In this document: one piece after another, positions 1 to 64,000 of the stretch
Numbering within the stretch: position 1 is the first letter of the stretch
Layout: each line of letters starts with the position of its first letter
Assembly: GCF_017161405.1 (NCBI RefSeq)
Contig: NZ_CP071051.1
Coordinates: 2,418,001-2,482,000 of the forward strand
Reading direction: 5' to 3'
DNA length: 64,000 bases
Origin: Leucobacter sp. CX169
Lineage (GTDB): Bacteria; Actinomycetota; Actinomycetes; Actinomycetales; Microbacteriaceae
Program-made: the position numbers and the translations under genes
Notes under the pieces: generated by a model
What the model saw: the letters and a program-made list of their open reading frames with translations, nothing else
Databases searched by the model: none
What the model was told of the DNA's origin: nothing

Positions 1-3000
1 CGTGTGCAGTCCTGTACCTACCACGATGCCGGTGTTCTCGTACGGTGTCGCGGTGCCGACGTTGCCGGTGCCAAGGCAGTCCATACTGGCCCCGACAGCG
101 AGAGTTGCTGAGGGGCAGAGGACAGCGACACCCCTGCTGTCAGTAACCACCAGGTTCTCAAGCTCCTCCGTACCGCCGTTCGTCACACGGTAGGTCCATT
201 CAACGTCGGTGTTTGCTTCAATCAAGCTGCTCTGAGCAACTGACGCGGCAAACTTATCGAGAGACACGATCGGCTCCACTGCACGCACGGCTTCGGTGCA
301 CTCAGGGTCCGTGCTGTTCGGCGGGCAGTTCGTCGGGACGAGTCCGACAGTGCCGACGACGCGATTGATTGCGCCCGCAGCAGGGGTAGCTGCGGTGGCT
401 CTCATCGTAATGGTGATCGTCGCTGATGCTTCTGGACCTAGATCGCCAACCCAAACGTAGGACTGGGTTGCGCTGTCATAGGTGACGGTGCCACTCGTGG
501 AGGTAGGCGCAGACGCCTCCTCCATGTACGGCAGGATGCCAGCCACATTGTCGACCACACGGACACCGTTTACCGCCGACGTCAGCCGGTTGGTGACGTC
601 GATGTTGTAGGTGACGAGATCACCGATTGCGACCGGGCCTCCCGCCTGCGGGCTCGACTTCTGCACAATGACATCGGCCGGCATCGCAATACCGGTGCGT
701 GCGGTCTCCGCAGCAACCATCGACCCGGGGCCGTTGTTCGCGCGAGATGCAACCGAGTTCCAGGCAGGAACACCGCTCTGCGTCCCTGCAGGGATCTGCA
801 TGGAGAACGTGATGTCGATGCTCTGTCCGCCGGTCCAGTTACCCGGGAGGGTGATCTTCATGCCACGCACCGCTGAGTTACCGCCGAGCGACGCGGTGTT
901 CGTCGTCCAATTGTTGACGCACGCAGTGAGCGCCGGGTTGACCTCGGGGCGGCACGCGTTGTCCGAGTTCGTAAACTCGACCACTGCGCCCACAGGGACA
1001 GGGGCAGTGAGACCCGAGAACACCGGGGTGAACTCACTTCCGCGCGGCTGTGTCGCCTGAGCTGCCACCGTGCCGGTGTCATTCAGGCGGGGAAACATGT
1101 CGTACATGACGATGTTGTTGAGCGTCGGCTGACCGGCGTTCTCCCAGTGGATGCGGTACTCGGCAGCGCCAGAAGGCGTGATTGCGGTCTGGTTTGCGCC
1201 GAACCAAGTCGACGTGCCCAGGTCGCGAGCGAATTTCTGTACAACAGAAGTCGCGGCAGCCTCACGGGGGAGAAACTGCGCCCAACCCGTTGCTCGACAG
1301 TTCGAGTCATCCGTTGCGAGACCATCATTGTCGATGTCGCGGGGATCACCCGGAGCGAGCGTGTTGTAGTGCAAGCAGCTCTGGACCTGAGTTGGCCCAC
1401 CGTTCAGCGAGGTCATCGCTTCAACGGTTTGATAACCAAACCTGTTCCCCGTGCCCACTTCAACCACCGATGTGACTGAAATGTAGGGCCACGAAGCACT
1501 CGAATCCGTCACGTCAGGTACCGCGGGGGTTCCTGCGCGAGGGATCACGAGAATTCGGGGAAGGGTCCCTGCGGCATCGTCGCCCGGGATGAACGTGATG
1601 TCGTAGTTTGCGGTGACCAGGGCATTATCCTGGTCCCTGATGGCCACCGTTGACACGTTGCCACCGGGTATCGTGTATCCGGCCGGGAGCACTGTGGTGT
1701 AGCTCGGCAGGCCAAGAGCCGGGTCAAGACCCCAGGTGCCAAAGCTGCCGCGGATGGTGCGAACACCGCTACCCGGCGACTCGGACAGGCCAATGAACGC
1801 CACTGCGGTGTTCCGCTCCTTCACGACGCCAACACCAGGCGGGGTGATGCCTTCTTCCGCCCAACCGTTCGCGCCTTCCACATCGATGACCGCACGGTTA
1901 TGCAAGTTCATGGAAGTGTCTGCCAGAGGCGTCAGTCGGGTGGTGAGATTGATGCGAATGCCACCGTCGAGAGTCAGCGGATTCAGCACCATCTTGAACC
2001 CAATCACTTTGCGGCCGCCGGAAAACGTCGGAAGAGCGGGAAGCCCAGCCAGAGGGTTCATTGCGGTATACGACTCAACGCTGCCGTCCGACATGTACAG
2101 GTCCAGGTTTTGATAACCCAGCCCTCGCTGCGCACCGTTGTCGGGAACTTCGTAGCTCACAATGTGCGTGATCGTCGCCAGTGGATCCAAGCAATTTTCC
2201 CTGGACTCGTAGCTCGGCATTCCCGGCGCCGAGTCTGGAATCGGGTTCGAGAGGCACGGCATCCACTCAGTGACAGTGAGCGTGTCTGCTTCTTTCATCT
2301 TCTGCGCGGTGATGTCGTAATAGTGCAGCGCAAGGTCGCCTGAGAACGCAAACGTGGGAGCGACGCGGAAAGGACCACACTGATTCGGAACGGCAACGTC
2401 TCCGGCTCCTGGGGCGACGCGGCCAATGGCGCACTTAGCGAACACGCCGGCGGGACGATCCTCGGGGATATTGTCGTGCGTCACGCTGCTGTTGGTGCTC
2501 TGGACGTTACCGGCCGTGTCGGTGAACGTCCGCGTTACCGAAGTCTCAAGGATGTCCGTGAACCAGCTTGATCCAACGTCATAGTGGTAGTCACCGGTGA
2601 CCGGGTTCAGTACCCAAGCCGAGGGGTATTTCACCTTCACCTTGAACGGCACCTGAGCGAGGTTGCTGCAACCGCTCCAGGAAATTGTGTTTGCCACTGG
2701 GTCGTGGACTCCGCCGCCGCTCGCTGAAACGAACGTCGCGTTCGGGGGCAGCTGCTGAACAATAGAGACGGTTCCCGCGATGGCAGTGTCAGAGACGTTG
2801 CGCTGCTCGTCTCGGAAGACACACGATGAATAGGCGTGAGCGTTCGGGTCCCACACACCCTGAATCTCAGGGTAAATTGCGTAGGTGGTGAGCATGTTTT
2901 CAGGCTCACCCGGGATCGTGGCTGAACCTACGAACCGGATGACCACTGGAGCAAGGTCCTGGTTCGTGACGGTGTTAGTCATGACGTTTGAGGTGACCGT

Positions 3001-3555
3001 GGGGAAATTGGTGGAGCTGAGCTCCGCGGCACCGAAAGTGAAACCCACTCCGTCGCCGGTGGTGGGGTGAGGTTTCACTCGAACGAGGAAGTTCTCTGCC
3101 CGGCCTGCCAGAATCGTGTTCGCCGCGGTAAGTGTCAGAACGATCTTGTTGCCGGTCTTGTTGAGGCTCGAGGTAAATCCCGCAAGGGACCCAGCTGCGG
3201 GAACAACGGTGACCGCCCAAGTATCCATGTCCTCGATTGCGCCCGGGTGGGGATTGACAAGATCGATGGGGATGTCGATCTTCATATTTTCGCAGTTGTC
3301 AGATGCTACGCCTGAACACGACCATGACACGTCGAAATTCCACGTGCTTCCGACGCTCTGCGTCGCCGGAGTAGAGGTCGTTACTGCGATGAGGCCCGAG
3401 CTTGCAGCGTTTGCTGCGATGGCGGGAATGAGGGCGCTGCTGACTGCGATGGCGAACGCAACAACGTAGGCGAGTGCCTTGCCAGCCGTGCGTCTGAGAG
3501 ATCCTGGGGGATGATCAAGACAATTTGGCCCAAACCTGGACACGCTTTTGTGCAT
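1..3555 (-). CDS. giant secreted DUF11-like surface protein, 3' end outside window
   Basis: Reading the minus strand from ATG at 3555 gives 1185 codons without a stop, so the gene runs off the left edge. The N-terminus has basic residues, then a hydrophobic stretch ending in AIAANAA, a Sec signal peptide. The rest is a Thr/Asn/Asp/Pro-rich extracellular chain. The last part seen has the motifs GDLVTYNIDVTN, VWVGDLGPEASATITI and EWTYRVTNGGTEELENLVV, typical of DUF11 (conserved repeat) domains, which form Ig-like stalks and may carry isopeptide bonds. Pairs of Cys occur along the chain. A C-terminal LPXTG anchor would be expected but lies outside. Base composition is clearly less GC-rich than the rest of the window, which suggests transfer or a different selection regime. 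A weak AGAAGAG lies before the start. Confidence 0.9.
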   Translation of the reverse strand, partial: MHKSVSRFGPNCLDHPPGSLRRTAGKALAYVVAFAIAVSSALIPAIAANAASSGLIAVTTSTPATQSVGSTWNFDVSWSCSGVASDNCENMKIDIPIDLVNPHPGAIEDMDTWAVTVVPAAGSLAGFTSSLNKTGNKIVLTLTAANTILAGRAENFLVRVKPHPTTGDGVGFTFGAAELSSTNFPTVTSNVMTNTVTNQDLAPVVIRFVGSATIPGEPENMLTTYAIYPEIQGVWDPNAHAYSSCVFRDEQRNVSDTAIAGTVSIVQQLPPNATFVSASGGGVHDPVANTISWSGCSNLAQVPFKVKVKYPSAWVLNPVTGDYHYDVGSSWFTDILETSVTRTFTDTAGNVQSTNSSVTHDNIPEDRPAGVFAKCAIGRVAPGAGDVAVPNQCGPFRVAPTFAFSGDLALHYYDITAQKMKEADTLTVTEWMPCLSNPIPDSAPGMPSYESRENCLDPLATITHIVSYEVPDNGAQRGLGYQNLDLYMSDGSVESYTAMNPLAGLPALPTFSGGRKVIGFKMVLNPLTLDGGIRINLTTRLTPLADTSMNLHNRAVIDVEGANGWAEEGITPPGVGVVKERNTAVAFIGLSESPGSGVRTIRGSFGTWGLDPALGLPSYTTVLPAGYTIPGGNVSTVAIRDQDNALVTANYDITFIPGDDAAGTLPRILVIPRAGTPAVPDVTDSSASWPYISVTSVVEVGTGNRFGYQTVEAMTSLNGGPTQVQSCLHYNTLAPGDPRDIDNDGLATDDSNCRATGWAQFLPREAAATSVVQKFARDLGTSTWFGANQTAITPSGAAEYRIHWENAGQPTLNNIVMYDMFPRLNDTGTVAAQATQPRGSEFTPVFSGLTAPVPVGAVVEFTNSDNACRPEVNPALTACVNNWTTNTASLGGNSAVRGMKITLPGNWTGGQSIDITFSMQIPAGTQSGVPAWNSVASRANNGPGSMVAAETARTGIAMPADVIVQKSSPQAGGPVAIGDLVTYNIDVTNRLTSAVNGVRVVDNVAGILPYMEEASAPTSTSGTVTYDSATQSYVWVGDLGPEASATITITMRATAATPAAGAINRVVGTVGLVPTNCPPNSTDPECTEAVRAVEPIVSLDKFAASVAQSSLIEANTDVEWTYRVTNGGTEELENLVVTDSRGVAVLCPSATLAVGASMDCLGTGNVGTATPYENTGIVVGTGLHT

Positions 3556-4165
3556 TGAATGCTCTTCTCGAGGTAAACAGGGACCCAAATCAGGGTTCTA
3601 TCCATTTATCTAAGAACGGGTGGTGCGAGTGAAAGCTAAATCCTGATGTGTACACCGAATTTGGTACTTTCTACGTCAGCACTGCCGCAAGGAGCCCCAG
3701 AAAAATCGGGCGCGGGGAGGAGGCCGCTGCCGGGTGCTTTTCATGCGGAATGTCCTGTCGGCTATCCGTGCCGCGCTGCTGCACCCGTCTGGCCCCGTCT
3801 TGGTCGAACAATCCGACGAATGGGAAGTGGTCGATCGCCACTGCGCTCGAAAAGAGTCCATACTGGAACTCAAAACCCTGAGCATGCCGACCAACGAGTC
3901 GGTCGAGAAGGTGACCCTACTTCCCGAACTCATTGCGGCGTCATCAGAAACACTGATCTGCACGCTGTCGAGAAGCTCCATCACTCGCCGGGACGTAACT
4001 CATGTGAACGATGGCCCACGGCGTTCATCCCCTTGAGAACACGGGAAATCAGTGATTTCAGCGGCTGGGTAGAGCGCGAGAAGTGCCCGCTGCGGACCGT
4101 TTCAAGAAACACCCGGTTCTCGGGCATTGCGGTTTGCGCATGGTTTGGCTCTTCACCTATGGGCG
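3556..4165. other. intergenic region with transposon debris
   Basis: About 600 bases lie between the surface-protein gene and the helicase gene. Several short overlapping open frames exist, none with a good start signal or convincing composition. The only recognisable piece is a likely IS256-type transposase tail on the plus strand (separate entry). Promoter and leader of the surface protein must lie in the part next to 3555, but I cannot place -35/-10 boxes with confidence. Confidence 0.5.
3743..3892 (+). pseudogene. possible IS256-family transposase C-terminal remnant
   Basis: One plus-strand frame reads VLVEQSDEWEVVDRH near 3797-3840. This resembles the C-terminal end of actinobacterial IS256-type transposases, where an EQ-DEW motif is followed by a basic RRY stretch and a short variable tail. 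No DDE catalytic core and no upstream transposase sequence are present, so at most it is a decayed fragment. The resemblance rests on about 15 residues recalled from the family, so chance similarity is possible. Confidence 0.3.
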
Positions 4166-7100
4166 TCAGCCGAGTAGTTCGCGAACGTCCGCTGCCGTCA
4201 GCGCCTGCGCGAAGAGCTCCTCATCGTCGACGACCGCGTCGAAGAGGGCGCGCTTGCGCCGTTGCAGCTCAAGCACCTTTTCCTCGATCGTGCCCAGCGC
4301 AATCATGCGGAAGACGTGCACCGGCTTTTGCTGCCCGATGCGGTGGGTGCGGTCGATCGCCTGTGACTCGCTCGCGGGGTTCCACCACGGGTCGAGCAGG
4401 AACACCGTGTCTGCCTCGGTCAAGTTCAGGCCGACTCCCCCGGCTTTCAAGCTGATGAGGAACACGTCGGCTTCGCCGCGGCGGAAGCCCTCGATGACCG
4501 CGTCGCGGCCTCGCGTGCTCCCGTCGAGGGTCACGGTGCGCACGCCGGCAGCGTGCAAGCGCTCCCGCGCACGCTCGAGAAATGACGTGAACTGACTGAA
4601 GACGAGCGTGCGCCTGCCTTCCTTCGCCAGCTCAACGGCGTGCTCGGCAAGCGCCTCGAGCTTCGCGGACGGGAGATCGTCGTGCTGCTGGTCGATGAGC
4701 GACGCGTCGAGGGCGAGCATGCGCAGCAGCGTGAGGGAACGGAACACCGTGAAGCGATTACGGTCGAGATCAGCGATCAGCCCAAAGAGCTTCTGCCGCT
4801 CCCGCTGCAGGAACGCGTCATAGAGCTGCCGATGCCCAGGATCGAGCTCGATCTCGAGGATCTGTTCCTGCTTCTCGGGCAGCTCGGTGGCGACGAGGTC
4901 CTTCGTGCGGCGCAGCATGAACGGCCGCAGCCTGCGGCGAAGTTGTTCAATGCGCTGGGCGCGAAGTCGCGCCTGCACCGCCGGAGCACCACCGGCGCCG
5001 CGCCCGACCGACACCCCTGGGGCAGGTCGCTCGATCGTGTGCACATACTCTTCTGCGAATCGCCGCGCGGACGGAAAGAGGCCCGGGGCGACGATTTGCG
5101 AGATGGCGTGCAGCTCCCGCAACGAGTTCTCCATCGGGGTGCCCGTCACGGCAAGCTTCCATGACACGGGCAGCTGCTCCGCTAGCTCGTTCCCCATGGC
5201 GCGCGCATTCTTTACGAACTGCGCTTCGTCCAGGATGAGGCCGGCGATACCGCGCTCGGGGTGTTCCGCGACCTCCTGGTAGCGCTCGTAGTCGAGCCGG
5301 AAGAGGGCGTAGCTCGTGACGATGATGTCGGCTTCGGCGGCGTCCCGCTCCACCGTCTGGCCCGAGACGGCCTCAGTCGCGGTGCGCACCCGCACCCGCA
5401 GTTCGGGCGCGAAACGGGCCGCCTCGGCCGCCCAGTTGGTCATAACGGAAGTGGGTGCGACGACGAGAAACGGACGGCTCTCGGGAGCGCGAGTGCGCGA
5501 CCCGTCGGCCGCAGATTCGCCCTGCTTGGCCCAGGCAATCAGCGTCAGACACTGCAGCGTTTTGCCCAGCCCCATGTCGTCGGCGAGTATTCCACCGAGT
5601 CGGTTGCGCCAGAGGAAGGCGAGCCAGTGGAAGCCGGCCAGCTGATACGGCCGCAGCTCCGCGCGGATCCCGGTCGGCACGTCGACCGGCGCCGGGTACT
5701 CATTGCCGACATCCTGCACAAGGGCGCGCCATTCAACCGCAGACTCCGACTCGTCCGCGAGATCCTCGAAGTCGGCCAAGAATGCCGCCTGGTGGCGGCT
5801 GATCCGGACCCCCGTCTCCCACTCCTCGAGGTTTTGGCCCTCGGCGATGAGTTCGGCGAGCGGGGTGAACGCCGGATGATTCAAGTGCAAGTACGAATTG
5901 TCGGTGAGGAGCAGTTTCTTCGCGCCCTTCGCTAGGGCGCGAAACAGCGGAGCGAAGGGCACGGTCTTGCCGTCAACGGTGATCAGCACCCCGAGGTCAA
6001 ACCAGTCCTCCGTCTCGCTGGGAACCGTCGTGACCGTGAGCGTCGGCACCCCCGACGCTTCGCGGTAGTTCGGCGAGTCGCCGGTCTTGCGAACTTCGAT
6101 GCCCGGGAGCTTCTCGATCCTGGGCACGGTCTCATGGAGAAACTCGGCTGCGTCAGCGCCACGCATCTCGACGACCGGTGGCATCTGTTCGGACTCGTCC
6201 GCCCAGGACTCCGGAATGACTCCGCCGTGAAACAGCTCGGACGGCAACAGCTCCGCGAGCACGGGAGCGGAGGCGCCCGAAACCCCCTCGGCCGTCCAGC
6301 TGAGCGTGAGCCGGTGCCCCCGCTGCCAGGCTGCGGTGAGCACCGCCGTTCCCGGACGCGGTGCCGGCAACGCAACCGAGTCGTCGACACTCTCCACCCG
6401 GAACCCCGTACGGAGCGCCGGCACGCCGTCGGCGAGAAATGAGTCGCGCTCTGCAGCCGGAACCGCCACGGGTATCGCTTGGTCTCCCGTTGCAAGCAGC
6501 CCAATCTCTGCCGCGCTCAACCCGCCGGCAACCGAAGCGAGATGCACTGCTCGGGCTTTGTCGCGCGCAGCTAGGTACAGGCCGTGGTCGGAGATGGCGC
6601 CGCTGTCCCGAAACGGCACCTCTTCGCCGTCCAGCGTGAGTCGGGGGCGCAGGTGCAGCCCTCCATCCGCTTGACTTGCGGCGTCGAGGCTCAGTACCGC
6701 CCCCGCATGCAGTTGCACCGGGGTGTGGCTTCCGGAGGAGACCAACTTGATGTTCAGCGCCTCGGCCTGGTGCAGCATCGCCCAGAGCGCTGGGCTGACG
6801 AAATCGTCGAAAAACACCCAGCTTGCGTCTTGGCCGACCGCCAGCGGCGCGGCGGCTCGGTGGAGCGCAAAGAACTGACGGAACCATCGCTGCTGGGACC
6901 CGTCAAGGTGTAGCCGGCCACCTTGGTGACCGATGTTCGACCACGTCAGGTTCCCGCGAGCCCAGCCCCGCTCGGTGCGCTGCGCTGGCCGCGTTCCGAG
7001 ACGGTAGATACCGCTGCCAGGATCCTGCCCGGGCTTGATGGCGCGCGAAGTGGGCCCGTTCCAGCGCTCTGTCGTGCGCGGGATCATCTCGCGCAGTTCA

Positions 7101-7297
7101 AACTGCAGCGCCAGCGGCGTGAATGGCTCAGAATCCGAATCAGCATTCACCGCGACACGAGAAGTTGGAGCTGTCGCGCGGGGATCGATGAGCCTGCCCA
7201 GTTGCTCACGCCAGTCGGCGGCGGGCGCCGCGAACGCCTCAGCCGCATTGCTGGGGCTCGATGCTTCTGCGGCGAGATGCCGCTGGGGTTCATTCAT
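4166..7297 (-). CDS. SNF2/SWI2-family DEAD-box helicase
   Basis: A 1043-residue superfamily 2 ATPase that would translocate on DNA and remodel protein-DNA complexes. The N-terminal half is the bacterial SNF2-associated region. The ATPase core begins at LRPYQLAGFHWLAFLWRN. It has Walker A DDMGLGKT, motif II DEAQ in LILDEAQFVKN, motif III TGTPMENS, and C-terminal lobe motifs ending in QAIDRTHRIGQ. Length fits the actinobacterial family. The open frame extends to 7501, but the extra 68 residues are low quality, so I chose ATG 7297 (ATG 7309 is the alternative). No SWIM zinc-finger partner is visible inside the protein. It lies downstream of the 7417-8025 gene in the same direction. Confidence 0.93.
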   Translation of the reverse strand: MNEPQRHLAAEASSPSNAAEAFAAPAADWREQLGRLIDPRATAPTSRVAVNADSDSEPFTPLALQFELREMIPRTTERWNGPTSRAIKPGQDPGSGIYRLGTRPAQRTERGWARGNLTWSNIGHQGGRLHLDGSQQRWFRQFFALHRAAAPLAVGQDASWVFFDDFVSPALWAMLHQAEALNIKLVSSGSHTPVQLHAGAVLSLDAASQADGGLHLRPRLTLDGEEVPFRDSGAISDHGLYLAARDKARAVHLASVAGGLSAAEIGLLATGDQAIPVAVPAAERDSFLADGVPALRTGFRVESVDDSVALPAPRPGTAVLTAAWQRGHRLTLSWTAEGVSGASAPVLAELLPSELFHGGVIPESWADESEQMPPVVEMRGADAAEFLHETVPRIEKLPGIEVRKTGDSPNYREASGVPTLTVTTVPSETEDWFDLGVLITVDGKTVPFAPLFRALAKGAKKLLLTDNSYLHLNHPAFTPLAELIAEGQNLEEWETGVRISRHQAAFLADFEDLADESESAVEWRALVQDVGNEYPAPVDVPTGIRAELRPYQLAGFHWLAFLWRNRLGGILADDMGLGKTLQCLTLIAWAKQGESAADGSRTRAPESRPFLVVAPTSVMTNWAAEAARFAPELRVRVRTATEAVSGQTVERDAAEADIIVTSYALFRLDYERYQEVAEHPERGIAGLILDEAQFVKNARAMGNELAEQLPVSWKLAVTGTPMENSLRELHAISQIVAPGLFPSARRFAEEYVHTIERPAPGVSVGRGAGGAPAVQARLRAQRIEQLRRRLRPFMLRRTKDLVATELPEKQEQILEIELDPGHRQLYDAFLQRERQKLFGLIADLDRNRFTVFRSLTLLRMLALDASLIDQQHDDLPSAKLEALAEHAVELAKEGRRTLVFSQFTSFLERARERLHAAGVRTVTLDGSTRGRDAVIEGFRRGEADVFLISLKAGGVGLNLTEADTVFLLDPWWNPASESQAIDRTHRIGQQKPVHVFRMIALGTIEEKVLELQRRKRALFDAVVDDEELFAQALTAADVRELLG

Positions 7298-7416
7298 TGT
7301 CGATCTCATCGTAGAAGGTTCCACCGACACTGACTGACAGTCAGCGCCGAGGCACCCCGCCAACTCAGGCGGCAAATTTGAGCCGCACTCGAGACCTTTG
7401 CGCGTCGTTCTCTCGG

Positions 7417-8025
7417 CTAGATGACTCTCTCCGCCGCATCTCGCGCAGCAAGAATACTTCTGCCGAGTTTGCGAAGGTCGCCTGGGACCTGAAAAGCCCA
7501 CGAGCTTTCGCCAGAACCTGTCTCATGCACGGCGATCTGGCCGCCTACGTTTGGCAACTGGACGAACACCGAGGAGGGGTCGTCAACGTCGTTCCAGGCG
7601 ACACCATGCTCCAGCGGCAGGAGCCACCAGTCCGGCATCCCGAAAAGCTCGCTTTCCGTCGGGGGGACGCGCCGGTAAATCCGCTCAAATTCACGAACCG
7701 TGGCAGCGGGAATCAGCGTACTGAGCAGTTTGGGGCGAGTGTCTTCTTCCCCTGCCGCGGTGAGCAGCAAACCAATTTCGAGAGTGTCAACGTCCAAATG
7801 ACTATCTGTGCCGTCGTCGGAGTCGTCGTGTGGGGCCGTGTTCACAAACCCAACGACGCGACCGTTCTCGGTCTCAGCGACCAGCGAGACAGCCTGACCT
7901 TCTGCGCCAGCTTGAAGGTTGGCGCGGAGTATCGCGGTGAGATCGATATCTCCGCCTGGGTCTTCGAAGAGCGCGATCACCCCATCGAAGTGCCGTTCGG
8001 AGAGTCGCAGGATCGCTGTAGCCAT
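7417..8025 (-). CDS. hypothetical protein with weak GNAT-like N-terminus
   Basis: A 202-residue protein I do not recognise. The N-terminus (ILRLSERHFDGVIALF) and a strand-like VAETENGRVVGFVNTAP resemble the first half of a GNAT acetyltransferase, but the acetyl-CoA binding loop Q/RxxGxG/A is absent. The C-terminal half is rich in Trp, Asp and Pro. ATG 8025 is chosen over GTG 8031; neither has a strong ribosome binding site. It ends 120 bases before the helicase start and could share its transcript. Confidence 0.7.
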   Translation of the reverse strand: MATAILRLSERHFDGVIALFEDPGGDIDLTAILRANLQAGAEGQAVSLVAETENGRVVGFVNTAPHDDSDDGTDSHLDVDTLEIGLLLTAAGEEDTRPKLLSTLIPAATVREFERIYRRVPPTESELFGMPDWWLLPLEHGVAWNDVDDPSSVFVQLPNVGGQIAVHETGSGESSWAFQVPGDLRKLGRSILAARDAAERVI

Positions 8026-8167
8026 GCCCACAACGATACGGGCAGGTCAGCTCGACGCTCACGTCGAATACACGTGACCCGGTCGACATCCCAGACAAAC
8101 GCTGCGTTGGTAAGGTGAGCTTGCTCGAGGCTCCCCCTGATGGCGGCCCGGGCAGAGTCAGCGAGCC

Positions 8168-8497
8168 GTGAGTTCGAGCCCTTCCGGTCCACCACTTACC
8201 TCTGGAGCGACGTTGATCAGAGTTCATGTCGGGAGCACCGTCAAGCCCGAGCACCTCGACGAGACGCTCGAGGTCTACCGCGCACTGGTGTCGGAAACGC
8301 TCGCGGAACCCGGATGTGTCAGCTACGAACTGTTGCAACTGCGCGAAGATCCGTGCGAACTCATGCTGGTTGAGCAGTGGCTCTCGCAGGCGCACCTCGA
8401 CGCACACACGCAGACCCCGCATTTCACGGCTGCGATGCGTCGGCTCGAAGCTCTCGAAATCGCGGAACCGGCCCGGATCTACACCGCGGCTCTGTAG
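8168..8497 (+). CDS. antibiotic-biosynthesis-monooxygenase (ABM) domain protein
   Basis: A 109-residue single-domain protein of the ABM/YgiN dimeric alpha-beta barrel fold. Visible family features are the first strand IRVHVGSTVKPEH, the EPGCVSYELLQL segment, LVEQWLSQAHLDAH and the closing helix HFTAAMRRLEAL. Family members are small quinol monooxygenases or heme/aromatic-binding enzymes; the substrate cannot be told. The GTG at 8168 gives an unusual Ser/Pro-rich N-terminus, so a TTG at 8213 just before IRVHV is a plausible true start. Confidence 0.85.
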   Translation: MSSSPSGPPLTSGATLIRVHVGSTVKPEHLDETLEVYRALVSETLAEPGCVSYELLQLREDPCELMLVEQWLSQAHLDAHTQTPHFTAAMRRLEALEIAEPARIYTAAL

Positions 8498-8554
8498 GTC
8501 TTTCTCGGACGAGTTCGCTCAGGCCGACGAAGACGAATGTGCCCGAGCGCGCCC

Positions 8555-8719
8555 CTACCTGGAGTAGCTTCCGGCAGCGGCGCGCTGCTCGTCAGCATGC
8601 TTTCGGAGGGCGGAAAGCACTGCGCCGCGAATGATGGCCCACAGGATCCACAGTGAAACGATGGTGCCCAAGAGCGAGAAAACTATGGTGAATATAAGCA
8701 TCAGCGAGGCATTGTCCAT
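8555..8719 (-). CDS. 54-residue single-span membrane protein
   Basis: A short frame from ATG 8719 to TAG at 8555. It starts MDNASLMLIFTIVFSLLGT and has one hydrophobic helix of about 25 residues ending in SLWILWAIIRGAV, then a basic/polar tail with LRKHADEQRAAAG. A GAGGAAG Shine-Dalgarno-like box lies 12 bases upstream of the start. Topology would be a short outside N-terminus and a cytoplasmic tail. Function unknown. Confidence 0.7.
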   Translation of the reverse strand: MDNASLMLIFTIVFSLLGTIVSLWILWAIIRGAVLSALRKHADEQRAAAGSYSR

Positions 8720-9169
8720 GAGATCATGGTACTTCCTCGTAATTCAGGAGCACGGCTGCGGATTGCCCCAATTGTTGTGCCGGAATCCCGCCGGGAAGAC
8801 GCCGCGGTCATCCCGACGGAAGCCCGTCTACGTCAGCTGGCATGGCAAGCCGTCGCGCAATAGAAGCACCCATCCACATCACTGAAGTGACGTCGAGCTG
8901 CCAACACCGCGCCTTGGCAAGTTGAGTGAAACCCCCAATGAAATCTGATCAGACGGCTTCGGAAGACAACCCTTCAACGATGCGAGGTCGTGCACCTCAT
9001 GGTCCCGTGACCCCGGCTGAGCATTCCTGTTTACAATGTAGTTCGGCACTAGATTCCCTATTTCTGCTCACGTCGTCGTGAACACTGTCACGGTATCCCG
9101 AGCCTCCGACATTGAGCTCAAGCACCACTCAAAGCGGTGTCTGAACATCACGTCACCCAGAGGAGCAAT
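8720..9169. other. intergenic stretch before the toxin-antitoxin pair
   Basis: About 450 bases with lower GC than the surroundings. A short plus-strand frame ends at a TAG near 8864 and reads RREDAAVIPTEARLRQLAW, which looks coding but has no start or recognisable family and may be the tail of a lost gene. No RNA gene or repeat was seen. Confidence 0.4.
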
Positions 9170-9188
9170 GTACGGCATATTGCCGTAC
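9170..9188. promoter_or_regulatory. palindromic operator of the toxin-antitoxin operon
   Basis: GTACGGCA-TAT-TGCCGTAC is a perfect palindrome of 8-base arms around a 3-base centre. It ends 9 bases before the antitoxin ATG at 9198 and overlaps a CATATT that could act as -10. Ribbon-helix-helix antitoxins bind such sites to repress their own operon; the assignment is by position and symmetry. Confidence 0.7.
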
Positions 9189-9197
9189 ACTGCTGTC

Positions 9198-9470
9198 ATG
9201 TCCGCCACCAAGTCCGATCGCCTCGAGCTGCGACTGACGCGCGATCAGAAGTCCGAGATTGAGCAGGCAGCCGCACTGTCGGGCCGATCGGTCACAGACT
9301 TCTCGGTGTCGCTGCTCGTGAGAGAGGCCGAACACGTGATCCGCGTCGAACGGGACCTTCGCATGTCGAAGGAGTCCTGGGACGCATTCAACGCGATCCT
9401 CGACCAGCCGGCGAAGCCCATCAGTGGTCTCGCAGACCTACTCGGCCGCCCGACGGTTTTCGAAGATTGA
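9198..9470 (+). CDS. DUF1778 (TacA-type) ribbon-helix-helix antitoxin
   Basis: A 90-residue protein starting MSATKSDRLELRLTRDQK. The strand LELRL followed by two helices is the DNA-binding ribbon-helix-helix of DUF1778 antitoxins. SGRSVTDFSVSLLVREAEHVI follows, and the C-terminal tail (SKESWDAFNAILDQPAKP) is the part that wraps the toxin. The frame is open back to 9078, but the family start is at 9198. There is no Shine-Dalgarno there, so translation may be leaderless from a promoter inside the palindrome. Its stop overlaps the toxin start in TTGA. Confidence 0.9.
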   Translation: MSATKSDRLELRLTRDQKSEIEQAAALSGRSVTDFSVSLLVREAEHVIRVERDLRMSKESWDAFNAILDQPAKPISGLADLLGRPTVFED

Positions 9471-9982
9471 GCTTCCGCAGCCCTCGGCCGCTGCTCCCCT
9501 CTGACGACACGGCGAGCTTCGACTGTGGCGCACCATCACTGAACAATTGGCTTCGTGCGCGCGCACTGAAGAACGAAACCACCGGGGCGTCGCGAACATT
9601 TGTTTCGATGTACAGCAAGTCCGACCTCGTCGCCGGCTACTACTGCCTCTCCGCGAGCTCGCTACTGCAGGAGAACACGCCGGGCGCCCTCCGGAGAAAT
9701 ATGCCTGATCCCATTCCGGTGATCCTCATCGGCCGCCTCGCGGTCGACCAGCGCTTCTCAGGCAATGGCCTCGGCGTCTCGCTGTTGCAACACGCTGTGG
9801 TCAAGGGCCTCGAGGCATCCCGGATCGTCGGTGCTCGCGCATTCGTTGTGGACGCGCTTGACGAGCAAGCCGAGGCCTTCTATCGCAAGTTCGGATTCGA
9901 GCCTATGCCTCCGGCGAGTAAGCGCGCCATGTACCTGCTCGCGAAGGACGCCGAGGCGACCGTAGCAAGAATGGCTCCGTGA
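9467..9982 (+). CDS. GNAT-family (TacT/AtaT-type) toxin
   Basis: A 171-residue acetyltransferase of the type that acetylates aminoacyl-tRNA and stops translation. Family marks are FDCGAPSLNNWLRARALKNE near the start, TGASRTFVSM, VAGYYCLSASS, the GRLAVDQRF strand, the acetyl-CoA loop QRFSGNGLG and the late FYRKFGFEPM with the conserved Tyr. The start is TTG at 9467, overlapping the antitoxin stop (TTGA), consistent with translational coupling. All core motifs are present, so the toxin should be active. Confidence 0.9.
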   Translation: MSFRSPRPLLPSDDTASFDCGAPSLNNWLRARALKNETTGASRTFVSMYSKSDLVAGYYCLSASSLLQENTPGALRRNMPDPIPVILIGRLAVDQRFSGNGLGVSLLQHAVVKGLEASRIVGARAFVVDALDEQAEAFYRKFGFEPMPPASKRAMYLLAKDAEATVARMAP

Positions 9983-9986
9983 GGAG

Positions 9987-11129
9987 CTACCCCTGCACTC
10001 GCAGCCGCCACAGCGAGGTGACCTCGCGCGAGCGTGCGGCGTGCAGAATGTCCGAAGCGTCGGACGCCCGGCCGTGCGTCGGCACCGTGTCGAGCCGGTC
10101 AATCACGACGAGCCCCGCCTGCTCGATCGCGTCGAGCAGCATCTGTCGACTGCGCAGCCCCAAGTGTTCCGCAAGGTCCGACAGGATCAGCCAGCCCTCG
10201 CCCTCCGCAGTGAGGTGGTCCGACAGACCGCCGAGGAACTGCAGCAGCATCTGGCTGCCCGGGTCGTAGACCGCCGCGTCGAGCGAGGTGGTCGCGGCTC
10301 CCGGCAGCCACGGCGGGTTGCAGACCACGAGCGGCGCCCGCCCCTCGGGGAACATGCTGGTCAGCTCCGCCGAGGCAAACGAGGCGATGCCGAGCCGCGA
10401 GAAGTTGTCGTTCGCGCAATCGACGGCGCGCTGGTGAATGTCCGTCCCCACGACCCGGGCGACGCCCCGGTGCGCGAGCACCGCGGCGAGCACGCCCGTG
10501 CCGGTGCCGATATCGAACGCGAGCTCCCGCGACGGCAGCGGTGCCTGCGCCACCAAATCGACATACTCGTGCCGAGTGGGCAGGAAGGTGCCATACCTCG
10601 GGTAGATCTTTGCGCCCAAGCTGGGCACCTCGACGCCGGTCACGAACCACTGGTGCGCACTCAGTACCCCGGTGAGCTCTTGCAGACTGACGACCGCCGG
10701 GCCGCGTCCGAACCCCGGCTGCTCGCTGTATCCGAATGCGACCGCCGCATCGACCCGAGGTGCACGGGGCAGGGGCAGCGCGGCCGCGCCGTCCGCGTCA
10801 AAAGTAAGCGGCACCAGAATCAGCGACATCATCCGCGAGCGCTGGGCTCGAGCCTGGCGAAGGCGATAGAACTCGTCCGCATCGGAATCGGCAGGACGAG
10901 GCGCCTTCTTTTTGCCGCCCTTGGCGAGGCGGCGATCGATCGCGCTCAGAATCTGCTTGGCGTTATGGAAGTCACCGAGCCACAGCATCGCGGTACCCTG
11001 CGCCGCATACTTCACGGCCTGATCGGCGGTGAGGCGGTCGTCGACCACGACCATCTTCTTCGGAGCGGGACGATCGTTGGTGGACCACCACGCGGCCGTT
11101 TCTGCCGACCCGTCATGCTCCCAGCTCAA
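9987..11129 (-). CDS. class I SAM-dependent methyltransferase (HemK/RsmC-like)
   Basis: A 380-residue protein with a C-terminal Rossmann methyltransferase domain. It shows the SAM-binding motif DIGTGTGVLAAVLA, the acidic ribose-binding strand VVGTDIHQRAV, and the N-methyltransferase catalytic signature NPPW in VVCNPPWLP. Together these point to methylation of an amide or amino nitrogen in rRNA or protein. The N-terminal 170 residues are less conserved. The start used is TTG 11129; an ATG about 25 codons further in is possible. It is convergent with the toxin gene. Confidence 0.85.
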   Translation of the reverse strand: MSWEHDGSAETAAWWSTNDRPAPKKMVVVDDRLTADQAVKYAAQGTAMLWLGDFHNAKQILSAIDRRLAKGGKKKAPRPADSDADEFYRLRQARAQRSRMMSLILVPLTFDADGAAALPLPRAPRVDAAVAFGYSEQPGFGRGPAVVSLQELTGVLSAHQWFVTGVEVPSLGAKIYPRYGTFLPTRHEYVDLVAQAPLPSRELAFDIGTGTGVLAAVLAHRGVARVVGTDIHQRAVDCANDNFSRLGIASFASAELTSMFPEGRAPLVVCNPPWLPGAATTSLDAAVYDPGSQMLLQFLGGLSDHLTAEGEGWLILSDLAEHLGLRSRQMLLDAIEQAGLVVIDRLDTVPTHGRASDASDILHAARSREVTSLWRLRVQG

Positions 11130-11236
11130 CAGCTGAGGCTCGGATTTCGGTTCCTGTGCGATGGGAAATCACCCTTGTTTGGCGGCGGCTGGTAACCAGG
11201 CCCATCCTACCGATCGACCTTGCGCGATCCCCCGCC

Positions 11237-11866
11237 TTACTGCAGCCGCGGGTCCGCCGTCGGGTCGAGGTATGGCTCGGGGCAGCCGTTCGTGACCGCC
11301 TCGGGTCGCAGCTCGTAGTGCCATGACTCGTTGCTATAGGTCTGGCAGAGGCCGTATTGGCCGCCATACTGCGACAGCCAGTACGTCGCATCGAAGGGGC
11401 CAATGTCGACTGCGTCGCCCGAGACGTGTGACGAGGACTCGGCGGGCGCGACCCAGCGCGACGCTTCCTCGCGAGACCCATACGTGTCGACAGCCTGTTC
11501 GAGCAGGCTGTTTTGGAGCGCCGGTGAGCGCCACCCGCTGTTGAGGAAGAACTCGATGCCCTCGGCCGACGCGTCCGTCGCGGCCTGGCGCACCGCCGCG
11601 AGCAGCTCGGGGTTGAGCCTGGTGACGGCGGCGAGATGATCATCGAACACCGAGACGGTCAGCTCGGAGCTGACGACGCCGTCCGCCTCGCCGGGCTCGC
11701 CCCCGCCGCCGAAGTACTCGGCGACGACGGCGCCGGCGCGATCCTGCGAGAACACGGACGCGGCGAGGCCCTGCGCGAGCACCGCGATGAGCAGGATCGC
11801 GACACACGTCACCCCGACGACGATGAGATTGCGAACGGTACGCGACGTTTCTCTTGAGCGGTTCAT
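11237..11866 (-). CDS. VanY-type D-alanyl-D-alanine carboxypeptidase (M15B)
   Basis: A 209-residue membrane-anchored peptidase. An N-terminal hydrophobic segment (NLIVVGVTCVAILLIAVLA) anchors it. The catalytic part has LNSGWRSPALQNSLLE, zinc ligands in SSHVSGDAVDIGP (SxHxxGxAxD) and ESWHYEL (the WH ligand). Such enzymes trim the terminal D-Ala of cell-wall pentapeptides. ATG 11866 is chosen because the upstream frame overlaps the divergent response regulator. The divergent VanR/VanS-like pair is its likely regulator; whether this affects glycopeptide response is not visible. Confidence 0.9.
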   Translation of the reverse strand: MNRSRETSRTVRNLIVVGVTCVAILLIAVLAQGLAASVFSQDRAGAVVAEYFGGGGEPGEADGVVSSELTVSVFDDHLAAVTRLNPELLAAVRQAATDASAEGIEFFLNSGWRSPALQNSLLEQAVDTYGSREEASRWVAPAESSSHVSGDAVDIGPFDATYWLSQYGGQYGLCQTYSNESWHYELRPEAVTNGCPEPYLDPTADPRLQ

Positions 11867-11954
11867 GCTCTCGACTGAAGCGACCCACGTGTTGCGAGGG
11901 CGTATGCGGTTTTCGATACGCCGGCGATAGGTCCGGGTGCGTAGCATCGGGGAC

Positions 11955-12630
<676 letters not shown>

Positions 12631-12638
<8 letters not shown>

Positions 12639-13714
12639 GCAGCAGGGCCTCAGCGTCCGCTTCCGGCTAACCCTGAGCTACGCAGGGTTCCTCGAGCTCG
12701 CGGGCGGCCTGCTGCTCGCCGTCGTCTGGGCGTTCCTCCTGCGCTACGTGCCGGACGGCCCGATCTATTCCGATGACGGCTTCATCCCGAACCGCACCGA
12801 CCTGCTGCGCGCCTTCGCGCCGGCCGCTGCCCTCGTCCTCCTGTTTCTCCTCGTCATCGGTCTCGCGGGCGGCTGGTTTCTCGCGGGGCGCATGCTCGCG
12901 CCGCTCGGGCAGATTGCCGATGCGGCCCGCCTGGCCAGCACCGGCTCCCTGTCGCACCGGATCCGGCTCGCCGGGAAGGGGGACGAGTTTCGCGAGCTCG
13001 CCGACGCCTTCGACCACATGCTCGAGCAGCTCGAGGCGCAGGCCGCGGCGCAGCAACGGTTCGCGGCGAATGCCTCGCACGAGCTACGCACCCCACTTGC
13101 GATCACGCAGACGCTCCTCGACGTCGCCCAGCAGGATCCTGCCCGCGACGTCGACGCCCTCATCGCCCGCCTGCAGGGAGTGAACACGCGCGCGATTGAA
13201 CTCGCCGATGCGCTGCTCCTCCTCAAACGCAGCGGGGACGCGGTGGTTGCCCCCCACAACGGAGGACCTCTCGCTCATCGCAGAGGAGGCGGCGGAGAAC
13301 CTACTGCCCCTGGCCGAGCGACGGGGCATCACCCTCGAGGTCACCGGTGACGCAGCCCAGGTGCTCGGCTCACAGACCATGCTCCTGCAGATGGTGACGA
13401 ATCTCGTGCACAACGCGATCGTGCACAACCTCGACCGCGACGGCTGGGTCATCGTGGAGACGGCGCACGAGCGGGGCGTGGCCGTGATTCGGGTCTCGAA
13501 CTCGGGGCCGCCCACCGTGCCGGCTGAGATCACGGGACTCGTCGAGCCGTTCCGGCGCGGCGCGGGACGAGCCCGCGGCTCGGATGACCACGCGGGTGTC
13601 GGGCTGGGACTCGCGATCGTGCACAACATCGTCCTGGCACATCGCGGCGCACTCACGATGGAGCCGCCCGCAGCTGGCGGCATGGTCGTGTCGGTGCACC
13701 TCCCCGCGGCGTAG
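12631..13714 (+). pseudogene. VanS-like sensor histidine kinase, frameshifted in a C6 run
   Basis: From ATG 12631 one frame encodes two membrane segments, HAMP and the phosphoacceptor helix ASHELRTPLAITQ, up to LLLLKRSGDAVVAP. The frame then derails. A second frame continues TTEDLSLIAEEAAENLLPL with N-box NLVHNAIVHN and G-box GVGLGLAIVHN, ending at 13714. The junction is the six-C run at 13250-13255. Removing one C joins both parts into an uninterrupted 360-residue kinase. As written, the first frame ends at 13350 without an ATPase domain. Either a real mutation or a homopolymer sequencing error. Confidence 0.85.
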
Positions 13715-13724
13715 GGTGTGACTC

Positions 13725-14672
13725 GTGGAAATCTTCGAGCCCCGCGAGGTGCCGCTCGGCGGCCTGCGCGCCATGGACGTGCGGCGCACCTTGCCGCGGC
13801 GCGGGAAGTCGCTGATCGGCGCGTGGTGCTTTCTCGACCACTACGGGCCGGACGATGTTGCGCTCACGGGCGGCATGCTCGTTCCCGCCCACCCGCACAT
13901 CGGGCTGCAGACGGTGAGTTGGCTGTTCGCCGGCGAGATCGAACACCGCGACAGCGCCGGATCCCGAGCCCTCGTGCGCCCGGGCGAACTGAACCTCATG
14001 ACGGCAGGCAGCGGCATCAGCCACTCCGAGCGGTCGACCCCCGCGACCGCCCTGCTGCATGGCGTGCAGCTCTGGGTCGCGCTGCCCGAGCACGCCAGAC
14101 ACATGAAACGCGAGTACGAGCACCATGTCCCGCCGGTGCTGAGCGGGCCGGGCTGGGCCGGGCAGGTGTTCATGGGCGCGCTGCTCGGGGTGCGCTCCCC
14201 CGTACATACGCACACCGAGCTCGTCGGCGCCGAGCTTCGGCTCGATCCCGGTGCATCGATCCGGGTACCGATCGATCCGACGTTTGAGCACGGGATCCTG
14301 CTCGATACGGGAGAACTGCACCTCACGGTCGACGGGAGCACGGTCGACGTGCCGACGGCGCACCTCGCATTCAGCGCGGTCGGCCCCGGGGAGATCACGT
14401 TGACCGCGGGAGCCCCAGGCGCCCGGCTGATCCTGATCGGCGGGGTCCCCTTCGGCGAGAAGATCGTGTTGTGGTGGAACTTTGTCGGCCGCGACCACGG
14501 CGACATCGTGGCGGCCCGCGAGGCGTGGCAGCGCGAGTTCGAGCTGGCGGGGAGCGGCGATGCGGCCGCACCCGACGGGCCAAGCCCGCGCTTTGGCCTG
14601 CCGCGGGACGAACCGGACCCGCCGCTGCCTGCCCCCTTCCTCCCACTCTCGCGCCTCATTCCCCGGGCATAA
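13725..14672 (+). CDS. pirin family protein
   Basis: A 315-residue bicupin. The N-terminal cupin has the pirin metal-site motifs HPHIGLQTVSWL and GSGISHSE; pirins bind Fe and some act as quercetin dioxygenases or redox-responsive regulators. The C-terminal pirin domain is present (VHTHTELVGAELRLDPGAS). GTG 13725 starts 11 bases after the kinase stop, so the gene may be cotranscribed with the two-component system, though a functional link is not implied. Confidence 0.92.
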   Translation: MEIFEPREVPLGGLRAMDVRRTLPRRGKSLIGAWCFLDHYGPDDVALTGGMLVPAHPHIGLQTVSWLFAGEIEHRDSAGSRALVRPGELNLMTAGSGISHSERSTPATALLHGVQLWVALPEHARHMKREYEHHVPPVLSGPGWAGQVFMGALLGVRSPVHTHTELVGAELRLDPGASIRVPIDPTFEHGILLDTGELHLTVDGSTVDVPTAHLAFSAVGPGEITLTAGAPGARLILIGGVPFGEKIVLWWNFVGRDHGDIVAAREAWQREFELAGSGDAAAPDGPSPRFGLPRDEPDPPLPAPFLPLSRLIPRA

Positions 14673-14700
14673 CGACGCGCGGGCAGGTTAGCCTGGCACC

Positions 14701-15375
14701 ATGACCGATTCCACGCTGCTGTTCGACCTCCCCACCGTCACGATTCGCCGTGCCGTCGTGTCGGAGATGGAAAACAACGTCTACCTGCTCACGGCGAAAC
14801 AGACCGGCACCCAGGTGCTGATCGACGCGGCCGACGACGTGCCGGCAATCGAGGCGCTCATTGCCGACGCGGCCGCTGACGCCGACTCTGAGGTCGAGCC
14901 CGAACTTGCGATCATCGCCACCACCCACAGCCACTGGGACCACATTCGCGCGCTCGCCGAGCTGGCCGACGCCTACGATGTGCCCACCGCGGCGGGGGCC
15001 GACGATGCCCCGAGCATCGAGGACGAGACCGGGGTGTCCGCCGAGTGCCTTCTCGGACACGGCGATGTGTTGAACCTCGACGGCATCGTGCTGACGGCCG
15101 TGCACCTTCGGGGCCACACCCCCGGCTCGATCGCGTATGTCCTGGAGACACCGGGCGAGGCCACCATTATCTTCAGCGGCGACTCCCTCTTCCCGGGCGG
15201 GGTCGGCAACACCCAGGACGACGCGGAGCGCTTCACGTCCCTCCTGAACGACGTTGAGGAACGACTGTTCGCCGCCTACCCCGACAGCACCATCGTGTTG
15301 ACCGGTCACGGCGGCTCGACCACGCTCGGCGCAGAACGCCCCGCCCTCCCCGAGTGGCGCGAGCGCGGCTGGTAA
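14701..15375 (+). CDS. metallo-beta-lactamase-fold hydrolase (glyoxalase II-like)
   Basis: A 224-residue single-domain protein. Metal ligands are visible as THSHWDH (HxHxDH), HLRGHTPGS, the Asp in FSGDSLFPGGVGNT and the last His in GHGGSTT. The GHTPGS and FPGG-GNT segments are typical of glyoxalase II-like thioesterases. Substrate unknown. It follows the pirin gene by 28 bases in the same direction and carries no signal peptide. Confidence 0.9.
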   Translation: MTDSTLLFDLPTVTIRRAVVSEMENNVYLLTAKQTGTQVLIDAADDVPAIEALIADAAADADSEVEPELAIIATTHSHWDHIRALAELADAYDVPTAAGADDAPSIEDETGVSAECLLGHGDVLNLDGIVLTAVHLRGHTPGSIAYVLETPGEATIIFSGDSLFPGGVGNTQDDAERFTSLLNDVEERLFAAYPDSTIVLTGHGGSTTLGAERPALPEWRERGW

Positions 15376-15425
15376 GTCCCGCACACCTGGGTGGGCCACT
15401 CAGCACCCAAATCTAGACTGGCGGC

Positions 15426-15749
15426 ATGTACTTCATTGTCGTCAAGTTCGAAACCAAGCCCGAATTCACCGATCAGTTCATGGACCTGGTGGGTCCGTTC
15501 ACCCGCGCCACCCGCGAAGAGCCCGGCAACCTCTGGTTCGACTGGTCGCGAAGCGTCGAAAACCCCGCAGAATTCGTCCTCGTCGAGGCGTTCCTCGATG
15601 ACGAGGCCGCGGGCGCACACGTGAACAGCGCTCACTTCGCGGCGGGCCTCGAAGCCATGCGCCCGGCGCTGGTCGCCACCCCGAAGATCGTCTCGCGCAA
15701 GGTGGAGGGCGACTCCTGGGGCGAGATGGGCGAGCTACAGATCGGCTAG
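15426..15749 (+). CDS. ABM-domain monooxygenase-like protein
   Basis: A 107-residue ABM fold protein: MYFIVVKFETKPEFTDQF, then TREEPGNLWFDWSRS, FVLVEAFLDDEAAGAHVNS and HFAAGLEAM. It is a second, distinct member of the family in this window, closer to the YgiN quinol monooxygenase type. It starts with a good ATG after a short gap and probably belongs to the same transcript as the preceding hydrolase. Confidence 0.88.
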   Translation: MYFIVVKFETKPEFTDQFMDLVGPFTRATREEPGNLWFDWSRSVENPAEFVLVEAFLDDEAAGAHVNSAHFAAGLEAMRPALVATPKIVSRKVEGDSWGEMGELQIG

Positions 15750-15772
15750 TGGCCGGGCGGTAGCATCGGGCT

Positions 15773-16596
15773 ATGTTCCCGAACGCTCACGGCGGCGAGC
15801 GCCCGATCCTGGTGGTGGGCGCCGGCGTCGTCGGCGCATCCGTCGCGTACCATCTTGCGCGCGCGGGCCACCCAGTGCTCGTGCTCGAGCAGGATCAGGC
15901 CGCAAGCGGTGTGACGCGAAGCTCGTTCGCCTGGGTCGGGGTGGCCAAGAGCACCGCCTCCGCGTACTCCGATGGGCTTCGCGCGGAAGCCGCGCGCGAG
16001 TTTGCCCGCCTCGAGCGCGAGCTCCACACGCCGTTCGGGCTGCGCCGTCGCGGCGCCATCACCTGGGAGGCATCGGAGGCCGCGACGCGGGCGTTTGTCC
16101 TGGGCCACCAGGCAGTGGGCCATCCTGCCGAGTTGATCGATCGGGCCGAGGTCCTGGCCCGCGAACCGGGGCTTCGCGATTCCCCCGCTGTGGCGGCACT
16201 CTCGGCCCGCGACGCCGGGGTTGATCCGGTCGCCTTCACCCGCGCCCTGCTCGACGCGGCGTGCGCACACGGGGCAAGCGTGCGGCACGGGGTTACGGTG
16301 ACCTCTCTCCTCATCGAAGGACGGAGGGTGCTCGGGACACAGACCCCGGGCGGCCCGCTCCTGGGTTCGACTGTCGTGCTCGCCGCGGGGACCGCGACTG
16401 CAGGGCTCGCCGCAACCGCAGGAAGTGCCGTCGACGTCGACACGTCGTCACCGGCCGGCCGGTGCCGCGGGCGGGAGCACCGCTGCTTGGGTTCGCGCCT
16501 GAGGTGTCGGGACTGTACCTCGCGGTGGCCCATCCCGCGATCATCCTGTCGGCGGTGATCGGTGCACACACCGCGCGGGACTTCGCCGTCAGCTAG
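15773..16596 (+). pseudogene. FAD-dependent oxidoreductase (DAO family) with internal deletion and frameshift
   Basis: The N-terminus is a good Rossmann FAD site (ILVVGAGVVGASVAYHLARA) followed by DAO-family sequence to about 16435 (GSAVDVDTSS). The same frame then turns into Arg/Cys-rich nonsense. Another frame supplies the family's C-terminal end, GAPLLGFAPEVSGLYLAVAH, and stops at 16596. Roughly 90 residues of the substrate domain that should lie between them are missing. Family members are about 360-380 residues. The protein is very likely inactive. Confidence 0.8.
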
Positions 16597-17063
16597 CGTG
16601 GCCGCACGGGCACCCGACGGCTACTGGCCCTGCGTCGCCGCCCACTCGGCGACGCGCTTAACGCTCTCCTCCTCCGACAGATCCTCGACCCGCGACATAA
16701 TCGACCAGCGCACGCCGAAGGGATCCCGGATCGAGGCGAAGCGGTCGCCCGAAACGAAGTTCGTCGCAGGCTCGCGCACCGTGGCGCCCGCCGCGACGGC
16801 CCGCTCGAGAAGCGCGTCCACATCGAAGCAGTAGAACCCCATCGAATAACAGTCCACATCCCCCTCGGGCGGCGTGACGAGGCCGTAGGCGGGGTTCGGT
16901 TCGCCAAGCTGCATTCGCCCGTTCCCGAAGTCCACGTCGGCGTGCACGACCCTGCCCTCCCACTCGGTGACGTCAATGACGCACGCGCCCATCACCTCTT
17001 GGTAGTACCGCAGGGCCTCCCTCGCCCGCGGGATCGCCAGGAACGGCGTCAGCGAGGTCGATC

Positions 17064-17088
17064 GGGTCTGCTGCACGGTTAGGTGACA
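17064..17088. repeat. IS3 terminal inverted repeat (orfB end)
   Basis: Reads GGGTCTGCTGCACGGTTAGG then TGACA; it matches the reverse complement of 18337-18361 at all 25 positions. It also supplies part of the coding sequence of the chimeric VOC frame. Confidence 0.92.
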
Positions 17089-17096
17089 GTTTCTAG

Positions 17097-17987
17097 TCAC
17101 GCAGCCAGTGCGGCTGGCGTGTTCATGATGGCCTCGAAATCGATCGGGGTCAAACGGCCGAGTCGGGGTTGGCGTCGGCGGCGGTGGTAGGTTCGTTCGA
17201 TCCAGATCACGATCGCTATGCGCAGCTCCTCGCGGGTGGCCCAGGAACGGCGGTTGAGGACGTTCTTTTGGAGCAGACTGAAGAACGATTCCATGGCAGC
17301 GTTGTCACCGCATGAGGCGACTCTGCCCATCGACCCGACGAGGCGATTGCGGGTCAGAGCCCGCAGGAACTTCTGGCTGCGAAATTGCGATCCACGATCG
17401 CTGTGAACCACACAGCCGGCGACGTCACCGCGCATCGCGATGGCATTCTCCAGAGCGTTGACGGCCAGACTGGACTTCATTCTGGAGTCGATCGAGTACC
17501 CGACGATCTTGTTCGAGAACACGTCTTTGATCGCGCAGAGGTAGAGCTTGCCGTCCGTGGTGGTCCTGTGCTCGGTGATATCGGTCAGCCAGAGTTGGTT
17601 CGGCTTCTCGGCGGTGAACTCGTGCCGGACACGACCATTCTCGTCGGTGACCGTGCAGAGATCGTCGTGGACGGCCGGGCCGGGCTTCTTGCCGTTCCTG
17701 CCCCGTTTCTTCCCGAACACGCTCCACCACGCGTTGTCACGGCAGATGCGCCACGCTGTCCGGTCAGCCATTGCCTCCCCGACGTCGCGGGCCTCGTCCG
17801 CGAGCAGCCGGTGACCGAACTCGGGATCGTCGTGGTGGGCATCGAACAGCGCGTTCGCACGATATGCCTCGACCACCTCACTACCGGCGATCGGGTCGAG
17901 CAGCCACCGGTAGTAAGGCTGGCGAGCAAGCTTGAGGACCCGGCACGTCACCGCGACAGGGATCCTGTCCTCGGCGAGCTCCTTCAC
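17097..17987 (-). CDS. IS3-family transposase OrfB (integrase core)
   Basis: A 296-residue rve-type integrase. It has the HTH_21 region near HRLLADEARDVGEAMADRTA and the catalytic acidic residues: Asp in NQLWLTDITEH, Asp in VVHSDRGSQF and Glu in NAAMESFFSLLQ, followed by the conserved basic YHRRRRQ. GTG 17987 overlaps the orfA stop (GTGA). The -1 frame is open upstream through an AAAAG slippery site near 18001-18005, so an OrfAB fusion by -1 frameshifting is likely, as in other IS3 elements. Confidence 0.93.
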   Translation of the reverse strand: MKELAEDRIPVAVTCRVLKLARQPYYRWLLDPIAGSEVVEAYRANALFDAHHDDPEFGHRLLADEARDVGEAMADRTAWRICRDNAWWSVFGKKRGRNGKKPGPAVHDDLCTVTDENGRVRHEFTAEKPNQLWLTDITEHRTTTDGKLYLCAIKDVFSNKIVGYSIDSRMKSSLAVNALENAIAMRGDVAGCVVHSDRGSQFRSQKFLRALTRNRLVGSMGRVASCGDNAAMESFFSLLQKNVLNRRSWATREELRIAIVIWIERTYHRRRRQPRLGRLTPIDFEAIMNTPAALAA

Positions 17988-18292
17988 GAGCGGGTAGAGC
18001 CTTTTCCCGGCAGATTCGCCTGCGACAGATATGCCGCAGCCCGCCGGAGGACCTCGTTCTCCTGCTCAAGGAGGCGGATCCTCTTGCGCGCTTCGCGCAG
18101 CTCCACCGCCTCGCCGCGGGCCTGGCCCGGCTTAGAGCCGTCATCGACCGCAGCGCGTTGCAACCATTTCTGCAGCGTCATCGGATGGACCCCGAAGTCT
18201 TTCGCGATCTGCTCAATCGTCACTCCGGGTTCGCGACCTCGAGCGACTTTCACAACACCGTCACGGAACTCACTGGGATAAGGCTTAGGCAC
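17984..18292 (-). CDS. IS3-family transposase OrfA
   Basis: A 102-residue DNA-binding subunit. MPKPYPSEFRDGVVKVARG starts at GTG 18292, the usual family start, although the frame is open to 18325. A helix-turn-helix (TIEQIAKDFGVHPMTLQKW) is followed by a leucine-zipper-like coiled coil (RIRLLEQENEVLRRAAAYL). Both regions are intact. Confidence 0.92.
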   Translation of the reverse strand: MPKPYPSEFRDGVVKVARGREPGVTIEQIAKDFGVHPMTLQKWLQRAAVDDGSKPGQARGEAVELREARKRIRLLEQENEVLRRAAAYLSQANLPGKGSTRS

Positions 18293-18336
18293 AATGACAT
18301 CCTTCCAGGCCGCCCTCCCGGGCAAGCCAACTCAGA

Positions 18337-18361
18337 TGTCACCTAACCGTGCAGCAGACCC
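18337..18361. repeat. IS3 terminal inverted repeat (orfA end)
   Basis: Starts TGTCACCTAACCGTGCAGCA; the perfect partner of 17064-17088. The ATC target duplication follows directly at 18362-18364. Confidence 0.92.
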
Positions 18362-18505
18362 ATCCGTGCGGAAGCCCGTCGGTCGTGTGTGCTCCGGTAA
18401 CCCCGCGCAGGGGCGTAGTGTGAGTGTCCATAACTTGACGGTAGACGAGCGGTATCTCGCGTGTCTTGGCAATTCGCGATACGTTTCACGATCGCAGGGA
18501 GCAGC

Positions 18506-19291
18506 GTGGTGGACGAAGCAGGGCTCGGCGGAATCCTGTACCCCACCCGGCTCCCCACATTCCATCGCGTCCCCGCTCCGACCGAGCTCGTCGAGCTCGT
18601 GCGGTGGTTCTGGATCCCGCGATGGGACCTCGCCCCCGGGCGGACGTCGCGGCAGACGATTCTGCCGTTTCCGGCCTCGAATCTCGTCGTCGGGCCCGAG
18701 GGGGTGACGCTTTCCGGGCCGACGACCGGGGTCTCGCACCGGGACCTTCGTGGGAAGGGGTGGGCGGTCGGCGCCCTGCTGCGCCCGGCCGCGGCGGCGT
18801 CCCTCTCCTGGGCGCTCGAGGACATCGCCGACACCGAGGTAATCTTCGAAGCACCAGAGCTTCACTTGGCCGTCGCGGAAGCAATGCAGAAGGACAGCGC
18901 GGCCGCCCGGGAGCGCGCGGCCGACGCGTTCGCCGCCTGGATCACGGCACTTCTGCCGCGCCCCGAACAGGCCGATGAACTGGGCAACCAGCTCGAAGAT
19001 CTCATCGCGTCCGATCGATCCATCGTCCGCGTCGACCAATTGGCCGAGCGCCTGGCGATGTCGACGCGCAGCGTACAACGACTCGCGCTGCGCACCGTCG
19101 GGCTGCCGCCCCTCGCAGTGATCCGCCGCTATCGCCTGCAGGAAGCCGCGGAACGCCTCCGATCCGCGCCCGAATTCACCATCGGACAGATCGCGGTCGA
19201 TCTCGGCTACAGCGACAACGCCCATCTCACGGCAGACTTTCACCGGATCCTCGGAATCACGCCGACCGCGTACCGTCGCGACCAGGCCTAG
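18506..19291 (+). CDS. AraC-family transcriptional regulator
   Basis: A 261-residue regulator. The C-terminal AraC DNA-binding domain has two helix-turn-helices: RVDQLAERLAMSTRSVQRL and TIGQIAVDLGYSDNAHLTAD, followed by FHRILGITPTAYRR. The N-terminal part contains the conserved VRWFWIPRW and LPFPASNLVVGP seen in regulators with a DUF6597-like sensor domain. GTG 18506 is chosen because AGGGAG lies just upstream; the frame is open to 18461. It was divergently paired with the VOC gene now split by IS3, which suggests it regulated that gene. Confidence 0.9.
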   Translation: MVDEAGLGGILYPTRLPTFHRVPAPTELVELVRWFWIPRWDLAPGRTSRQTILPFPASNLVVGPEGVTLSGPTTGVSHRDLRGKGWAVGALLRPAAAASLSWALEDIADTEVIFEAPELHLAVAEAMQKDSAAARERAADAFAAWITALLPRPEQADELGNQLEDLIASDRSIVRVDQLAERLAMSTRSVQRLALRTVGLPPLAVIRRYRLQEAAERLRSAPEFTIGQIAVDLGYSDNAHLTADFHRILGITPTAYRRDQA

Positions 19292-19332
19292 CCCGGCGAC
19301 GTCGCTGGGGCCCGCACGAGTAAGGTCGTTCC

Positions 19333-19812
19333 ATGGGCACGCGCATCGAGCATTCCGGGGACACCCGCGCTCGCCCGCCACACCTCCGCGCGACCTTTCT
19401 CGCCAGTGTGGCGTTGGGGGGCGCCGTCGGCGCCGCCACCCGAGAGGGCCTCGCGCTCGCTATCCCGCCGCTCGGCGACGTCCCCGTCGCGATCGCGTTG
19501 ATCAACGTGAGCGGAGCGTTTCTCCTGGGCTGGCTCTTCGAAGCGCTCGCGCACCTCACACCTGACGACCCGACCCCGCGACGCCTGAGGCTGCTCTTGG
19601 GCACCGGTTTCTGCGGCGGCTTCACCACCTACAGTGCGCTCGCCACCGGAACAGCCCTGCTCATCGTGGACGGGCGGCCCGGCGCAGCCGCTGCCTATGC
19701 TCTGGGCACGGTCATCGTCGGGGCCTTCGCCACCTGGGCGGGCATCGCGCTCGCCGCCGGCCTGCGTGCGCGCTCGCGGCCGCGCCCCTCTCCCGACGGG
19801 ACCGCCAGGTGA
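19333..19812 (+). CDS. crcB: fluoride channel subunit Fluc/CrcB (first of pair)
   Basis: A 159-residue four-helix membrane protein that exports fluoride passively. Family motifs are LINVSGAFLLGWL and LGTGFCGGFTTYSAL, with the conserved Asn and the Phe/Thr/Ser pore residues. An extra basic N-terminus of about 20 residues precedes helix 1. It overlaps the next gene by 4 bases (GTGA). Two different Fluc proteins in tandem usually form a heterodimer. Confidence 0.93.
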   Translation: MGTRIEHSGDTRARPPHLRATFLASVALGGAVGAATREGLALAIPPLGDVPVAIALINVSGAFLLGWLFEALAHLTPDDPTPRRLRLLLGTGFCGGFTTYSALATGTALLIVDGRPGAAAAYALGTVIVGAFATWAGIALAAGLRARSRPRPSPDGTAR

Positions 19813-20186
19813 CGCCGCTCATCTTCGCGATGCTTGCGCTCGCGGGTGGCGCGGGGTCGGCGGCCAGGTTCTTCGTCGACGGCCTCATTCGCACGCACCT
19901 CCGCACACAGTTCGTCTGGGCCACGACCATCGTCAACGTGTCGGGTTCGCTCGTCCTCGGCGTCCTCACCGGCATCGCGCTGACGGATTTGGTACCTCAC
20001 GAGCTCGGAGTCGTGCTCGGCACCGGGTTCTTGGGCGGTTACACGACCTTCAGTACCGCAAGCTACGAGACGGTGCACCTGATTCAGCAACGCCGCTTTG
20101 GCGCCTCGCTGATGAGCGGCATCGGCATGCTGGTGTTCTCCGTGGCCGCCGCCTTGCTCGGGTTGTGGCTCGGCACACGGTTCTAG
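19809..20186 (+). CDS. crcB: fluoride channel subunit Fluc/CrcB (second of pair)
   Basis: A 125-residue Fluc protein with TIVNVSGSLVLGVL and LGTGFLGGYTTFSTAS. Translation is coupled to the first subunit through the overlapping GTGA. No fluoride riboswitch could be recognised upstream of the pair. Confidence 0.93.
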   Translation: MTPLIFAMLALAGGAGSAARFFVDGLIRTHLRTQFVWATTIVNVSGSLVLGVLTGIALTDLVPHELGVVLGTGFLGGYTTFSTASYETVHLIQQRRFGASLMSGIGMLVFSVAAALLGLWLGTRF

Positions 20187-20265
20187 CGCAGGATCCCTGG
20201 GCCGGTCGGGGAATACTCAGCAACGCTCCGTAGCGTGGGGGTTCCCTTCACGAGAGGAGCCTCCA

Positions 20266-20466
20266 ATGGGCATTCTGGATAACGCAAAGGAAACCGCCGA
20301 AGCCGCCGCCAAGAAGATTGGTGACGTTGTGGAAGAAGGCGTCGACAAGCTCAAGGACAAGGCTGACGAGGTGCGAGCCGACCTCGACGTAAAGAAGGCT
20401 GAGGCTGAACGGGACGCCGTCAAGGCGCGCAACGAAGCGAAAGAGAAGCTACGCGACGATCAATAG
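20266..20466 (+). CDS. small charged helical protein
   Basis: A 66-residue protein, MGILDNAKETAEAAAKKIGD onward, almost entirely Lys/Glu/Asp/Ala with heptad-like spacing, so a long amphipathic or coiled-coil helix. It resembles CsbD-like or LEA-like stress proteins in composition only. A GAGAGGAG Shine-Dalgarno precedes ATG 20266 and a strong terminator follows, so it is probably a monocistronic, well expressed gene. Function unknown. Confidence 0.8.
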   Translation: MGILDNAKETAEAAAKKIGDVVEEGVDKLKDKADEVRADLDVKKAEAERDAVKARNEAKEKLRDDQ

Positions 20467-20484
20467 GTTTTCTCCGCATGAACG

Positions 20485-20519
20485 AAGTGCCTGGCCCCTG
20501 CGGGGGCCGGGCACTTTTC
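20485..20519 (+). terminator. intrinsic terminator of the small helical protein gene
   Basis: AAGTGCCTGGCCCC and GGGGCCGGGCACTT form a GC-rich hairpin with one mismatch, followed by TTTTCT. It starts 18 bases after the stop codon at 20466. Confidence 0.85.
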
Positions 20520-20550
20520 TGTGTGGCGGCTGGGGCCGCGCCGGCCACCG

Positions 20551-21042
20551 CTAGTCTGGATCCCGAATCTTGGCCGCGATTCCGGCCCGGTGCGGAATGA
20601 CGATCCACACACCGACGAGGACCGCGGCGATACCGCCCGCCGCGATGATCCCCGCGAGGCGTCCAAGTACGAAGTCGAAGATCAAGAGGCTGATGCCGGT
20701 GACCGTCGTCGCCACTCCCCAGAGGGTGATCCTCGCGAAGCGATCGGCATAGGCGACGATCCAGTCCTTCGCCTGCTTCCGGAACAGATACCGGTGCAGG
20801 CTCACCGGCGCCAACCCCGCGATGGTCGTGAGCACAGAAATGACGACGAGCGCGAGGTAGACCGTCAGCTGGTACGAATCGAGGTCGGTGAAGCGCGATT
20901 GGAACACCGCTGCCAGCAGAAAGCCCGTGATGATTTGCGTGCCGGTCTGGATGACGCGCATCTCTTGCAACAGCTCATTCCAGTTGCGGTCGAGCCGCTC
21001 TTTCGGCGTCTCATCGATCGGGTGATCCCCCTCAGGCGGCAC
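20551..21042 (-). CDS. DUF6328-like membrane protein
   Basis: A 163-residue protein with four hydrophobic segments. The start region DETPKERLDRNWNELLQEMR and VIQTGTQIITGFLLAAVFQ match the actinobacterial DUF6328 family of unknown function. GTG 21042 is chosen because TGAGGGG lies 8 bases upstream; the longer frame to 21189 has poor composition. It is divergent from the antiporter gene at 21213. Confidence 0.82.
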   Translation of the reverse strand: MPPEGDHPIDETPKERLDRNWNELLQEMRVIQTGTQIITGFLLAAVFQSRFTDLDSYQLTVYLALVVISVLTTIAGLAPVSLHRYLFRKQAKDWIVAYADRFARITLWGVATTVTGISLLIFDFVLGRLAGIIAAGGIAAVLVGVWIVIPHRAGIAAKIRDPD

Positions 21043-21212
21043 GATGGGTCCCCTCAATGTTCTCCGACGCTGCACTGCGCCGGGCAACCCTGCTGCATGT
21101 TCATGTTCGAGCCTCGCAATGGTTGCGACCGCCTCACTCAAAAGTACTTTCCAAGATACACCGAGGTCGCCGGTACAGTGGGAAGTCAATTCGTCGACTC
21201 AACGGGGAGCCC

Positions 21213-22424
21213 ATGCAAGAGACCGCGATCGCGCTCGTCTTTGTCGCCGCGATCGCCGTGCTTGCGCCCATTCTGGCGGCGGTTGTGCGCCGCGCCCTCC
21301 TCGTCCCCCTCGTCGTCTTCGAGATCGCCCTCGGCATGGCAGTCGGCCCGAGCTGGCTCGGCTGGGTGAGCGACTCCTCCCTTCTCGAGATGCTCTCCAC
21401 GCTCGGGCTCGCCATGCTGTTCTTCATGGCGGGCAACGAGATCGCGCCTTCCGCGCTCACCGGGCGTCCCGCCGCCCGCGCCTCCCTGGGGTGGCTGATA
21501 TCGCTCGGCATCGCGCTCGCGGCAGGCTTCACCCTCGGGCAGGATCCTGCCGCTTCTCTCGTCATCGCGATCGCGCTCACGGGCACCGCGCTCGGCACCA
21601 TCATGCCGATCCTGCGCGATGCGGGGCTGTCCAAGGGTCCGCTGGGGGCGGTGATCGTGCCGTTCGGCGCGATCGGCGAGTTCGCTCCCCTCGTGGCGAT
21701 CTCCATTTTCTTGAGCGGCCGCAGTCCGCTCGCCGGCACGATCGTGTTGCTCGTCTTCGTGGCGATCGCCGGGGTCGCGGTGTGGCTCGCGGCGACCGGG
21801 CCGCGGGACTGGCTGCACCGCTTAGTGCGCTCTACCATGCACACGAGCGGCCAGTTCGCGATTCGCTTCGTCGTGCTCGTCCTCGCGGCGCTCGTCGCAG
21901 TCGCGGTGCTACTCGGTATTGATTTCCTGCTCGGCGCCTTCGTCGCGGGCATGCTCGCGAGGCTCGCTCTGCGCGGCGGAGACCCCGAGGACGAGGCGGT
22001 TGTCGAGGCCAAGCTCGAATCGCTCGCCTTCGGGTTCTTCGTGCCCGTGTTCTTCATCATGACCGGGGTGACATTCCCCCTCGACAAGCTGCTCGCCGAC
22101 CAGCGCGCGCTCATCCTGGTGCCCGTGTTCGCCCTGGTGATGCTGCTCGCGCGCGGGGTGCCGGCGTTTCTGCTCGCTGGGCGCGGGGCCTCCGTGTCCG
22201 ACCGCCGCACGGCCGCCTTGTTTACCGCGACCACTCTGCCGCTCGTCATCGCGGTCACCCAGATCGGTGTCGACGAGCAGGTGCTGACGCCGAGCCTCGC
22301 GGCCGCGATGGTGGGTGGCGGCATGCTGTCGGTACTGCTGTTTCCGATGCTCGCGCTCCTCGGTCGGCCCCGCGTCGAGCCATCGGCCGATGCGGATGCG
22401 CTCGACATCGACGCGCACGAATAG
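21213..22424 (+). CDS. cation:proton antiporter (CPA2/KefB-like)
   Basis: A 403-residue protein with 11-12 hydrophobic helices of the Na+/H+ exchanger fold. Visible marks are GLAMLFFMAGNEI, LTGTALGTIMPILRD, VPFGAIGEFAPL and GIDFLLGAFVAGMLARL. No C-terminal TrkA-N regulatory domain is present. ATG 21213 has AACGGGGAG just upstream; the frame extends to 21057 but with a non-membrane N-terminus. Ion specificity cannot be told. Confidence 0.9.
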   Translation: MQETAIALVFVAAIAVLAPILAAVVRRALLVPLVVFEIALGMAVGPSWLGWVSDSSLLEMLSTLGLAMLFFMAGNEIAPSALTGRPAARASLGWLISLGIALAAGFTLGQDPAASLVIAIALTGTALGTIMPILRDAGLSKGPLGAVIVPFGAIGEFAPLVAISIFLSGRSPLAGTIVLLVFVAIAGVAVWLAATGPRDWLHRLVRSTMHTSGQFAIRFVVLVLAALVAVAVLLGIDFLLGAFVAGMLARLALRGGDPEDEAVVEAKLESLAFGFFVPVFFIMTGVTFPLDKLLADQRALILVPVFALVMLLARGVPAFLLAGRGASVSDRRTAALFTATTLPLVIAVTQIGVDEQVLTPSLAAAMVGGGMLSVLLFPMLALLGRPRVEPSADADALDIDAHE

Positions 22425-22516
22425 CGACCCGCGGCGACTCGATTGGCCGAAGCGACCGCCACCTCATAAACTTGCATACAGTCCAGGTCACTGACGCTCA
22501 GGGGGAGCAGCACATC

Positions 22517-23404
22517 ATGAACACTCCGGCACCGACGACGAGCACCACTCCCACTCCGGCGGCGGTCGTCCGCGAGGACGACGGGTACTTTGGCCCGGAC
22601 AGCGTGAGCTGGCGCCTGTTCGCCGATCCGTCGGCGAAGCTGGGCGGCGTCGCGGCGATCCTGATGCAGGCACTGAACCCGCAGATGATGCGCCTCTTCG
22701 ACGCGGCAAGCGGGTATGCGACCGACATGGCCGGCCGCGCCGAGCGCACGGGCCGGTACATCGACACCACCATCTTTGGTGACACAGCGCACGCGGATGC
22801 CGCGGGCGAATCGGTGCGACGCATGCACGCCGCGAGCCGCTGGACCGACCCGCAGACCGGCATCGAGCACCGCGCCGACACCCAGGCGTGGCTGGAGTGG
22901 ACCCACAACACCGTCACTTGGGGAGTCCTCCGCGCCGCTGACGAGTTTGGCCCGGCGCTCACCCCGGCAGAGCAGGACGCGTTCGTGCTCGAGCAGCACG
23001 TCGCCGCCCGCCTGGCCGGCGTCGACACCGAAGGGCTCTCCGCCACCCGCGCCGAACTCGATACCTATATGGACGCGCAGCGCGGCTGGATGGCCCTGAC
23101 GCTCCCCGCCGCCGAACTCGCGAAGAACCTGCGCCGCCCGGGCCTCCGCGGCAACCCCCTCAAGGTGTGGACCGGCATTGTGATCCAGGACGGGATCCTG
23201 TGGCTGCTGCCCGAGTGGGGCCGCGAACTCTACGGGATCGAGGGGCGCCCCATGAACCTGCGTGCCGCGGCCGCGACCACCAAGAAGATGATCGCAACGG
23301 CACGGCGCAGCGCGGGGTACGACCAGATCATCACCGAGATCACCGATCGGGTCGACACGCACCCGTACCGCAAGGTGCGGGCCAAGAAGGCAAACGCAGC
23401 GTGA
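22517..23404 (+). CDS. oxygenase MpaB family protein (DUF2236)
   Basis: A 295-residue protein. Family motifs include DSVSWRLFADPSAKLGG near the start, ALNPQMMRLFDAASGY, HTAD-type TQAWLEWTHNTVTWGVL, and the later YMDAQRGWMALT. MpaB-like proteins bind heme or a metal and oxidise hydrophobic substrates. ATG 22517 with GGGGAG upstream is preferred to 22472. Its stop overlaps the start of the phosphodiesterase gene (GTGA). Confidence 0.88.
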   Translation: MNTPAPTTSTTPTPAAVVREDDGYFGPDSVSWRLFADPSAKLGGVAAILMQALNPQMMRLFDAASGYATDMAGRAERTGRYIDTTIFGDTAHADAAGESVRRMHAASRWTDPQTGIEHRADTQAWLEWTHNTVTWGVLRAADEFGPALTPAEQDAFVLEQHVAARLAGVDTEGLSATRAELDTYMDAQRGWMALTLPAAELAKNLRRPGLRGNPLKVWTGIVIQDGILWLLPEWGRELYGIEGRPMNLRAAAATTKKMIATARRSAGYDQIITEITDRVDTHPYRKVRAKKANAA

Positions 23405-25269
23405 GCCCGCGCGCACCGCGTCGACCGTTCTTCCGCTCGACCGGCCTGTTCGTCCGGGAGGCGTTTCGGACCATCCGCGCGGGCGGGTGGCGGCTCGTCG
23501 CGCTGTACGCCGGGAGCCAGCTCGCCATCATCCTCGTCGCGCTTCCCGTCATCCGCTGGCTCTTCGCCGAGGCGCTGCGGGCGAGCGGCATGGTCGGGCT
23601 CGACCTCGGAGCGCTCAGCATCGGGCCGGGACTCCCGATCACGCTGCTGCTGATCGTGGTCATCACGCTGCTCGCGTTCTGGCTGATCTCGTTGCAGCTG
23701 GCGCTTCTGATCATTGCACTCGGCAGGATCCGGGCCGGGGAGTCGTTGCACCTGCGGGTCGTCGCGGCGGACCTCAGCCATATCGCGAAGAAGCTGGTGC
23801 GGCCCTCCTCGGCGCCGCTCGTCGGGCTCTTGTTCTTCCTGATGCCGCTTGCCAACTTCGGCTTCATCTCGGTGCTCACGCGCGCGATCTCGGTGCCGGC
23901 GTTCATCACGGGAGAGCTGGAGAAAACCACGGGCGGGACGATCGCGCTGATCGTGTTCTTCGCGGCGATCGCGTTCCTGAACCTGCGCTTCGCGCTCGCG
24001 TTGCCCATCTTCGCGCTGAGCGACGCGACCGGTGGCCGCGCGATGCGTGCGAGCTGGCGGCTCACCCGCGGCTTTCTCACACGGGCCTCGGTGCTTGCGG
24101 CGGGGGCACTCGCGATCCTGTTCGGCTCTGTCGGCATTGCGCTCGTGAGCGCGTTCGCCCTCGTCCCGACGGTCATCAGCGACCTGCAGACGCCCGGCGC
24201 CTCGGTCACCGTCGCGGCCTTCAGCCTGGGCGTCTCGCAGGTCATCGCCGTCGCATTGGCAGGCATCACGGTTGCGGCGCTCGCGGCCGTCCTCGTCTCC
24301 GCCCTCGCGAGCTGGGCGGACGAGCTCCCGGCCTCCATCACGCTGCGCGAGCTGGGCGGGGGCCTCGACACGCAGACCGTGGCGCACCGCACCGGGTTCA
24401 ACCGCAGGTCCGCGCTGATCCTAACCGGCCTGGCCGCCGCAATCGTGCTCGTGCTCGGATTCGCGAACCTGCGCGTTGTGCAGGAGCTGAGTAGCCACCC
24501 CGACACTCTGGCACTCGCGCACCGCGGCTTCAGCCAGGAGGGCGCCGAGAACACCATCGGGGGCCTAGAGGCCGCGCACCGGGCTGGCGCGGACTTCGTC
24601 GAGATCGATGTCATGGAGACGAAGGATCGTCAGTTCGTCGTGATGCACGACGCAAACCTGTCGCGGCTCGCCGGACGCGACGAAGCCGTCGCGGACCTCA
24701 CGTTTGACGAGCTCACCGCCATCACGGTGACCGATCAGTACGGCCACGAGGGGCTCATTCCCTCGCTCGAGGAGTACCTGAACCGGGCCGACGAGCTCGA
24801 CCAGCCGCTACTCATCGAGATCAAGCTGCACGGGGGCGAAGCGCCCGAGCTCGTGCCCCGGCTGGTCGCAGAGATCGAGGGGCTGGGATATCTCGAAGAC
24901 CACATCTACCACGGCCTCGACAAGCCCACTATCGAGTCCCTCAAAGCGTTCCGTCCGAACCTGACGGTCGGGTACACCATGGCCTTTGCCGGCTCAGACG
25001 CCCCCGACACGACCGCAGACTTCATCGTCGTCGAGGGCTGGTCCTCGACCCCGGCGCTGCAGCGAGCGGCGCTGAACAAGGGACTCGCCTACCTGGTCTG
25101 GACCGTGAACGACCCCGAAGAACAGCGCCAGCTGCTGCGCGACGACGTCGACGGAATCATCACTGACCGTCCGGATCTCGCGATCGAGTCCCGCGGGGAA
25201 ATGGACCAGGATCAGGGTGTCGCCGGGGTGCTCTCGGACGCGCTCGCGCGGTTGGTGCGGCTGGGGTAG
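23401..25269 (+). CDS. membrane-anchored glycerophosphodiester phosphodiesterase
   Basis: A 622-residue two-part protein. Residues 1 to about 360 form a multi-span membrane domain (glycerophosphoryl diester phosphodiesterase membrane domain). The C-terminal part is a GDPD TIM barrel with catalytic LAHRGFSQEGAENTIGG, FVEIDVMETKDRQFVVMHD and the late LVWTVNDPEE. It would cleave glycerophosphodiesters at the outer membrane face. GTG 23401 overlaps the MpaB stop, so the two are translationally coupled. Confidence 0.9.
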   Translation: MSPRAPRRPFFRSTGLFVREAFRTIRAGGWRLVALYAGSQLAIILVALPVIRWLFAEALRASGMVGLDLGALSIGPGLPITLLLIVVITLLAFWLISLQLALLIIALGRIRAGESLHLRVVAADLSHIAKKLVRPSSAPLVGLLFFLMPLANFGFISVLTRAISVPAFITGELEKTTGGTIALIVFFAAIAFLNLRFALALPIFALSDATGGRAMRASWRLTRGFLTRASVLAAGALAILFGSVGIALVSAFALVPTVISDLQTPGASVTVAAFSLGVSQVIAVALAGITVAALAAVLVSALASWADELPASITLRELGGGLDTQTVAHRTGFNRRSALILTGLAAAIVLVLGFANLRVVQELSSHPDTLALAHRGFSQEGAENTIGGLEAAHRAGADFVEIDVMETKDRQFVVMHDANLSRLAGRDEAVADLTFDELTAITVTDQYGHEGLIPSLEEYLNRADELDQPLLIEIKLHGGEAPELVPRLVAEIEGLGYLEDHIYHGLDKPTIESLKAFRPNLTVGYTMAFAGSDAPDTTADFIVVEGWSSTPALQRAALNKGLAYLVWTVNDPEEQRQLLRDDVDGIITDRPDLAIESRGEMDQDQGVAGVLSDALARLVRLG

Positions 25270-25332
25270 CCGAGGTAGCTGGCTCGACTGCAGGATCCTG
25301 TCCGAAGACCGCCCCGGCTGCGGCCCGGCCAG

Positions 25333-26013
25333 CTATTCCGAAGCCCGCGCGCGTTTCCGGTTGCGCAACACCCGCGACACGACAAACCACGCGACGAGCG
25401 CGAGAATGATGATGACGATCAGGTCCGAGAGCACTCCACTCCATTGCTCGAGGAGTGGCCGGATCGCGGGGCCGAAGGCGTAGCCGAGGCCGATCCAGAG
25501 GCCGTTCCACAACCCGGAACCGGCGAAGGTATAGCAGGTGAACTTCAACAGCGACATGCGCTCAATCCCGGCCGGGATCGAGATAAACGAGCGCACGAGC
25601 GGCACGCAGCGCCCAAAGAAGACGGCGGCGCCACCCCACCTCTGAAAGAACGCTTCGGCCCGATCGAAGTCGTCGTGCTCCATGAGCGGGATCTTGCCGA
25701 CCACCCGGCGCGTGCGATCGCGCCCGAACGCCGCCCCGATCGCGTACCAGAGCCACGCGCCAATGAGCGCGCCGAGCGTGGCCATGGCCCACGCCAGCCA
25801 AAAACTCATGCGCCCCTCGTATGCGAGAAATCCTGCCCCGGGCAGTACCGCCTCGGAGGGGATGGGCGGCACAAACGTTTCGATCAGGACGGCGAGGCCG
25901 ACGCCGATCTCGCCGAGCTTGTCCATGAGGTCAAGCACCCACCCAATGAATCCCTCGTATCCGGTGCTGGGATCTGTCTGAGCCAGCACGGTGGCGGCGA
26001 GGGAGAAGGTCAC
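25333..26013 (-). CDS. DedA family membrane protein
   Basis: A 226-residue protein with family motifs ETFVPPIPSEAVLPGAGFLA, WLWYAIGAAFGRD, FFQRWGGAAVFFGRCVPLVR and SFISIPAGIERM. DedA proteins are proposed lipid scramblases/undecaprenyl phosphate transporters. It starts with GTG 26013 and lies 99 bases after mgtE, same strand, so both may share a transcript. A Lys/Arg-rich tail follows the last helix. Confidence 0.9.
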   Translation of the reverse strand: MTFSLAATVLAQTDPSTGYEGFIGWVLDLMDKLGEIGVGLAVLIETFVPPIPSEAVLPGAGFLAYEGRMSFWLAWAMATLGALIGAWLWYAIGAAFGRDRTRRVVGKIPLMEHDDFDRAEAFFQRWGGAAVFFGRCVPLVRSFISIPAGIERMSLLKFTCYTFAGSGLWNGLWIGLGYAFGPAIRPLLEQWSGVLSDLIVIIILALVAWFVVSRVLRNRKRARASE

Positions 26014-26112
26014 AGGTGCTCGGCTTTCATCGAAGATCGTGAACGGCAGGGAAAGTCTTCGGGCGCGCGAGCGCCCCGACCAGTATGCCGCGCCCCGCTG
26101 GCAGAATCCCGG

Positions 26113-27456
26113 TTACAGGCCGAGGACGGCGCGAGCGATCGTGAAGTACACGATCAACCCGGTCGCGTCGCAGAAGGTCGAGATGAAGGGGGTCGAGAAT
26201 ACTGCGGGGTCAACACGGATGGCCTTTGCGAGCAGCGGCATGGCCCCGCCAACGGTCGCCGCAAGCGCGCAGATGATGAGCAACGACAGCCCGATGATGA
26301 TGCCGAAGTCGAGGCCGAACACGAGGCCCGCGAGTGCGAAGCCGAGCGTGCCGAGCAGGGCGCCCAGCAGGGCACCCACCTGCACCTCGCGCAGCAGCAC
26401 CTTGCCCACGTCGCTCGGGCGCACGTCACCCACCGCGAGGGCGCGGATGACCGTCGCGGCGGCCTGCGAACCCGTATTGCCTCCCGTGCCGGTGAGCAGT
26501 GGGATGAACAGGGCGAGCACGACCTGCTGTTCAAGCGTCGCCGAGAAGATGTCGAGCACTTGCACCGTCAGCAACGCCGAGACGGCAAGCACGAGCAGCC
26601 AAACGACCCGCGAGCGGGTAATCGAGAACACCGAGGTCGACAGGTACGGGCGGCGCAGCGGCTCGGCGCCGCCGGCGCGGGCCGCGTCCTCCTCCTCCGC
26701 GTCACGCAGGATCTGGTTCGCGTCGTCGATCGTCAAGATGCCCAGCAGGCGCCGCTCGCTGTCCACCACGGGCATCAGCAGATACTCGCCATCGCTGAGC
26801 AACCGAGCCGCTTCCTCCGCCGGGAGTGTCGCGTTGACCACTTCCGGCTCGCTCATCAGCTCAGCGATGCGAATGCCGGGATCACTCGCGATCACTTCGC
26901 GCAGGCTGACCACGCCAACGATTTCTCGCGCGCGGTCGGTGACCAGCACGGTGTAAATCGTTTCGGCGTCGGCGGCACCGCGGCGCACCCGCTCCATGGT
27001 CTGCGCCACGGTCAGATCCGGGTGCGTGCTCACATACTCCGGGCTCATGCGCCGGCCCACACTGCCCACCGGGTAGCCCAGGATCGCCGCGGTCTGCTCG
27101 CGCTCGCGGCGCGGCAGGCCGTGCAGCAGACGGGTGGCGACGCTCGCGGGGAGCTCCTCGATCAGCTGCGCCCGATCGTCGGGGTCGAGCTCCGCGAAGA
27201 GCGAGGTGACCTCGTCATCGCGCAGCGCAGCGACCAGGTCACCCTGGACGGCCGACTCGAGCCGCTCGAACACCTCAAGTGCCCGATCCTTGCTCAGCAG
27301 GCGGTAGATGATCGCGGCGCGGGCCAAGCTGGTGCGCTCGACGATGTCTGCGACCTCGCGCGGGGAGAGGAGGCTCAGGAGCTCGGAGGCGGCGGACAGC
27401 CGACCCGCCGCAACTTCTTGCAGCAGGTCCTGTTCGATGCGAACCGTTTCTTCCAT
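26113..27456 (-). CDS. mgtE: magnesium transporter MgtE
   Basis: A 447-residue channel. The N domain (EVAAGRLSAASELLSLLSPREVADIVE) is followed by paired CBS domains (TVLVTDRAREIVGVVSLREV and LMPVVDSERRLLGILTIDD). Then come five membrane helices with LTGTGGNTGSQAAATVIRAL and the pore-lining end segment TPFISTFCDATGLIVYFTIA. The CBS domains sense intracellular Mg2+ and gate the pore. The start has GGGAAGGGAGAGGCTC ahead of the ATG. Confidence 0.95.
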   Translation of the reverse strand: MEETVRIEQDLLQEVAAGRLSAASELLSLLSPREVADIVERTSLARAAIIYRLLSKDRALEVFERLESAVQGDLVAALRDDEVTSLFAELDPDDRAQLIEELPASVATRLLHGLPRREREQTAAILGYPVGSVGRRMSPEYVSTHPDLTVAQTMERVRRGAADAETIYTVLVTDRAREIVGVVSLREVIASDPGIRIAELMSEPEVVNATLPAEEAARLLSDGEYLLMPVVDSERRLLGILTIDDANQILRDAEEEDAARAGGAEPLRRPYLSTSVFSITRSRVVWLLVLAVSALLTVQVLDIFSATLEQQVVLALFIPLLTGTGGNTGSQAAATVIRALAVGDVRPSDVGKVLLREVQVGALLGALLGTLGFALAGLVFGLDFGIIIGLSLLIICALAATVGGAMPLLAKAIRVDPAVFSTPFISTFCDATGLIVYFTIARAVLGL

Positions 27457-27495
27457 GAGCCTCTCCCTTCCCAGCGCGAGCCTAGCGGTGCGGGA

Positions 27496-28377
27496 TTAGG
27501 CGGAGGCGCGCTCCGCCATCTCGACCACGTTCTGCAGCAGCAGCGCGCGCGTCATCGGACCGACTCCGCCGGGGTTCGGCGAGATCCACGACGCGACCTC
27601 GGCCACCCCAGGATCGACGTCCCCGACGACACGGCTCTTGCCGGTCTCCGGGTCAGTCTTGCGCGAAACACCCACGTCAAGCACGATCGCTCCCGGCTTG
27701 ACGTTCTCAGCGGTGACGATGCCTTCGACTCCCGCGGCAGCCACGATCACGTCGGCACGGCGCAGCTCGGCGCCGAGATCCTGCGTGCCCGTGTGCGTCA
27801 GCGTGACGGTCGCGTTGAACTCGCGCCGGGTCAGCAACGGGCCGATCGGGCGGCCGACGGTCACCCCGCGACCCACCACGACGACATGCTTGCCCGCCCA
27901 CGACAGGCCGTTGCGCTCGACCAGTTCGATCACGCCGCGCGGCGTGCACGGCAGCGGCGTCGTGATCTCGGTGTTCGCGTTGAGCACGAGCCAGCCGAGG
28001 TTCGTCGGGTGCAGCCCGTCCGCGTCCTTGTTCGGGTCGATCTTCCCGAGGATCCGGTCGGTATCGATGTGCTTCGGCAGCGGCAGCTGCACGATGTAGC
28101 CGGTGCAGGCCGGGTCGGCGTTGAGGTCGTCGAGGACGGCCTCGAGCTCCTCCTGCGTCACCGTCTCGGGCAGCTCGCGCTTGATCGACGAGATGCCGAC
28201 CTCGGCGCAGTCGCGGTGCTTGCCCGCGACGTACCACTGCGAGCCCGGGTCGGCGCCAACGAGCACGGTCGCGAGCCCGGGAACGATCCCGCGCTCGGCG
28301 AGAGCCGAAACCCGCACCCGCAGCTCGTCCTTGATCGAAGCAGCGGCTGCCGTCCCGTCGAGTTTCTGAGCGGTCAA
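27496..28377 (-). CDS. folD: bifunctional methylenetetrahydrofolate dehydrogenase/cyclohydrolase
   Basis: A 293-residue enzyme interconverting methylene-, methenyl- and formyl-THF. Motifs include [31 protein letters not shown], the catalytic-loop region [39 protein letters not shown] and [16 protein letters not shown] 28377, 4 bases after the glyA stop, is the family start; the longer frame is glyA shadow. It lies with glyA behind the ZTP riboswitch. Confidence 0.95.
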
Positions 28378-28381
28378 CGGC

Positions 28382-29665
28382 CTACCACTCTTCGAGGCCG
28401 GGGTACAGCGGGAACGCGTCGGCGAGCTTCGTGACGCGTGCCGCGAGCGCCTCGACGTCGGCACCAGGCTGCAGAGTACGCGCAATGATGTCCGACACCT
28501 CGGCGAACTCGACATCGCCGAAGCCGCGGGTCGCGAGCGCGGGGGTGCCGATGCGGAGGCCGCTCGTCACCATCGGCGGGCGCGGGTCGAAGGGCACCGA
28601 GTTGCGGTTGACCGTGATGCCGACCGCGTGCAGCGCGTCCTCGGCCTGCTGGCCGTCGAGCTCGGAGTGGCGGAGGTCAGCGAGCACGAGGTGCACGTCG
28701 GTGCCGCCCGTGAGCACGTCGATGCCAGCAGCCTTCGACGCGTCAGAGGTGAGGGCCGACGCGAGCAGCTTCGCGCCCGAGAGGGTGCGCACCTGGCGGT
28801 CCTTGAACTCGTCGCTCGCGGCGAGCAGGAACGCGGTCGCCTTCGCGGCGATCACGTGCATGAGCGGGCCGCCCTGGTGGCCGGGGAAGACGTTCGAGTT
28901 GATCTTCTTGTGGATCTCGAGGTCGTTCGTGAGGATGAAGCCCGAGCGGGGGCCGCCGATGGTCTTGTGCACGGTCGACGAGACGACGTGCGCGTGGGGC
29001 ACCGGGTTCGGGTGCAGGCCCGCGGCGACGAGGCCAGCGAAGTGCGCCATGTCGACCCACAGGGTCGCGCCCACCTCATCGGCGATCGCGCGGAACGCGG
29101 CGAAATCGATCTGACGGGGGTACGCAGACCAGCCGGCAATGATGACCTTGGGCTTCGCCTCGAGCGCCTTCTGGCGAACGACGTCCATGTCGATGAGGAA
29201 CGTCTCGGGGTCGACGCCGTAGGAGGCGACCTTGTAGAGCTTGCCCGAGAAGTTGAGCTTCATGCCGTGGGTGAGGTGGCCACCGTGCGACAGCTCGAGG
29301 CCCAGGATCGTGTCGCCCGGCTCGGCGATTGCCGAGAGCACCGCGGCGTTCGCCGACGCACCCGAGTGGGGCTGCACGTTGGCGTACTTGGCGCCGAACA
29401 GGCTCTTGGCACGGTCGCGGGCCAGGTCCTCGGCGATGTCGACGAACTCGCAGCCGCCGTAGTAGCGACGTCCGGGGTAGCCCTCGGCGTACTTGTTCGT
29501 GAGCACGGAGCCCTGGGCCTCGAGCACGGCGCGCGGAACGAAGTTCTCGCTCGCGATCATCTCGAGGGTGCCGCGCTGGCGGCCGAGCTCCTGGGTGAGC
29601 ACTGCGGCGATCTCAGGATCGACGACCGCAAGGGGCTCGTTGAAGAAAGCGGACTGGTTCGTCAA
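28382..29665 (-). CDS. glyA: serine hydroxymethyltransferase
   Basis: A 427-residue PLP enzyme that converts serine and THF to glycine and methylene-THF. Visible are [37 protein letters not shown], the PLP-Asp region [14 protein letters not shown], and the Schiff-base Lys in [16 protein letters not shown] 29665 with AAAGAGG upstream is chosen. The transcript carries a ZTP riboswitch in its leader. Confidence 0.96.
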
Positions 29666-29713
29666 GGAATTACCTCTTTCACTCCCACCCGGCACGCGGG
29701 TGACATCAGTTCA

Positions 29714-29790
29714 ACGGCCCAGGCGAGCGGCCAGACTCTCGGTTCGTCGCTCCCCGATGGTGTCCATCTGTACGCCAGTCACGACTGTTC
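29714..29790 (-). promoter_or_regulatory. ZTP (pfl) riboswitch controlling glyA-folD
   Basis: On the minus strand the leader has GTCGTGACTGGCG, then ATGGACACCAT as a small hairpin, then CGGGGAGCGAC, and after a linker GCCGCTCGCCTGGGC. These are the two conserved halves of the pfl/ZTP riboswitch. ZTP accumulates when 10-formyl-THF is short, and binding normally turns on one-carbon genes. A small hairpin (CACCCG-CGTGC-CGGGTG) lies between it and the glyA Shine-Dalgarno. With no T-tract, control may be at translation. Confidence 0.93.
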
Positions 29791-29832
29791 GAAAGCATAT
29801 CAGCGCAGCGAGATCTACTACCCTGGGGAGCG

Positions 29833-30738
29833 ATGAGTACCACCGCCGCGCAGTCCGCGCTTTCCCCAGCCCCCGTTTCCGCTCCCCAGTGGGTCCTCAC
29901 CCTGTCGTGCGTCGACGGTCCGGGAATCGTGCACGCGGTGAGCGGCGCGATCGTGGCCTCCGGCGGAAACATTGAGGAGAGCCAGCAGTTCGCGAGCCAC
30001 GACACCGGACGCTTCTTCATGCGCATCCAGGTCGCGGCGGTCGCCCAGCCCGAGACGTTTGAGGCGCGCTTCAACGACGCGCTGTCGTCCGTCACGCACC
30101 GCTACAACATGTCCTGGCGTCTCGACGTCGTGGGCCGCCCGGTGCGCACCCTCATCCTGGCCTCCACCGCGACGCACTGTGTCAACGACTTGCTGTACCG
30201 TCGCCGGGGCGGCCAGCTGCCCATCGAGGTCCCGCTGATCCTGTCGAACCACGAGACCGTGCGCGACATCGCCGAGTTCTATGGCGCGCCGTTTGAGCAC
30301 CGCGCCATCGCGGGCGCCGAGGACAAGGCCGCGTTCGAGGCTCGCGTGCTCGAGGCGGTCGAGGAGCACGACATCGAGCTCGTGGTGCTGGCCCGCTACA
30401 TGCAGATCCTGTCTCCCGAACTCTGCGAGGCGCTCGCGGGACGCGCGATCAACATCCACCACTCGTTCCTCCCGGGATTCAAGGGTGCGAACCCGTATAA
30501 GCAGGCGCACCGCCGCGGCGTAAAGCTGATCGGCGCGACGGCGCACTTCGTGACGACCGACCTCGACGAGGGCCCGATCATCGAGCAGGCCGTCACCCGC
30601 GTCGACCACTCCTACTCGCCCACCGAGCTCATGCAGCTCGGTCAGGATGAAGAGGCGCGCACCCTGCGCCGCGCGGTGACCTGGTTCGCCGAGAACCGGA
30701 TCCTGTCCGACGGCGACCGCACGATCATCTTCCACTAG
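29833..30738 (+). CDS. purU: formyltetrahydrofolate deformylase
   Basis: A 301-residue enzyme hydrolysing 10-formyl-THF to formate and THF. An N-terminal ACT domain (TLSCVDGPGIVHAVSGAI) senses the folate/Met/Gly balance in known homologues. The formyltransferase domain has VVLARYMQILSPEL, the catalytic INIHHSFLPGFKGANPY and IGATAHFVTTDLDEGPII. ATG 29833 has TGGGGAGCG upstream. It is divergent from glyA, so formyl-THF supply and drain sit on the two sides of one intergenic region. Confidence 0.95.
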   Translation: MSTTAAQSALSPAPVSAPQWVLTLSCVDGPGIVHAVSGAIVASGGNIEESQQFASHDTGRFFMRIQVAAVAQPETFEARFNDALSSVTHRYNMSWRLDVVGRPVRTLILASTATHCVNDLLYRRRGGQLPIEVPLILSNHETVRDIAEFYGAPFEHRAIAGAEDKAAFEARVLEAVEEHDIELVVLARYMQILSPELCEALAGRAINIHHSFLPGFKGANPYKQAHRRGVKLIGATAHFVTTDLDEGPIIEQAVTRVDHSYSPTELMQLGQDEEARTLRRAVTWFAENRILSDGDRTIIFH

Positions 30739-30746
30739 GCGAACCG

Positions 30747-30758
30747 GCAGGATCCTGC
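30747..30758. repeat. fully palindromic copy of the recurrent word GCAGGATCC
   Basis: GCAGGATCCTGC. The 9-base word GCAGGATCC, on either strand, begins at 7018, 13131, 20188, 21539, 23723, 25290, 30747, 30899, 31980, 35471, 37916, 39218, 43675, 48009, 49074, 52054, 56642, 58572 and 63461. Copies at 13131, 21539 and 30747 are complete 12-base palindromes. They occur inside genes and between them. Function unknown. Confidence 0.8.
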
Positions 30759-30802
30759 CCCTGCGCCACCCCGCCCCGCGCGCCGCGCCGCGTGCGCCAC
30801 TT

Positions 30803-30859
30803 CGAGACGTCTCAATCTGCGGCATGACCTCGGGGGAAGCCGCAGATTGAGACGTCTCG
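30803..30859. repeat. perfect inverted repeat with 21-bp arms
   Basis: Arm 30803-30823 begins CGAGACGTCTCAATCTG; its exact reverse complement is 30839-30859, with a 15-base spacer. Each arm itself contains the palindrome GAGACGTCTC. It lies between the convergent purU and TetR genes. There is no T-tract, so it is not a textbook intrinsic terminator; a REP/BIME-like element or a bidirectional stop signal are both possible. Confidence 0.9.
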
Positions 30860-30913
30860 GCGAGGGTGGCAGGGAGAGCGTGGGTGGCCGGGAGGGCGGG
30901 ATCCTGCCCCGGC

Positions 30914-31570
30914 CTACCCCACCGCGAGTCGCGCGCGCAGCCCGCTGATCATCACGTCGAGCCCGAGCTCGAATGCGACGTCGGCGGGTCGACGCCCGGC
31001 GATCGCGGTTCGCCGCGCCGCGTGGGCGGCCGTGTAGAGCGGCACGTCCACGCGATCCCCGGGGTTGAGGATTTCGTCGTCGGCGACCGCGTCGAGCGCG
31101 GAGCCGAGGATGAACGACTCGAGCGCGACCATGACCGACAGCAGCTGGTCCACGGGCCAGCCACCCTGCTCGAGCGCGGTCAGCACCTTTTCGTACATCA
31201 AACTGATGCGCGAGTCGGGCAGCACCGGGGTGACCGCGAGCAACGCAATCGTAGGCGGGTGCGCGGCGAAGGCGTCCCGATAAGAGTGCGCCCAGACCAC
31301 CAACGCCTCGTCCCAGGGCAGCTCGTCAAACATTGCACCGTCGATGCGATCGCCGATGAGCTCGCGCACCCCGGCGATCACGTCGTCCTGCCCCGCAACG
31401 TGGTTGTACAGCGCGGAGGGCTGCACGCCGAGCTCACGCGCGATATCGCGCATGCCCGAGCCGTGCGCCCCGCGCTCGTCGAGGAGCTTCAGTCCGGCCT
31501 CGAAGATGATGTCGCGGCTGAGCACGCGTTTGGGGGGCCGCCCAACACGGCGCTTGGGTACAACAGTCAT
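30914..31570 (-). CDS. TetR-family transcriptional regulator
   Basis: A 218-residue regulator. After a basic AT-hook-like KRRVGRPPKR, the TetR N-domain has IIFEAGLKLLDERGAHGSGM and recognition helix ARELGVQPSALYNHVAGQDD. The C-domain resembles the TetR_C type found in TetR-class regulators. It is divergent from the permease gene at 31761 and probably controls it through the palindrome at 31678-31694. Confidence 0.9.
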   Translation of the reverse strand: MTVVPKRRVGRPPKRVLSRDIIFEAGLKLLDERGAHGSGMRDIARELGVQPSALYNHVAGQDDVIAGVRELIGDRIDGAMFDELPWDEALVVWAHSYRDAFAAHPPTIALLAVTPVLPDSRISLMYEKVLTALEQGGWPVDQLLSVMVALESFILGSALDAVADDEILNPGDRVDVPLYTAAHAARRTAIAGRRPADVAFELGLDVMISGLRARLAVG

Positions 31571-31677
31571 GCGTGAATCTCCCTTGGTTCACTGGGGATC
31601 TCGCTTCCCCGAGCCGCACGCCCCCAGTGTTGAGTTCGCGCGGCGCCCTACTTCGTACTAATGTCTATCAGCAGTGT

Positions 31678-31694
31678 AAAGAACACCGTTCATT
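31678..31694. promoter_or_regulatory. candidate TetR operator
   Basis: AAAGAAC-ACC-GTTCATT: 7-base arms with one mismatch around a 3-base centre, in the 190-base divergent region between the TetR gene and the permease gene. Assigned by symmetry and position only. Confidence 0.4.
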
Positions 31695-31760
31695 AAAAGC
31701 GAACCGGGGCTTTCGCGCTCGCACGCTGAGCGCCCACACCGGGTATCAAGGGAGATAACA

Positions 31761-33167
31761 GTGAGTCAGACGCAAACCGTTCACCTGAAGCGGGAGCTGG
31801 GCCTCGGCGGCCTTGTCCTCTTCGGCCTCGCCTACATGGCGATCGCCACGGTATTCACCACTTACGGCATCGTCAATCAGGTGACCGAGGGTCGCCTGCC
31901 GCTCGCCTACACGGTCGCGCTGCTCACGATGCTCTTCACGGCCTACAGCTACGCCTCGATGGTGCGCCGCTATCCGGTCGCAGGATCCGCGTACACCTAC
32001 GCGCAGCAGGCATTTGGCGGCGGCGTCGGCTTCATGACCGGCTGGGTGCTGCTGCTCGACTACCTCTTCATCCCGATGATCAACTTCATGATCCTCGGCC
32101 TGTACGTGAGCACGCAATTCCCAAGCATCCCCGCCTGGATCCCCTCGCTGCTCACCCTGCTCGCCGTCTTCGTGTTCAACGTGCTCGGCATCAAGCTGGT
32201 CAGCAAGCTGAACATCTTCGTCATCGCGCTGTCCGTGGCCTCGATGGCGATCTTCGCCATCTTCGCCATCAAGATGACGATCAACGACCCGAATGCCCCC
32301 GGCATCCTCGAGCCCTTCATCCCCGGTTCCGAGGGCTTCAGCCCGATCTTCGCTGGCGCAGGCATCCTCGCCCTCTCCTTCCTCGGCTTCGACGCGGTTT
32401 CGACCCTGTCGGAAGAAGCCAAGCACCCGCGGCGCGACATCCCGCGCGCCATCATGCTCACGACCCTCATCGGCGGCGTGCTCTTCATCGTGGTCTCGTG
32501 GATCGGCGCGCGCGCCTACACGCTCCCCGACTGGGCTGAGGCTCCCCGCGAGCTGATCGACGCGGCCGGCATCGTGCTCGCTCATCACGTCGCAGGCGAT
32601 TGGCTCGGCGTCATCTTCGTCGTCTTCTCGGTGGCCGGCTGCTTCGGCTCCGGCCTCGCCGGCCAGGTCTCGGTCGCCCGCATCCTCTACTCGATGGGCC
32701 GTGACGGCACGCTTCCCAAGCCGCTCGGGATCCTGTCGAAGCGATTCGGCACCCCGATTATCGCCGCGACGGCCGTCTCGATCTTCGCGCTGCTCAGCCT
32801 CGTGCTGACGCTCGAGCAGGCGGCGTTCATGATCAGCTTCGGCGCGCTCGCCGCGTTCGCGATGGTGAACCTCTCGGTGATCCGCGTCTACCTGTTCCCG
32901 AAGCAAGGCGAGGTCGCCGAGCGCACCCCCCTCGGTTGGATCAAGTACGGCATCGCCCCGATCATCGGCTTCGCCCTGACGATCTGGCTGTGGACCTCAC
33001 TCGATCCCGGCACCTGGGTGGTCGGCGGCATCTGGTTCGCCGTCGGCCTCGCGATCCTGCTCGCGAAGACCCGTTTCTTCACGAAGCCGGTGCCGAAGAT
33101 GGACCTCTCGGAGGGCCCCGAGACGCGCGTCATCGACGCGATCGCCAAGGAAGCCCCCTTCAAGTAG
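31761..33167 (+). CDS. APC-family amino acid/polyamine permease
   Basis: A 468-residue protein with 12 hydrophobic helices. Helix 1 motif GLGGLVLFGLAYMAIATVF, the helix 6 region AGAGILALSFLGFDAVSTLS, EEAKHPRRDIPRAIMLTT and the late helix pattern resemble the PuuP-like subgroup of the APC superfamily. The substrate is not visible. GTG 31761 follows GGGAGATAACA. The next gene is an amidohydrolase, suggesting uptake then hydrolysis of an amino or amide compound. Confidence 0.9.
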   Translation: MSQTQTVHLKRELGLGGLVLFGLAYMAIATVFTTYGIVNQVTEGRLPLAYTVALLTMLFTAYSYASMVRRYPVAGSAYTYAQQAFGGGVGFMTGWVLLLDYLFIPMINFMILGLYVSTQFPSIPAWIPSLLTLLAVFVFNVLGIKLVSKLNIFVIALSVASMAIFAIFAIKMTINDPNAPGILEPFIPGSEGFSPIFAGAGILALSFLGFDAVSTLSEEAKHPRRDIPRAIMLTTLIGGVLFIVVSWIGARAYTLPDWAEAPRELIDAAGIVLAHHVAGDWLGVIFVVFSVAGCFGSGLAGQVSVARILYSMGRDGTLPKPLGILSKRFGTPIIAATAVSIFALLSLVLTLEQAAFMISFGALAAFAMVNLSVIRVYLFPKQGEVAERTPLGWIKYGIAPIIGFALTIWLWTSLDPGTWVVGGIWFAVGLAILLAKTRFFTKPVPKMDLSEGPETRVIDAIAKEAPFK

Positions 33168-33173
33168 GCTGCG

Positions 33174-33205
33174 ACGGGGCGGCGCGCATGGCGTCGCCCC
33201 GTTTC
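33174..33205 (+). terminator. weak hairpin after the permease gene
   Basis: ACGGGGCG (33174-33181) and CGCCCCGT (33195-33202) pair around a 13-base loop and are followed by TTTCC. The short T run makes it a partial terminator or attenuator between permease and amidohydrolase. Confidence 0.45.
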
Positions 33206-33288
33206 CCTGCCCAGCGGTTCACATCCCACAGGATCGCCGCGGCCGCAGCATCCTCAATCACACAGCTCGAGCAACTCGGAGGTCACCG

Positions 33289-34914
33289 ATGACCACGGTC
33301 ATTACCGGCGGAACCATTCTCATTGACGCGGATCTGGACGGGTCCCCCGTCAGCACTCACGCGATCGCCTTCCGGGATGGCCGAGTTGCCGCCCACGGCG
33401 CCGAGGCCGAGGCGCTCGCGAGCGCCGCGGGCGCCCGTACGCTCGACCTCGCGGGGGGTGTGCTCGCCCCCGGACTCGGCGACGGCCACTGCCACCCGAT
33501 TCTCGGCGCGCTCGAGGCGAACGGCCCGGCGGTGCGCGCCGCGGCAACCGTCGAAGAGATCGTGGAGGCCGTCCGCGTCTGGAAGGAAGCCCACCCCGAC
33601 GACGAGTGGATCATCGGCGGCAGCTACGACGCGACCTTCACCCCCGGCGGCATCTTTGACGCCCACTGGCTCGACGAGGTAACGGGCGATACCCCCACGA
33701 TTCTGCGCGCCTGGGATTACCACACCGCCTGGGTGAACTCAGCTGCGCTCGCGGCCGGCGGCATCACCGCCGAGACCCCCGACCCCGAGCTCGGGCGCAT
33801 CGTGCGCCGCGAGGACGGCTCGCCGATCGGCACGCTGCAGGAGGCCGCGGCAAACGACTTCCTCGCGAACATCGTTCCCGTGCGCGGCCTCGCCGTCCGC
33901 GTCGACGCGATCGAGCGGGCCACCCGCGAGTTCGCCGAGATCGGCATCACCTGGATCCAGGACGCCTGGGTCGAGGGCAGCGACGTCGCCGTCTACCTCG
34001 ATGCCGCCGCGCAGAACCGCCTCCACACGCGCGTGAACCTCGCGTTCCGCGCCGACCCCCTCACCTGGCGTGAGCAGGTCGCCCAGTTCCTCGCCGACCG
34101 CGAGCGCGTGATCGCTCTCGGGCACGAGCGCCTCACCGCACAGACCGTCAAGTTCTTCCTCGACGGCGTGATCGAGGGGCACACCGCGGCCCTGCTCGAG
34201 CCCTACGCCGACCGTCCCGACGACTCGGGCCTGCCGAACTGGACCGACGCCGAACTGCAGGCGGCGACCGCCGCGTTCGATGCCGCCGGCTTCCAGCTGC
34301 ACCTGCACGCCATCGGCGACGCCGCGAACCGCAGCGCCCTCGATGCGTTCGAGGCGATCCGCGACAGCGGCGTCGACCCCGAGCGTGCGCGCCACCACGT
34401 CGTCGCGCACGTCGCGATGCTCGCGCCCGAGGACGTCGCCCGCTTCGCCGAGCTCGACGTCATCGCGAACTTCGAGCCCTACTGGGCCAAGTGCGATTCG
34501 GTCATGGAGAACCTCACGATCCCGCACATCGGGCAGGATCGCGACGACCGGCAGTACCTCATCGGCTCGCTCGTGCGCTCGGGAGCCACGATCTCGTTCG
34601 GCAGCGACTGGCCCGTGACCACCCTTGATTGGCGCGAGGCGTTCTCGACCGCGATCCTGCGAAACAGCCACCTCACCCCTGACGAGCCGGCCTGGCTGCC
34701 GAACGAGGTCGTGAACGCGGGCACCGCCCTCGCGGCGTACACGAAGGGCATTGCGCGCCAGGCTCTCGCGCCCGAACGCGGCACTCTGGCAGTCGGTTCG
34801 CCCGCCGACGCCGTCTGGCTCTCGGGAAACCCGCTCGAGGTCGCCGCGCACGAGGTCCCCGACCTCGCGGTGCGCGTCACCTGGATCGCCGGGGAGCCGA
34901 CCTACACCGCGTAG
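33289..34914 (+). CDS. YtcJ-like metal-dependent amidohydrolase
   Basis: A 541-residue amidohydrolase. Metal ligands: GDGHCHP (HxH) after the N-terminal strand domain, the Lys in QTVKFFLDGVIEGHTA, the His in LHLHAIGDAANR, and the Asp in SFGSDWPVT. The last 60 residues return to the small beta domain (LAVGSPADAVWLSGNP). It belongs to the YtcJ-like group with imidazole- or amide-hydrolysing members. It lies 121 bases after the permease and probably works on the compound imported. Confidence 0.9.
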   Translation: MTTVITGGTILIDADLDGSPVSTHAIAFRDGRVAAHGAEAEALASAAGARTLDLAGGVLAPGLGDGHCHPILGALEANGPAVRAAATVEEIVEAVRVWKEAHPDDEWIIGGSYDATFTPGGIFDAHWLDEVTGDTPTILRAWDYHTAWVNSAALAAGGITAETPDPELGRIVRREDGSPIGTLQEAAANDFLANIVPVRGLAVRVDAIERATREFAEIGITWIQDAWVEGSDVAVYLDAAAQNRLHTRVNLAFRADPLTWREQVAQFLADRERVIALGHERLTAQTVKFFLDGVIEGHTAALLEPYADRPDDSGLPNWTDAELQAATAAFDAAGFQLHLHAIGDAANRSALDAFEAIRDSGVDPERARHHVVAHVAMLAPEDVARFAELDVIANFEPYWAKCDSVMENLTIPHIGQDRDDRQYLIGSLVRSGATISFGSDWPVTTLDWREAFSTAILRNSHLTPDEPAWLPNEVVNAGTALAAYTKGIARQALAPERGTLAVGSPADAVWLSGNPLEVAAHEVPDLAVRVTWIAGEPTYTA

Positions 34915-34919
34915 CTCGC

Positions 34920-34963
34920 TCCAGACCGGCGGCGCACTGCACGACGTGTGTCGCCGGTCTGGA
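34920..34963. repeat. inverted repeat after the amidohydrolase gene
   Basis: TCCAGACCGGCG (34920-34931) and CGCCGGTCTGGA (34952-34963) are perfect 12-base arms with a 20-base loop. No T-tract follows. A rho-assisted or bidirectional stop is plausible. The rest of 34915-35099 holds no recognisable gene. Confidence 0.7.
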
Positions 34964-35099
34964 CTCCCCTGGTCGCGCGGATCTCGCGATTTTCGTGCGA
35001 CGTCTGCGCGTCTCTTCGACCATAGGAGGCACGGGGCGAAGGCGGGGCTGGTCACCGGGCCCGGCAGTTTCACCGCCCGACCGCCGGTACACTGGAGGG

Positions 35100-35462
35100 G
35101 TGAGCAGCAATCCTGTCCCGGCCCCCGTCCAGTCCTCAATATTGCAGGCGGCGCGTGCCCTGTGGCACCTCCTCGCCGTCGTCGCAATCACCGTCTGGGG
35201 CTTCCTGGCGTGGCCGCTTCCGCTGCCCGGCATCTTTGTGGGCCTGGGCGCCCTCGTCTTCTCGGTACTGATCTGGGCGCTGTTCCTGTCGCCGCGCCCC
35301 GTGCTGCCGACCGACCGCTTCGGCCGCAGCCTCGTCGAGCTGGTCTTCCTCGGCTCAGCCGTCGCCGCGGCGCTCGCGATCGGTGTGCCGTGGGTCATCG
35401 CCGCCGTCTACGGCGTGGTCGGTGCCGTCTACGGCTACCTCGCGCTGCGTCCCAAGGCGTAA
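35100..35462 (+). CDS. YrdB-like DUF2568 membrane protein
   Basis: A 120-residue protein with four hydrophobic helices: AARALWHLLAVVAITVWGF, LPGIFVGLGALVFSVLIWAL, LVELVFLGSAVAAALAIG and VIAAVYGVVGAVYGYLAL. This is the DUF2568/YrdB pattern of unknown function. GTG 35100 is used although GGAGG lies too close to it for ideal spacing; a downstream start or leaderless translation is possible. Confidence 0.8.
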   Translation: MSSNPVPAPVQSSILQAARALWHLLAVVAITVWGFLAWPLPLPGIFVGLGALVFSVLIWALFLSPRPVLPTDRFGRSLVELVFLGSAVAAALAIGVPWVIAAVYGVVGAVYGYLALRPKA

Positions 35463-35518
35463 CCTCTTCTGCAGGATCCCGGCGGAATATCGCGGCCGCA
35501 TTTCTGGTTGCACCCGGC

Positions 35519-36583
35519 ATGGAACCTGACGCTGCTGCCCCATCCTCCCGCCTGATCCTTGGCCTTGACACATTCGGCGACGTCACTGAGCGCGCCGATG
35601 GGAGCACCGCTTCACACGCCGAGGTGATCCGCGACGTCATCGAGCAGGGCGTCGCCGCCGAGCGCGCCGGGGTCGACGCGTTCACCCTGGGCGAGCACCA
35701 CCGGGCTGACTTCGCAATCAGCTCGCCCGAGGTCATCCTGGCCGCGATCGCCGCGCGCACGGACCGGATCCTGCTGGGCACCGGCGTAAACGTGCTCTCG
35801 AGCGACGACCCGGTACGCGTCTACGAGCGCTTCGCGACGCTCGACGCGATCAGCAACGGACGCAGCGAGGTGGTGCTCGGACGCGGCTCATTCACCGAGT
35901 CGTTCCCGCTGTTCGGGTACAAGCTCTCCGACTACGACACCCTGTTCTCTGAGAAGCTCGAGTTGTTCTCACGGCTACGCGCCGAGGGCCCCGTGACCTG
36001 GTCGGGCCAGCACCGCAGCGCGCTCTCCGAGCAGGAGGTCTTCCCGAAGACCGAGCGCGAGGGCGGCGTAAGCGCGTGGATCGGCGTGGGCGGCAGCCCT
36101 GAGTCCGTGTTGCGCAGCGTCCGATCCGGGATCCCGATGATGCTCGCGATCATCGGCGGTGATCCCGCGCGCTTCCTGCCCTTCGTGCGCCTCTACCGGC
36201 AAACGCAGATCGACCTCGGCCGCGAGTCGATGCCGCTCGCCGTCCACTCCCCCGGGCACATCGCCGAGACCGACGCACTCGCGCGCGAGCAGCTCTGGCC
36301 CCACTTCCGGGACAACCGCAACCGCATCGGCGCCGAGCGGGGCTGGCCGGCGACCACACGTGAGGAGTTCGAGCACGAGGCCGACAACGGCTCGCTGTAT
36401 GTCGGCTCTCCCGAGACGGTCGCGCAGCGCATCGCTCAGACCGTGCGCACGCTCGGCCTCGACCGCTTCGACCTCAAGTACGCGAGCGGGCCAATGCCGC
36501 ACGCGGAGCTGATGCAGTCGATCAAGCTGTACGGCCACGTCGTCGCCCCGCGGGTGCGCGAGCTGCTTGCGGCGCAGGTCTAA
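35519..36583 (+). CDS. LLM-class flavin-dependent oxidoreductase
   Basis: A 354-residue luciferase-like monooxygenase fold. LILGLDTFGDV begins the barrel, then GVDAFTLGEHHRADFAISSP, RILLGTGVNVLSSDDPVRVYE, VVLGRGSFTESFPLFGY and late YVGSPETVAQRIA. The GEHHR motif is typical of the flavin-binding group. FMN/F420 preference and substrate are not visible. ATG 35519 is the first start fitting the family. Confidence 0.9.
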   Translation: MEPDAAAPSSRLILGLDTFGDVTERADGSTASHAEVIRDVIEQGVAAERAGVDAFTLGEHHRADFAISSPEVILAAIAARTDRILLGTGVNVLSSDDPVRVYERFATLDAISNGRSEVVLGRGSFTESFPLFGYKLSDYDTLFSEKLELFSRLRAEGPVTWSGQHRSALSEQEVFPKTEREGGVSAWIGVGGSPESVLRSVRSGIPMMLAIIGGDPARFLPFVRLYRQTQIDLGRESMPLAVHSPGHIAETDALAREQLWPHFRDNRNRIGAERGWPATTREEFEHEADNGSLYVGSPETVAQRIAQTVRTLGLDRFDLKYASGPMPHAELMQSIKLYGHVVAPRVRELLAAQV

Positions 36584-36603
36584 TCGACACCAGCAGCCGA
36601 AAA

Positions 36604-36646
36604 CGACAGTGGCGCGTGACCGGGAAGGTCACGCGCCACTGTCGTC
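36604..36646 (-). terminator. bidirectional terminator with 19-bp arms
   Basis: ACGACAGTGGCGCGTGACC (36604-36622) is followed by a 5-base loop and its exact reverse complement (36628-36646). On the minus strand TTTT follows, so it mainly serves the C45 gene; it also sits 20 bases after the LLM stop. Confidence 0.9.
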
Positions 36647-36661
36647 AGGAGACCTCGGAGA

Positions 36662-37732
36662 CTACTGCGGCACCGTCATCTCACGCCACGCACCGGTCGC
36701 GGCCTCGGTCGGCATTCCGTCGAGCACGCGAATCGTGCGGGTCGAAGGCTCGGTCACGATCGTGGCCAGGGTGCCCCAGCGCTCACCGAGCTGCTTGGTC
36801 ATGTCGGGCACGCTGCAGAGCGGCGGCTGGCCCTCGCCGCTGAGCAGCAGCTCGACCATGGCCTCCGCGCTTGCGGGCAGCCCGCCCGCGAGACGCTCGC
36901 GCACGAGCGCGAGACGCTCGGACGAGTCGGGCTCGTAGACCTCGGTCTTCTGCGCCGCGAGCGGCGTCACGTCCTGAAAATGGTTCGTGCGCTGCACCGA
37001 TCCGTCAACCTCGCCAATCACGAAGACACCGTCGGGGCTCATCTCGACCGACACGGACTGTTCGCCGTCGAGCATCGTGAAGGCCGACGACGAATTGATC
37101 GGCGCCTCGCGGATCAGCTCGATCGCTTCAGCGACGCTCGCGCACTCGGAGAGAACGATCGACGACAGCACATGCATCGGCACGCCGCCCGGGCCGTCCA
37201 GGCGGTGTCCGAGAATGTTGAAGTGCAGAGCGAGACCGCGCTCGTTCATGCCGATCTTGCTGAGAATGCCCTGCTCAGTGAGCCCCGCATAGCGAAACCC
37301 CGGGCCATCAACCTCGTGCGTGTGCCAGAACTGGTCGAGCTCGATGTGCCAGTCCCAGGTCTGCACGCCGAGGCGGCGACCGTCGACGAGGGCGGCGACC
37401 GTCGAACACTCGCTCGAGCCGGTGCTGCTCAGCGCAATAATTTCGGTGCGCGCATTCAGCGCGACGATCTCAAGCAGGTCGAGGCCGGATGACTCGGCGA
37501 CGGCGGTGAGCTCATCGACGATTTCGGGGCGCCAGACGGATAGGGCCTCGACAGTGCGCTGGGCGCCTTCGCGCTCCATCTCGAGGGTGACGCCGAGCTT
37601 GCGGAAGAGCTCCGCGTAGCCGGCGTAGGCGCCGGGCAGGCTGCCTCGCAGCTGCTCGCCGCGGCTGCGGCCAAGTTCGGCCCGGGTCTCGCCCGAGACG
37701 CGAAGGTGAAGTCGTTCGGATTTCTGGGTCAT
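36662..37732 (-). CDS. C45-family acyltransferase/autoproteolytic amidase
   Basis: A 356-residue Ntn-hydrolase of the acyl-CoA:6-aminopenicillanic-acid acyltransferase family. The N-terminal part has EQLRGSLPGAYAGYAELF, and the self-cleavage site is SSECSTV, whose Cys becomes the N-terminal nucleophile. LGVQTWDWH, GPGFRYAGLTEQG and GMNERGLALHFNIL follow as in the family. Members cleave amide bonds of acylated amines or peptides. ATG 37732 matches the family start. It lies 92 bases after dppF on the same strand, suggesting it acts on imported peptides. Confidence 0.88.
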   Translation of the reverse strand: MTQKSERLHLRVSGETRAELGRSRGEQLRGSLPGAYAGYAELFRKLGVTLEMEREGAQRTVEALSVWRPEIVDELTAVAESSGLDLLEIVALNARTEIIALSSTGSSECSTVAALVDGRRLGVQTWDWHIELDQFWHTHEVDGPGFRYAGLTEQGILSKIGMNERGLALHFNILGHRLDGPGGVPMHVLSSIVLSECASVAEAIELIREAPINSSSAFTMLDGEQSVSVEMSPDGVFVIGEVDGSVQRTNHFQDVTPLAAQKTEVYEPDSSERLALVRERLAGGLPASAEAMVELLLSGEGQPPLCSVPDMTKQLGERWGTLATIVTEPSTRTIRVLDGMPTEAATGAWREMTVPQ

Positions 37733-37746
37733 GAAAGTACTTTCAT
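37731..37746. promoter_or_regulatory. 16-bp palindrome over the C45 gene start
   Basis: ATGAAAGTACTTTCAT is a perfect palindrome overlapping the ATG at 37732. Its core AAAGTACTTT also occurs at 21141-21150, and AAAGTACTT at 47252-47260, both in promoter regions. A protein binding here would block transcription or translation of the C45 gene; no regulator is identified. Confidence 0.4.
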
Positions 37747-37824
37747 TCGATGCCGCGCCGTTGCGGGGCATTCAGCCTATAGTGCGGTGAGGCCGGCGAG
37801 TGTTCGCCGGCGCTGAGGCGGGTG

Positions 37825-38655
37825 CTACGAGCTTGTGCCGAGGAGCGAGTCCCGAAGCCCGCGCTGCGGCTTCCACCCTGGCCGCGGGGCCGAGGCGATG
37901 AGCAGCTGCGTGTAGGGATCCTGCGGGTGGTCGAGCACCTGATCGACGGTGCCCCGCTCGATGATGCGACCGTGCCGCATCACGACGACGTCGTCGGCAA
38001 TGTCACGCACCACCGAGAGATCGTGCGTGATGAAGAGGTAGCTCAGGCCGTGTTCGGCGCGCAGGCGCTTGAGTACCTGGAGCACCTGGGCCTGCACCGA
38101 CACGTCGAGCGCAGAGACGGCCTCGTCGAGCACGATGATCTTCGGGTTGGCCGCGAGGGCGCGGGCGATCGCGACGCGCTGTTTCTGGCCACCCGACAGT
38201 GCGCCGGGCAGCGCGTCGGCGTGACGCTCGGTCAGCCCAACCTCCGCGAAAAGTTCGAGCACACGTGCCCGGCGCCCGGCGCGATCGAGGTCTGGACAGT
38301 GCGCGCGCAGCATCTCGTCGATGGTCGCCGAGACCGGCAGCGAGCGGTTGAGCGATCCCTGCGGGTCCTGGAACACCATCTGGACATACTTCGAGCGATC
38401 GCGCAGCTGTGCCCGCGAGGTCGTGGGACGCACCTCGGTTCCGGCGATCCGGACCGTGCCGGAATCGGCGCTTTCCAGACCGACGACGACCTTCGCAAGC
38501 GTCGACTTACCCGATCCAGACTCACCGACCACCGCGAGGCAGGTGCCTGCCCGCAGCTCGCATGTGACATCGTCGAGCGCCGCGACGCTGGCCTTGCGGC
38601 TCAGGTGGAACGTGCGCTTCAGGCCAACAACCTCAATGATGGGGGTCTCGCTCAT
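37825..38655 (-). CDS. peptide ABC transporter ATPase (DppF/OppF type)
   Basis: A 276-residue ATPase. Walker A GESGSGKSTL, Q-loop MVFQDPQGSLN, signature LSGGQKQRVAIARAL, Walker B IIVLDEAVSALDV and H-loop FITHDLSVV are intact. The late QVLDHPQDPYTQLL region is the oligopeptide-transport C-terminal domain. Its start overlaps the dppD end by 4 bases. Fifth gene of the dpp operon. Confidence 0.94.
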   Translation of the reverse strand: MSETPIIEVVGLKRTFHLSRKASVAALDDVTCELRAGTCLAVVGESGSGKSTLAKVVVGLESADSGTVRIAGTEVRPTTSRAQLRDRSKYVQMVFQDPQGSLNRSLPVSATIDEMLRAHCPDLDRAGRRARVLELFAEVGLTERHADALPGALSGGQKQRVAIARALAANPKIIVLDEAVSALDVSVQAQVLQVLKRLRAEHGLSYLFITHDLSVVRDIADDVVVMRHGRIIERGTVDQVLDHPQDPYTQLLIASAPRPGWKPQRGLRDSLLGTSS

Positions 38656-39473
38656 GCTCCGGCCTCCTGCGTCGGTACGGGGTGCCCGGCCGGGTACAGC
38701 ATCGGCCGGGCGGCCATCAGTTCACGGGTGTACTCGGTCTTCGGGTTGTCCCGGATCTCATCGGGCGTGCCGATCTCGAGGATCTCGCCGTTCTTCATGA
38801 CCGCGAGGCGGTCGCAGACGGCGGCCGCGAGGTCGAGGTCGTGGGTGACGAAAATCATCGTCAAGCCGTGCTCGCGGCGCTTCTCGTCCAGGATCGCGAC
38901 GACCTCAGCCTGCGTGGTCACGTCGAGCGCGGTAGTCGGCTCGTCGGCAAGCAGCAGCTTCGGTTCACCCGAGAGCGCGCCGGCGATGACGACGCGCTGG
39001 AGCATGCCGCCCGAGAGCTGGTGCGGGTAAGACCGCATCACGCGCTCGGTGTCGGTAATGCCGACCTCGCGCAGCAGCTCGATCGCCCGCTCACGGGCGG
39101 CGGACTTCGACATGCTGCGCGCGTCGCTCATCCCCTCGATGAGGTAGCGCTCGACGGGCAGCACCGGGTTCAGCGCGCCGTGCGGGTTCTGGGCGATGAG
39201 CGCGAGCTCGTTCGCGCGGATCCTGCGCAGGTCCTCGCCGCTCGCGTTCAGGAGGTCCGTGCCGTCGAGCTCGATCCCGCCCTCCACGCGTGCGCCGCTC
39301 GGCTCGATGCCGAGAATGCACTTGAGGGTCATCGACTTGCCCGAGCCCGATTCACCGACGAGGCCGAGGGCCTCGCCCTGCGCGAGCTCGAACGAGTTCC
39401 CGTGCAGGATCTCGGTCTCCGCACGGGTGGCGGGGTCGGTGACGGTGAGCACCAGTCCATTGATCTTCAGCAT
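38652..39473 (-). CDS. peptide ABC transporter ATPase (DppD/OppD type)
   Basis: A 273-residue ATPase with Walker A GESGSGKSMTL, IAQNPHGALNPVLPVERYL, signature LSGGMLQRVVIAGAL, Walker B LLLADEPTTALDV and FVTHDLDLA. ATG 39473 overlaps the dppC stop in TGATG. It lacks the obvious Cys-rich FeS tail seen in some OppD/OppF proteins. Confidence 0.94.
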   Translation of the reverse strand: MLKINGLVLTVTDPATRAETEILHGNSFELAQGEALGLVGESGSGKSMTLKCILGIEPSGARVEGGIELDGTDLLNASGEDLRRIRANELALIAQNPHGALNPVLPVERYLIEGMSDARSMSKSAARERAIELLREVGITDTERVMRSYPHQLSGGMLQRVVIAGALSGEPKLLLADEPTTALDVTTQAEVVAILDEKRREHGLTMIFVTHDLDLAAAVCDRLAVMKNGEILEIGTPDEIRDNPKTEYTRELMAARPMLYPAGHPVPTQEAGA

Positions 39474-40399
39474 CAGCGCGTCCCTCCGACAGCCCGGCGT
39501 CCGCCCAGCTGCTCTCCGACGTAGCCGAAGGCGGCCACGGTGATCACAATTGCGAGACCGGCAAAGATGCTCTGCTCCCAGTACCCCTGTTGCAGCGAGG
39601 CCTGGCCGTTCGAGACCATCAGGCCCCAGTCCGCCGCGGGCGGCTGCACGCCGAGTCCGAGGAACGAGAGCGCCGCGAGTTCGATCATGGCGGCGCCGAA
39701 GTTGATCGTCATACCGGTAAAGATCTGCGTGCGCACGTTCGGGAGGATGTGCCGAACGGTGATGATGAATCCCGAGATGCCCTGCAGTTGCGCCGAGGAG
39801 ACGTAGGGCAGTCCGCGCTCGCGCAGCGCCACCGAGCGGATGACCCGCGCCGAGTAGGGCGTGAACCCGATGGCCAGGGCGATCGAGGCGGTCACGAGCG
39901 AGGGGCCAAAGATCGCGATCGCGAGAATCGCGAGCAGCATGTTCGGGAAGGCGAACAGAATGTCGAGGACGCGGCTGATGAATGCGTCGACCTTGCCGCC
40001 GAACCAGACCGCGGTGAGCGCGAGCGTCGTGGCGAGGAACGCCGTGATGACGATCACGATGAGCGGGCCGAGGAGGCTGGTGCGCGAGCCCCAGATGATG
40101 CGCGAGAAAATATCGCGACCCGACTGGTCGGTGCCCATCAGGTGCGCGAGGCTCCACGCCTCGTGACGGGCGGTGACGCTGCCCACGTACGGGTCGTACG
40201 GCGCGAGCACCGGCGCGAGGATCGCCATGAGTACGACGCCCACGATGATCACGGCGCACACGATGCCGACGGCGCCGAGCCGGTTGTTCAGACGGCGCCA
40301 CCAGGTCTGGGGCAGGTCGTGCCGGTGGCGGCGGACGAGCTGCACCGCGACGGTGTCTTGAGCGGTCGTGTTCCGACTCACTTCAGTGGGCTTGTTCAT
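39473..40399 (-). CDS. peptide ABC transporter permease (DppC type)
   Basis: A 308-residue permease. After a long cytoplasmic start with RRHRHDLPQTWWRRL, an OppC N-terminal segment and six helices follow; LMGTDQSGRDIFSRIIWGSR and SVALRERGLPYVSSAQLQG (EAA loop) are family marks. Its end overlaps dppD and its start overlaps dppB, so translation is coupled. Confidence 0.93.
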   Translation of the reverse strand: MNKPTEVSRNTTAQDTVAVQLVRRHRHDLPQTWWRRLNNRLGAVGIVCAVIIVGVVLMAILAPVLAPYDPYVGSVTARHEAWSLAHLMGTDQSGRDIFSRIIWGSRTSLLGPLIVIVITAFLATTLALTAVWFGGKVDAFISRVLDILFAFPNMLLAILAIAIFGPSLVTASIALAIGFTPYSARVIRSVALRERGLPYVSSAQLQGISGFIITVRHILPNVRTQIFTGMTINFGAAMIELAALSFLGLGVQPPAADWGLMVSNGQASLQQGYWEQSIFAGLAIVITVAAFGYVGEQLGGRRAVGGTR

Positions 40400-41346
40400 C
40401 GCGCCGACACTCCCTTGTTCAGGCGGACCCGGGGGTCGATCACTGCATACAGCAGGTCGACGATGAGGTTAATGAGGCCGAAGGCCAGCACCATGATGAG
40501 CGCGATGGCCTGGACGACGGCGAAGTCCTTCTTCTGCACCGAATTCACGAGCAGCGAACCAATGCCGTCGAGAGTGAAGGCGTACTCGATGACGAAGGCG
40601 GCGGCGAGCAGGCCCGCGATGTTCGTGCCGAGCACGGTGGTCACCGGAAGCATGGAGTTACGGATGGTGTGGCGCCACAGCACGATCTGCTTGGGAACGC
40701 CACGGGCGATTGCCATCACCACGTGCTCGGACCCCTGCTCCTCGCGCACCGCGGTGCGCGTGATGCGCGCAACGATGGCGATACCGGGCAGGGCGAGGGC
40801 GATGGCGGGCAGCGTGAGGTGCCAGATCCTGTCGACGAACCCCTCACCGGATCCGGAAACCGGGAACCAGCCGAGGTTTGCGCCGAACAGCGCCATGAGC
40901 ACGAGCGCTGCGAAGAAGGTCGGGACGGCGAAGCCGAGGTTCGAGCCGAAGACGACGAGCTTTTCGAAGATGCCCGAGCGGGTGGCCGAAAGCACGCCCA
41001 GCCCGACGCCGATGATCGCGATCAGCAGCGCGGCATAGGTCGCAAGGAACAGTGTGGTGGGGAGCCGTGACGCGACGAGCGCGGTCACGTCCTGCTGCGA
41101 GACGAGCGAACGTCCCAGGTCGCCCTGGAGCGCGTCGAGCAGCCAGTTCCAATAGCGGAGAAGGAAGGGATCGTCCAGACCGTACTGCGCGCGGATCGCG
41201 GCGAGCACCTCCGGGCTGACCGTGCGTCCCTGGACGAGGAACTGCTCGGGGCTGCCCGGGGCAAGGTACATGCCGGAGAACACGATGAAGCTGGAGATCA
41301 GCAACACCAGTGCCAGCGCGGCGATACGTTTCAGTACATAGGTCAT
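40396..41346 (-). CDS. peptide ABC transporter permease (DppB type)
   Basis: A 316-residue permease with MTYVLKRIAALALVLLISSF, APGSPEQFLVQG, the periplasmic QYGLDDPFLLRYWNWL, and EAA-loop-like VMAIARGVPKQIVLWRHTIR. Paired with DppC in the operon. Confidence 0.93.
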   Translation of the reverse strand: MTYVLKRIAALALVLLISSFIVFSGMYLAPGSPEQFLVQGRTVSPEVLAAIRAQYGLDDPFLLRYWNWLLDALQGDLGRSLVSQQDVTALVASRLPTTLFLATYAALLIAIIGVGLGVLSATRSGIFEKLVVFGSNLGFAVPTFFAALVLMALFGANLGWFPVSGSGEGFVDRIWHLTLPAIALALPGIAIVARITRTAVREEQGSEHVVMAIARGVPKQIVLWRHTIRNSMLPVTTVLGTNIAGLLAAAFVIEYAFTLDGIGSLLVNSVQKKDFAVVQAIALIMVLAFGLINLIVDLLYAVIDPRVRLNKGVSAR

Positions 41347-41375
41347 GGACGATCCCTTCCTGCGGGGGTTACCGG

Positions 41376-43022
41376 CTACTTGGCCGAGCCGAGGTCAGCG
41401 GCCCAGGGGTAGTAGAGGTAAATGAACGACGCCGGGGCGCCCGTGATCGACTTGTCCATGTACATCCGAACCGCGAGGTCAGCGATCGGCACCCACGGCT
41501 GCTGCTCCATGACCAGGGCCTCCGCCGCAACGGTGAGCTCCGCGCGCTTCGCCGGATCCGTCTCGGCCTGCGCCGCAGCGAGTGCCGCGTCGACTGCCGG
41601 GTCCGAGAAGTTCGAGTAGTTCTGGTCACTGCCGGTCTGAGCGACGCTCGCCAGGTGCAGCAGGGGGTCCGGTGCACTCAGGTAGTTCGTCGTGACGAAG
41701 CCGTCGTAGCCCTCGCGCGCCTCGGGATCGGAGAAGAACGCACCGAACTGGGCGCTCGGAATGCCGGTGGGCTCGAGGGTGATACCGAGTTCCTTCGCGC
41801 CGTTCGCCATCTCGTTCAGGATGTCGGCGTAGAAGCTGCGCTCGCTCGGGTAGACGATCTTGATCGGCTGAGTCAGGTCGACCTTGGCCGCCTTGAGCTC
41901 TTCCTTCGCGGCCTCGATGTCGTAGCTGAGGTCGGGCAGTTCCTCGTCGCGCAGCTCGGCGACATCGGGGAACTGGTTCCACGGCGACTGCGGCACCACG
42001 GAGCGCGAGGGCGTGCCCGTGCCCTCGTAGACGGTCGCGCTGATGGCGTCACGATCAGTCGCACGGGTCAGCGCACGACGCACGGCAGGATCGCCGAACG
42101 CGCCGTTGCCGGTGGCGATGATGGCCATGATCTGCATGCCCTCGCCGTAGTACAGGTTGCCCTTCTCGCCGGTCGAGAGCTGGCTCAGCGCGGGCAGCGG
42201 CACGTCGTACGAGCCCTGGATCTCGCCGGTGGCGAGGCCGTTCGCGATGGCGGTCGGATCGACGACGAAGCCAATCTCAACCTGCTTGGCCTTGGCCGCG
42301 CGGTCCTGGTTCCAGTAGCCGTCGTAGCGATCGAGCGTGATCGACTGACCCTGCTTCCAATCGCCGACCTGGAACGGACCGGTGCACATGACGCCAGCAT
42401 CGGGGTTGCCGTAGTTCTCGCCTGCGGCCTCGCGGAACTCCTGCTGCACCACGACGCCGATGATGGTGGCGAGCGATGAGGGAAGCGCGCTGTCGGCCTC
42501 GTTCAGGGTGACCGTAATCTCCCAGTCGCCGGTCTGCTCGACCGAGGCGATGTTCGACACGACGCCGCCGCCCCAGTAGCTGCCCTCAGCGGGGTCAATG
42601 TGGCGGTTGATCGAGTAGATCACGTCGTCGACGGTCATCGGCGTGCCGTCCCAGAACGTCACCTTGTCCTGGATCCCGAAGACCCAGGTCTTGCCGTCTT
42701 CGGTCTTCGAGTCGGTCGCGAGGTTCGGCTCGATCGAGAAGTCGGGCTGAATCTGGAAGAGCGACTCGCACAGGTTCGAGACGATGGTGTTCTCGGGGTA
42801 GTTGAACGCCTTGATCGGGTCGAGCGAGGCGAGTTCACCGTAGGTCGAGTTCCAGGTGACCTTGTCGATCTCACCGGTCGCTGCGGGGGTGACCTGCAAC
42901 AGCTCGTTCTCGGAGGCGTTGCCGCCGCCTTCGCCACCGCGTGCGCCTGAGGCACAGCCAGCGAGTGCCACACCGGACACCGCGAGGAGGGCGATTGACG
43001 CTCTCATCTTTGCGAGTTTCAC
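41376..43022 (-). CDS. peptide ABC transporter substrate-binding lipoprotein (DppA type)
   Basis: A 548-residue SBP_bac_5 protein. A lipoprotein signal ends at the lipobox LAGC in SGVALAGCAS, so the mature protein is anchored at the outer membrane face. LNPENTIVSNLCESLFQI-type start, VTFWDGTPMTVDDVIYSINR and the late WVPIADLAVRMYM are typical. The preferred start is GTG 43022, which has GGAGA 6 bases upstream; ATG 43034 is the alternative. First gene of the dpp operon. Confidence 0.93.
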   Translation of the reverse strand: MKLAKMRASIALLAVSGVALAGCASGARGGEGGGNASENELLQVTPAATGEIDKVTWNSTYGELASLDPIKAFNYPENTIVSNLCESLFQIQPDFSIEPNLATDSKTEDGKTWVFGIQDKVTFWDGTPMTVDDVIYSINRHIDPAEGSYWGGGVVSNIASVEQTGDWEITVTLNEADSALPSSLATIIGVVVQQEFREAAGENYGNPDAGVMCTGPFQVGDWKQGQSITLDRYDGYWNQDRAAKAKQVEIGFVVDPTAIANGLATGEIQGSYDVPLPALSQLSTGEKGNLYYGEGMQIMAIIATGNGAFGDPAVRRALTRATDRDAISATVYEGTGTPSRSVVPQSPWNQFPDVAELRDEELPDLSYDIEAAKEELKAAKVDLTQPIKIVYPSERSFYADILNEMANGAKELGITLEPTGIPSAQFGAFFSDPEAREGYDGFVTTNYLSAPDPLLHLASVAQTGSDQNYSNFSDPAVDAALAAAQAETDPAKRAELTVAAEALVMEQQPWVPIADLAVRMYMDKSITGAPASFIYLYYPWAADLGSAK

Positions 43023-43103
43023 GTAGTTCTCCATTCGGATTCGTCATTGAATCTCTTCCCGCGGGTCGCGCGGGAGCTGATCCATGCACGATCCTACGTT
43101 TTC

Positions 43104-43115
43104 CAAATCGATTTG
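43104..43115. promoter_or_regulatory. LacI-type operator, proximal copy
   Basis: CAAATCGATTTG, a perfect 12-base palindrome with the central CG typical of LacI-family sites. Its centre is 14 bases from that of an identical second copy. It lies between dppA (-) and the LacI gene (+). Confidence 0.82.
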
Positions 43116-43117
43116 TG

Positions 43118-43129
43118 CAAATCGATTTG
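43118..43129. promoter_or_regulatory. LacI-type operator, distal copy
   Basis: Second identical CAAATCGATTTG. The tandem pair would allow the divergent LacI protein to repress both itself and dppABCDF. Confidence 0.82.
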
Positions 43130-43213
43130 TTTTGCCCCAGAATCCCGGCGCTCTCGGCCGGTTCACCCGGACCCCGCGCACGGGGCAGGCGAAGCGCGGG
43201 CTATGCTGAGGCC

Positions 43214-44242
43214 GTGCAGGCGGATCGACGTGCGACCATCAAAGATGTGGCAATTGCCGCTGGAGTGTCCCCGACGACCGTTTCGCACGCGCTGAACGGC
43301 AAGGGCGTTGTCCGGAAGGCCACCGTCGAACGCATCCAGAAAATCGCAGATGAGGTCGGGTATCGGCCGAGCGCCCTCGCCCGCGGACTCCGCGAGTCGC
43401 ACATGGGCCTCATCGGGCTCATCATTCGCCCGCTGGACAGTCTCGAGACGTTCCTCCCCGAGGGCGTGGACTACTTCATGCGCTTCGCCGGATCCGCGGC
43501 ACTCACCGCCATGGAGCGGGGCTATGGGCTCATGCTCGTCTCCGACCCGACCAAGCCGGGCGCTCCCGTGAGCACCCTCGCCGCCGACGCCTGCATCGTG
43601 ACCGACCCCGTCGAGAACGACCCCGTGCTCACGCTCTTGCAGCGCCAGCGCATCCCCTCACTCTCGGTGGGCGCGGATCCTGCCCGGCCCCACGCGTTCC
43701 CTTCGATCGGCTCCAGCACAGCCCTCGAGACCACCCGCGTGCTCGACCACCTCGAGTCCGCGGGCGCGAGACGGGTCGCGATCGTCGTCGGCACTGACCG
43801 CAACGAGTGGAATCTCACCTCGCGCGCGAGCTACGTTGCCTGGTGCATTGAGCACGGGCAGGAACCACTCGTGCTCGAACAGGCCGAGACCATCGGCGAG
43901 GCGGCCGGAGAGGTCATCGCGGCCGAGGTCCTTGATACGAGCCCTGCGGACACCCGGCCTGACGCCGTGTACTGCCTCACCGGCAGGCATGCCGCGGGCC
44001 TCGTCGCCGCGGCTCAGGCGCGTGGCATTCGGGTACCGACCGACTTACTCGTCGTTGGCGGTTCAGACGCCCTGCAGAATCGGGTGGGCAGCCCGACGGT
44101 CACCGCCGTCGATCTGCGTCCCGAGTTGCTCGCCCGCAGCGCGGTTGAACTCGCGGTCCGACTCGCGGAGGGCCAGCCCGTAGAGCCGCTGATGCACGGG
44201 CCGCAGGGGGTCCTGCACATTCGAGAGTCGACGACCCGCTAG
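43214..44242 (+). CDS. LacI-family transcriptional regulator
   Basis: A 342-residue repressor. The DNA-binding domain ATIKDVAIAAGVSPTTVSHA is followed by the hinge (ADEVGYRPSALARGL) and a periplasmic-binding-protein-like sensor with GLIGLIIRPLDS, DACIVTDPVEND, VYCLTGRHAAGLV and LLVVGGSDALQN. GTG 43214 is the start closest to the HTH, with GAGG upstream. It probably binds the two CAAATCGATTTG sites and controls the dpp operon; the inducer is unknown. Confidence 0.92.
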   Translation: MQADRRATIKDVAIAAGVSPTTVSHALNGKGVVRKATVERIQKIADEVGYRPSALARGLRESHMGLIGLIIRPLDSLETFLPEGVDYFMRFAGSAALTAMERGYGLMLVSDPTKPGAPVSTLAADACIVTDPVENDPVLTLLQRQRIPSLSVGADPARPHAFPSIGSSTALETTRVLDHLESAGARRVAIVVGTDRNEWNLTSRASYVAWCIEHGQEPLVLEQAETIGEAAGEVIAAEVLDTSPADTRPDAVYCLTGRHAAGLVAAAQARGIRVPTDLLVVGGSDALQNRVGSPTVTAVDLRPELLARSAVELAVRLAEGQPVEPLMHGPQGVLHIRESTTR

Positions 44243-44300
44243 GAGCGCTTCCCAAGGGCGACTGCTCGCCGTTCGGCCGTTCCGCCGGAGCGATCCTCGG

Positions 44301-44897
44301 CTACGCCACTGGGCTTGCGACGATGATGTCGTTCTCGTCGAAGGTCATCGTCTCAAGGTTCAGGATGCAGGTGATCACGACCACTCGGCCGGGCACGTGC
44401 TCCCAGATGGGCTGCGCGCCAATGTCGGCCTTGTTGATCTCGAGCTTCTGTTCGACGACGTACTGCGCGCCGCGGTAGGCGAAGTGATCCCCAGCGACGA
44501 GCGCGCGAATGCCGTCTCCGGCGCAGCCGCCCTGCTCGCACGCGTGAGCGAGCAGGTAGTCGGTCCCGCCGTCCTCGGGGTACCCGTTCGCGGGGTCGAC
44601 GATCTGCCAGAAACTCTCACCCTCGTCCGGCGGGTTCCAGACCTCGGAGTATGGCATGACCTGGGTCGTATCGATGACGACCTCGGCCGCCGGTGCGGGC
44701 GCGGGCGCGGGCGCCGGAGTCGCCTGGGGTGTCGGGGTCGCGGTGATGGTGGAGGTCGGCTTCGGCGCCGCCTCACCCACGGGCTCACTGAAGACCCCCA
44801 TCAACGCGGCCGTCGTGAATCCCCCGGCAACTAGGAGGACCAGCCCACCTGCGGTGAACCATTTCCAGTGCCGTCGAAGGCTGGTGGTGAGCGTCAT
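44301..44897 (-). CDS. sortase-like membrane protein lacking the usual catalytic Arg
   Basis: A 198-residue protein: one N-terminal membrane helix (WFTAGGLVLLVAGGFTTAAL), a Thr/Pro/Ala linker with PAPAPAPA, then a domain laid out like a class E/F sortase. TDYLLAHACE gives the His, LVAGDHFAYRGAQYVVEQ is the typical middle strand pair, and VVVITCIL gives the Cys. In class F sortases a conserved Arg follows in a RSYRDN-like segment, but here the matching part reads MTFDENDIIV with no Arg. ATG 44897 has AGGA 7 bases upstream. It is downstream of a secreted protein gene on the same strand, separated by a terminator. Confidence 0.65.
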   Translation of the reverse strand: MTLTTSLRRHWKWFTAGGLVLLVAGGFTTAALMGVFSEPVGEAAPKPTSTITATPTPQATPAPAPAPAPAAEVVIDTTQVMPYSEVWNPPDEGESFWQIVDPANGYPEDGGTDYLLAHACEQGGCAGDGIRALVAGDHFAYRGAQYVVEQKLEINKADIGAQPIWEHVPGRVVVITCILNLETMTFDENDIIVASPVA

Positions 44898-44923
44898 GTG
44901 CATTCCTGAGTCATCGTGCCGCG

Positions 44924-44964
44924 AAAAAAGAACGGCGGCTCCTCGGGCATCGAGAAGCCGCCGT
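44924..44964 (-). terminator. intrinsic terminator after the secreted protein gene
   Basis: On the minus strand ACGGCGGCT and AGCCGCCGT pair around a loop that itself contains CTCG/CGAG, followed by TTCTTTTTT. It would end or attenuate transcription before the sortase-like gene. Confidence 0.9.
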
Positions 44965-44977
44965 CAGTACCTGCAGT

Positions 44978-45766
44978 CTAGGCGTCCTTGATACCGGTCT
45001 GCACCGAGACCGGGGGCTTCGGCTTGCCCGTCGCAGGCGGGGTGACCTCGCCCGAGCAGCCGGTGCCGAACGAGTAGGTATTGCCGGCAAACGTGATCGA
45101 GTTGACGATGGCTCCGTCCGAGCCGGTCATGCCGACGCCGAGGATCTCGAATACGTCGTTGTACTGGTCGATATCACTCTGCATGGACGCAAACAGATCC
45201 TGCGTATCGCCGCCATTGAAATACTCACTCGAGTCCGTCAGCTCCATGCCACTCAACGTGTGCACACCCGGGCCGAAGCCGGCCAGGTTGTACACCGTGG
45301 TGAACTCTTCGAGCTCGTGTTCTGCGCCCTCGCCGCTCTCGTAGTAAATGAAAGTGGGAAGTTGAATAGTCACGTCGCCCTGTGCGACATCGATCGAAAT
45401 CGAATCAATCAAAGCCTGCAGGCTCGCGGTACCGCTCGCGGCGTTCGCAGTCGGGCGCCCGTCTACCGGGAAACCCTTGAGCAGCTGCGTCACGTCTGCC
45501 GTTCCGACCGACGGCAGGAACGACACGGAGCAGGCGTTGAACGTCAGGCTGTCCGAAACCGGGACGCCCGGGTCCTCCGTGTTACCGATGTGCCACGTGT
45601 CGTAGTTATACCCGGGGGTACCCTCAGCGCCGTTCTCGAACCCAGCGACGTCGTTCGGCCCCACCACGGATCCGGCTGCGGTGGCGGGCGAAAGCCCGGT
45701 GAGAGTCAGTGCGGCAACTGCCAGTGCGGCAAAGCCGAATCGCAAGCCCGTGATGCGCTTCGTCAT
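44978..45766 (-). CDS. secreted protein with C-terminal PPATG/VQTG motifs
   Basis: A 262-residue protein with a clear signal peptide (FGFAALAVAALTLTGL, cleavage near ATA-A). The mature chain is acidic, with two Cys (FNACSVSF and GTGCSGEV) that could form a disulphide. The C-terminus reads VTPPATGKPKPPVSVQTG then IKDA. PPATG and VQTG resemble sortase motifs of the xxxTG type, but no hydrophobic helix or basic tail follows, so it is not a canonical LPXTG sorting signal. I do not recognise the family. AGAGGAA precedes the start. A sortase-like gene follows. Confidence 0.8.
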   Translation of the reverse strand: MTKRITGLRFGFAALAVAALTLTGLSPATAAGSVVGPNDVAGFENGAEGTPGYNYDTWHIGNTEDPGVPVSDSLTFNACSVSFLPSVGTADVTQLLKGFPVDGRPTANAASGTASLQALIDSISIDVAQGDVTIQLPTFIYYESGEGAEHELEEFTTVYNLAGFGPGVHTLSGMELTDSSEYFNGGDTQDLFASMQSDIDQYNDVFEILGVGMTGSDGAIVNSITFAGNTYSFGTGCSGEVTPPATGKPKPPVSVQTGIKDA

Positions 45767-45916
45767 GTACGTTCCTCTTCATTGAAGTGTCTTGACCGAC
45801 AAACTCGGCAAGCCCGGAATTCAGGCGCATTCGCCAGAGTTGGATGTGATCCAAAGTTAATCTATGTCAGATGTTGGGGGATGGCAAATTCACCGTCCTG
45901 TCATGGCGCACAACAC

Positions 45917-45955
45917 AAAACGGCCCGGATCGAAATTCTCGATCCGGGCCGTTTT
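45917..45955. terminator. bidirectional terminator after icd
   Basis: AAAACGGCCCGGATCGA, a 5-base loop AATTC, then the exact reverse complement ending GTTTT. It lies 12 bases after the icd stop on the minus strand and upstream of the secreted protein gene. Confidence 0.93.
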
Positions 45956-45967
45956 CGTGAGGACACG

Positions 45968-47182
45968 TTACGCGAGTCGCGCCTGCAGGTTCTCGTCGAT
46001 CGTCGCGAGGAACTCCTCGGTCGTCTGGTAGCCCTGCTCGGGGCCGACCAACGCAGCGAGGTCCTTCGTCATCTTGCCCGACTCAACCGACTTGATGACG
46101 ACGTCTTCGAGGGTGAGCGCGAACTCAATGAGGGCCTGGTTCCCGTCGAGCTTGCCGCGGTGCGCGAGGCCGCGCGTCCAGGCGAAGATCGAAGCGATCG
46201 GGTTCGTCGAGGTGGGCTTGCCCTGCTGGTGCTGGCGATAGTGACGCGTGACGGTGCCGTGCGCCGCCTCAGCCTCGACGACCTTTCCGTCCGGCGTCGC
46301 CAGTACGGAGGTCATGAGGCCGAGCGAGCCGAAGCCCTGGGCAACGGTGTCGGACTGCACATCGCCGTCGTAGTTCTTGCACGCCCAGACGTAGCCGCCC
46401 TCCCACTTCATGGCCGAAGCGACCATGTCGTCAATGAGGCGGTGCTCGTAGGTGAGGCCCGCGGCCTCGAACTGCGGCTTGAACTCGGCGTCGTAAATCT
46501 CCTGGAAGATGTCCTTGAAACGACCGTCGTAGGCCTTCAGGATCGTGTTCTTCGTCGAGAGGTAGACCGGGTAGTTGCGGCTCAACCCGTAGTTCAGCGA
46601 GGCGCGCGCAAAGTCGCGGATCGAGGCGTCAAGGTTGTACTGCACCTGGGCGATTCCGTCACCCGGCGACTGGAAGACCTCGAACTTCTGCGGCTCCGAG
46701 CCGTCCTCGGGCGTGAACTCCACCGTGAGAGTTCCCTTGCCCGCGAAGCGGAAGTCGGTCGCACGGTACTGGTCACCGAACGCGTGGCGGCCGATGATGA
46801 TCGGCTTGTTCCAACCGGGCACGAGGCGCGGGATGTTCGAGATGATGATCGGCTCGCGGAAGATCACGCCGCCGAGAATGTTGCGGATGGTGCCGTTCGG
46901 GCTCTTCCACATCTTCTTGAGGCCGAACTCTTCGACGCGGGCCTCGTCTGGGGTGATGGTGGCGCACTTCACACCAACACCGTGCTTCTGAATCGCGTGT
47001 GCCGCGTCAATCGTGACCTGATCGTCCGTCGCGTCGCGGTGCTCGATGCCCAGGTCGTAGTACTCGAGGGTCAGGTCGAGGTAGGGGTGGATCAGGCGAT
47101 CCTTGATGAACTGCCAGATAATGCGGGTCATCTCGTCGCCATCGAGCTCGACTACTGTGCCTTCAACCTTGATCTTCGCCAA
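45968..47182 (-). CDS. icd: NADP-dependent isocitrate dehydrogenase
   Basis: A 404-residue homodimeric (eukaryotic-type) enzyme oxidising isocitrate to 2-oxoglutarate. Visible are [56 protein letters not shown], the metal-site region [16 protein letters not shown] and [20 protein letters not shown]. Length and motifs fit actinobacterial Icd of this class. It has its own strong terminator. Confidence 0.96.
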
Positions 47183-47354
47183 AGCAACTCCAGATTCTTA
47201 TCGCTCCTCCGGGCCCGGTGGGACCCTCGGGTAGTCTACCCTGCCTTCCGTAAAGTACTTCGACGTCGAGATAAATGCGGTTGAATCTGCGGCGCCCACC
47301 AGGGAGTTGCCCGAACGGTATTGCGAATCGGCGCGGGTCAGCTAGCCTGAGAGC

Positions 47355-47807
47355 ATGAGCCAGCTACGACTAGAAGAACTGTCGGCGGCAACGATCGTCG
47401 CGGTGAACTCGCTCGGCCTGAAGCCGGGCCAGGAGTGGTTCGTCACGCCGGTCTCGTATTCGGCAGCGGCGGCGGTCATCCCCGTCGGTTCCACCTGGCA
47501 ACGCGTCATCCTCAGCGAAGAGCGCGTCGTCGGCTTCATTCACGGCAACTTCGACCCCGATGCTGCGCAGGAGGAGTTCCGCGCGGCGCTCTGGCGCATC
47601 AACGTCGACGCCAACGCCCAGGGCATGGGCGTGGGTCGATTCGCAGTCGAGGCCATCAAAGACGAGGCCCGCAGCCGCGGCGTGAGCCGCCTCACGGTGA
47701 TCTGGGAGCAGGGCGAGGCCGGCCCCGAGGAGTTCTTCCTTCGCGTCGGGTTCACTCCCATCGGCGAGACCCAGTACGGCGAGATCATCGGAGCGATCGA
47801 ACTCTGA
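47355..47807 (+). CDS. GNAT-family N-acetyltransferase
   Basis: A 150-residue acetyltransferase. The acetyl-CoA loop QGMGVGRFAV is present, preceded by LWRINVDANAQG and followed by VSRLTVIWEQ and FFLRVGFTPIGE. Substrate unknown. Its stop overlaps the RarD start (CTGA), so the two are probably co-translated. Confidence 0.88.
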   Translation: MSQLRLEELSAATIVAVNSLGLKPGQEWFVTPVSYSAAAAVIPVGSTWQRVILSEERVVGFIHGNFDPDAAQEEFRAALWRINVDANAQGMGVGRFAVEAIKDEARSRGVSRLTVIWEQGEAGPEEFFLRVGFTPIGETQYGEIIGAIEL

Positions 47808-48709
47808 ACGCAGCACCCACGCTCGGCCGCGGCACACTCGCTTCGGTCGGGTCGTCCCTCAGTTTTGGCGCGCTCTTTTTCTTCATGCCATTGCTCGCCC
47901 CCATGTCGGGCGAGGGCCTCTGGGCAATCCGCTCGCTGGTTGCCGTCCCCAGCATCATCCTGGTTGTCATTCTCTTGCGAGATTGGCACCAGGTTGACGC
48001 ACTGTGGCGCAGGATCCGGGAGAAGCCGGTTCTCGCACTGGGGCTGCTCGCCTGCGGGCTCATGCTGGCCGCCCAGATATGGGTATTTGGTTGGGCCCCG
48101 GTGTACGGACGCGGGCTGCAGGTGGCTCTCGGATACTTCCTGCTGCCCCTCGTGCTCGTGGTGGTCGGCCGCCTGCTGTACCGCGACCGACTCGCCTGGT
48201 GGCAGTGGCTCGCGGCGGGGGTGGCCGCGATCGGTGTCGTCGCCGAGATCATCCGCGTCGGCGGCATCTCCTGGGAGACGCTGCTCGTCGCCCTCGGCTA
48301 CCCCGTCTACTTCATCGTGCGGCGGTGGCTTGGTTTCAATAACATGGGCGGCACCGTCGGGGAACAGGTCATCGTATTACCGATCGCGATCTACTTCGTC
48401 GTCGTTGAGATCGTTGACGGCCGAGCGTTGCGCGAGAACCCGGCCATCTGGTGGCTCGGACCGATCATCGGCGTTGTCGCCTCACTGGCGCTCTTGCTCT
48501 ACTTGATCGCCTCAAAACTGCTTCCCCTCAGCACGTTTGGCCTGCTCAGCTATCTCGAGCCGGCGCTGCTCATGATCGCGGCGCTGATGCTCGGCGAGGC
48601 AATCGCTCCCGAGGAGTACACCACTTACGCTGCCATCTGGGTCGCCGTCCTCATCGTCATTATCGGCGGCGTCGTCCAGCTGGCAAGGAGCCGCAAGCCA
48701 CTTGCCTGA
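47804..48709 (+). CDS. rarD: EamA/RarD-family transporter with CTG start
   Basis: A 301-residue drug/metabolite transporter with about ten helices. RGTLASVGSSLSFGALFFF and APVYGRGLQVALGYFLLPL are typical of RarD. No ATG, GTG or TTG is available in frame before the conserved RGTL segment. CTG 47804 overlaps the preceding stop (CTGA) and has GGAG about 9 bases upstream, so a rare CTG start coupled to the acetyltransferase is the best reading. The first in-frame ATG (47886) would cut into helix 1. Confidence 0.82.
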   Translation: MNAAPTLGRGTLASVGSSLSFGALFFFMPLLAPMSGEGLWAIRSLVAVPSIILVVILLRDWHQVDALWRRIREKPVLALGLLACGLMLAAQIWVFGWAPVYGRGLQVALGYFLLPLVLVVVGRLLYRDRLAWWQWLAAGVAAIGVVAEIIRVGGISWETLLVALGYPVYFIVRRWLGFNNMGGTVGEQVIVLPIAIYFVVVEIVDGRALRENPAIWWLGPIIGVVASLALLLYLIASKLLPLSTFGLLSYLEPALLMIAALMLGEAIAPEEYTTYAAIWVAVLIVIIGGVVQLARSRKPLA

Positions 48710-48727
48710 TACCCCCCGGGGGCATAT
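48709..48727. promoter_or_regulatory. CsoR-type copper operator
   Basis: ATACCCC-CCG-GGGGCATAT is a near-perfect palindrome of the known CsoR box pattern (ATACCCC/GGGGTAT). It overlaps the RarD stop and sits just upstream of csoR, consistent with autoregulation. It also argues that CsoR translation starts downstream of it. Confidence 0.75.
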
Positions 48728-48782
48728 GGTACAGGGAGTGGCTCAGTCACTTTTGCCGCAGTTTTCACGGAAGGTCACCGCA

Positions 48783-49061
48783 GTGCACGGCTACTCGGAT
48801 CACAAGAATGAGCTCCTCAAGCGGCTTCGTCGCGCCGAAGGCCAGGTGCGCGGGATCCACCGCATGATCGAGGAGGACACGTACTGTATCGACGTGCTCA
48901 CCCAGGTGTCTGCGGCGACCAAGGCGCTTGAGCGGGTCGCCCTTGAACTGCTCGACGACCACCTCAGCCACTGCGTCGCCGAGGCCGCCCGCGAGGGGGG
49001 CGAGGTCGCCGACGAGAAGCTGAAAGAGGCCTCGGCCGCGATCGCTCGCCTGGTCCGCTAG
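48783..49061 (+). CDS. csoR: CsoR-type copper-sensing repressor (DUF156)
   Basis: A 92-residue all-helical metalloregulator. The copper ligands match the C-H-C pattern: Cys35 in DTYCIDVLTQ, His60 and Cys64 in DDHLSHC. LLKRLRRAEGQVRGIHRM is the DNA-binding helix region. GTG 48783 is chosen because GGAAGG precedes it and because earlier in-frame starts lie in the operator. No copper ATPase or chaperone gene follows in the window; the next gene is convergent. Confidence 0.9.
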   Translation: MHGYSDHKNELLKRLRRAEGQVRGIHRMIEEDTYCIDVLTQVSAATKALERVALELLDDHLSHCVAEAAREGGEVADEKLKEASAAIARLVR

Positions 49062-49066
49062 CCTCA

Positions 49067-50113
49067 CTACCCGGCAGGATCCGCCCGCTCGGCGAGACCG
49101 GTCATCGCCTCGAGCACGAGTAGCGCCGCCAAGCGGACCGTGCGGCCGTCCGCCGAGTCGGCCGTCGCGTCGATCTCTGCGAGATCGAACGACGCGACGC
49201 GGGCATCCCGCGCCAGGAGTCGTGTCATTCGGCGCAGCTCTGCGGCAGAAATTCCGCCCGGCACCGCGGCTGGGCACGCCGGCACCACCGCGCGGTCGCA
49301 GACGTCGACGTCGAGGTCAACATGGATCGGCCCCTTACCGTCCCCCGCGATCGCGAGCGCCTCGGCCACGATCTCTCTGAGTGGTCGGTCGAAAAGTTCG
49401 TCGCGGTGGATCACCCGAATGCCGAGGTCGCGCGCGCGGTCGCGGTATGCCCGGGAGTTCGCGAAGTCGGCGATGCCGATTTGGACGATACGACGCGGGT
49501 CAAGGCCGGCCTCGACCAGGCGACGAACGGGCGATCCGTTGCTCCGCCCATCGCGCAGATCGTGGTGCGCGTCGAGGGTGATCAGCCCGCCCGCCCCGAT
49601 TGCGCCAGCAGCCAACGCCGCCGAATCAAGCTGCGCTCCGAGCACGCCTCGAGCGGCGGGCACCGTAAGCGAGTTGTCGCCACCGAGCGCGATCACGAGG
49701 CGGGAGTCGCGAGCGAGTGCGGCAATCGCTGCGGTTGCCGCCAGCTCACCCTCCACACTGTCGGGGTCTGCGAGGTCTCCCGCGTCGCGAATACTCAGCA
49801 CCTGGCTGAGTTCGAGCTGCGCCTCCTCACCCCGCACCCCCGGGGTGCCGGGCGCGACCGCATGGCCCGAGTAGCGCCGGAGGGCCTGCCGAATTGCGGC
49901 GGGGGTCTCGTGCGCGTTCGTCGCCGAGATTGAGGTACGCGACGTCGGTACCCCGACAATCACCACGTCCACGGCCTCGCCGCCAAGCGGGGCGGCCCAA
50001 CTGCCGGCGCGCGGCCAGAGCGGGTCGACCGGAAGCCCGGGGGCCACGCTGGGCGTCGCCGGGGTGAAAGCGGGCGCCGGGGAGGAGGAGGGGAAAGACG
50101 ATTGGTCGACCAT
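49067..50113 (-). CDS. hutG: formimidoylglutamase (arginase superfamily)
   Basis: A 348-residue Mn2+ hydrolase. Metal ligands appear in ALGGDNS (in place of the usual GGDHS), DAHHDLRDG and HVDLDVDVCD. The arginase fold with this context (divergent from hutH) indicates hydrolysis of N-formimidoyl-L-glutamate to glutamate and formamide, the last step of histidine degradation. Agmatinase or guanidinobutyrase would be alternatives without the context. It shares an operator-bearing intergenic region with hutH. Confidence 0.88.
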   Translation of the reverse strand: MVDQSSFPSSSPAPAFTPATPSVAPGLPVDPLWPRAGSWAAPLGGEAVDVVIVGVPTSRTSISATNAHETPAAIRQALRRYSGHAVAPGTPGVRGEEAQLELSQVLSIRDAGDLADPDSVEGELAATAAIAALARDSRLVIALGGDNSLTVPAARGVLGAQLDSAALAAGAIGAGGLITLDAHHDLRDGRSNGSPVRRLVEAGLDPRRIVQIGIADFANSRAYRDRARDLGIRVIHRDELFDRPLREIVAEALAIAGDGKGPIHVDLDVDVCDRAVVPACPAAVPGGISAAELRRMTRLLARDARVASFDLAEIDATADSADGRTVRLAALLVLEAMTGLAERADPAG

Positions 50114-50166
50114 ATCTCGACGCTAGACGGCTCAGGCGCCGAGAAACAGCGCACCGATTGAGTCGC

Positions 50167-50182
50167 GTCCGGGATACCAGAC
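50167..50182. promoter_or_regulatory. candidate hut operator between hutG and hutH
   Basis: GTCCGGGATACCAGAC, an imperfect palindrome midway between the hutG and hutH starts (about 54 bases from each). It matches the perfect palindrome upstream of hutU (57151-57166) at 14 of 16 positions. Confidence 0.72.
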
Positions 50183-50236
50183 AGTAGTGACTCGTGGCCG
50201 CTGCCCTGCACGCCGTCAATGCGGTGCAATCAGAGC

Positions 50237-51793
50237 ATGAGCACTCTCACAACCGTCACCCTCGGCGAATCTCCCCTCAGCATCGACGATGTGGTCGCGG
50301 TTGCGCGTCACGACGCAGCCGTTGTCCTCGGCGATCGCGCCCGCCACCGTATCTCCGCAGCCCGGGCCGTCATCGAGACGCTCGCGAACGACTCGCGCCC
50401 GCACTACGGCGTCTCAACCGGCTTCGGGGCGCTCGCAAAGGTGCAGATCCCCGCGGAGAAGCGCGCGCAGCTGCAGCGGTCCCTCGTCCGCTCACACGCC
50501 GCCGGCACTGGGGCCGAGGTCGAGCGGGAGGTCGTGCGCGCCCTGATGCTCCTGCGTCTCAACACGCTCGCGAGCGGCCACACGGGCGTGCGCCTCGAAA
50601 CCGCCGAAACCTATGCCGCGGTACTCAACGCCGGAATCACCCCGGTCGTGCACGAGTACGGCTCGCTCGGCTGCTCGGGCGATCTCTCCCCCCTCGCGCA
50701 CTGCGCCCTCTCGGTGATGGGCGAGGGCGACGTTCGCCTCCCGGACGGATCCCCCGCCTCTGCCGCAACCGCCCTCTCCGCAGCGGGCATTGTCCCCGTC
50801 GTACTCGCCGAAAAAGAAGGCCTCGCCCTCATCAATGGCACGGACGGCATGCTCGGCATGCTGTGCCTCGCCCTCCACGACCTGGGACAGCTCTTCCGGG
50901 TTGCCGACGTCGCCGCAGCGGCAAGCGTCGAGGCGCTGACCGGCACCGATTCGGTGTTCGCTGCCGAACTACACACGATTCGACCCCACCCCGGTCAGGC
51001 AGCGTCCGCCGCCAACATGGCCAAGGTACTCGCCGGTTCCGGCCTCATTCAGCGCCCGACCGAGGGCGAGTTCACCCGCGTGCAGGACGCGTACTCGTTG
51101 CGCTGCTCCCCGCAGGTGCACGGCGCCGCCCGCGATACCGCCGCGCATGCCGCGAGCGTCGCCGCAATTGAGCTGCGCTCGGCGATCGACAACCCCGTCG
51201 TGCTCGACGACGGCCGGGTCGAGTCGAACGGAAACTTCCACGGCGCCCCGGTCGGCTACGTGCTCGACTTCCTCGCGATCGCCGTCGCCGATGTCGCGAG
51301 CATCTCCGAGCGGCGCACCGACCGCTTCCTCGACACGGCCCGCAACCATGGGCTGCCACCCTTCCTCGCGGCAGACCCCGGCCTCGACTCGGGCCTCATG
51401 ATTGCGCAGTACACCGCGGCCGGCATCGTCTCAGAACTGAAGCGACTCGCGACGCCGGCCTCGGTCGACTCCATCCCGTCCTCTGCCATGCAGGAGGACC
51501 ACGTGTCTATGGGATGGGCTGCTGGCAGAAAGCTGCGTCGCTCGGTCGACGGGCTTGCGCGCGTGCTCGGCATCGAACTGCTCGCGTCCACCCGGGCACT
51601 CGATTTCCGTGAGGCGGCAGGTGCGGGCACCCCGGCACCGGCAACGCAGGCCCTGCACGGCCTGTTCCGCACCCGCATTTCGGCCCCCGACACCGACGCC
51701 TTCCTCTCCCCCGACATCAACACGGCGCACGAGTTTGTCCGCTCGGGCGCAGTGCTCGATACGGTGGAGGGGGCGATCGACGCCCTTCGGTAG
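50237..51793 (+). CDS. hutH: histidine ammonia-lyase
   Basis: A 518-residue enzyme converting histidine to urocanate and ammonia. The MIO cofactor tripeptide is Cys146-Ser147-Gly148 in YGSLGCSGDLSPLAH, with Cys replacing the usual Ala, as in some actinobacterial HutH. YGVSTGFGALAKVQIP, RVQDAYSLRCSPQVHGA and SAMQEDHVSMG are also family motifs. ATG 50237 is preferred to 50219. The IclR gene follows. Confidence 0.95.
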   Translation: MSTLTTVTLGESPLSIDDVVAVARHDAAVVLGDRARHRISAARAVIETLANDSRPHYGVSTGFGALAKVQIPAEKRAQLQRSLVRSHAAGTGAEVEREVVRALMLLRLNTLASGHTGVRLETAETYAAVLNAGITPVVHEYGSLGCSGDLSPLAHCALSVMGEGDVRLPDGSPASAATALSAAGIVPVVLAEKEGLALINGTDGMLGMLCLALHDLGQLFRVADVAAAASVEALTGTDSVFAAELHTIRPHPGQAASAANMAKVLAGSGLIQRPTEGEFTRVQDAYSLRCSPQVHGAARDTAAHAASVAAIELRSAIDNPVVLDDGRVESNGNFHGAPVGYVLDFLAIAVADVASISERRTDRFLDTARNHGLPPFLAADPGLDSGLMIAQYTAAGIVSELKRLATPASVDSIPSSAMQEDHVSMGWAAGRKLRRSVDGLARVLGIELLASTRALDFREAAGAGTPAPATQALHGLFRTRISAPDTDAFLSPDINTAHEFVRSGAVLDTVEGAIDALR

Positions 51794-51814
51794 TCAGCGA
51801 TGAGGGGAAGTACG

Positions 51815-52600
51815 GTGACCGCACCCGCAAAGGTTCCCGCGGCCGACCACACGCTGCGCATCCTGAAACTCCTAGCCGCCTCCCGCGGGCCACTTCCCGC
51901 GAGCATGATTGCCACCCAGCTGGAGCTCGCGCGTTCCACCGTGTACCACCTGCTCGAGGCCCTGCAGCAGCACGGTTTCGTGATGCACCTCGCCGAGGAG
52001 CGCCGGTACGGGCTCGGGCTTGCTGCGGTCGAGCTGAGCTCGGCGTACGCCCGGCAGGATCCGCTCGCCCGACTCGGCAAGCCGCTGCTCGCGGCGCTCG
52101 TCGACCGGATCCGGGTGAGCGCACACCTCGCGCTGCTGCACGGAAGCGACGTGCTGTACATCGTGGAGGAGCGCGCTCCGGGGTCACCGGCACTCGTGAC
52201 GGGGGTCGACGTCCGGCTGCCTGCGCACTTGACGGCTTCAGGGCGCGCGATCCTGTCGGCCATGCCGCGCGCGCAGGTGCGGGCGCTCTACCCGGGCGCC
52301 GATGCGTTCGTGCACCGCGATGGTCATTCGGACACGATCGACCGCTACTCGAGGTTGCGCGCCGTGCTCGACGAGACCATCGCCCGGGGATTTGCCATCG
52401 AGGAGGGCGCGATCACGCCGGGGTTCTCGTCGATCGCGCAGCCGGTACTCGATCACCGGGGCTGGCCGGTCGCGGGCCTCGCGATCACGTTCCCCTCCGA
52501 CTCCAAGCCGGTGGATCGTTGGGAGCAGCTCGCTGCCGCCGTCGGCGAGGCCGCGATCACACTCTCGACACGGATCCACGGACGCCGCGCCGAGAGCTGA
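51815..52600 (+). CDS. IclR-family regulator, probable regulator of hut
   Basis: A 261-residue regulator. Winged helix: RILKLLAASRGPLPASMIAT and QLELARSTVYHLLEALQQHG. The C-terminal IclR effector domain has LRIRVSAHLALLHGSDVLYI-type start, PAHLTASGRAILSAM and GFAIEEGAITPGFSSIAQPV. GTG 51815 has GAGGGGAAG upstream; ATG 51800 lies on top of that ribosome site. Position after hutH and the shared hut palindromes make it the likely hut regulator. Confidence 0.9.
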   Translation: MTAPAKVPAADHTLRILKLLAASRGPLPASMIATQLELARSTVYHLLEALQQHGFVMHLAEERRYGLGLAAVELSSAYARQDPLARLGKPLLAALVDRIRVSAHLALLHGSDVLYIVEERAPGSPALVTGVDVRLPAHLTASGRAILSAMPRAQVRALYPGADAFVHRDGHSDTIDRYSRLRAVLDETIARGFAIEEGAITPGFSSIAQPVLDHRGWPVAGLAITFPSDSKPVDRWEQLAAAVGEAAITLSTRIHGRRAES

Positions 52601-52625
52601 CCGGCACGCGTCGCGCCGCGGGGCC

Positions 52626-53339
52626 CTATGCGCCGCGCGCCGCGGTGAGCTGAAATTCGACCTGACCACTCGGCTCGACCGCAACAAAGCCCAGATTCGG
52701 AGCTTCAACTCCAAAGTCTGCGAAGGTGATCGGAATCGACCCGGCGATCTCGGCAGAGGTTCCGTCGCTCTTCACTTGCACATCGAAGGTGACCGGGCGC
52801 GAAACCCCCGCAAGGGTCAGCGTGCCGGCGGCAGCGGTCTGTACGATTTCGTTCGCGCCCGGGGCAGCGTCGAGCGTGACCGCCTCGGTGAGGGTAAACA
52901 CTGCGGTCGGGAACTCGCCCACTCGCATTGCTTGATCGCGGAAGTATGCGTCACGGTTGCCACTGTCCGTCGCAATTGACGCGACGTCAACCGTGAGTTC
53001 GGCCGCCTCGAGGGTCAGGCCCGAGTCACCGATCGTGAACGTGCCGCTGACGTCGCTCGTGCGGCCGGTGACGGTGACGGGGGTCCCGTTCAACACCTCG
53101 TTCACTCGATACCCGGCCTCTGATCCGTCGCCCACGATCCAGCTGCCAGCCAGGGTCGACGGATCCAGCTCTGTGGACGCAGCCTCTTGCCCAGCGCCAT
53201 CGTTCCCCACCGAGGGGGCCTCGGCCGCCGGGGCTGAGATGAAGTCTCGGTAGATGACCGGACCTGCGATGGCCGCCACCGCGCCGAGCACCAGCACGCA
53301 GATGCCCGAGACAATGAGTACTTTCCGAGATGTTTTCAT
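52626..53339 (-). CDS. membrane-anchored YceI-family protein
   Basis: A 237-residue protein with an N-terminal membrane anchor (VLIVSGICVLVLGAVAAIAG) and a YceI lipocalin-like barrel: GSWIVGDGSEAGYRVNEVL, SGTFTIGDSGLTLEAAELTV, YFRDQAMRVGEFPTAVFTLT and TLTLAGVSRPVTFDVQV. YceI domains bind long polyprenoid lipids. It lies outside the cytoplasm. Its role here is unknown. Confidence 0.9.
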   Translation of the reverse strand: MKTSRKVLIVSGICVLVLGAVAAIAGPVIYRDFISAPAAEAPSVGNDGAGQEAASTELDPSTLAGSWIVGDGSEAGYRVNEVLNGTPVTVTGRTSDVSGTFTIGDSGLTLEAAELTVDVASIATDSGNRDAYFRDQAMRVGEFPTAVFTLTEAVTLDAAPGANEIVQTAAAGTLTLAGVSRPVTFDVQVKSDGTSAEIAGSIPITFADFGVEAPNLGFVAVEPSGQVEFQLTAARGA

Positions 53340-53345
53340 GCTGCC

Positions 53346-54041
53346 CTAGGCGGTGAGCACGCCTGAGAACTCTGGCGTGTAGGCGGCCGACAGCAGGATC
53401 GGGAGATGGTCCGAGGTGCCGCGCGCGAGGGTGCGCACGCTGCCGATGTCAAAGCCCACTGAGGTCGCGAAGTCAAAGTGTCCGCGGAAGAACTTGTAGC
53501 GAGTGTAGGTGCGGCGGTCGCTGAGCGAGAGCTTGAAGCCGGCATCCTTCACGTGCGCGTGCAGGCCGCCCTTGAACACCGGGTAGTTAAAGTCGCCGAT
53601 CATGATGGTGGGCAGCTCAGGGCCGAGCTCTCCAAGCTCTGCGAGCGCCGCGCTGATCTGGTGCCGGCGGAGCGAGTTCGAGGCGGTGAGGGGCGCCGCG
53701 TGGAATGAAGCGGCAACGAGCTCCCGGCCCGTCTCATGATCGAGTAGACGCGTGCCGAGCAGCCGCTCGTGAGCGGGCGCGAGCACCCGGTCGTGCAGCG
53801 ACTTCTTCAGGGCAACCGTGCGGGTTTCGATCGTCTCAAAGCGCTCGTCACTGACGTACAACGCAAGACCCAGTCGATTCTGCTCGGTTGCGCCCGCGAG
53901 GCGCAGGTGCCCGAGCGTGGCGGGGAGGGACAGCGGGTCAGCCTCCTGCAGACAGAGAATGTCGCTGCGGTGGCGTTCTGCCAAAGCGTGGACCTCGCCG
54001 AGCGCGCGATTCTTGCGCAGGTTATAGCTGATGACCTTCAT
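53346..54041 (-). CDS. endonuclease/exonuclease/phosphatase family protein
   Basis: A 231-residue EEP-fold protein. MKVISYNLRKN has the first-strand Asn, DILCLQEADP the catalytic Glu, MIGDFNYPVFKGG the GDFN motif, and GTSDHLPILL the final SDH. It has no signal peptide. DNA, lipid or phosphoester substrates are all possible. It ends 7 bases before the YceI gene start on the same strand. Confidence 0.9.
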   Translation of the reverse strand: MKVISYNLRKNRALGEVHALAERHRSDILCLQEADPLSLPATLGHLRLAGATEQNRLGLALYVSDERFETIETRTVALKKSLHDRVLAPAHERLLGTRLLDHETGRELVAASFHAAPLTASNSLRRHQISAALAELGELGPELPTIMIGDFNYPVFKGGLHAHVKDAGFKLSLSDRRTYTRYKFFRGHFDFATSVGFDIGSVRTLARGTSDHLPILLSAAYTPEFSGVLTA

Positions 54042-54114
54042 GGTCCCCCTCTGTCAGCGGATGAACTGCCCGCCCACTCACACTAGGCTTTCGCGGCCGC
54101 AAACGCACTGACTG

Positions 54115-55325
54115 TCAGAGAACTCTCTGCCCCGCTCGCCATACGGCGCACGTCAGCGGCATACCGGGGCGGTACGCAAGGTGCGTGACCGACGGCGCAT
54201 CCAACAGCTGCAGGTCCGCTCGGGCGCCCTCCGCGATGATTCCTCGTGCCGGGCCGTGTGCGCCCGCGCGATCGAACCCCAGCGCGGCCGCGCCGCCCAG
54301 GGTGGCGGCGCGCACTGCCTCGGGGACGGTCAGCCCCATTTGGAGCACGGCTGTCGCGACGCCGAACCCCATTGACGAGGTGTACGACGTGCCGGGGTTG
54401 CAGTTCGAGGCGATCGCGAGCACCGCGCCGGCATCGATCAGGCGGCGCGCGGGGGCGAGCGGCATGCGCGTGGACAGGTCGCAGGCGGGAAGCACCGTGG
54501 CGACCGTGCCGCGCGTTCCGTTCGCCCACGAGCCAGCGATCGCATCGACGTCGGCGTCGCTCAGAAAACCGAGGTGGTCGACACTCAGCGAGCCGTACTC
54601 GACCGCGAGCCGTGCACCCGGGCCCTCGCCCAGCTGATTGCCGTGTACTCGGGTCGCCAGCCCCTTCTCCACCGCGCTCTCGAGCACCTGACGGGTCGCG
54701 GCCTCATCGAACGCTCCCCGCTCGCAGAACACATCGACCGCACTCACGTGCGGGGCGATCGCGTCGAGCATGTCGCCCGTGACGAGCTCGAGGTACGCCG
54801 CAGGATCGGCCCCGGCCGGGACGAGGTGCGCCCCCAGGAACGTGACCGCGTCGACGTGCCGCCCGGCGATTCGGGCCGAACGAACCTCGTCCTCGACGGT
54901 CAGCCCGTAGCCCGTCTTCGTCTCGAGAGTGGTCGTACCCCCGCGCTGTGCCTCGCCCACGAGCCGCACGAGATTCGCTTCGAGCTCGGCGTCGCTCGCG
55001 GCCCGGGTGGCATTGACGGTGACGTTGATGCCGCCAGCGGCATACGACTCGCCCGCCATGCGTGCCTCAAACTCCGCGGTGCGGTCGCCCGCGAAGACCA
55101 GGTGCGTGTGGGAGTCCACCCACCCCGGCAGCGCCGCGCGCCCCCCGGCGTCGACGCGGTGATCGGCGGCCGGGGCGTCCGCCTCAGCACCTACCCAGGC
55201 AATCCGGTCACCCTCGAGCACGACGGCAGCGCCGCGTAGGCGCCCGCCGTTCGCTTCGTCGTTCGTGGTGAGCTCGGCGATGCCCGTGATCAGCGTGCTG
55301 CTGGCGTCCGCGCCGGCCGAGTCAC

Positions 55326-55329
<4 letters not shown>
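54115..55329 (-). CDS. hutI: imidazolonepropionase
   Basis: A 404-residue amidohydrolase that opens 4-imidazolone-5-propanoate to formiminoglutamate. Metal and family motifs: [52 protein letters not shown] and [21 protein letters not shown] 55329 overlaps the hutU stop by 4 bases, so the two are translationally coupled. Confidence 0.96.
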
Positions 55330-57071
<1,742 letters not shown>

Positions 57072-57150
57072 TGACGGCGTCCTTTCGTTGGGTACTGTCC
57101 CTATTGCATCGTGCCCGAGCGCGCGCGACAACGGGGAACTTGCCGTGTCT

Positions 57151-57166
57151 GTCCGGTATACCGGAC
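57151..57166. promoter_or_regulatory. hut operator, perfect palindrome
   Basis: GTCCGGTATACCGGAC between hutU (-) and a small cupin gene (+), 80 and 66 bases from their starts. The near copy at 50167-50182 serves hutG/hutH. IclR-family regulators bind such short palindromes. Confidence 0.78.
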
Positions 57167-57231
57167 CAGCCCGTTGGGTGATGCGGACGCCTAGGATGGG
57201 AGGAACTCGAACCTCAACGAAGTGGAGCATC

Positions 57232-57513
57232 ATGGCTGTGACCGGCGACGTCCAGATCGACAACGGGACCTTCACGGTCACGAAGTGGACCATTGACCCT
57301 GGCGAGGCGATTCCGATGCACGTGCACGAGTACGAGTACGTCGTCGTGCCGCTCGTCGACGAGACCATGCACGTCACGAGCATCGACGGGTCTGAGATCG
57401 TCGCAGAGCTCCGCATCGGACAGAGCTACACCCGTCCGGCAGGTGCCGAGCACACGGTCGCGAACCGTGGCACCCGCCCCGTCGTCTTCGTCGAGATCGA
57501 GAAGATCCAGTGA
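57232..57513 (+). CDS. small cupin-domain protein
   Basis: A 93-residue single cupin. The metal-binding box is [13 protein letters not shown] (HxH...E) and the second His is in [11 protein letters not shown]. It starts at ATG 57232 with GGAG 6 bases upstream, divergent from hutU across the hut palindrome, so it may belong to the hut regulon. Its stop overlaps the next start (GTGA). Confidence 0.85.
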
Positions 57514-57998
57514 GCGCGGCAGCCAGCGTCACTGTCCGCGCGGTCACCCCGGCCGACGAGTCCGCCTGGCGCGAGCTCTACCGCGGCTACCGTGACTTCT
57601 ACGGGGCCCTGCACTCCGACGCGGCGCTCGACACCGTCTGGTCGTGGCTGCACGACACTTCCCACGAGACCCGCGGGCTCCTCGCCTGCGTAGATGGCGT
57701 GCCGCTTGGCCTCGCACACTTCCGCACGTTTGCGCGGCCACTGAGCGCCTCGCACGGCCTGTTCCTGGACGACCTCTTCACCGCGCCGGCATCGCGCGGC
57801 CACGGCCTCGGGAGCGCGCTGCTCACCCGCCTCGCCGAAATCGCCCGCGACGAGGGCGCGACGGTCGTGCGCTGGATCACGGCAGGCGACAACGCGACGG
57901 CCCGCTCGCTCTACGACTCGGTGGCGCAGCAGACGCCGTGGGTCACGTACGACCTCGGGCCCGCAAGCCGCGAGACCGCGGCTACCCTGGGTACATGA
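57510..57998 (+). CDS. GNAT-family N-acetyltransferase
   Basis: A 162-residue acetyltransferase. SVTVRAVTPADESAWRELYRG starts the fold, LDDLFTAPASRGHGLGSALL has the acetyl-CoA loop SRGHGLG, and TAGDNATARSLYDSVA carries the Asn and Tyr of the usual NxxAxxxY pattern. Overlaps both neighbours (GTGA before, ATGA after), so the three genes form one translational unit. Confidence 0.88.
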   Translation: MSAAASVTVRAVTPADESAWRELYRGYRDFYGALHSDAALDTVWSWLHDTSHETRGLLACVDGVPLGLAHFRTFARPLSASHGLFLDDLFTAPASRGHGLGSALLTRLAEIARDEGATVVRWITAGDNATARSLYDSVAQQTPWVTYDLGPASRETAATLGT

Positions 57999-58363
57999 GC
58001 GAATCAACCATCACCTGCCCCGAGTGCGCGAGCGAGTACACCTACGAGATGGGCGATCTCACCGTCTGCTCGCTGTGCGCGCACGAGTGGATTGCGGGCG
58101 CCGCAGCTGACTCCGGCGAGGACGCACCCGCCGCCGAGGCAGTCATTCGTGACTCCGTAGGCAACGTCCTCGCGAATGGCGACGCCGTCACGATCGCGAA
58201 GACCATGAAGGTGAAGGGCGCCCAGGCCGCCCTCAAGGTCGGCACGAAGGTGCGCAGCATCCGCTTGATTGACGATGTGGGCGACGGTCACAACATCGAG
58301 GCCAAGATCGACGGTTTCGGCCCCATGCTGCTCAAGGGCAGCGTCGTGAAGAAGATCGTCTAG
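57995..58363 (+). CDS. PhnA/YjdM-like zinc-ribbon protein
   Basis: A 122-residue protein. An N-terminal zinc ribbon (ITCPECASEYTYEMGD and CSLCAHEW, four Cys) is followed by the PhnA domain: VIRDSVGNVLANGDAVTIAK, MKVKGAQAALKVGTKVRSI and HNIEAKIDGFGPMLLK. Despite the name, family members are not shown to act on phosphonates. ATG 57995 overlaps the acetyltransferase stop. Confidence 0.92.
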   Translation: MSESTITCPECASEYTYEMGDLTVCSLCAHEWIAGAAADSGEDAPAAEAVIRDSVGNVLANGDAVTIAKTMKVKGAQAALKVGTKVRSIRLIDDVGDGHNIEAKIDGFGPMLLKGSVVKKIV

Positions 58364-58384
58364 GCACTCCCCGCAGAAACACGA

Positions 58385-58411
58385 AACGCCCAGGTGATTC
58401 ACCTGGGCGTT
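58385..58411. terminator. hairpin terminator between phnA-like gene and tRNA-Ala
   Basis: AACGCCCAGGTGA and TCACCTGGGCGTT are perfect 13-base arms. It lies 21 bases after the PhnA-like stop and 33 bases from the tRNA 3' end, so it can serve both strands. TGTGTTT follows on the plus strand. Confidence 0.85.
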
Positions 58412-58443
58412 GTGTTTCGAGTTGTGTCTCAACCACTCTCGAG

Positions 58444-58516
58444 TGGATCTTAGGAGATTCGAACTCCTGACCTCTTCGATGCGAACGAAGCGCTCTACCA
58501 ACTGAGCTAAAGACCC
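58444..58516 (-). tRNA. tRNA-Ala (anticodon CGC)
   Basis: 73 bases on the minus strand. Acceptor GGGTCTT pairs with AAGATCC, including the G3-U70 pair that identifies alanine tRNAs. D arm AGCTCAGTTGGTAGAGC, anticodon stem CTTCG/CGAAG with loop TTCGCAT (anticodon CGC), and T arm with GTTCGAATC. CCA is not encoded. Confidence 0.95.
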
Positions 58517-58596
58517 GAACAACTCGTCCAGCCTAGCAGAGTCGGCGCGGCTGAAACTACCTCGAGCACGCGCAGGATCCGCAGCGCGAGTCGGGC

Positions 58597-59631
58597 TTAG
58601 CCCACCTCGCGGCGTCGACGCATCGCTGCGTCGAGGTCAGGCATGCCCACGCTCGTGTCTTCGACGACGCCCATGCGCTTGAGGCGCGCCGCGGCCGCGA
58701 GCTCCTGCGAACGCTGGGCACTGTGCGTGCGCTTGGGGGGCGTCGTGCGCGGCCGGTGTGCGGCTTCCACTGGGGCCGACGAGTGATGAGTCGGCTCAGG
58801 CGATGCAGGTGCAGCGGCAGGGACTCCCGCGGCGGCATTCTTCGCAGCCTCCGCCAGCAGGATCGAGTGCTCTCGCGGCTCGCGGGCGACTGGCGCGGCG
58901 GGAGCGGCGGCCCGGGCCCGGGCCTGCGCACGTGCACGGGCGATGCGCTCAGCTGCCGCGGACTGCACGGCGGCGTGCTCTTGGGGAGTCCGCCCTGAGA
59001 CCGGAGCCTCGGGAGCCTCTTCCTCGGTCGTCGCGACAACCACCGCTGGAACTTCGGGGAGTCGCCGCGCAGCTTCGTCTTGCGCCCGACCCGGGGCCAG
59101 GAGCACGAGGGCCCCGGTGGCAGCGAAGAACACCAGCACAGAGCTACCGAGCACGACGGCGCCCATACCGGCGATGGCCATACCGGCTCCGAGCAGGCAA
59201 CCGACCAGCGCCAGTAGCGCGATCAGCGCTGTGACCGAGCGCACTCGCCGGGCGAGCGGCGTGCGACGACGCGCGGCGCGGCCAACTGCGGCTTCACGCC
59301 GCTTGGCCTCCGCTGCGAGCAGCTCTGCCCGACGCTCGGACGCGCGGGCATCAGAAAGCGCCGCGGCGCGCTCCGATTCCTGACGCCGTTCGGCCGACAA
59401 CAACAGCTTCTCGTGTGCGACGGCTTCACGGGCATTCGCCTCGAGCCGGACCTCGTGCGGAATCTCGGAAGATTCGGCGAGGACGCGAAGGGTGCGCTGG
59501 AGGCGGAGGGCGTTTTGCTCCGCTACCCGAAACTCACGGCGACGCATCCAGGTGGGCACTAATACGGCGGCCCAGAGCACCGCGGCGACGACGAAGATCA
59601 CCCCGCCGCCAAGGACCCCGCCACCGCTCAT
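58597..59631 (-). CDS. membrane protein with coiled-coil and Ala/Pro-rich tail
   Basis: A 344-residue protein conserved in position (after galU and a RimJ-like gene) in relatives as I recall, function unknown. One N-terminal helix (VLGGGVIFVVAAVLWAAVLV) is followed by WMRRREFRVAEQNALRLQRT, a long charged coiled coil, then two more hydrophobic segments (VTALIALLALVGCLLGAG and AVVLGSSVLVFFAATGALVLL). The C-terminal 140 residues are Ala/Pro/Arg-rich and probably unstructured. ATG 59631 is chosen over the longer frame. Confidence 0.8.
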   Translation of the reverse strand: MSGGGVLGGGVIFVVAAVLWAAVLVPTWMRRREFRVAEQNALRLQRTLRVLAESSEIPHEVRLEANAREAVAHEKLLLSAERRQESERAAALSDARASERRAELLAAEAKRREAAVGRAARRRTPLARRVRSVTALIALLALVGCLLGAGMAIAGMGAVVLGSSVLVFFAATGALVLLAPGRAQDEAARRLPEVPAVVVATTEEEAPEAPVSGRTPQEHAAVQSAAAERIARARAQARARAAAPAAPVAREPREHSILLAEAAKNAAAGVPAAAPASPEPTHHSSAPVEAAHRPRTTPPKRTHSAQRSQELAAAARLKRMGVVEDTSVGMPDLDAAMRRRREVG

Positions 59632-59641
59632 GTCGGCTAGG

Positions 59642-60271
59642 TTACGGTGTCGCCGCGCCGCGGTTCGGATCGGCACGCCGTACCCCAGCGACAATCCGTG
59701 AGATGACGCCGTCCCGTGCCTCCTCGCTCGTCAGGGCGAAGCAGTCGTGGTCGCGCCACGCGCCGTCTATATAGATGTAGCGCTCGCGTCTTCCCTCGTA
59801 GCGGAAGCCCAGCTTTTCGATGACCCGCAACGACGCCTGGTTCTCGGGTCGGATGCAGATCTCGACCCGGTGAAGCCCCCGCGCGCCCAGGAGATGGTCG
59901 GTGACGAGCGCGACCGCGGTGGGGGTGACGCCTCGTCCCGCCACCGCTTCGCTCACCCAATACCCGATCTGGCAGGATCTGAGGGCGCCGCCGCTAATCT
60001 CTGAGACGCTCAGCTGCCCGACGACGCGATGGTCGTAGCGGATCACGAAGGGCAGCCCGGTGCCGCGTTTCCAGGCGGCACGCATCGACTTGATGCCCGG
60101 CTTCATCGAGGTGCTTCCGGGGACAACGCCGAGCCCCGACGGGTGACTCGCCTCCCACTGCTGGAGCCAGCGCCGGTTCTCGCGGAGCAGGAACTCCAGT
60201 TCGGCCGCGTGGGAGGGGCGGATCACTTCGAGCGAGACGCGCCCGTTCTCGAGCAGGGGTCGGTGCGGCAT
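59642..60271 (-). CDS. RimJ/RimL-type GNAT acetyltransferase
   Basis: A 209-residue acetyltransferase. SLEVIRPSHAAELEFLLREN, FVIRYDHRVVGQLSVSEIS, IGYWVSEAVAGRGVTPTAV (the acetyl-CoA loop AGRGVT) and PENQASLRVIEKLGFRYEG match the RimJ/RimL type that acetylates protein N-termini. ATG 60271 is preferred; the longer frame overlaps galU. It sits 17 bases after galU on the same strand. Confidence 0.9.
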   Translation of the reverse strand: MPHRPLLENGRVSLEVIRPSHAAELEFLLRENRRWLQQWEASHPSGLGVVPGSTSMKPGIKSMRAAWKRGTGLPFVIRYDHRVVGQLSVSEISGGALRSCQIGYWVSEAVAGRGVTPTAVALVTDHLLGARGLHRVEICIRPENQASLRVIEKLGFRYEGRRERYIYIDGAWRDHDCFALTSEEARDGVISRIVAGVRRADPNRGAATP

Positions 60272-60288
60272 CGCCACGTCGACCGTTC

Positions 60289-61233
60289 CTAGCGCTCGGT
60301 GCTCGTGCCGGATCCGGGCCGCAGGGTCTCGGCGAATCCGATGATCCAATCACGCAGCTCGGTCCCGATCTCGGGGTGCTCGACGCCGAGCTTCACGTTC
60401 GCCTTGATCCAGTCAGCGCGGTCGCCCGTGTCATAGCGGCGCCCACGGAAAATCACGCCGTAGACGTTGCCGTTGCCGCCGTCCGCGAGACGGTTCAGCG
60501 CATCCGTCAACTGAATCTCCCCGCCTCGTCCGGGGGCCTGGTTGGCAAGCACATCGAAGATGTCGGGGCGCAGCACGTACCGACCGATGATCGCCAGGTT
60601 CGAGGGTGCTTCCGCTGCCGCGGGCTTCTCGACGAGGCCGCGGATCCGCACGACATCAGGATCGTCCGTCAGCTCGACGTCGGCGCAGCCGTAGAGGTGA
60701 ATCTGAGAGGGTTCGACCTCCATGAGAGCAATCACCGTCGCCTCGCGGCGATCGTGCTCCGCGATCATGTGGGTCAGCAGCGGGTCGCGCTCGTCGATCA
60801 GGTCGTCGCCCAGCAGGACCGCGAACGACTCGTTGCCGACGTGATTGCGGGCGCGGCCGACTGCGTGGCCCAGCCCGAGCGGCTGCCCCTGCCGGAGGAA
60901 GTGCACGTCCGCGATCTCGCTGGCCGCGGAGACCCGATCGAGACGATCATCGTCACCCTTATTGCGCAGCGTCAGTTCCAGTTCGGGGACGCTATCGAAG
61001 TGGTTGTTGAGGTTCTCCTTGTTGCGCCCTGTAATGACGAGCACGTCGCGCAGGCCCGACGCCGCGGCCTCCTCGACCACGTATTGGATCGCCGGCTTGT
61101 CGACGATCGGCAGCATCTCTTTGGGCATCGCCTTCGTGGCGGGCAGGAAGCGTGTACCCAGCCCGGCGGCGGGGATTACCGCCTTGGTTACGCGCGAAGC
61201 CGTGTGCTCGGGGGTGCCTACCGAATTAGCCAT
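60289..61233 (-). CDS. galU: UTP-glucose-1-phosphate uridylyltransferase
   Basis: A 314-residue enzyme making UDP-glucose. AVIPAAGLGTRFLPATKAMPKEMLP is the nucleotide-binding start, QYVVEEAAASGLRDVLVITGRNK, VLLGDDLID (the metal Asp) and VEKPAAAEAP, RYDTGDRADWIKANV follow. Length is usual. It lies in one strand-consistent unit with the RimJ-like and coiled-coil membrane protein genes. Confidence 0.95.
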   Translation of the reverse strand: MANSVGTPEHTASRVTKAVIPAAGLGTRFLPATKAMPKEMLPIVDKPAIQYVVEEAAASGLRDVLVITGRNKENLNNHFDSVPELELTLRNKGDDDRLDRVSAASEIADVHFLRQGQPLGLGHAVGRARNHVGNESFAVLLGDDLIDERDPLLTHMIAEHDRREATVIALMEVEPSQIHLYGCADVELTDDPDVVRIRGLVEKPAAAEAPSNLAIIGRYVLRPDIFDVLANQAPGRGGEIQLTDALNRLADGGNGNVYGVIFRGRRYDTGDRADWIKANVKLGVEHPEIGTELRDWIIGFAETLRPGSGTSTER

Positions 61234-61346
61234 GCGGTCAGCCTATCCGCGCGAACGTCGTTCGGCGGGGATTTGCCTGCCGGCAGCTTCGCCACGCGAA
61301 AGCAGAAAGACGGCAAACGTTCGAGTGGGAAGCCTAGACTGGCAGC

Positions 61347-61952
61347 ATGGCCGACGACATCGACCGAACCGAAATCACCCGCGCGAAGCGCATGGTGCGT
61401 ACCGAGGTACGCCAGCGGCGAGCGGAGCTCAGCGAGGCTGCACGCACGGCGGCGCGCGACGGGATCACCGCGAACCTCCGTACGCTCGTCACCGGCCGGG
61501 GCGCCAGCTCTGTCTCGTGCTACCTCGCCATTGCTGGCGAGCCCGACACGAGCGGATTTCTCGAGTGGGCCGCGACGCAAGGCGTCCGCGTGCTCCTCCC
61601 GATTGCACGCGAGGACGGCCTGCTCGAGTGGGCCGTCGCCGGCGACGGCGACATCCACGAGGGCCTCTACGGCCTCCCCGAGCCCGGCGGCGAGATCCTG
61701 AGCCCGCTGGCAGTGAATGACGTCGACCTCATGATTATCCCGGCGTGCTCAATCGACGAAACCGGCGATCGGATCGGCTGGGGCCGCGGGTACTTCGACA
61801 AGTCACTCGGCTCGATGGACCGGCGTCCACCCGTGTTCGCCGTCGTCTACGACAGCGAGTTCGTCCCCGAAGTGCCGACCGAACTGCATGATGTCCCCGT
61901 GACCGGAGTCGTCACGGAGTCCCAGGTCCACTATTTCAAGACGAGCCACTGA
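61347..61952 (+). CDS. 5-formyltetrahydrofolate cyclo-ligase
   Basis: A 201-residue enzyme converting 5-formyl-THF to 5,10-methenyl-THF with ATP. AKRMVRTEVRQRRAELSEAAR, LLPIAREDGLLEWAV, LYGLPEP and IDETGDRIGWGRGYFDKSL (the ATP/folate site GWGRGYFD) are typical. First of three plus-strand genes with fmdB and mscL. Confidence 0.95.
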   Translation: MADDIDRTEITRAKRMVRTEVRQRRAELSEAARTAARDGITANLRTLVTGRGASSVSCYLAIAGEPDTSGFLEWAATQGVRVLLPIAREDGLLEWAVAGDGDIHEGLYGLPEPGGEILSPLAVNDVDLMIIPACSIDETGDRIGWGRGYFDKSLGSMDRRPPVFAVVYDSEFVPEVPTELHDVPVTGVVTESQVHYFKTSH

Positions 61953-62021
61953 CGCGAGTTCGCCATCTGCTCGCAGCAATCGGCACGGTTGCCCAGCTCG
62001 GCGGGGTAGCATCGAAGAACT

Positions 62022-62309
62022 ATGCCCACGTACGCCTACCGCTGCAACGCCTGCGGACACGCCTTTGACATCCACCAGTCGTTCTCGGAGGACTCCCTGA
62101 CGGTGTGCCCCGAATGCGACGGCCAGCTGCGCAAGGTGTTTGGCGCGGTCGGCGTCACCTTCAATGGCTCGGGCTTCTACCGCACCGACTCGCGCGCATC
62201 GGGCTCCGGCAAGAGCGCTTCAAGCTCGATTGCAGGATCAAGCTCGAGCTCGAGCTCAAGCTCGTCCACTGCGAGCTCAAGCAGCTCGGGAACCTCCTCC
62301 GCAGCGTAA
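62022..62309 (+). CDS. FmdB-family zinc-ribbon protein with Ser-rich tail
   Basis: A 95-residue protein. The FmdB zinc ribbon has MPTYAYRCNACGHAFDIHQS and CPECDGQLRKVFG (CxxC pairs), then VTFNGSGFYRTD. The last 35 residues are nearly all Ser with Gly, Thr and Ala, encoded by AGCTCG/AGCTCA tandem repeats around 62220-62290. FmdB proteins have been linked to formamidase regulation but are mostly uncharacterised. Confidence 0.9.
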   Translation: MPTYAYRCNACGHAFDIHQSFSEDSLTVCPECDGQLRKVFGAVGVTFNGSGFYRTDSRASGSGKSASSSIAGSSSSSSSSSSTASSSSSGTSSAA

Positions 62310-62418
62310 CTGCCGGCCCTCGCAGCCTCCCGCCGAGTACGCTTAATTGCGTCGCGCCGGAGGTGCGGCCACCTGATCAGGGCCACGGGGGCGCTGATCG
62401 TTGACACAAGGGGGCACC

Positions 62419-62820
62419 ATGTTTAAAGGATTTCGCGACTTTTTGATGCGCGGAAACGTCATCGATCTGGCGGTCGCGGTCGTCATCGGTGCTGCGTTCA
62501 ACGCGGTGGTGCAAAAGGTCGTCGACTCGCTGATCACGCCGTTGATCAGCATGTTCTTCCAGGCCGACTCGCTCGATACCGCCCTCCTGGTGCAGCTTCC
62601 CGGCGGCGGGGCGATCGCGTTCGGCGCAGTGATCGGCGCCGTCCTCAACTTCGTGATCGTTGCAGCGGTCGTGTACTTCGTGTTCGTCATGCCGATGAAC
62701 ACCATGCGCGAGCGCGCCGCAAAGGCCAAGGGTGAGACGGCAGAAGAGGCCGCCGCTACTGAGACCGACCTCCTCGCGGAGATTCGCGACCTGCTCAAGG
62801 CGCAGCAGCAGCAGAAGTAG
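62419..62820 (+). CDS. mscL: large-conductance mechanosensitive channel
   Basis: A 133-residue channel. FKGFRDFLMRGNVIDLAVAV is the N-terminal helix and first transmembrane segment, and VVYFVFVMPMNTMRERA the second, followed by the charged C-terminal bundle LLAEIRDLLKAQQQ. ATG 62419 with AAGGGGGCACC upstream is the family start; a TTG at 62401 is not used. Confidence 0.96.
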   Translation: MFKGFRDFLMRGNVIDLAVAVVIGAAFNAVVQKVVDSLITPLISMFFQADSLDTALLVQLPGGGAIAFGAVIGAVLNFVIVAAVVYFVFVMPMNTMRERAAKAKGETAEEAAATETDLLAEIRDLLKAQQQQK

Positions 62821-62822
62821 CG

Positions 62823-63071
62823 CTACCCCCAGTGCGGGGGCTTGTCGCCGATCAGGCGGGCGTCGTTCTCGGCGCCCCCCTGATCGGCGCCCTTCGCTGC
62901 GCTTCGACGTTTTGTACCGGCGCCGTCGCCCCAGCCCTCGGGCTGGTCTTCCGCCGCCGCCGAATCGAGCGGGTGATCGCCGGGATGCGGGTCAGTACCC
63001 TCAGGCGCCGGGCGCGAGGCGCGGCGGGACCGCCGGGGAGCCGGCGGATCCTGGTCTGCGTGCTGAGGCAC
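62823..63071 (-). CDS. 82-residue hydrophilic hypothetical protein
   Basis: From GTG 63071 to a stop at 62823. Rich in Pro, Arg, Asp and Gly, probably unstructured. The C-terminus DARLIGDKPPHWG resembles the end of small proteins found next to the same helicase in Microbacteriaceae as I recall. It begins 8 bases after the helicase stop on the same strand. The convergent mscL gene ends 2 bases before its stop. Confidence 0.6.
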   Translation of the reverse strand: MPQHADQDPPAPRRSRRASRPAPEGTDPHPGDHPLDSAAAEDQPEGWGDGAGTKRRSAAKGADQGGAENDARLIGDKPPHWG

Positions 63072-63078
63072 CGAGCGC

Positions 63079-64000
63079 CTAGGCACCGAGCTGAGAGGCC
63101 CCGGGCGCCGCGGCCTGATCCTGCGACTCGGTCTCTTCGGCAGGCGCATCAGCGTTGTACCCGATGATGCCGGCGATGCGCAGCGCCACCTGCTCGGGGT
63201 CGGCAAACAGGTCAAAGCTGTGGACGCGGTGGTAGTGCCAGCCCAGACGACGCAGCACGGTCGGCCGCAGACGCAGCGCGTCGCGCAGGCTCTCCTCGCC
63301 GCCGGCGTAGTCAAGCTCGACCGCGATAGCCCGCTCTCCGAGCGAGGCGGCGAGCGGAATCGCGCCCCGGTAGTCGAGCGTGACATTCAGTCCAAGCTCT
63401 TCGAGACGGTCGGCAAGCTCCCCGAGCATCGGGTCGCGCTCTGCGGGAAGCGCGTCTGCGGCAGGATCCGGGTGCTCGAGTGCCAGCACCTCAGCAAGCT
63501 CAACCACGCCGTGCTTCATCCGGTTCGCGTCGAGGTCATCGGCGCGGAAGCAGCTGACGATGGTCATGCCGCGGCGGGCGCGGGTCATGGCGACGGCGAT
63601 CAGGCGCTCCCCACCGGGGCGACCCAGCGCACCGAAGTTCGAGAGCACGCGCCCGTGCGGGGTGCGGCCGTAGCCGATCGAGAAGATCACGCGGTCGCGG
63701 CTCTGCGCGGTCGCCTGCTCGAGGGTGAGCACGGTGAACGGCTCCGCCCGCTCCCCCAGAAGGAAGTCACGGTGCTGCGGGTACTTCGCGAACGCCGCGA
63801 GCACTGACTGGTAGACGCGCACGGCGTGCTTTTCGCTCGCCGTGATCACCATGAGCGACTCGCGCGGGCGCTCGCTCGCGTGCTGCAGCACAAGCTGCAC
63901 GACGCGCTCGACCTCGGCGTCGGTGCTCTCGACCGCGCCCGTTTGCTGGTCAGGGAGGCCCTGTCCGCCGCGCACGTACTCGTGCGTGATGCTGTGGTGG
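63079..64000 (-). CDS. C-terminal part of DUF4011/AAA helicase-like protein with nuclease-like end
   Basis: The frame is open from 64000 (reading SITHEYVRGGQGLPDQ) to the stop at 63079, so the N-terminus is outside the window. The visible part has the superfamily 1 helicase C-terminal motifs: MVITASEKHAVRVYQ, FTVLTLEQATAQSRDRVIFS, GERLIAVAMTRARRGMTIVS. The end, FDLFADPEQVALRIAGII after an ALDYAGGEESLRD-like strand with AIAVELDYAG, resembles the REase-like (MTES_1575/Vsr-fold) domain of DUF4011 proteins. Possible DNA repair or defence role. Confidence 0.85.
   Translation of the reverse strand, partial: HHSITHEYVRGGQGLPDQQTGAVESTDAEVERVVQLVLQHASERPRESLMVITASEKHAVRVYQSVLAAFAKYPQHRDFLLGERAEPFTVLTLEQATAQSRDRVIFSIGYGRTPHGRVLSNFGALGRPGGERLIAVAMTRARRGMTIVSCFRADDLDANRMKHGVVELAEVLALEHPDPAADALPAERDPMLGELADRLEELGLNVTLDYRGAIPLAASLGERAIAVELDYAGGEESLRDALRLRPTVLRRLGWHYHRVHSFDLFADPEQVALRIAGIIGYNADAPAEETESQDQAAAPGASQLGA

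Follow-up and report, generated by a model that had tools for sequence, protein, structure and literature searches.

A His-Cys-Arg active site is stated for all sortases in PMC8361268 and PMC13257024, and the former places the catalytic Arg of all native sortases on the last strand. According to PMC13257024, mutation of the Arg abolished the activity of a class A sortase, and LPXTG is the motif recognized by the class F sortase from Cutibacterium acnes. The structure 5UUS is shown as 'class F' with a conserved triad in PMC8361268. Its class is unsettled, since in our searches it matched a class C/E profile with 79.4 bits, compared to a weak match to a class F domain (E 0.15).

The locus described here is a gene pair in a 64,000-nucleotide stretch of the genome of Leucobacter sp. 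CX169, called the window below. It encodes a sortase-like membrane protein, P0001, and a secreted partner, P0002. P0001 has Asn in place of the Arg and departs from the published criterion; the class A mutant counts against an active P0001, the triad of 5UUS against Asn as a feature of class F, and the C. acnes enzyme against a V-x-T-G code for all class F sortases. Sortases of classes C and E resemble P0001 in fold, membrane anchor, His, and Cys, but have Arg where it has Asn (25 out of 25 class C loci; NTERAISYA in L035, the class E enzyme of the same genome). Proteins encoded next to class C sortases mostly end in LPxTG with a transmembrane (TM) tail (16 out of 19), whereas the tail of P0002 carries SVQTG, neither LPxTG nor LAxTG. 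Class F (NF033748) shares the Asn with P0001, a feature found in this study and not part of the published definition. Its profile matches the P0001-containing alignment A3 (probability 99.2), and its neighbors carry GVQTG, GVDTG, and GVETG, similar to the signal of P0002, which however lacks their membrane tail. Class F also has Gly two residues after the Cys (30 of 32 domains) and Arg at Cys-4 (24 of 32), and P0001 has neither. Also close are class F-like sortase relatives of the Microbacteriaceae that we term N-type (L121-L149), which agree with P0001 in the His-Cys-Asn alignment, the P-G-R-L-V-V-I-T-C strand, and a V-x-T-G partner. Their putative substrates (SVATGG, AVNTGG, AVATGG) keep a TM segment and an Arg-rich tail, unlike P0002, and their His segment typically reads MHSLRNGG compared to AHACEQGGC in P0001, which lies on a long branch.

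Our preferred reading, held with moderate confidence, is that P0001 is a divergent, membrane-anchored cysteine transpeptidase of sortase fold with a His-Cys-Asn site and that P0002, which has no membrane tail, is its dedicated substrate, processed at SVQT/G.

Organization of the gene pair

P0001 is encoded by an intact open reading frame on the minus strand (positions 44301-44903 of the window). The 200 residues comprise an N-terminal TM segment, recognized by inspection at about residues 13-34, a linker rich in Pro, Ala, and Thr, and the sortase domain (about residues 75-200) with H120, C179, and, at the Arg site, N191. The likewise intact gene of P0002 (262 aa; 44978-45766, minus strand) specifies a signal peptide, identified by inspection, a main part, a variable linker, and the C-terminal end PPVSVQTGIKDA without hydrophobic tail. 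This end represents the putative sorting signal (44981-45016, minus strand; predicted cleavage between T257 and G258) and reads PPVSVQTG-IKDA directly before the stop codon. From the tripartite cell wall sorting signal P0002 has only the motif, while the hydrophobic segment and the positively charged tail are missing. A hydrophobic tail is impossible because of this stop codon and of the next start, which follows after a gap of 74 bases from the P0002 stop to the P0001 start. Loss of a former membrane tail by frameshift was rejected, as there is no room ahead of the next gene and all 4 orthologous partners are without tail.

The sequence-only reading had described the end of P0002 as PPATG...VQTG-IKDA lacking a hydrophobic tail. 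VQTG-IKDA and the missing tail were found as described, but PPATG was discarded as a signal because it lies in the linker, which differs in the other three partners. Comparison of P0002 with Pfam and NCBIfam gave nothing usable, the sorting domain GVDTG_CTERM (NF058571) included, and its AF2 model had a mean pLDDT of 42.

Predicted fold and classification of P0001

The AF2 model of P0001, built from a 5-row alignment, had pLDDT values mostly of 82-91 for residues 111-200, with weaker stretches at residues 121-130 (67) and 75-100 (only about 49-59). Among the 50 Foldseek matches listed for this model all were sortases (best E 7.4e-5). VIA-align of the model with 5hu4 gave Z 10.8 and rmsd 2.7 over 113 aligned residues, and Z was 8.7 at rank 50. 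Thus, a sortase beta-barrel fold with His and Cys in place is predicted for P0001, which answers the structural check proposed by the sequence-only reading.

Sequence models did not place the protein. P0001 matched no sortase model of Pfam and NCBIfam and gave no match to the class F model NF033748 (cut-off 166 bits) at E up to 10; its Aeromicrobium ortholog L026 scored 18.4 bits with PF04203, below the cut-off of 26.6. phmmer comparison of P0001 with the PDB returned low-complexity matches only, and a tblastn search of plasmids returned no match. Out of 10 N-type relatives scanned, L022 and L047 exceeded the Pfam cut-off for sortases, while no NCBIfam cut-off was reached by any of the 10. Hence, P0001 is sortase-like by fold and by His and Cys, yet fits none of the classes A-F by membership tests. 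It probably works like a sortase.

Asparagine at the position of the catalytic arginine

Profile-profile alignment with nine Arg sortases placed N191 on R202 and C179 on C193 (probability 90.5, E 1.4e-6). The columns of H120, G138, P171, T178, C179, and N191 are invariant in the 19 rows of alignment A3; His and Cys, as well as C122 and C127, are invariant in the 6 sequences of the ortholog group. The segment of P0001 beyond the Cys (ITCILNLETMTFDENDIIVASPVA) contains no Arg at all. This bears out the sequence-only reading, which had noted the retained His (LLAHACE) and Cys (VVVITC) and the missing Arg.

The Asn was also found in relatives. Across 398 genomes from the family, at least 31 N-type loci with more than 80 bits were detected outside the own genome, separated by a gap in score from class F-like matches with less than 58 bits. 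The order-level search of 396 genomes resulted in at least 36 matches outside the own genome, and 29 of these were read. These locus numbers are lower bounds, because at most 8 candidates were scored per genome. The Arg site was occupied by Asn in 23, Asp in 7, and Ala in 1 (the distant locus L150) of the 31 loci of the N-type family set, which include rows used to build the A3 model. In the order set 28 out of 29 had Asn and the remaining one was cut off. All 34 class F-type loci, composed of two sets of 25 and 9 of which 22 pass and 12 fail the NCBIfam cut-off, had Asn, and all 25 class C controls Arg. The corresponding Fisher p of 2.3e-9 is descriptive only, since the loci are related by descent. 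In the related loci the His was conserved in 60 out of 60 and the Cys in 59 out of 60, the remaining one being cut off. Asp, in the context SRDDMVIEA, was found in all 7 N-type sortases read from one genus (L136-L141, L145).

The column of the class F tally was located by its conserved Asn, and hhalign and hmmalign confirm it as the Arg-equivalent column. The class F Asn falls on the Arg of Arg sortases in profile alignment (probability 96.5, E 9.2e-10), and alignment of class F domains to A3 by hmmalign put Asn into this column in 32 out of 32, where selection of the domains had required Arg or Asn at the site (passed by 32 of the 34 loci). A substitute Arg shared at another position was considered and rejected: the commonest candidate position, Cys-6, holds Lys in the case of L025 and Gln in that of L053, and class F favors Cys-4. 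By these alignments, the Arg loss is not private to P0001; a different residue occupies the site in many sortase relatives from actinobacteria, including class F-type ones. For class F-type and related proteins our alignments contradict the universality of His-Cys-Arg as stated in PMC8361268 and PMC13257024.

The sequence-only reading had suggested either an Arg-independent transpeptidase or an inactive chaperone. The replacement of the Arg stands; inactivity is not the first inference for P0001, because the same residue is replaced in so many relatives, and it was dismissed as a default explanation since Asn is mostly conserved at that site. P0001 might still be a non-catalytic binding partner, chaperone, or sensor of sortase fold that grips the P0002 tail. 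The replaced Arg, the long branch, and the five ordinary Arg sortases of the genome, which are available for anchoring, are in line with this. However, we consider it unlikely given the invariant His and Cys of the ortholog group, their conservation in the related loci, and an Asn that is mostly conserved instead of drifting.

Conservation of the pair and phylogeny

A locus search detected three P0001 orthologs, two of them in Leucobacter and the third in Aeromicrobium. In both Leucobacter loci the partner gene is located directly upstream of the enzyme gene; the enzyme of L024 ends at a contig end, after ATRV. Among 54 genomes of the Leucobacter genus the partner was found in 3, namely the two previous loci and G452, which again has the pair. 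Hence, of the 5 enzyme orthologs that are complete or almost so, 4 are accompanied by the partner, and all 4 pairs have the same gene order. The recurrence of the pair in 3 further genomes of the genus, conservation having been proposed as a check by the sequence-only reading, is more than chance. The Aeromicrobium draft genome gave no match to the partner at E up to 0.1. The four orthologous partners end in PPVSVQTGIKDA, PPTSVQTAAK (twice), and PPTKIETAV. They keep P-P-x-[SK]-[VI]-[QE]-T-[GA] at the tail, while the linker ahead varies in length and sequence, and none of the 4 has a hydrophobic tail.

In a midpoint-rooted tree with 75 rows, taken from 115 and one class E sequence, the ortholog group (100/100) is placed next to 22 of the 40 N-type rows (94/96, not starred), with a branch length of 2.53. 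As the remaining 18 N-type rows have other positions, the tree as drawn does not show N-type as a single clade. The 12 class C rows and 1 class E row with Arg together make up one side of a branch (100/98). Exact places in this tree are unsure because of long branches, and on its very long branch the function of P0001 may have drifted. With 61% compared to 43-51%, the Aeromicrobium ortholog is more similar to P0001 than the Leucobacter orthologs; the closer relation to a member of the Nocardioidaceae hints at horizontal transfer.

Besides the five PF04203 sortases with Arg, the own genome contains another protein that belongs to the ortholog group, outside the window and about 46 kb from P0001. 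This paralog appears to be split by an rve-integrase insertion element into two parts (L027:6263-6529 and 7818-8156; own genome 2414262-2416155). Its 3' part matches clearly (54%), its 5' part only over TM segment and linker (E 4.9e-7). Nearby, a DUF11/DUF7507 surface protein of 1346 aa (L027:8445-12485, minus strand) ends in LVHTG-TM-RRKR, an Arg-rich end. A search of the own genome with the tail profile yielded 8 matches (best E 0.004), 4 of which were read and lacked the motif; this search was not sensitive, as it also missed the LVHTG protein.

P0002 might not be a substrate at all, its adjacency and tail reflecting another relation and P0001 serving other proteins. The Aeromicrobium enzyme without partner match points in this direction, and the apparently broken paralog next to the LVHTG protein suggests that other signals may be served. 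Four pairs in one gene order, a tail motif kept while the linker varies, and, within the limits of the insensitive search, the lack of the motif in the 4 matches read from the own genome make this quite unlikely, and we retain P0002 as the candidate substrate of P0001.

Tail motifs encoded next to related sortases

Flanks of 4 kb for L121-L160 (shorter at contig ends) and of 1.5 kb for the remaining loci were searched by script for adjacent same-strand genes (gap below 150 bases) encoding a hydrophobic stretch and a positively charged tail, and the motif ahead was read. In the pooled relatives (60 loci examined) 33 out of 42 loci with such a tail gene had V-x-T-[GA], of which, as in the other sets, a few matches are chance (e.g. 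GVPTA at L157 in class F; YVDTA at L199), because the script accepts any V/I-x-T-G/A within a 34-residue stretch. Tail genes were present in 22 of the 31 loci of the N-type family set (18 V-x-T-[GA], 1 LPxTG where a class C sortase in the locus was scored, 3 other) and in 20 of the 29 loci of the order set (15 V-x-T-[GA], 3 looser, 2 other). Class F had them in 24 out of 34 loci, half with V-x-T-[GA] (12) and half with looser motifs such as GVNSG and GADTG (12), and class C in 19 out of 25, with 16 LPxTG, no V-x-T-[GA], 1 looser (LAWTG), and 2 other. L132 was scored via the neighboring class C sortase and L135 on RVSTA though RIETGG is also present; AVNTG at L133, on the opposite strand, was left out of the count.

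Typical tails are SVATGG, AVNTGG, AVATGG, KVSTGG, and SVHTG. One other family of the order has NVQTG, NVQTA, or NIQTA (6 loci) and NAQTA (1 locus). By its sequence, the SVQTG of P0002 fits the V-x-T-[GA] pattern next to relatives. A convincing tail-less VxTG partner was absent from the 99 other loci scanned, which gave 3 pattern matches. The tail-less putative substrate is an unusual feature, seen here only in the ortholog group of P0001 and P0002.

The V-x-T-G signal is not wholly new, since a sorting domain of GVDTG type is listed in NCBIfam. This domain matched the class F neighbor at L068 (29.3 bits, cut-off 29) and weakly that at L155 (20.6); the other seven proteins scanned (six N-type neighbors and the L188 partner) matched no sorting domain. 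The literature searched, in which few subscription journals were covered, contained no paper on V-x-T-G-type signals, GVDTG, or His-Cys-Asn in connection with sortase, and none on sortase in Leucobacter or on Microbacteriaceae with a cell wall sorting signal. From the new sortase-substrate type suggested by the sequence-only reading, an unusual signal (SVQTG) without membrane tail remains plausible, whereas novelty of the motif as such does not, given the VxTG tails next to relatives and the NCBIfam entry.

Several of these neighborhoods have further features. Surface proteins tailed with SVATGG or AVATGG (L122:2192-3850, L137:2001-3869) next to N-type sortases contain PF13350, a tyrosine-phosphatase domain (E about 2e-37). 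A class F-like group (L152, L155, L156, L158, L160) is located beside proteins tailed with GVNSG, GVNTG, or GVPSG, of which the one scanned (L155) is a DUF4397 protein. At L142 and L146, N-type sortases are found downstream of surface proteins tailed VPATIPPAGFSLS-TM, perhaps another signal.

Proposed function

Fold, pairing, Asn, and V-x-T-[GA] neighbors are well supported by computation; cleavage, anchoring, the acceptor, and what N191 and the intergenic hairpin do are inferred. The signal peptide would direct the export of P0002, which for lack of a membrane tail would then be unattached on the outer side of the membrane. The exposed C-terminus of P0002, P-P-x-S-V-Q-T-G-IKDA, would enter the groove of P0001, where C179 would attack the T257-G258 bond, so that a short peptide (GIKDA; AAK or AV in relatives) leaves and an acyl-enzyme is formed. 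An amine, probably of a cell wall precursor, would resolve the acyl-enzyme and thereby attach P0002 to the envelope. N191 may donate the hydrogen bonds given by Arg in other sortases. Replacement of Arg197 by citrulline in S. aureus SrtA reportedly leaves most of the activity, in keeping with an amide side chain that could stand in for the Arg; no paper on sortase with citrulline or Arg197 was found in the literature searched (few subscription journals covered).

Alternatively, P0001 may cleave the P0002 tail mainly by hydrolysis and thus serve in maturation, as a protease by which a soluble secreted protein is trimmed or released, not anchored. P0002 has no membrane hold, the leaving peptide would be only 2-5 residues long, and loss of the Arg might favor water over amines. 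On the other hand, the full membrane-tail sorting signals of the relatives' substrates indicate anchoring as the ancestral job, and the Pro-rich linkers ahead of the motif may be similar to wall-spanning linkers. Altogether, hydrolysis as the main activity seems unlikely, and anchoring by transpeptidation is preferred.

A broader generalization is put forward more tentatively, as a possibility to which we give less than even weight: a large actinobacterial sortase group may use a His-Cys-Asn site and V-x-T-[GA] instead of LPxTG, and within this group the lineage of the window may process fully soluble, motif-only secreted substrates, for which no membrane-retention step is needed. Provided that such enzymes are active, natural enzymes would allow a direct test of what the Arg does, an anchor signal could be assigned to many unannotated surface proteins, and protein ligation could benefit from a sortase that needs just a short tag on a soluble protein.

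Putative regulatory elements and other genes

Between the two genes a 15-bp hairpin followed by a T run is located at 44931-44965 (minus strand). Hairpins of differing sequence fold in the gaps of all 4 pairs, with -33.6 to -40 kcal/mol and z of -2.5 to -4.3; the long T run is seen in the gap of the window only. A terminator scan found 1 element compared to a shuffle mean of 0.9, a count that alone is not above chance. The hairpin is possibly an attenuator giving more substrate than enzyme, and would in the proposed mechanism keep the level of P0001 under that of P0002. Upstream of the P0002 gene, a weak promoter-like match (9/12) was found at 45859-45887 (minus strand; 1 found, shuffle mean 0.3). 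Elsewhere in the window, a gene for a metal-sensitive repressor (PF02583; 48702-49061) adjoins an arginase-family gene (49067-50113).
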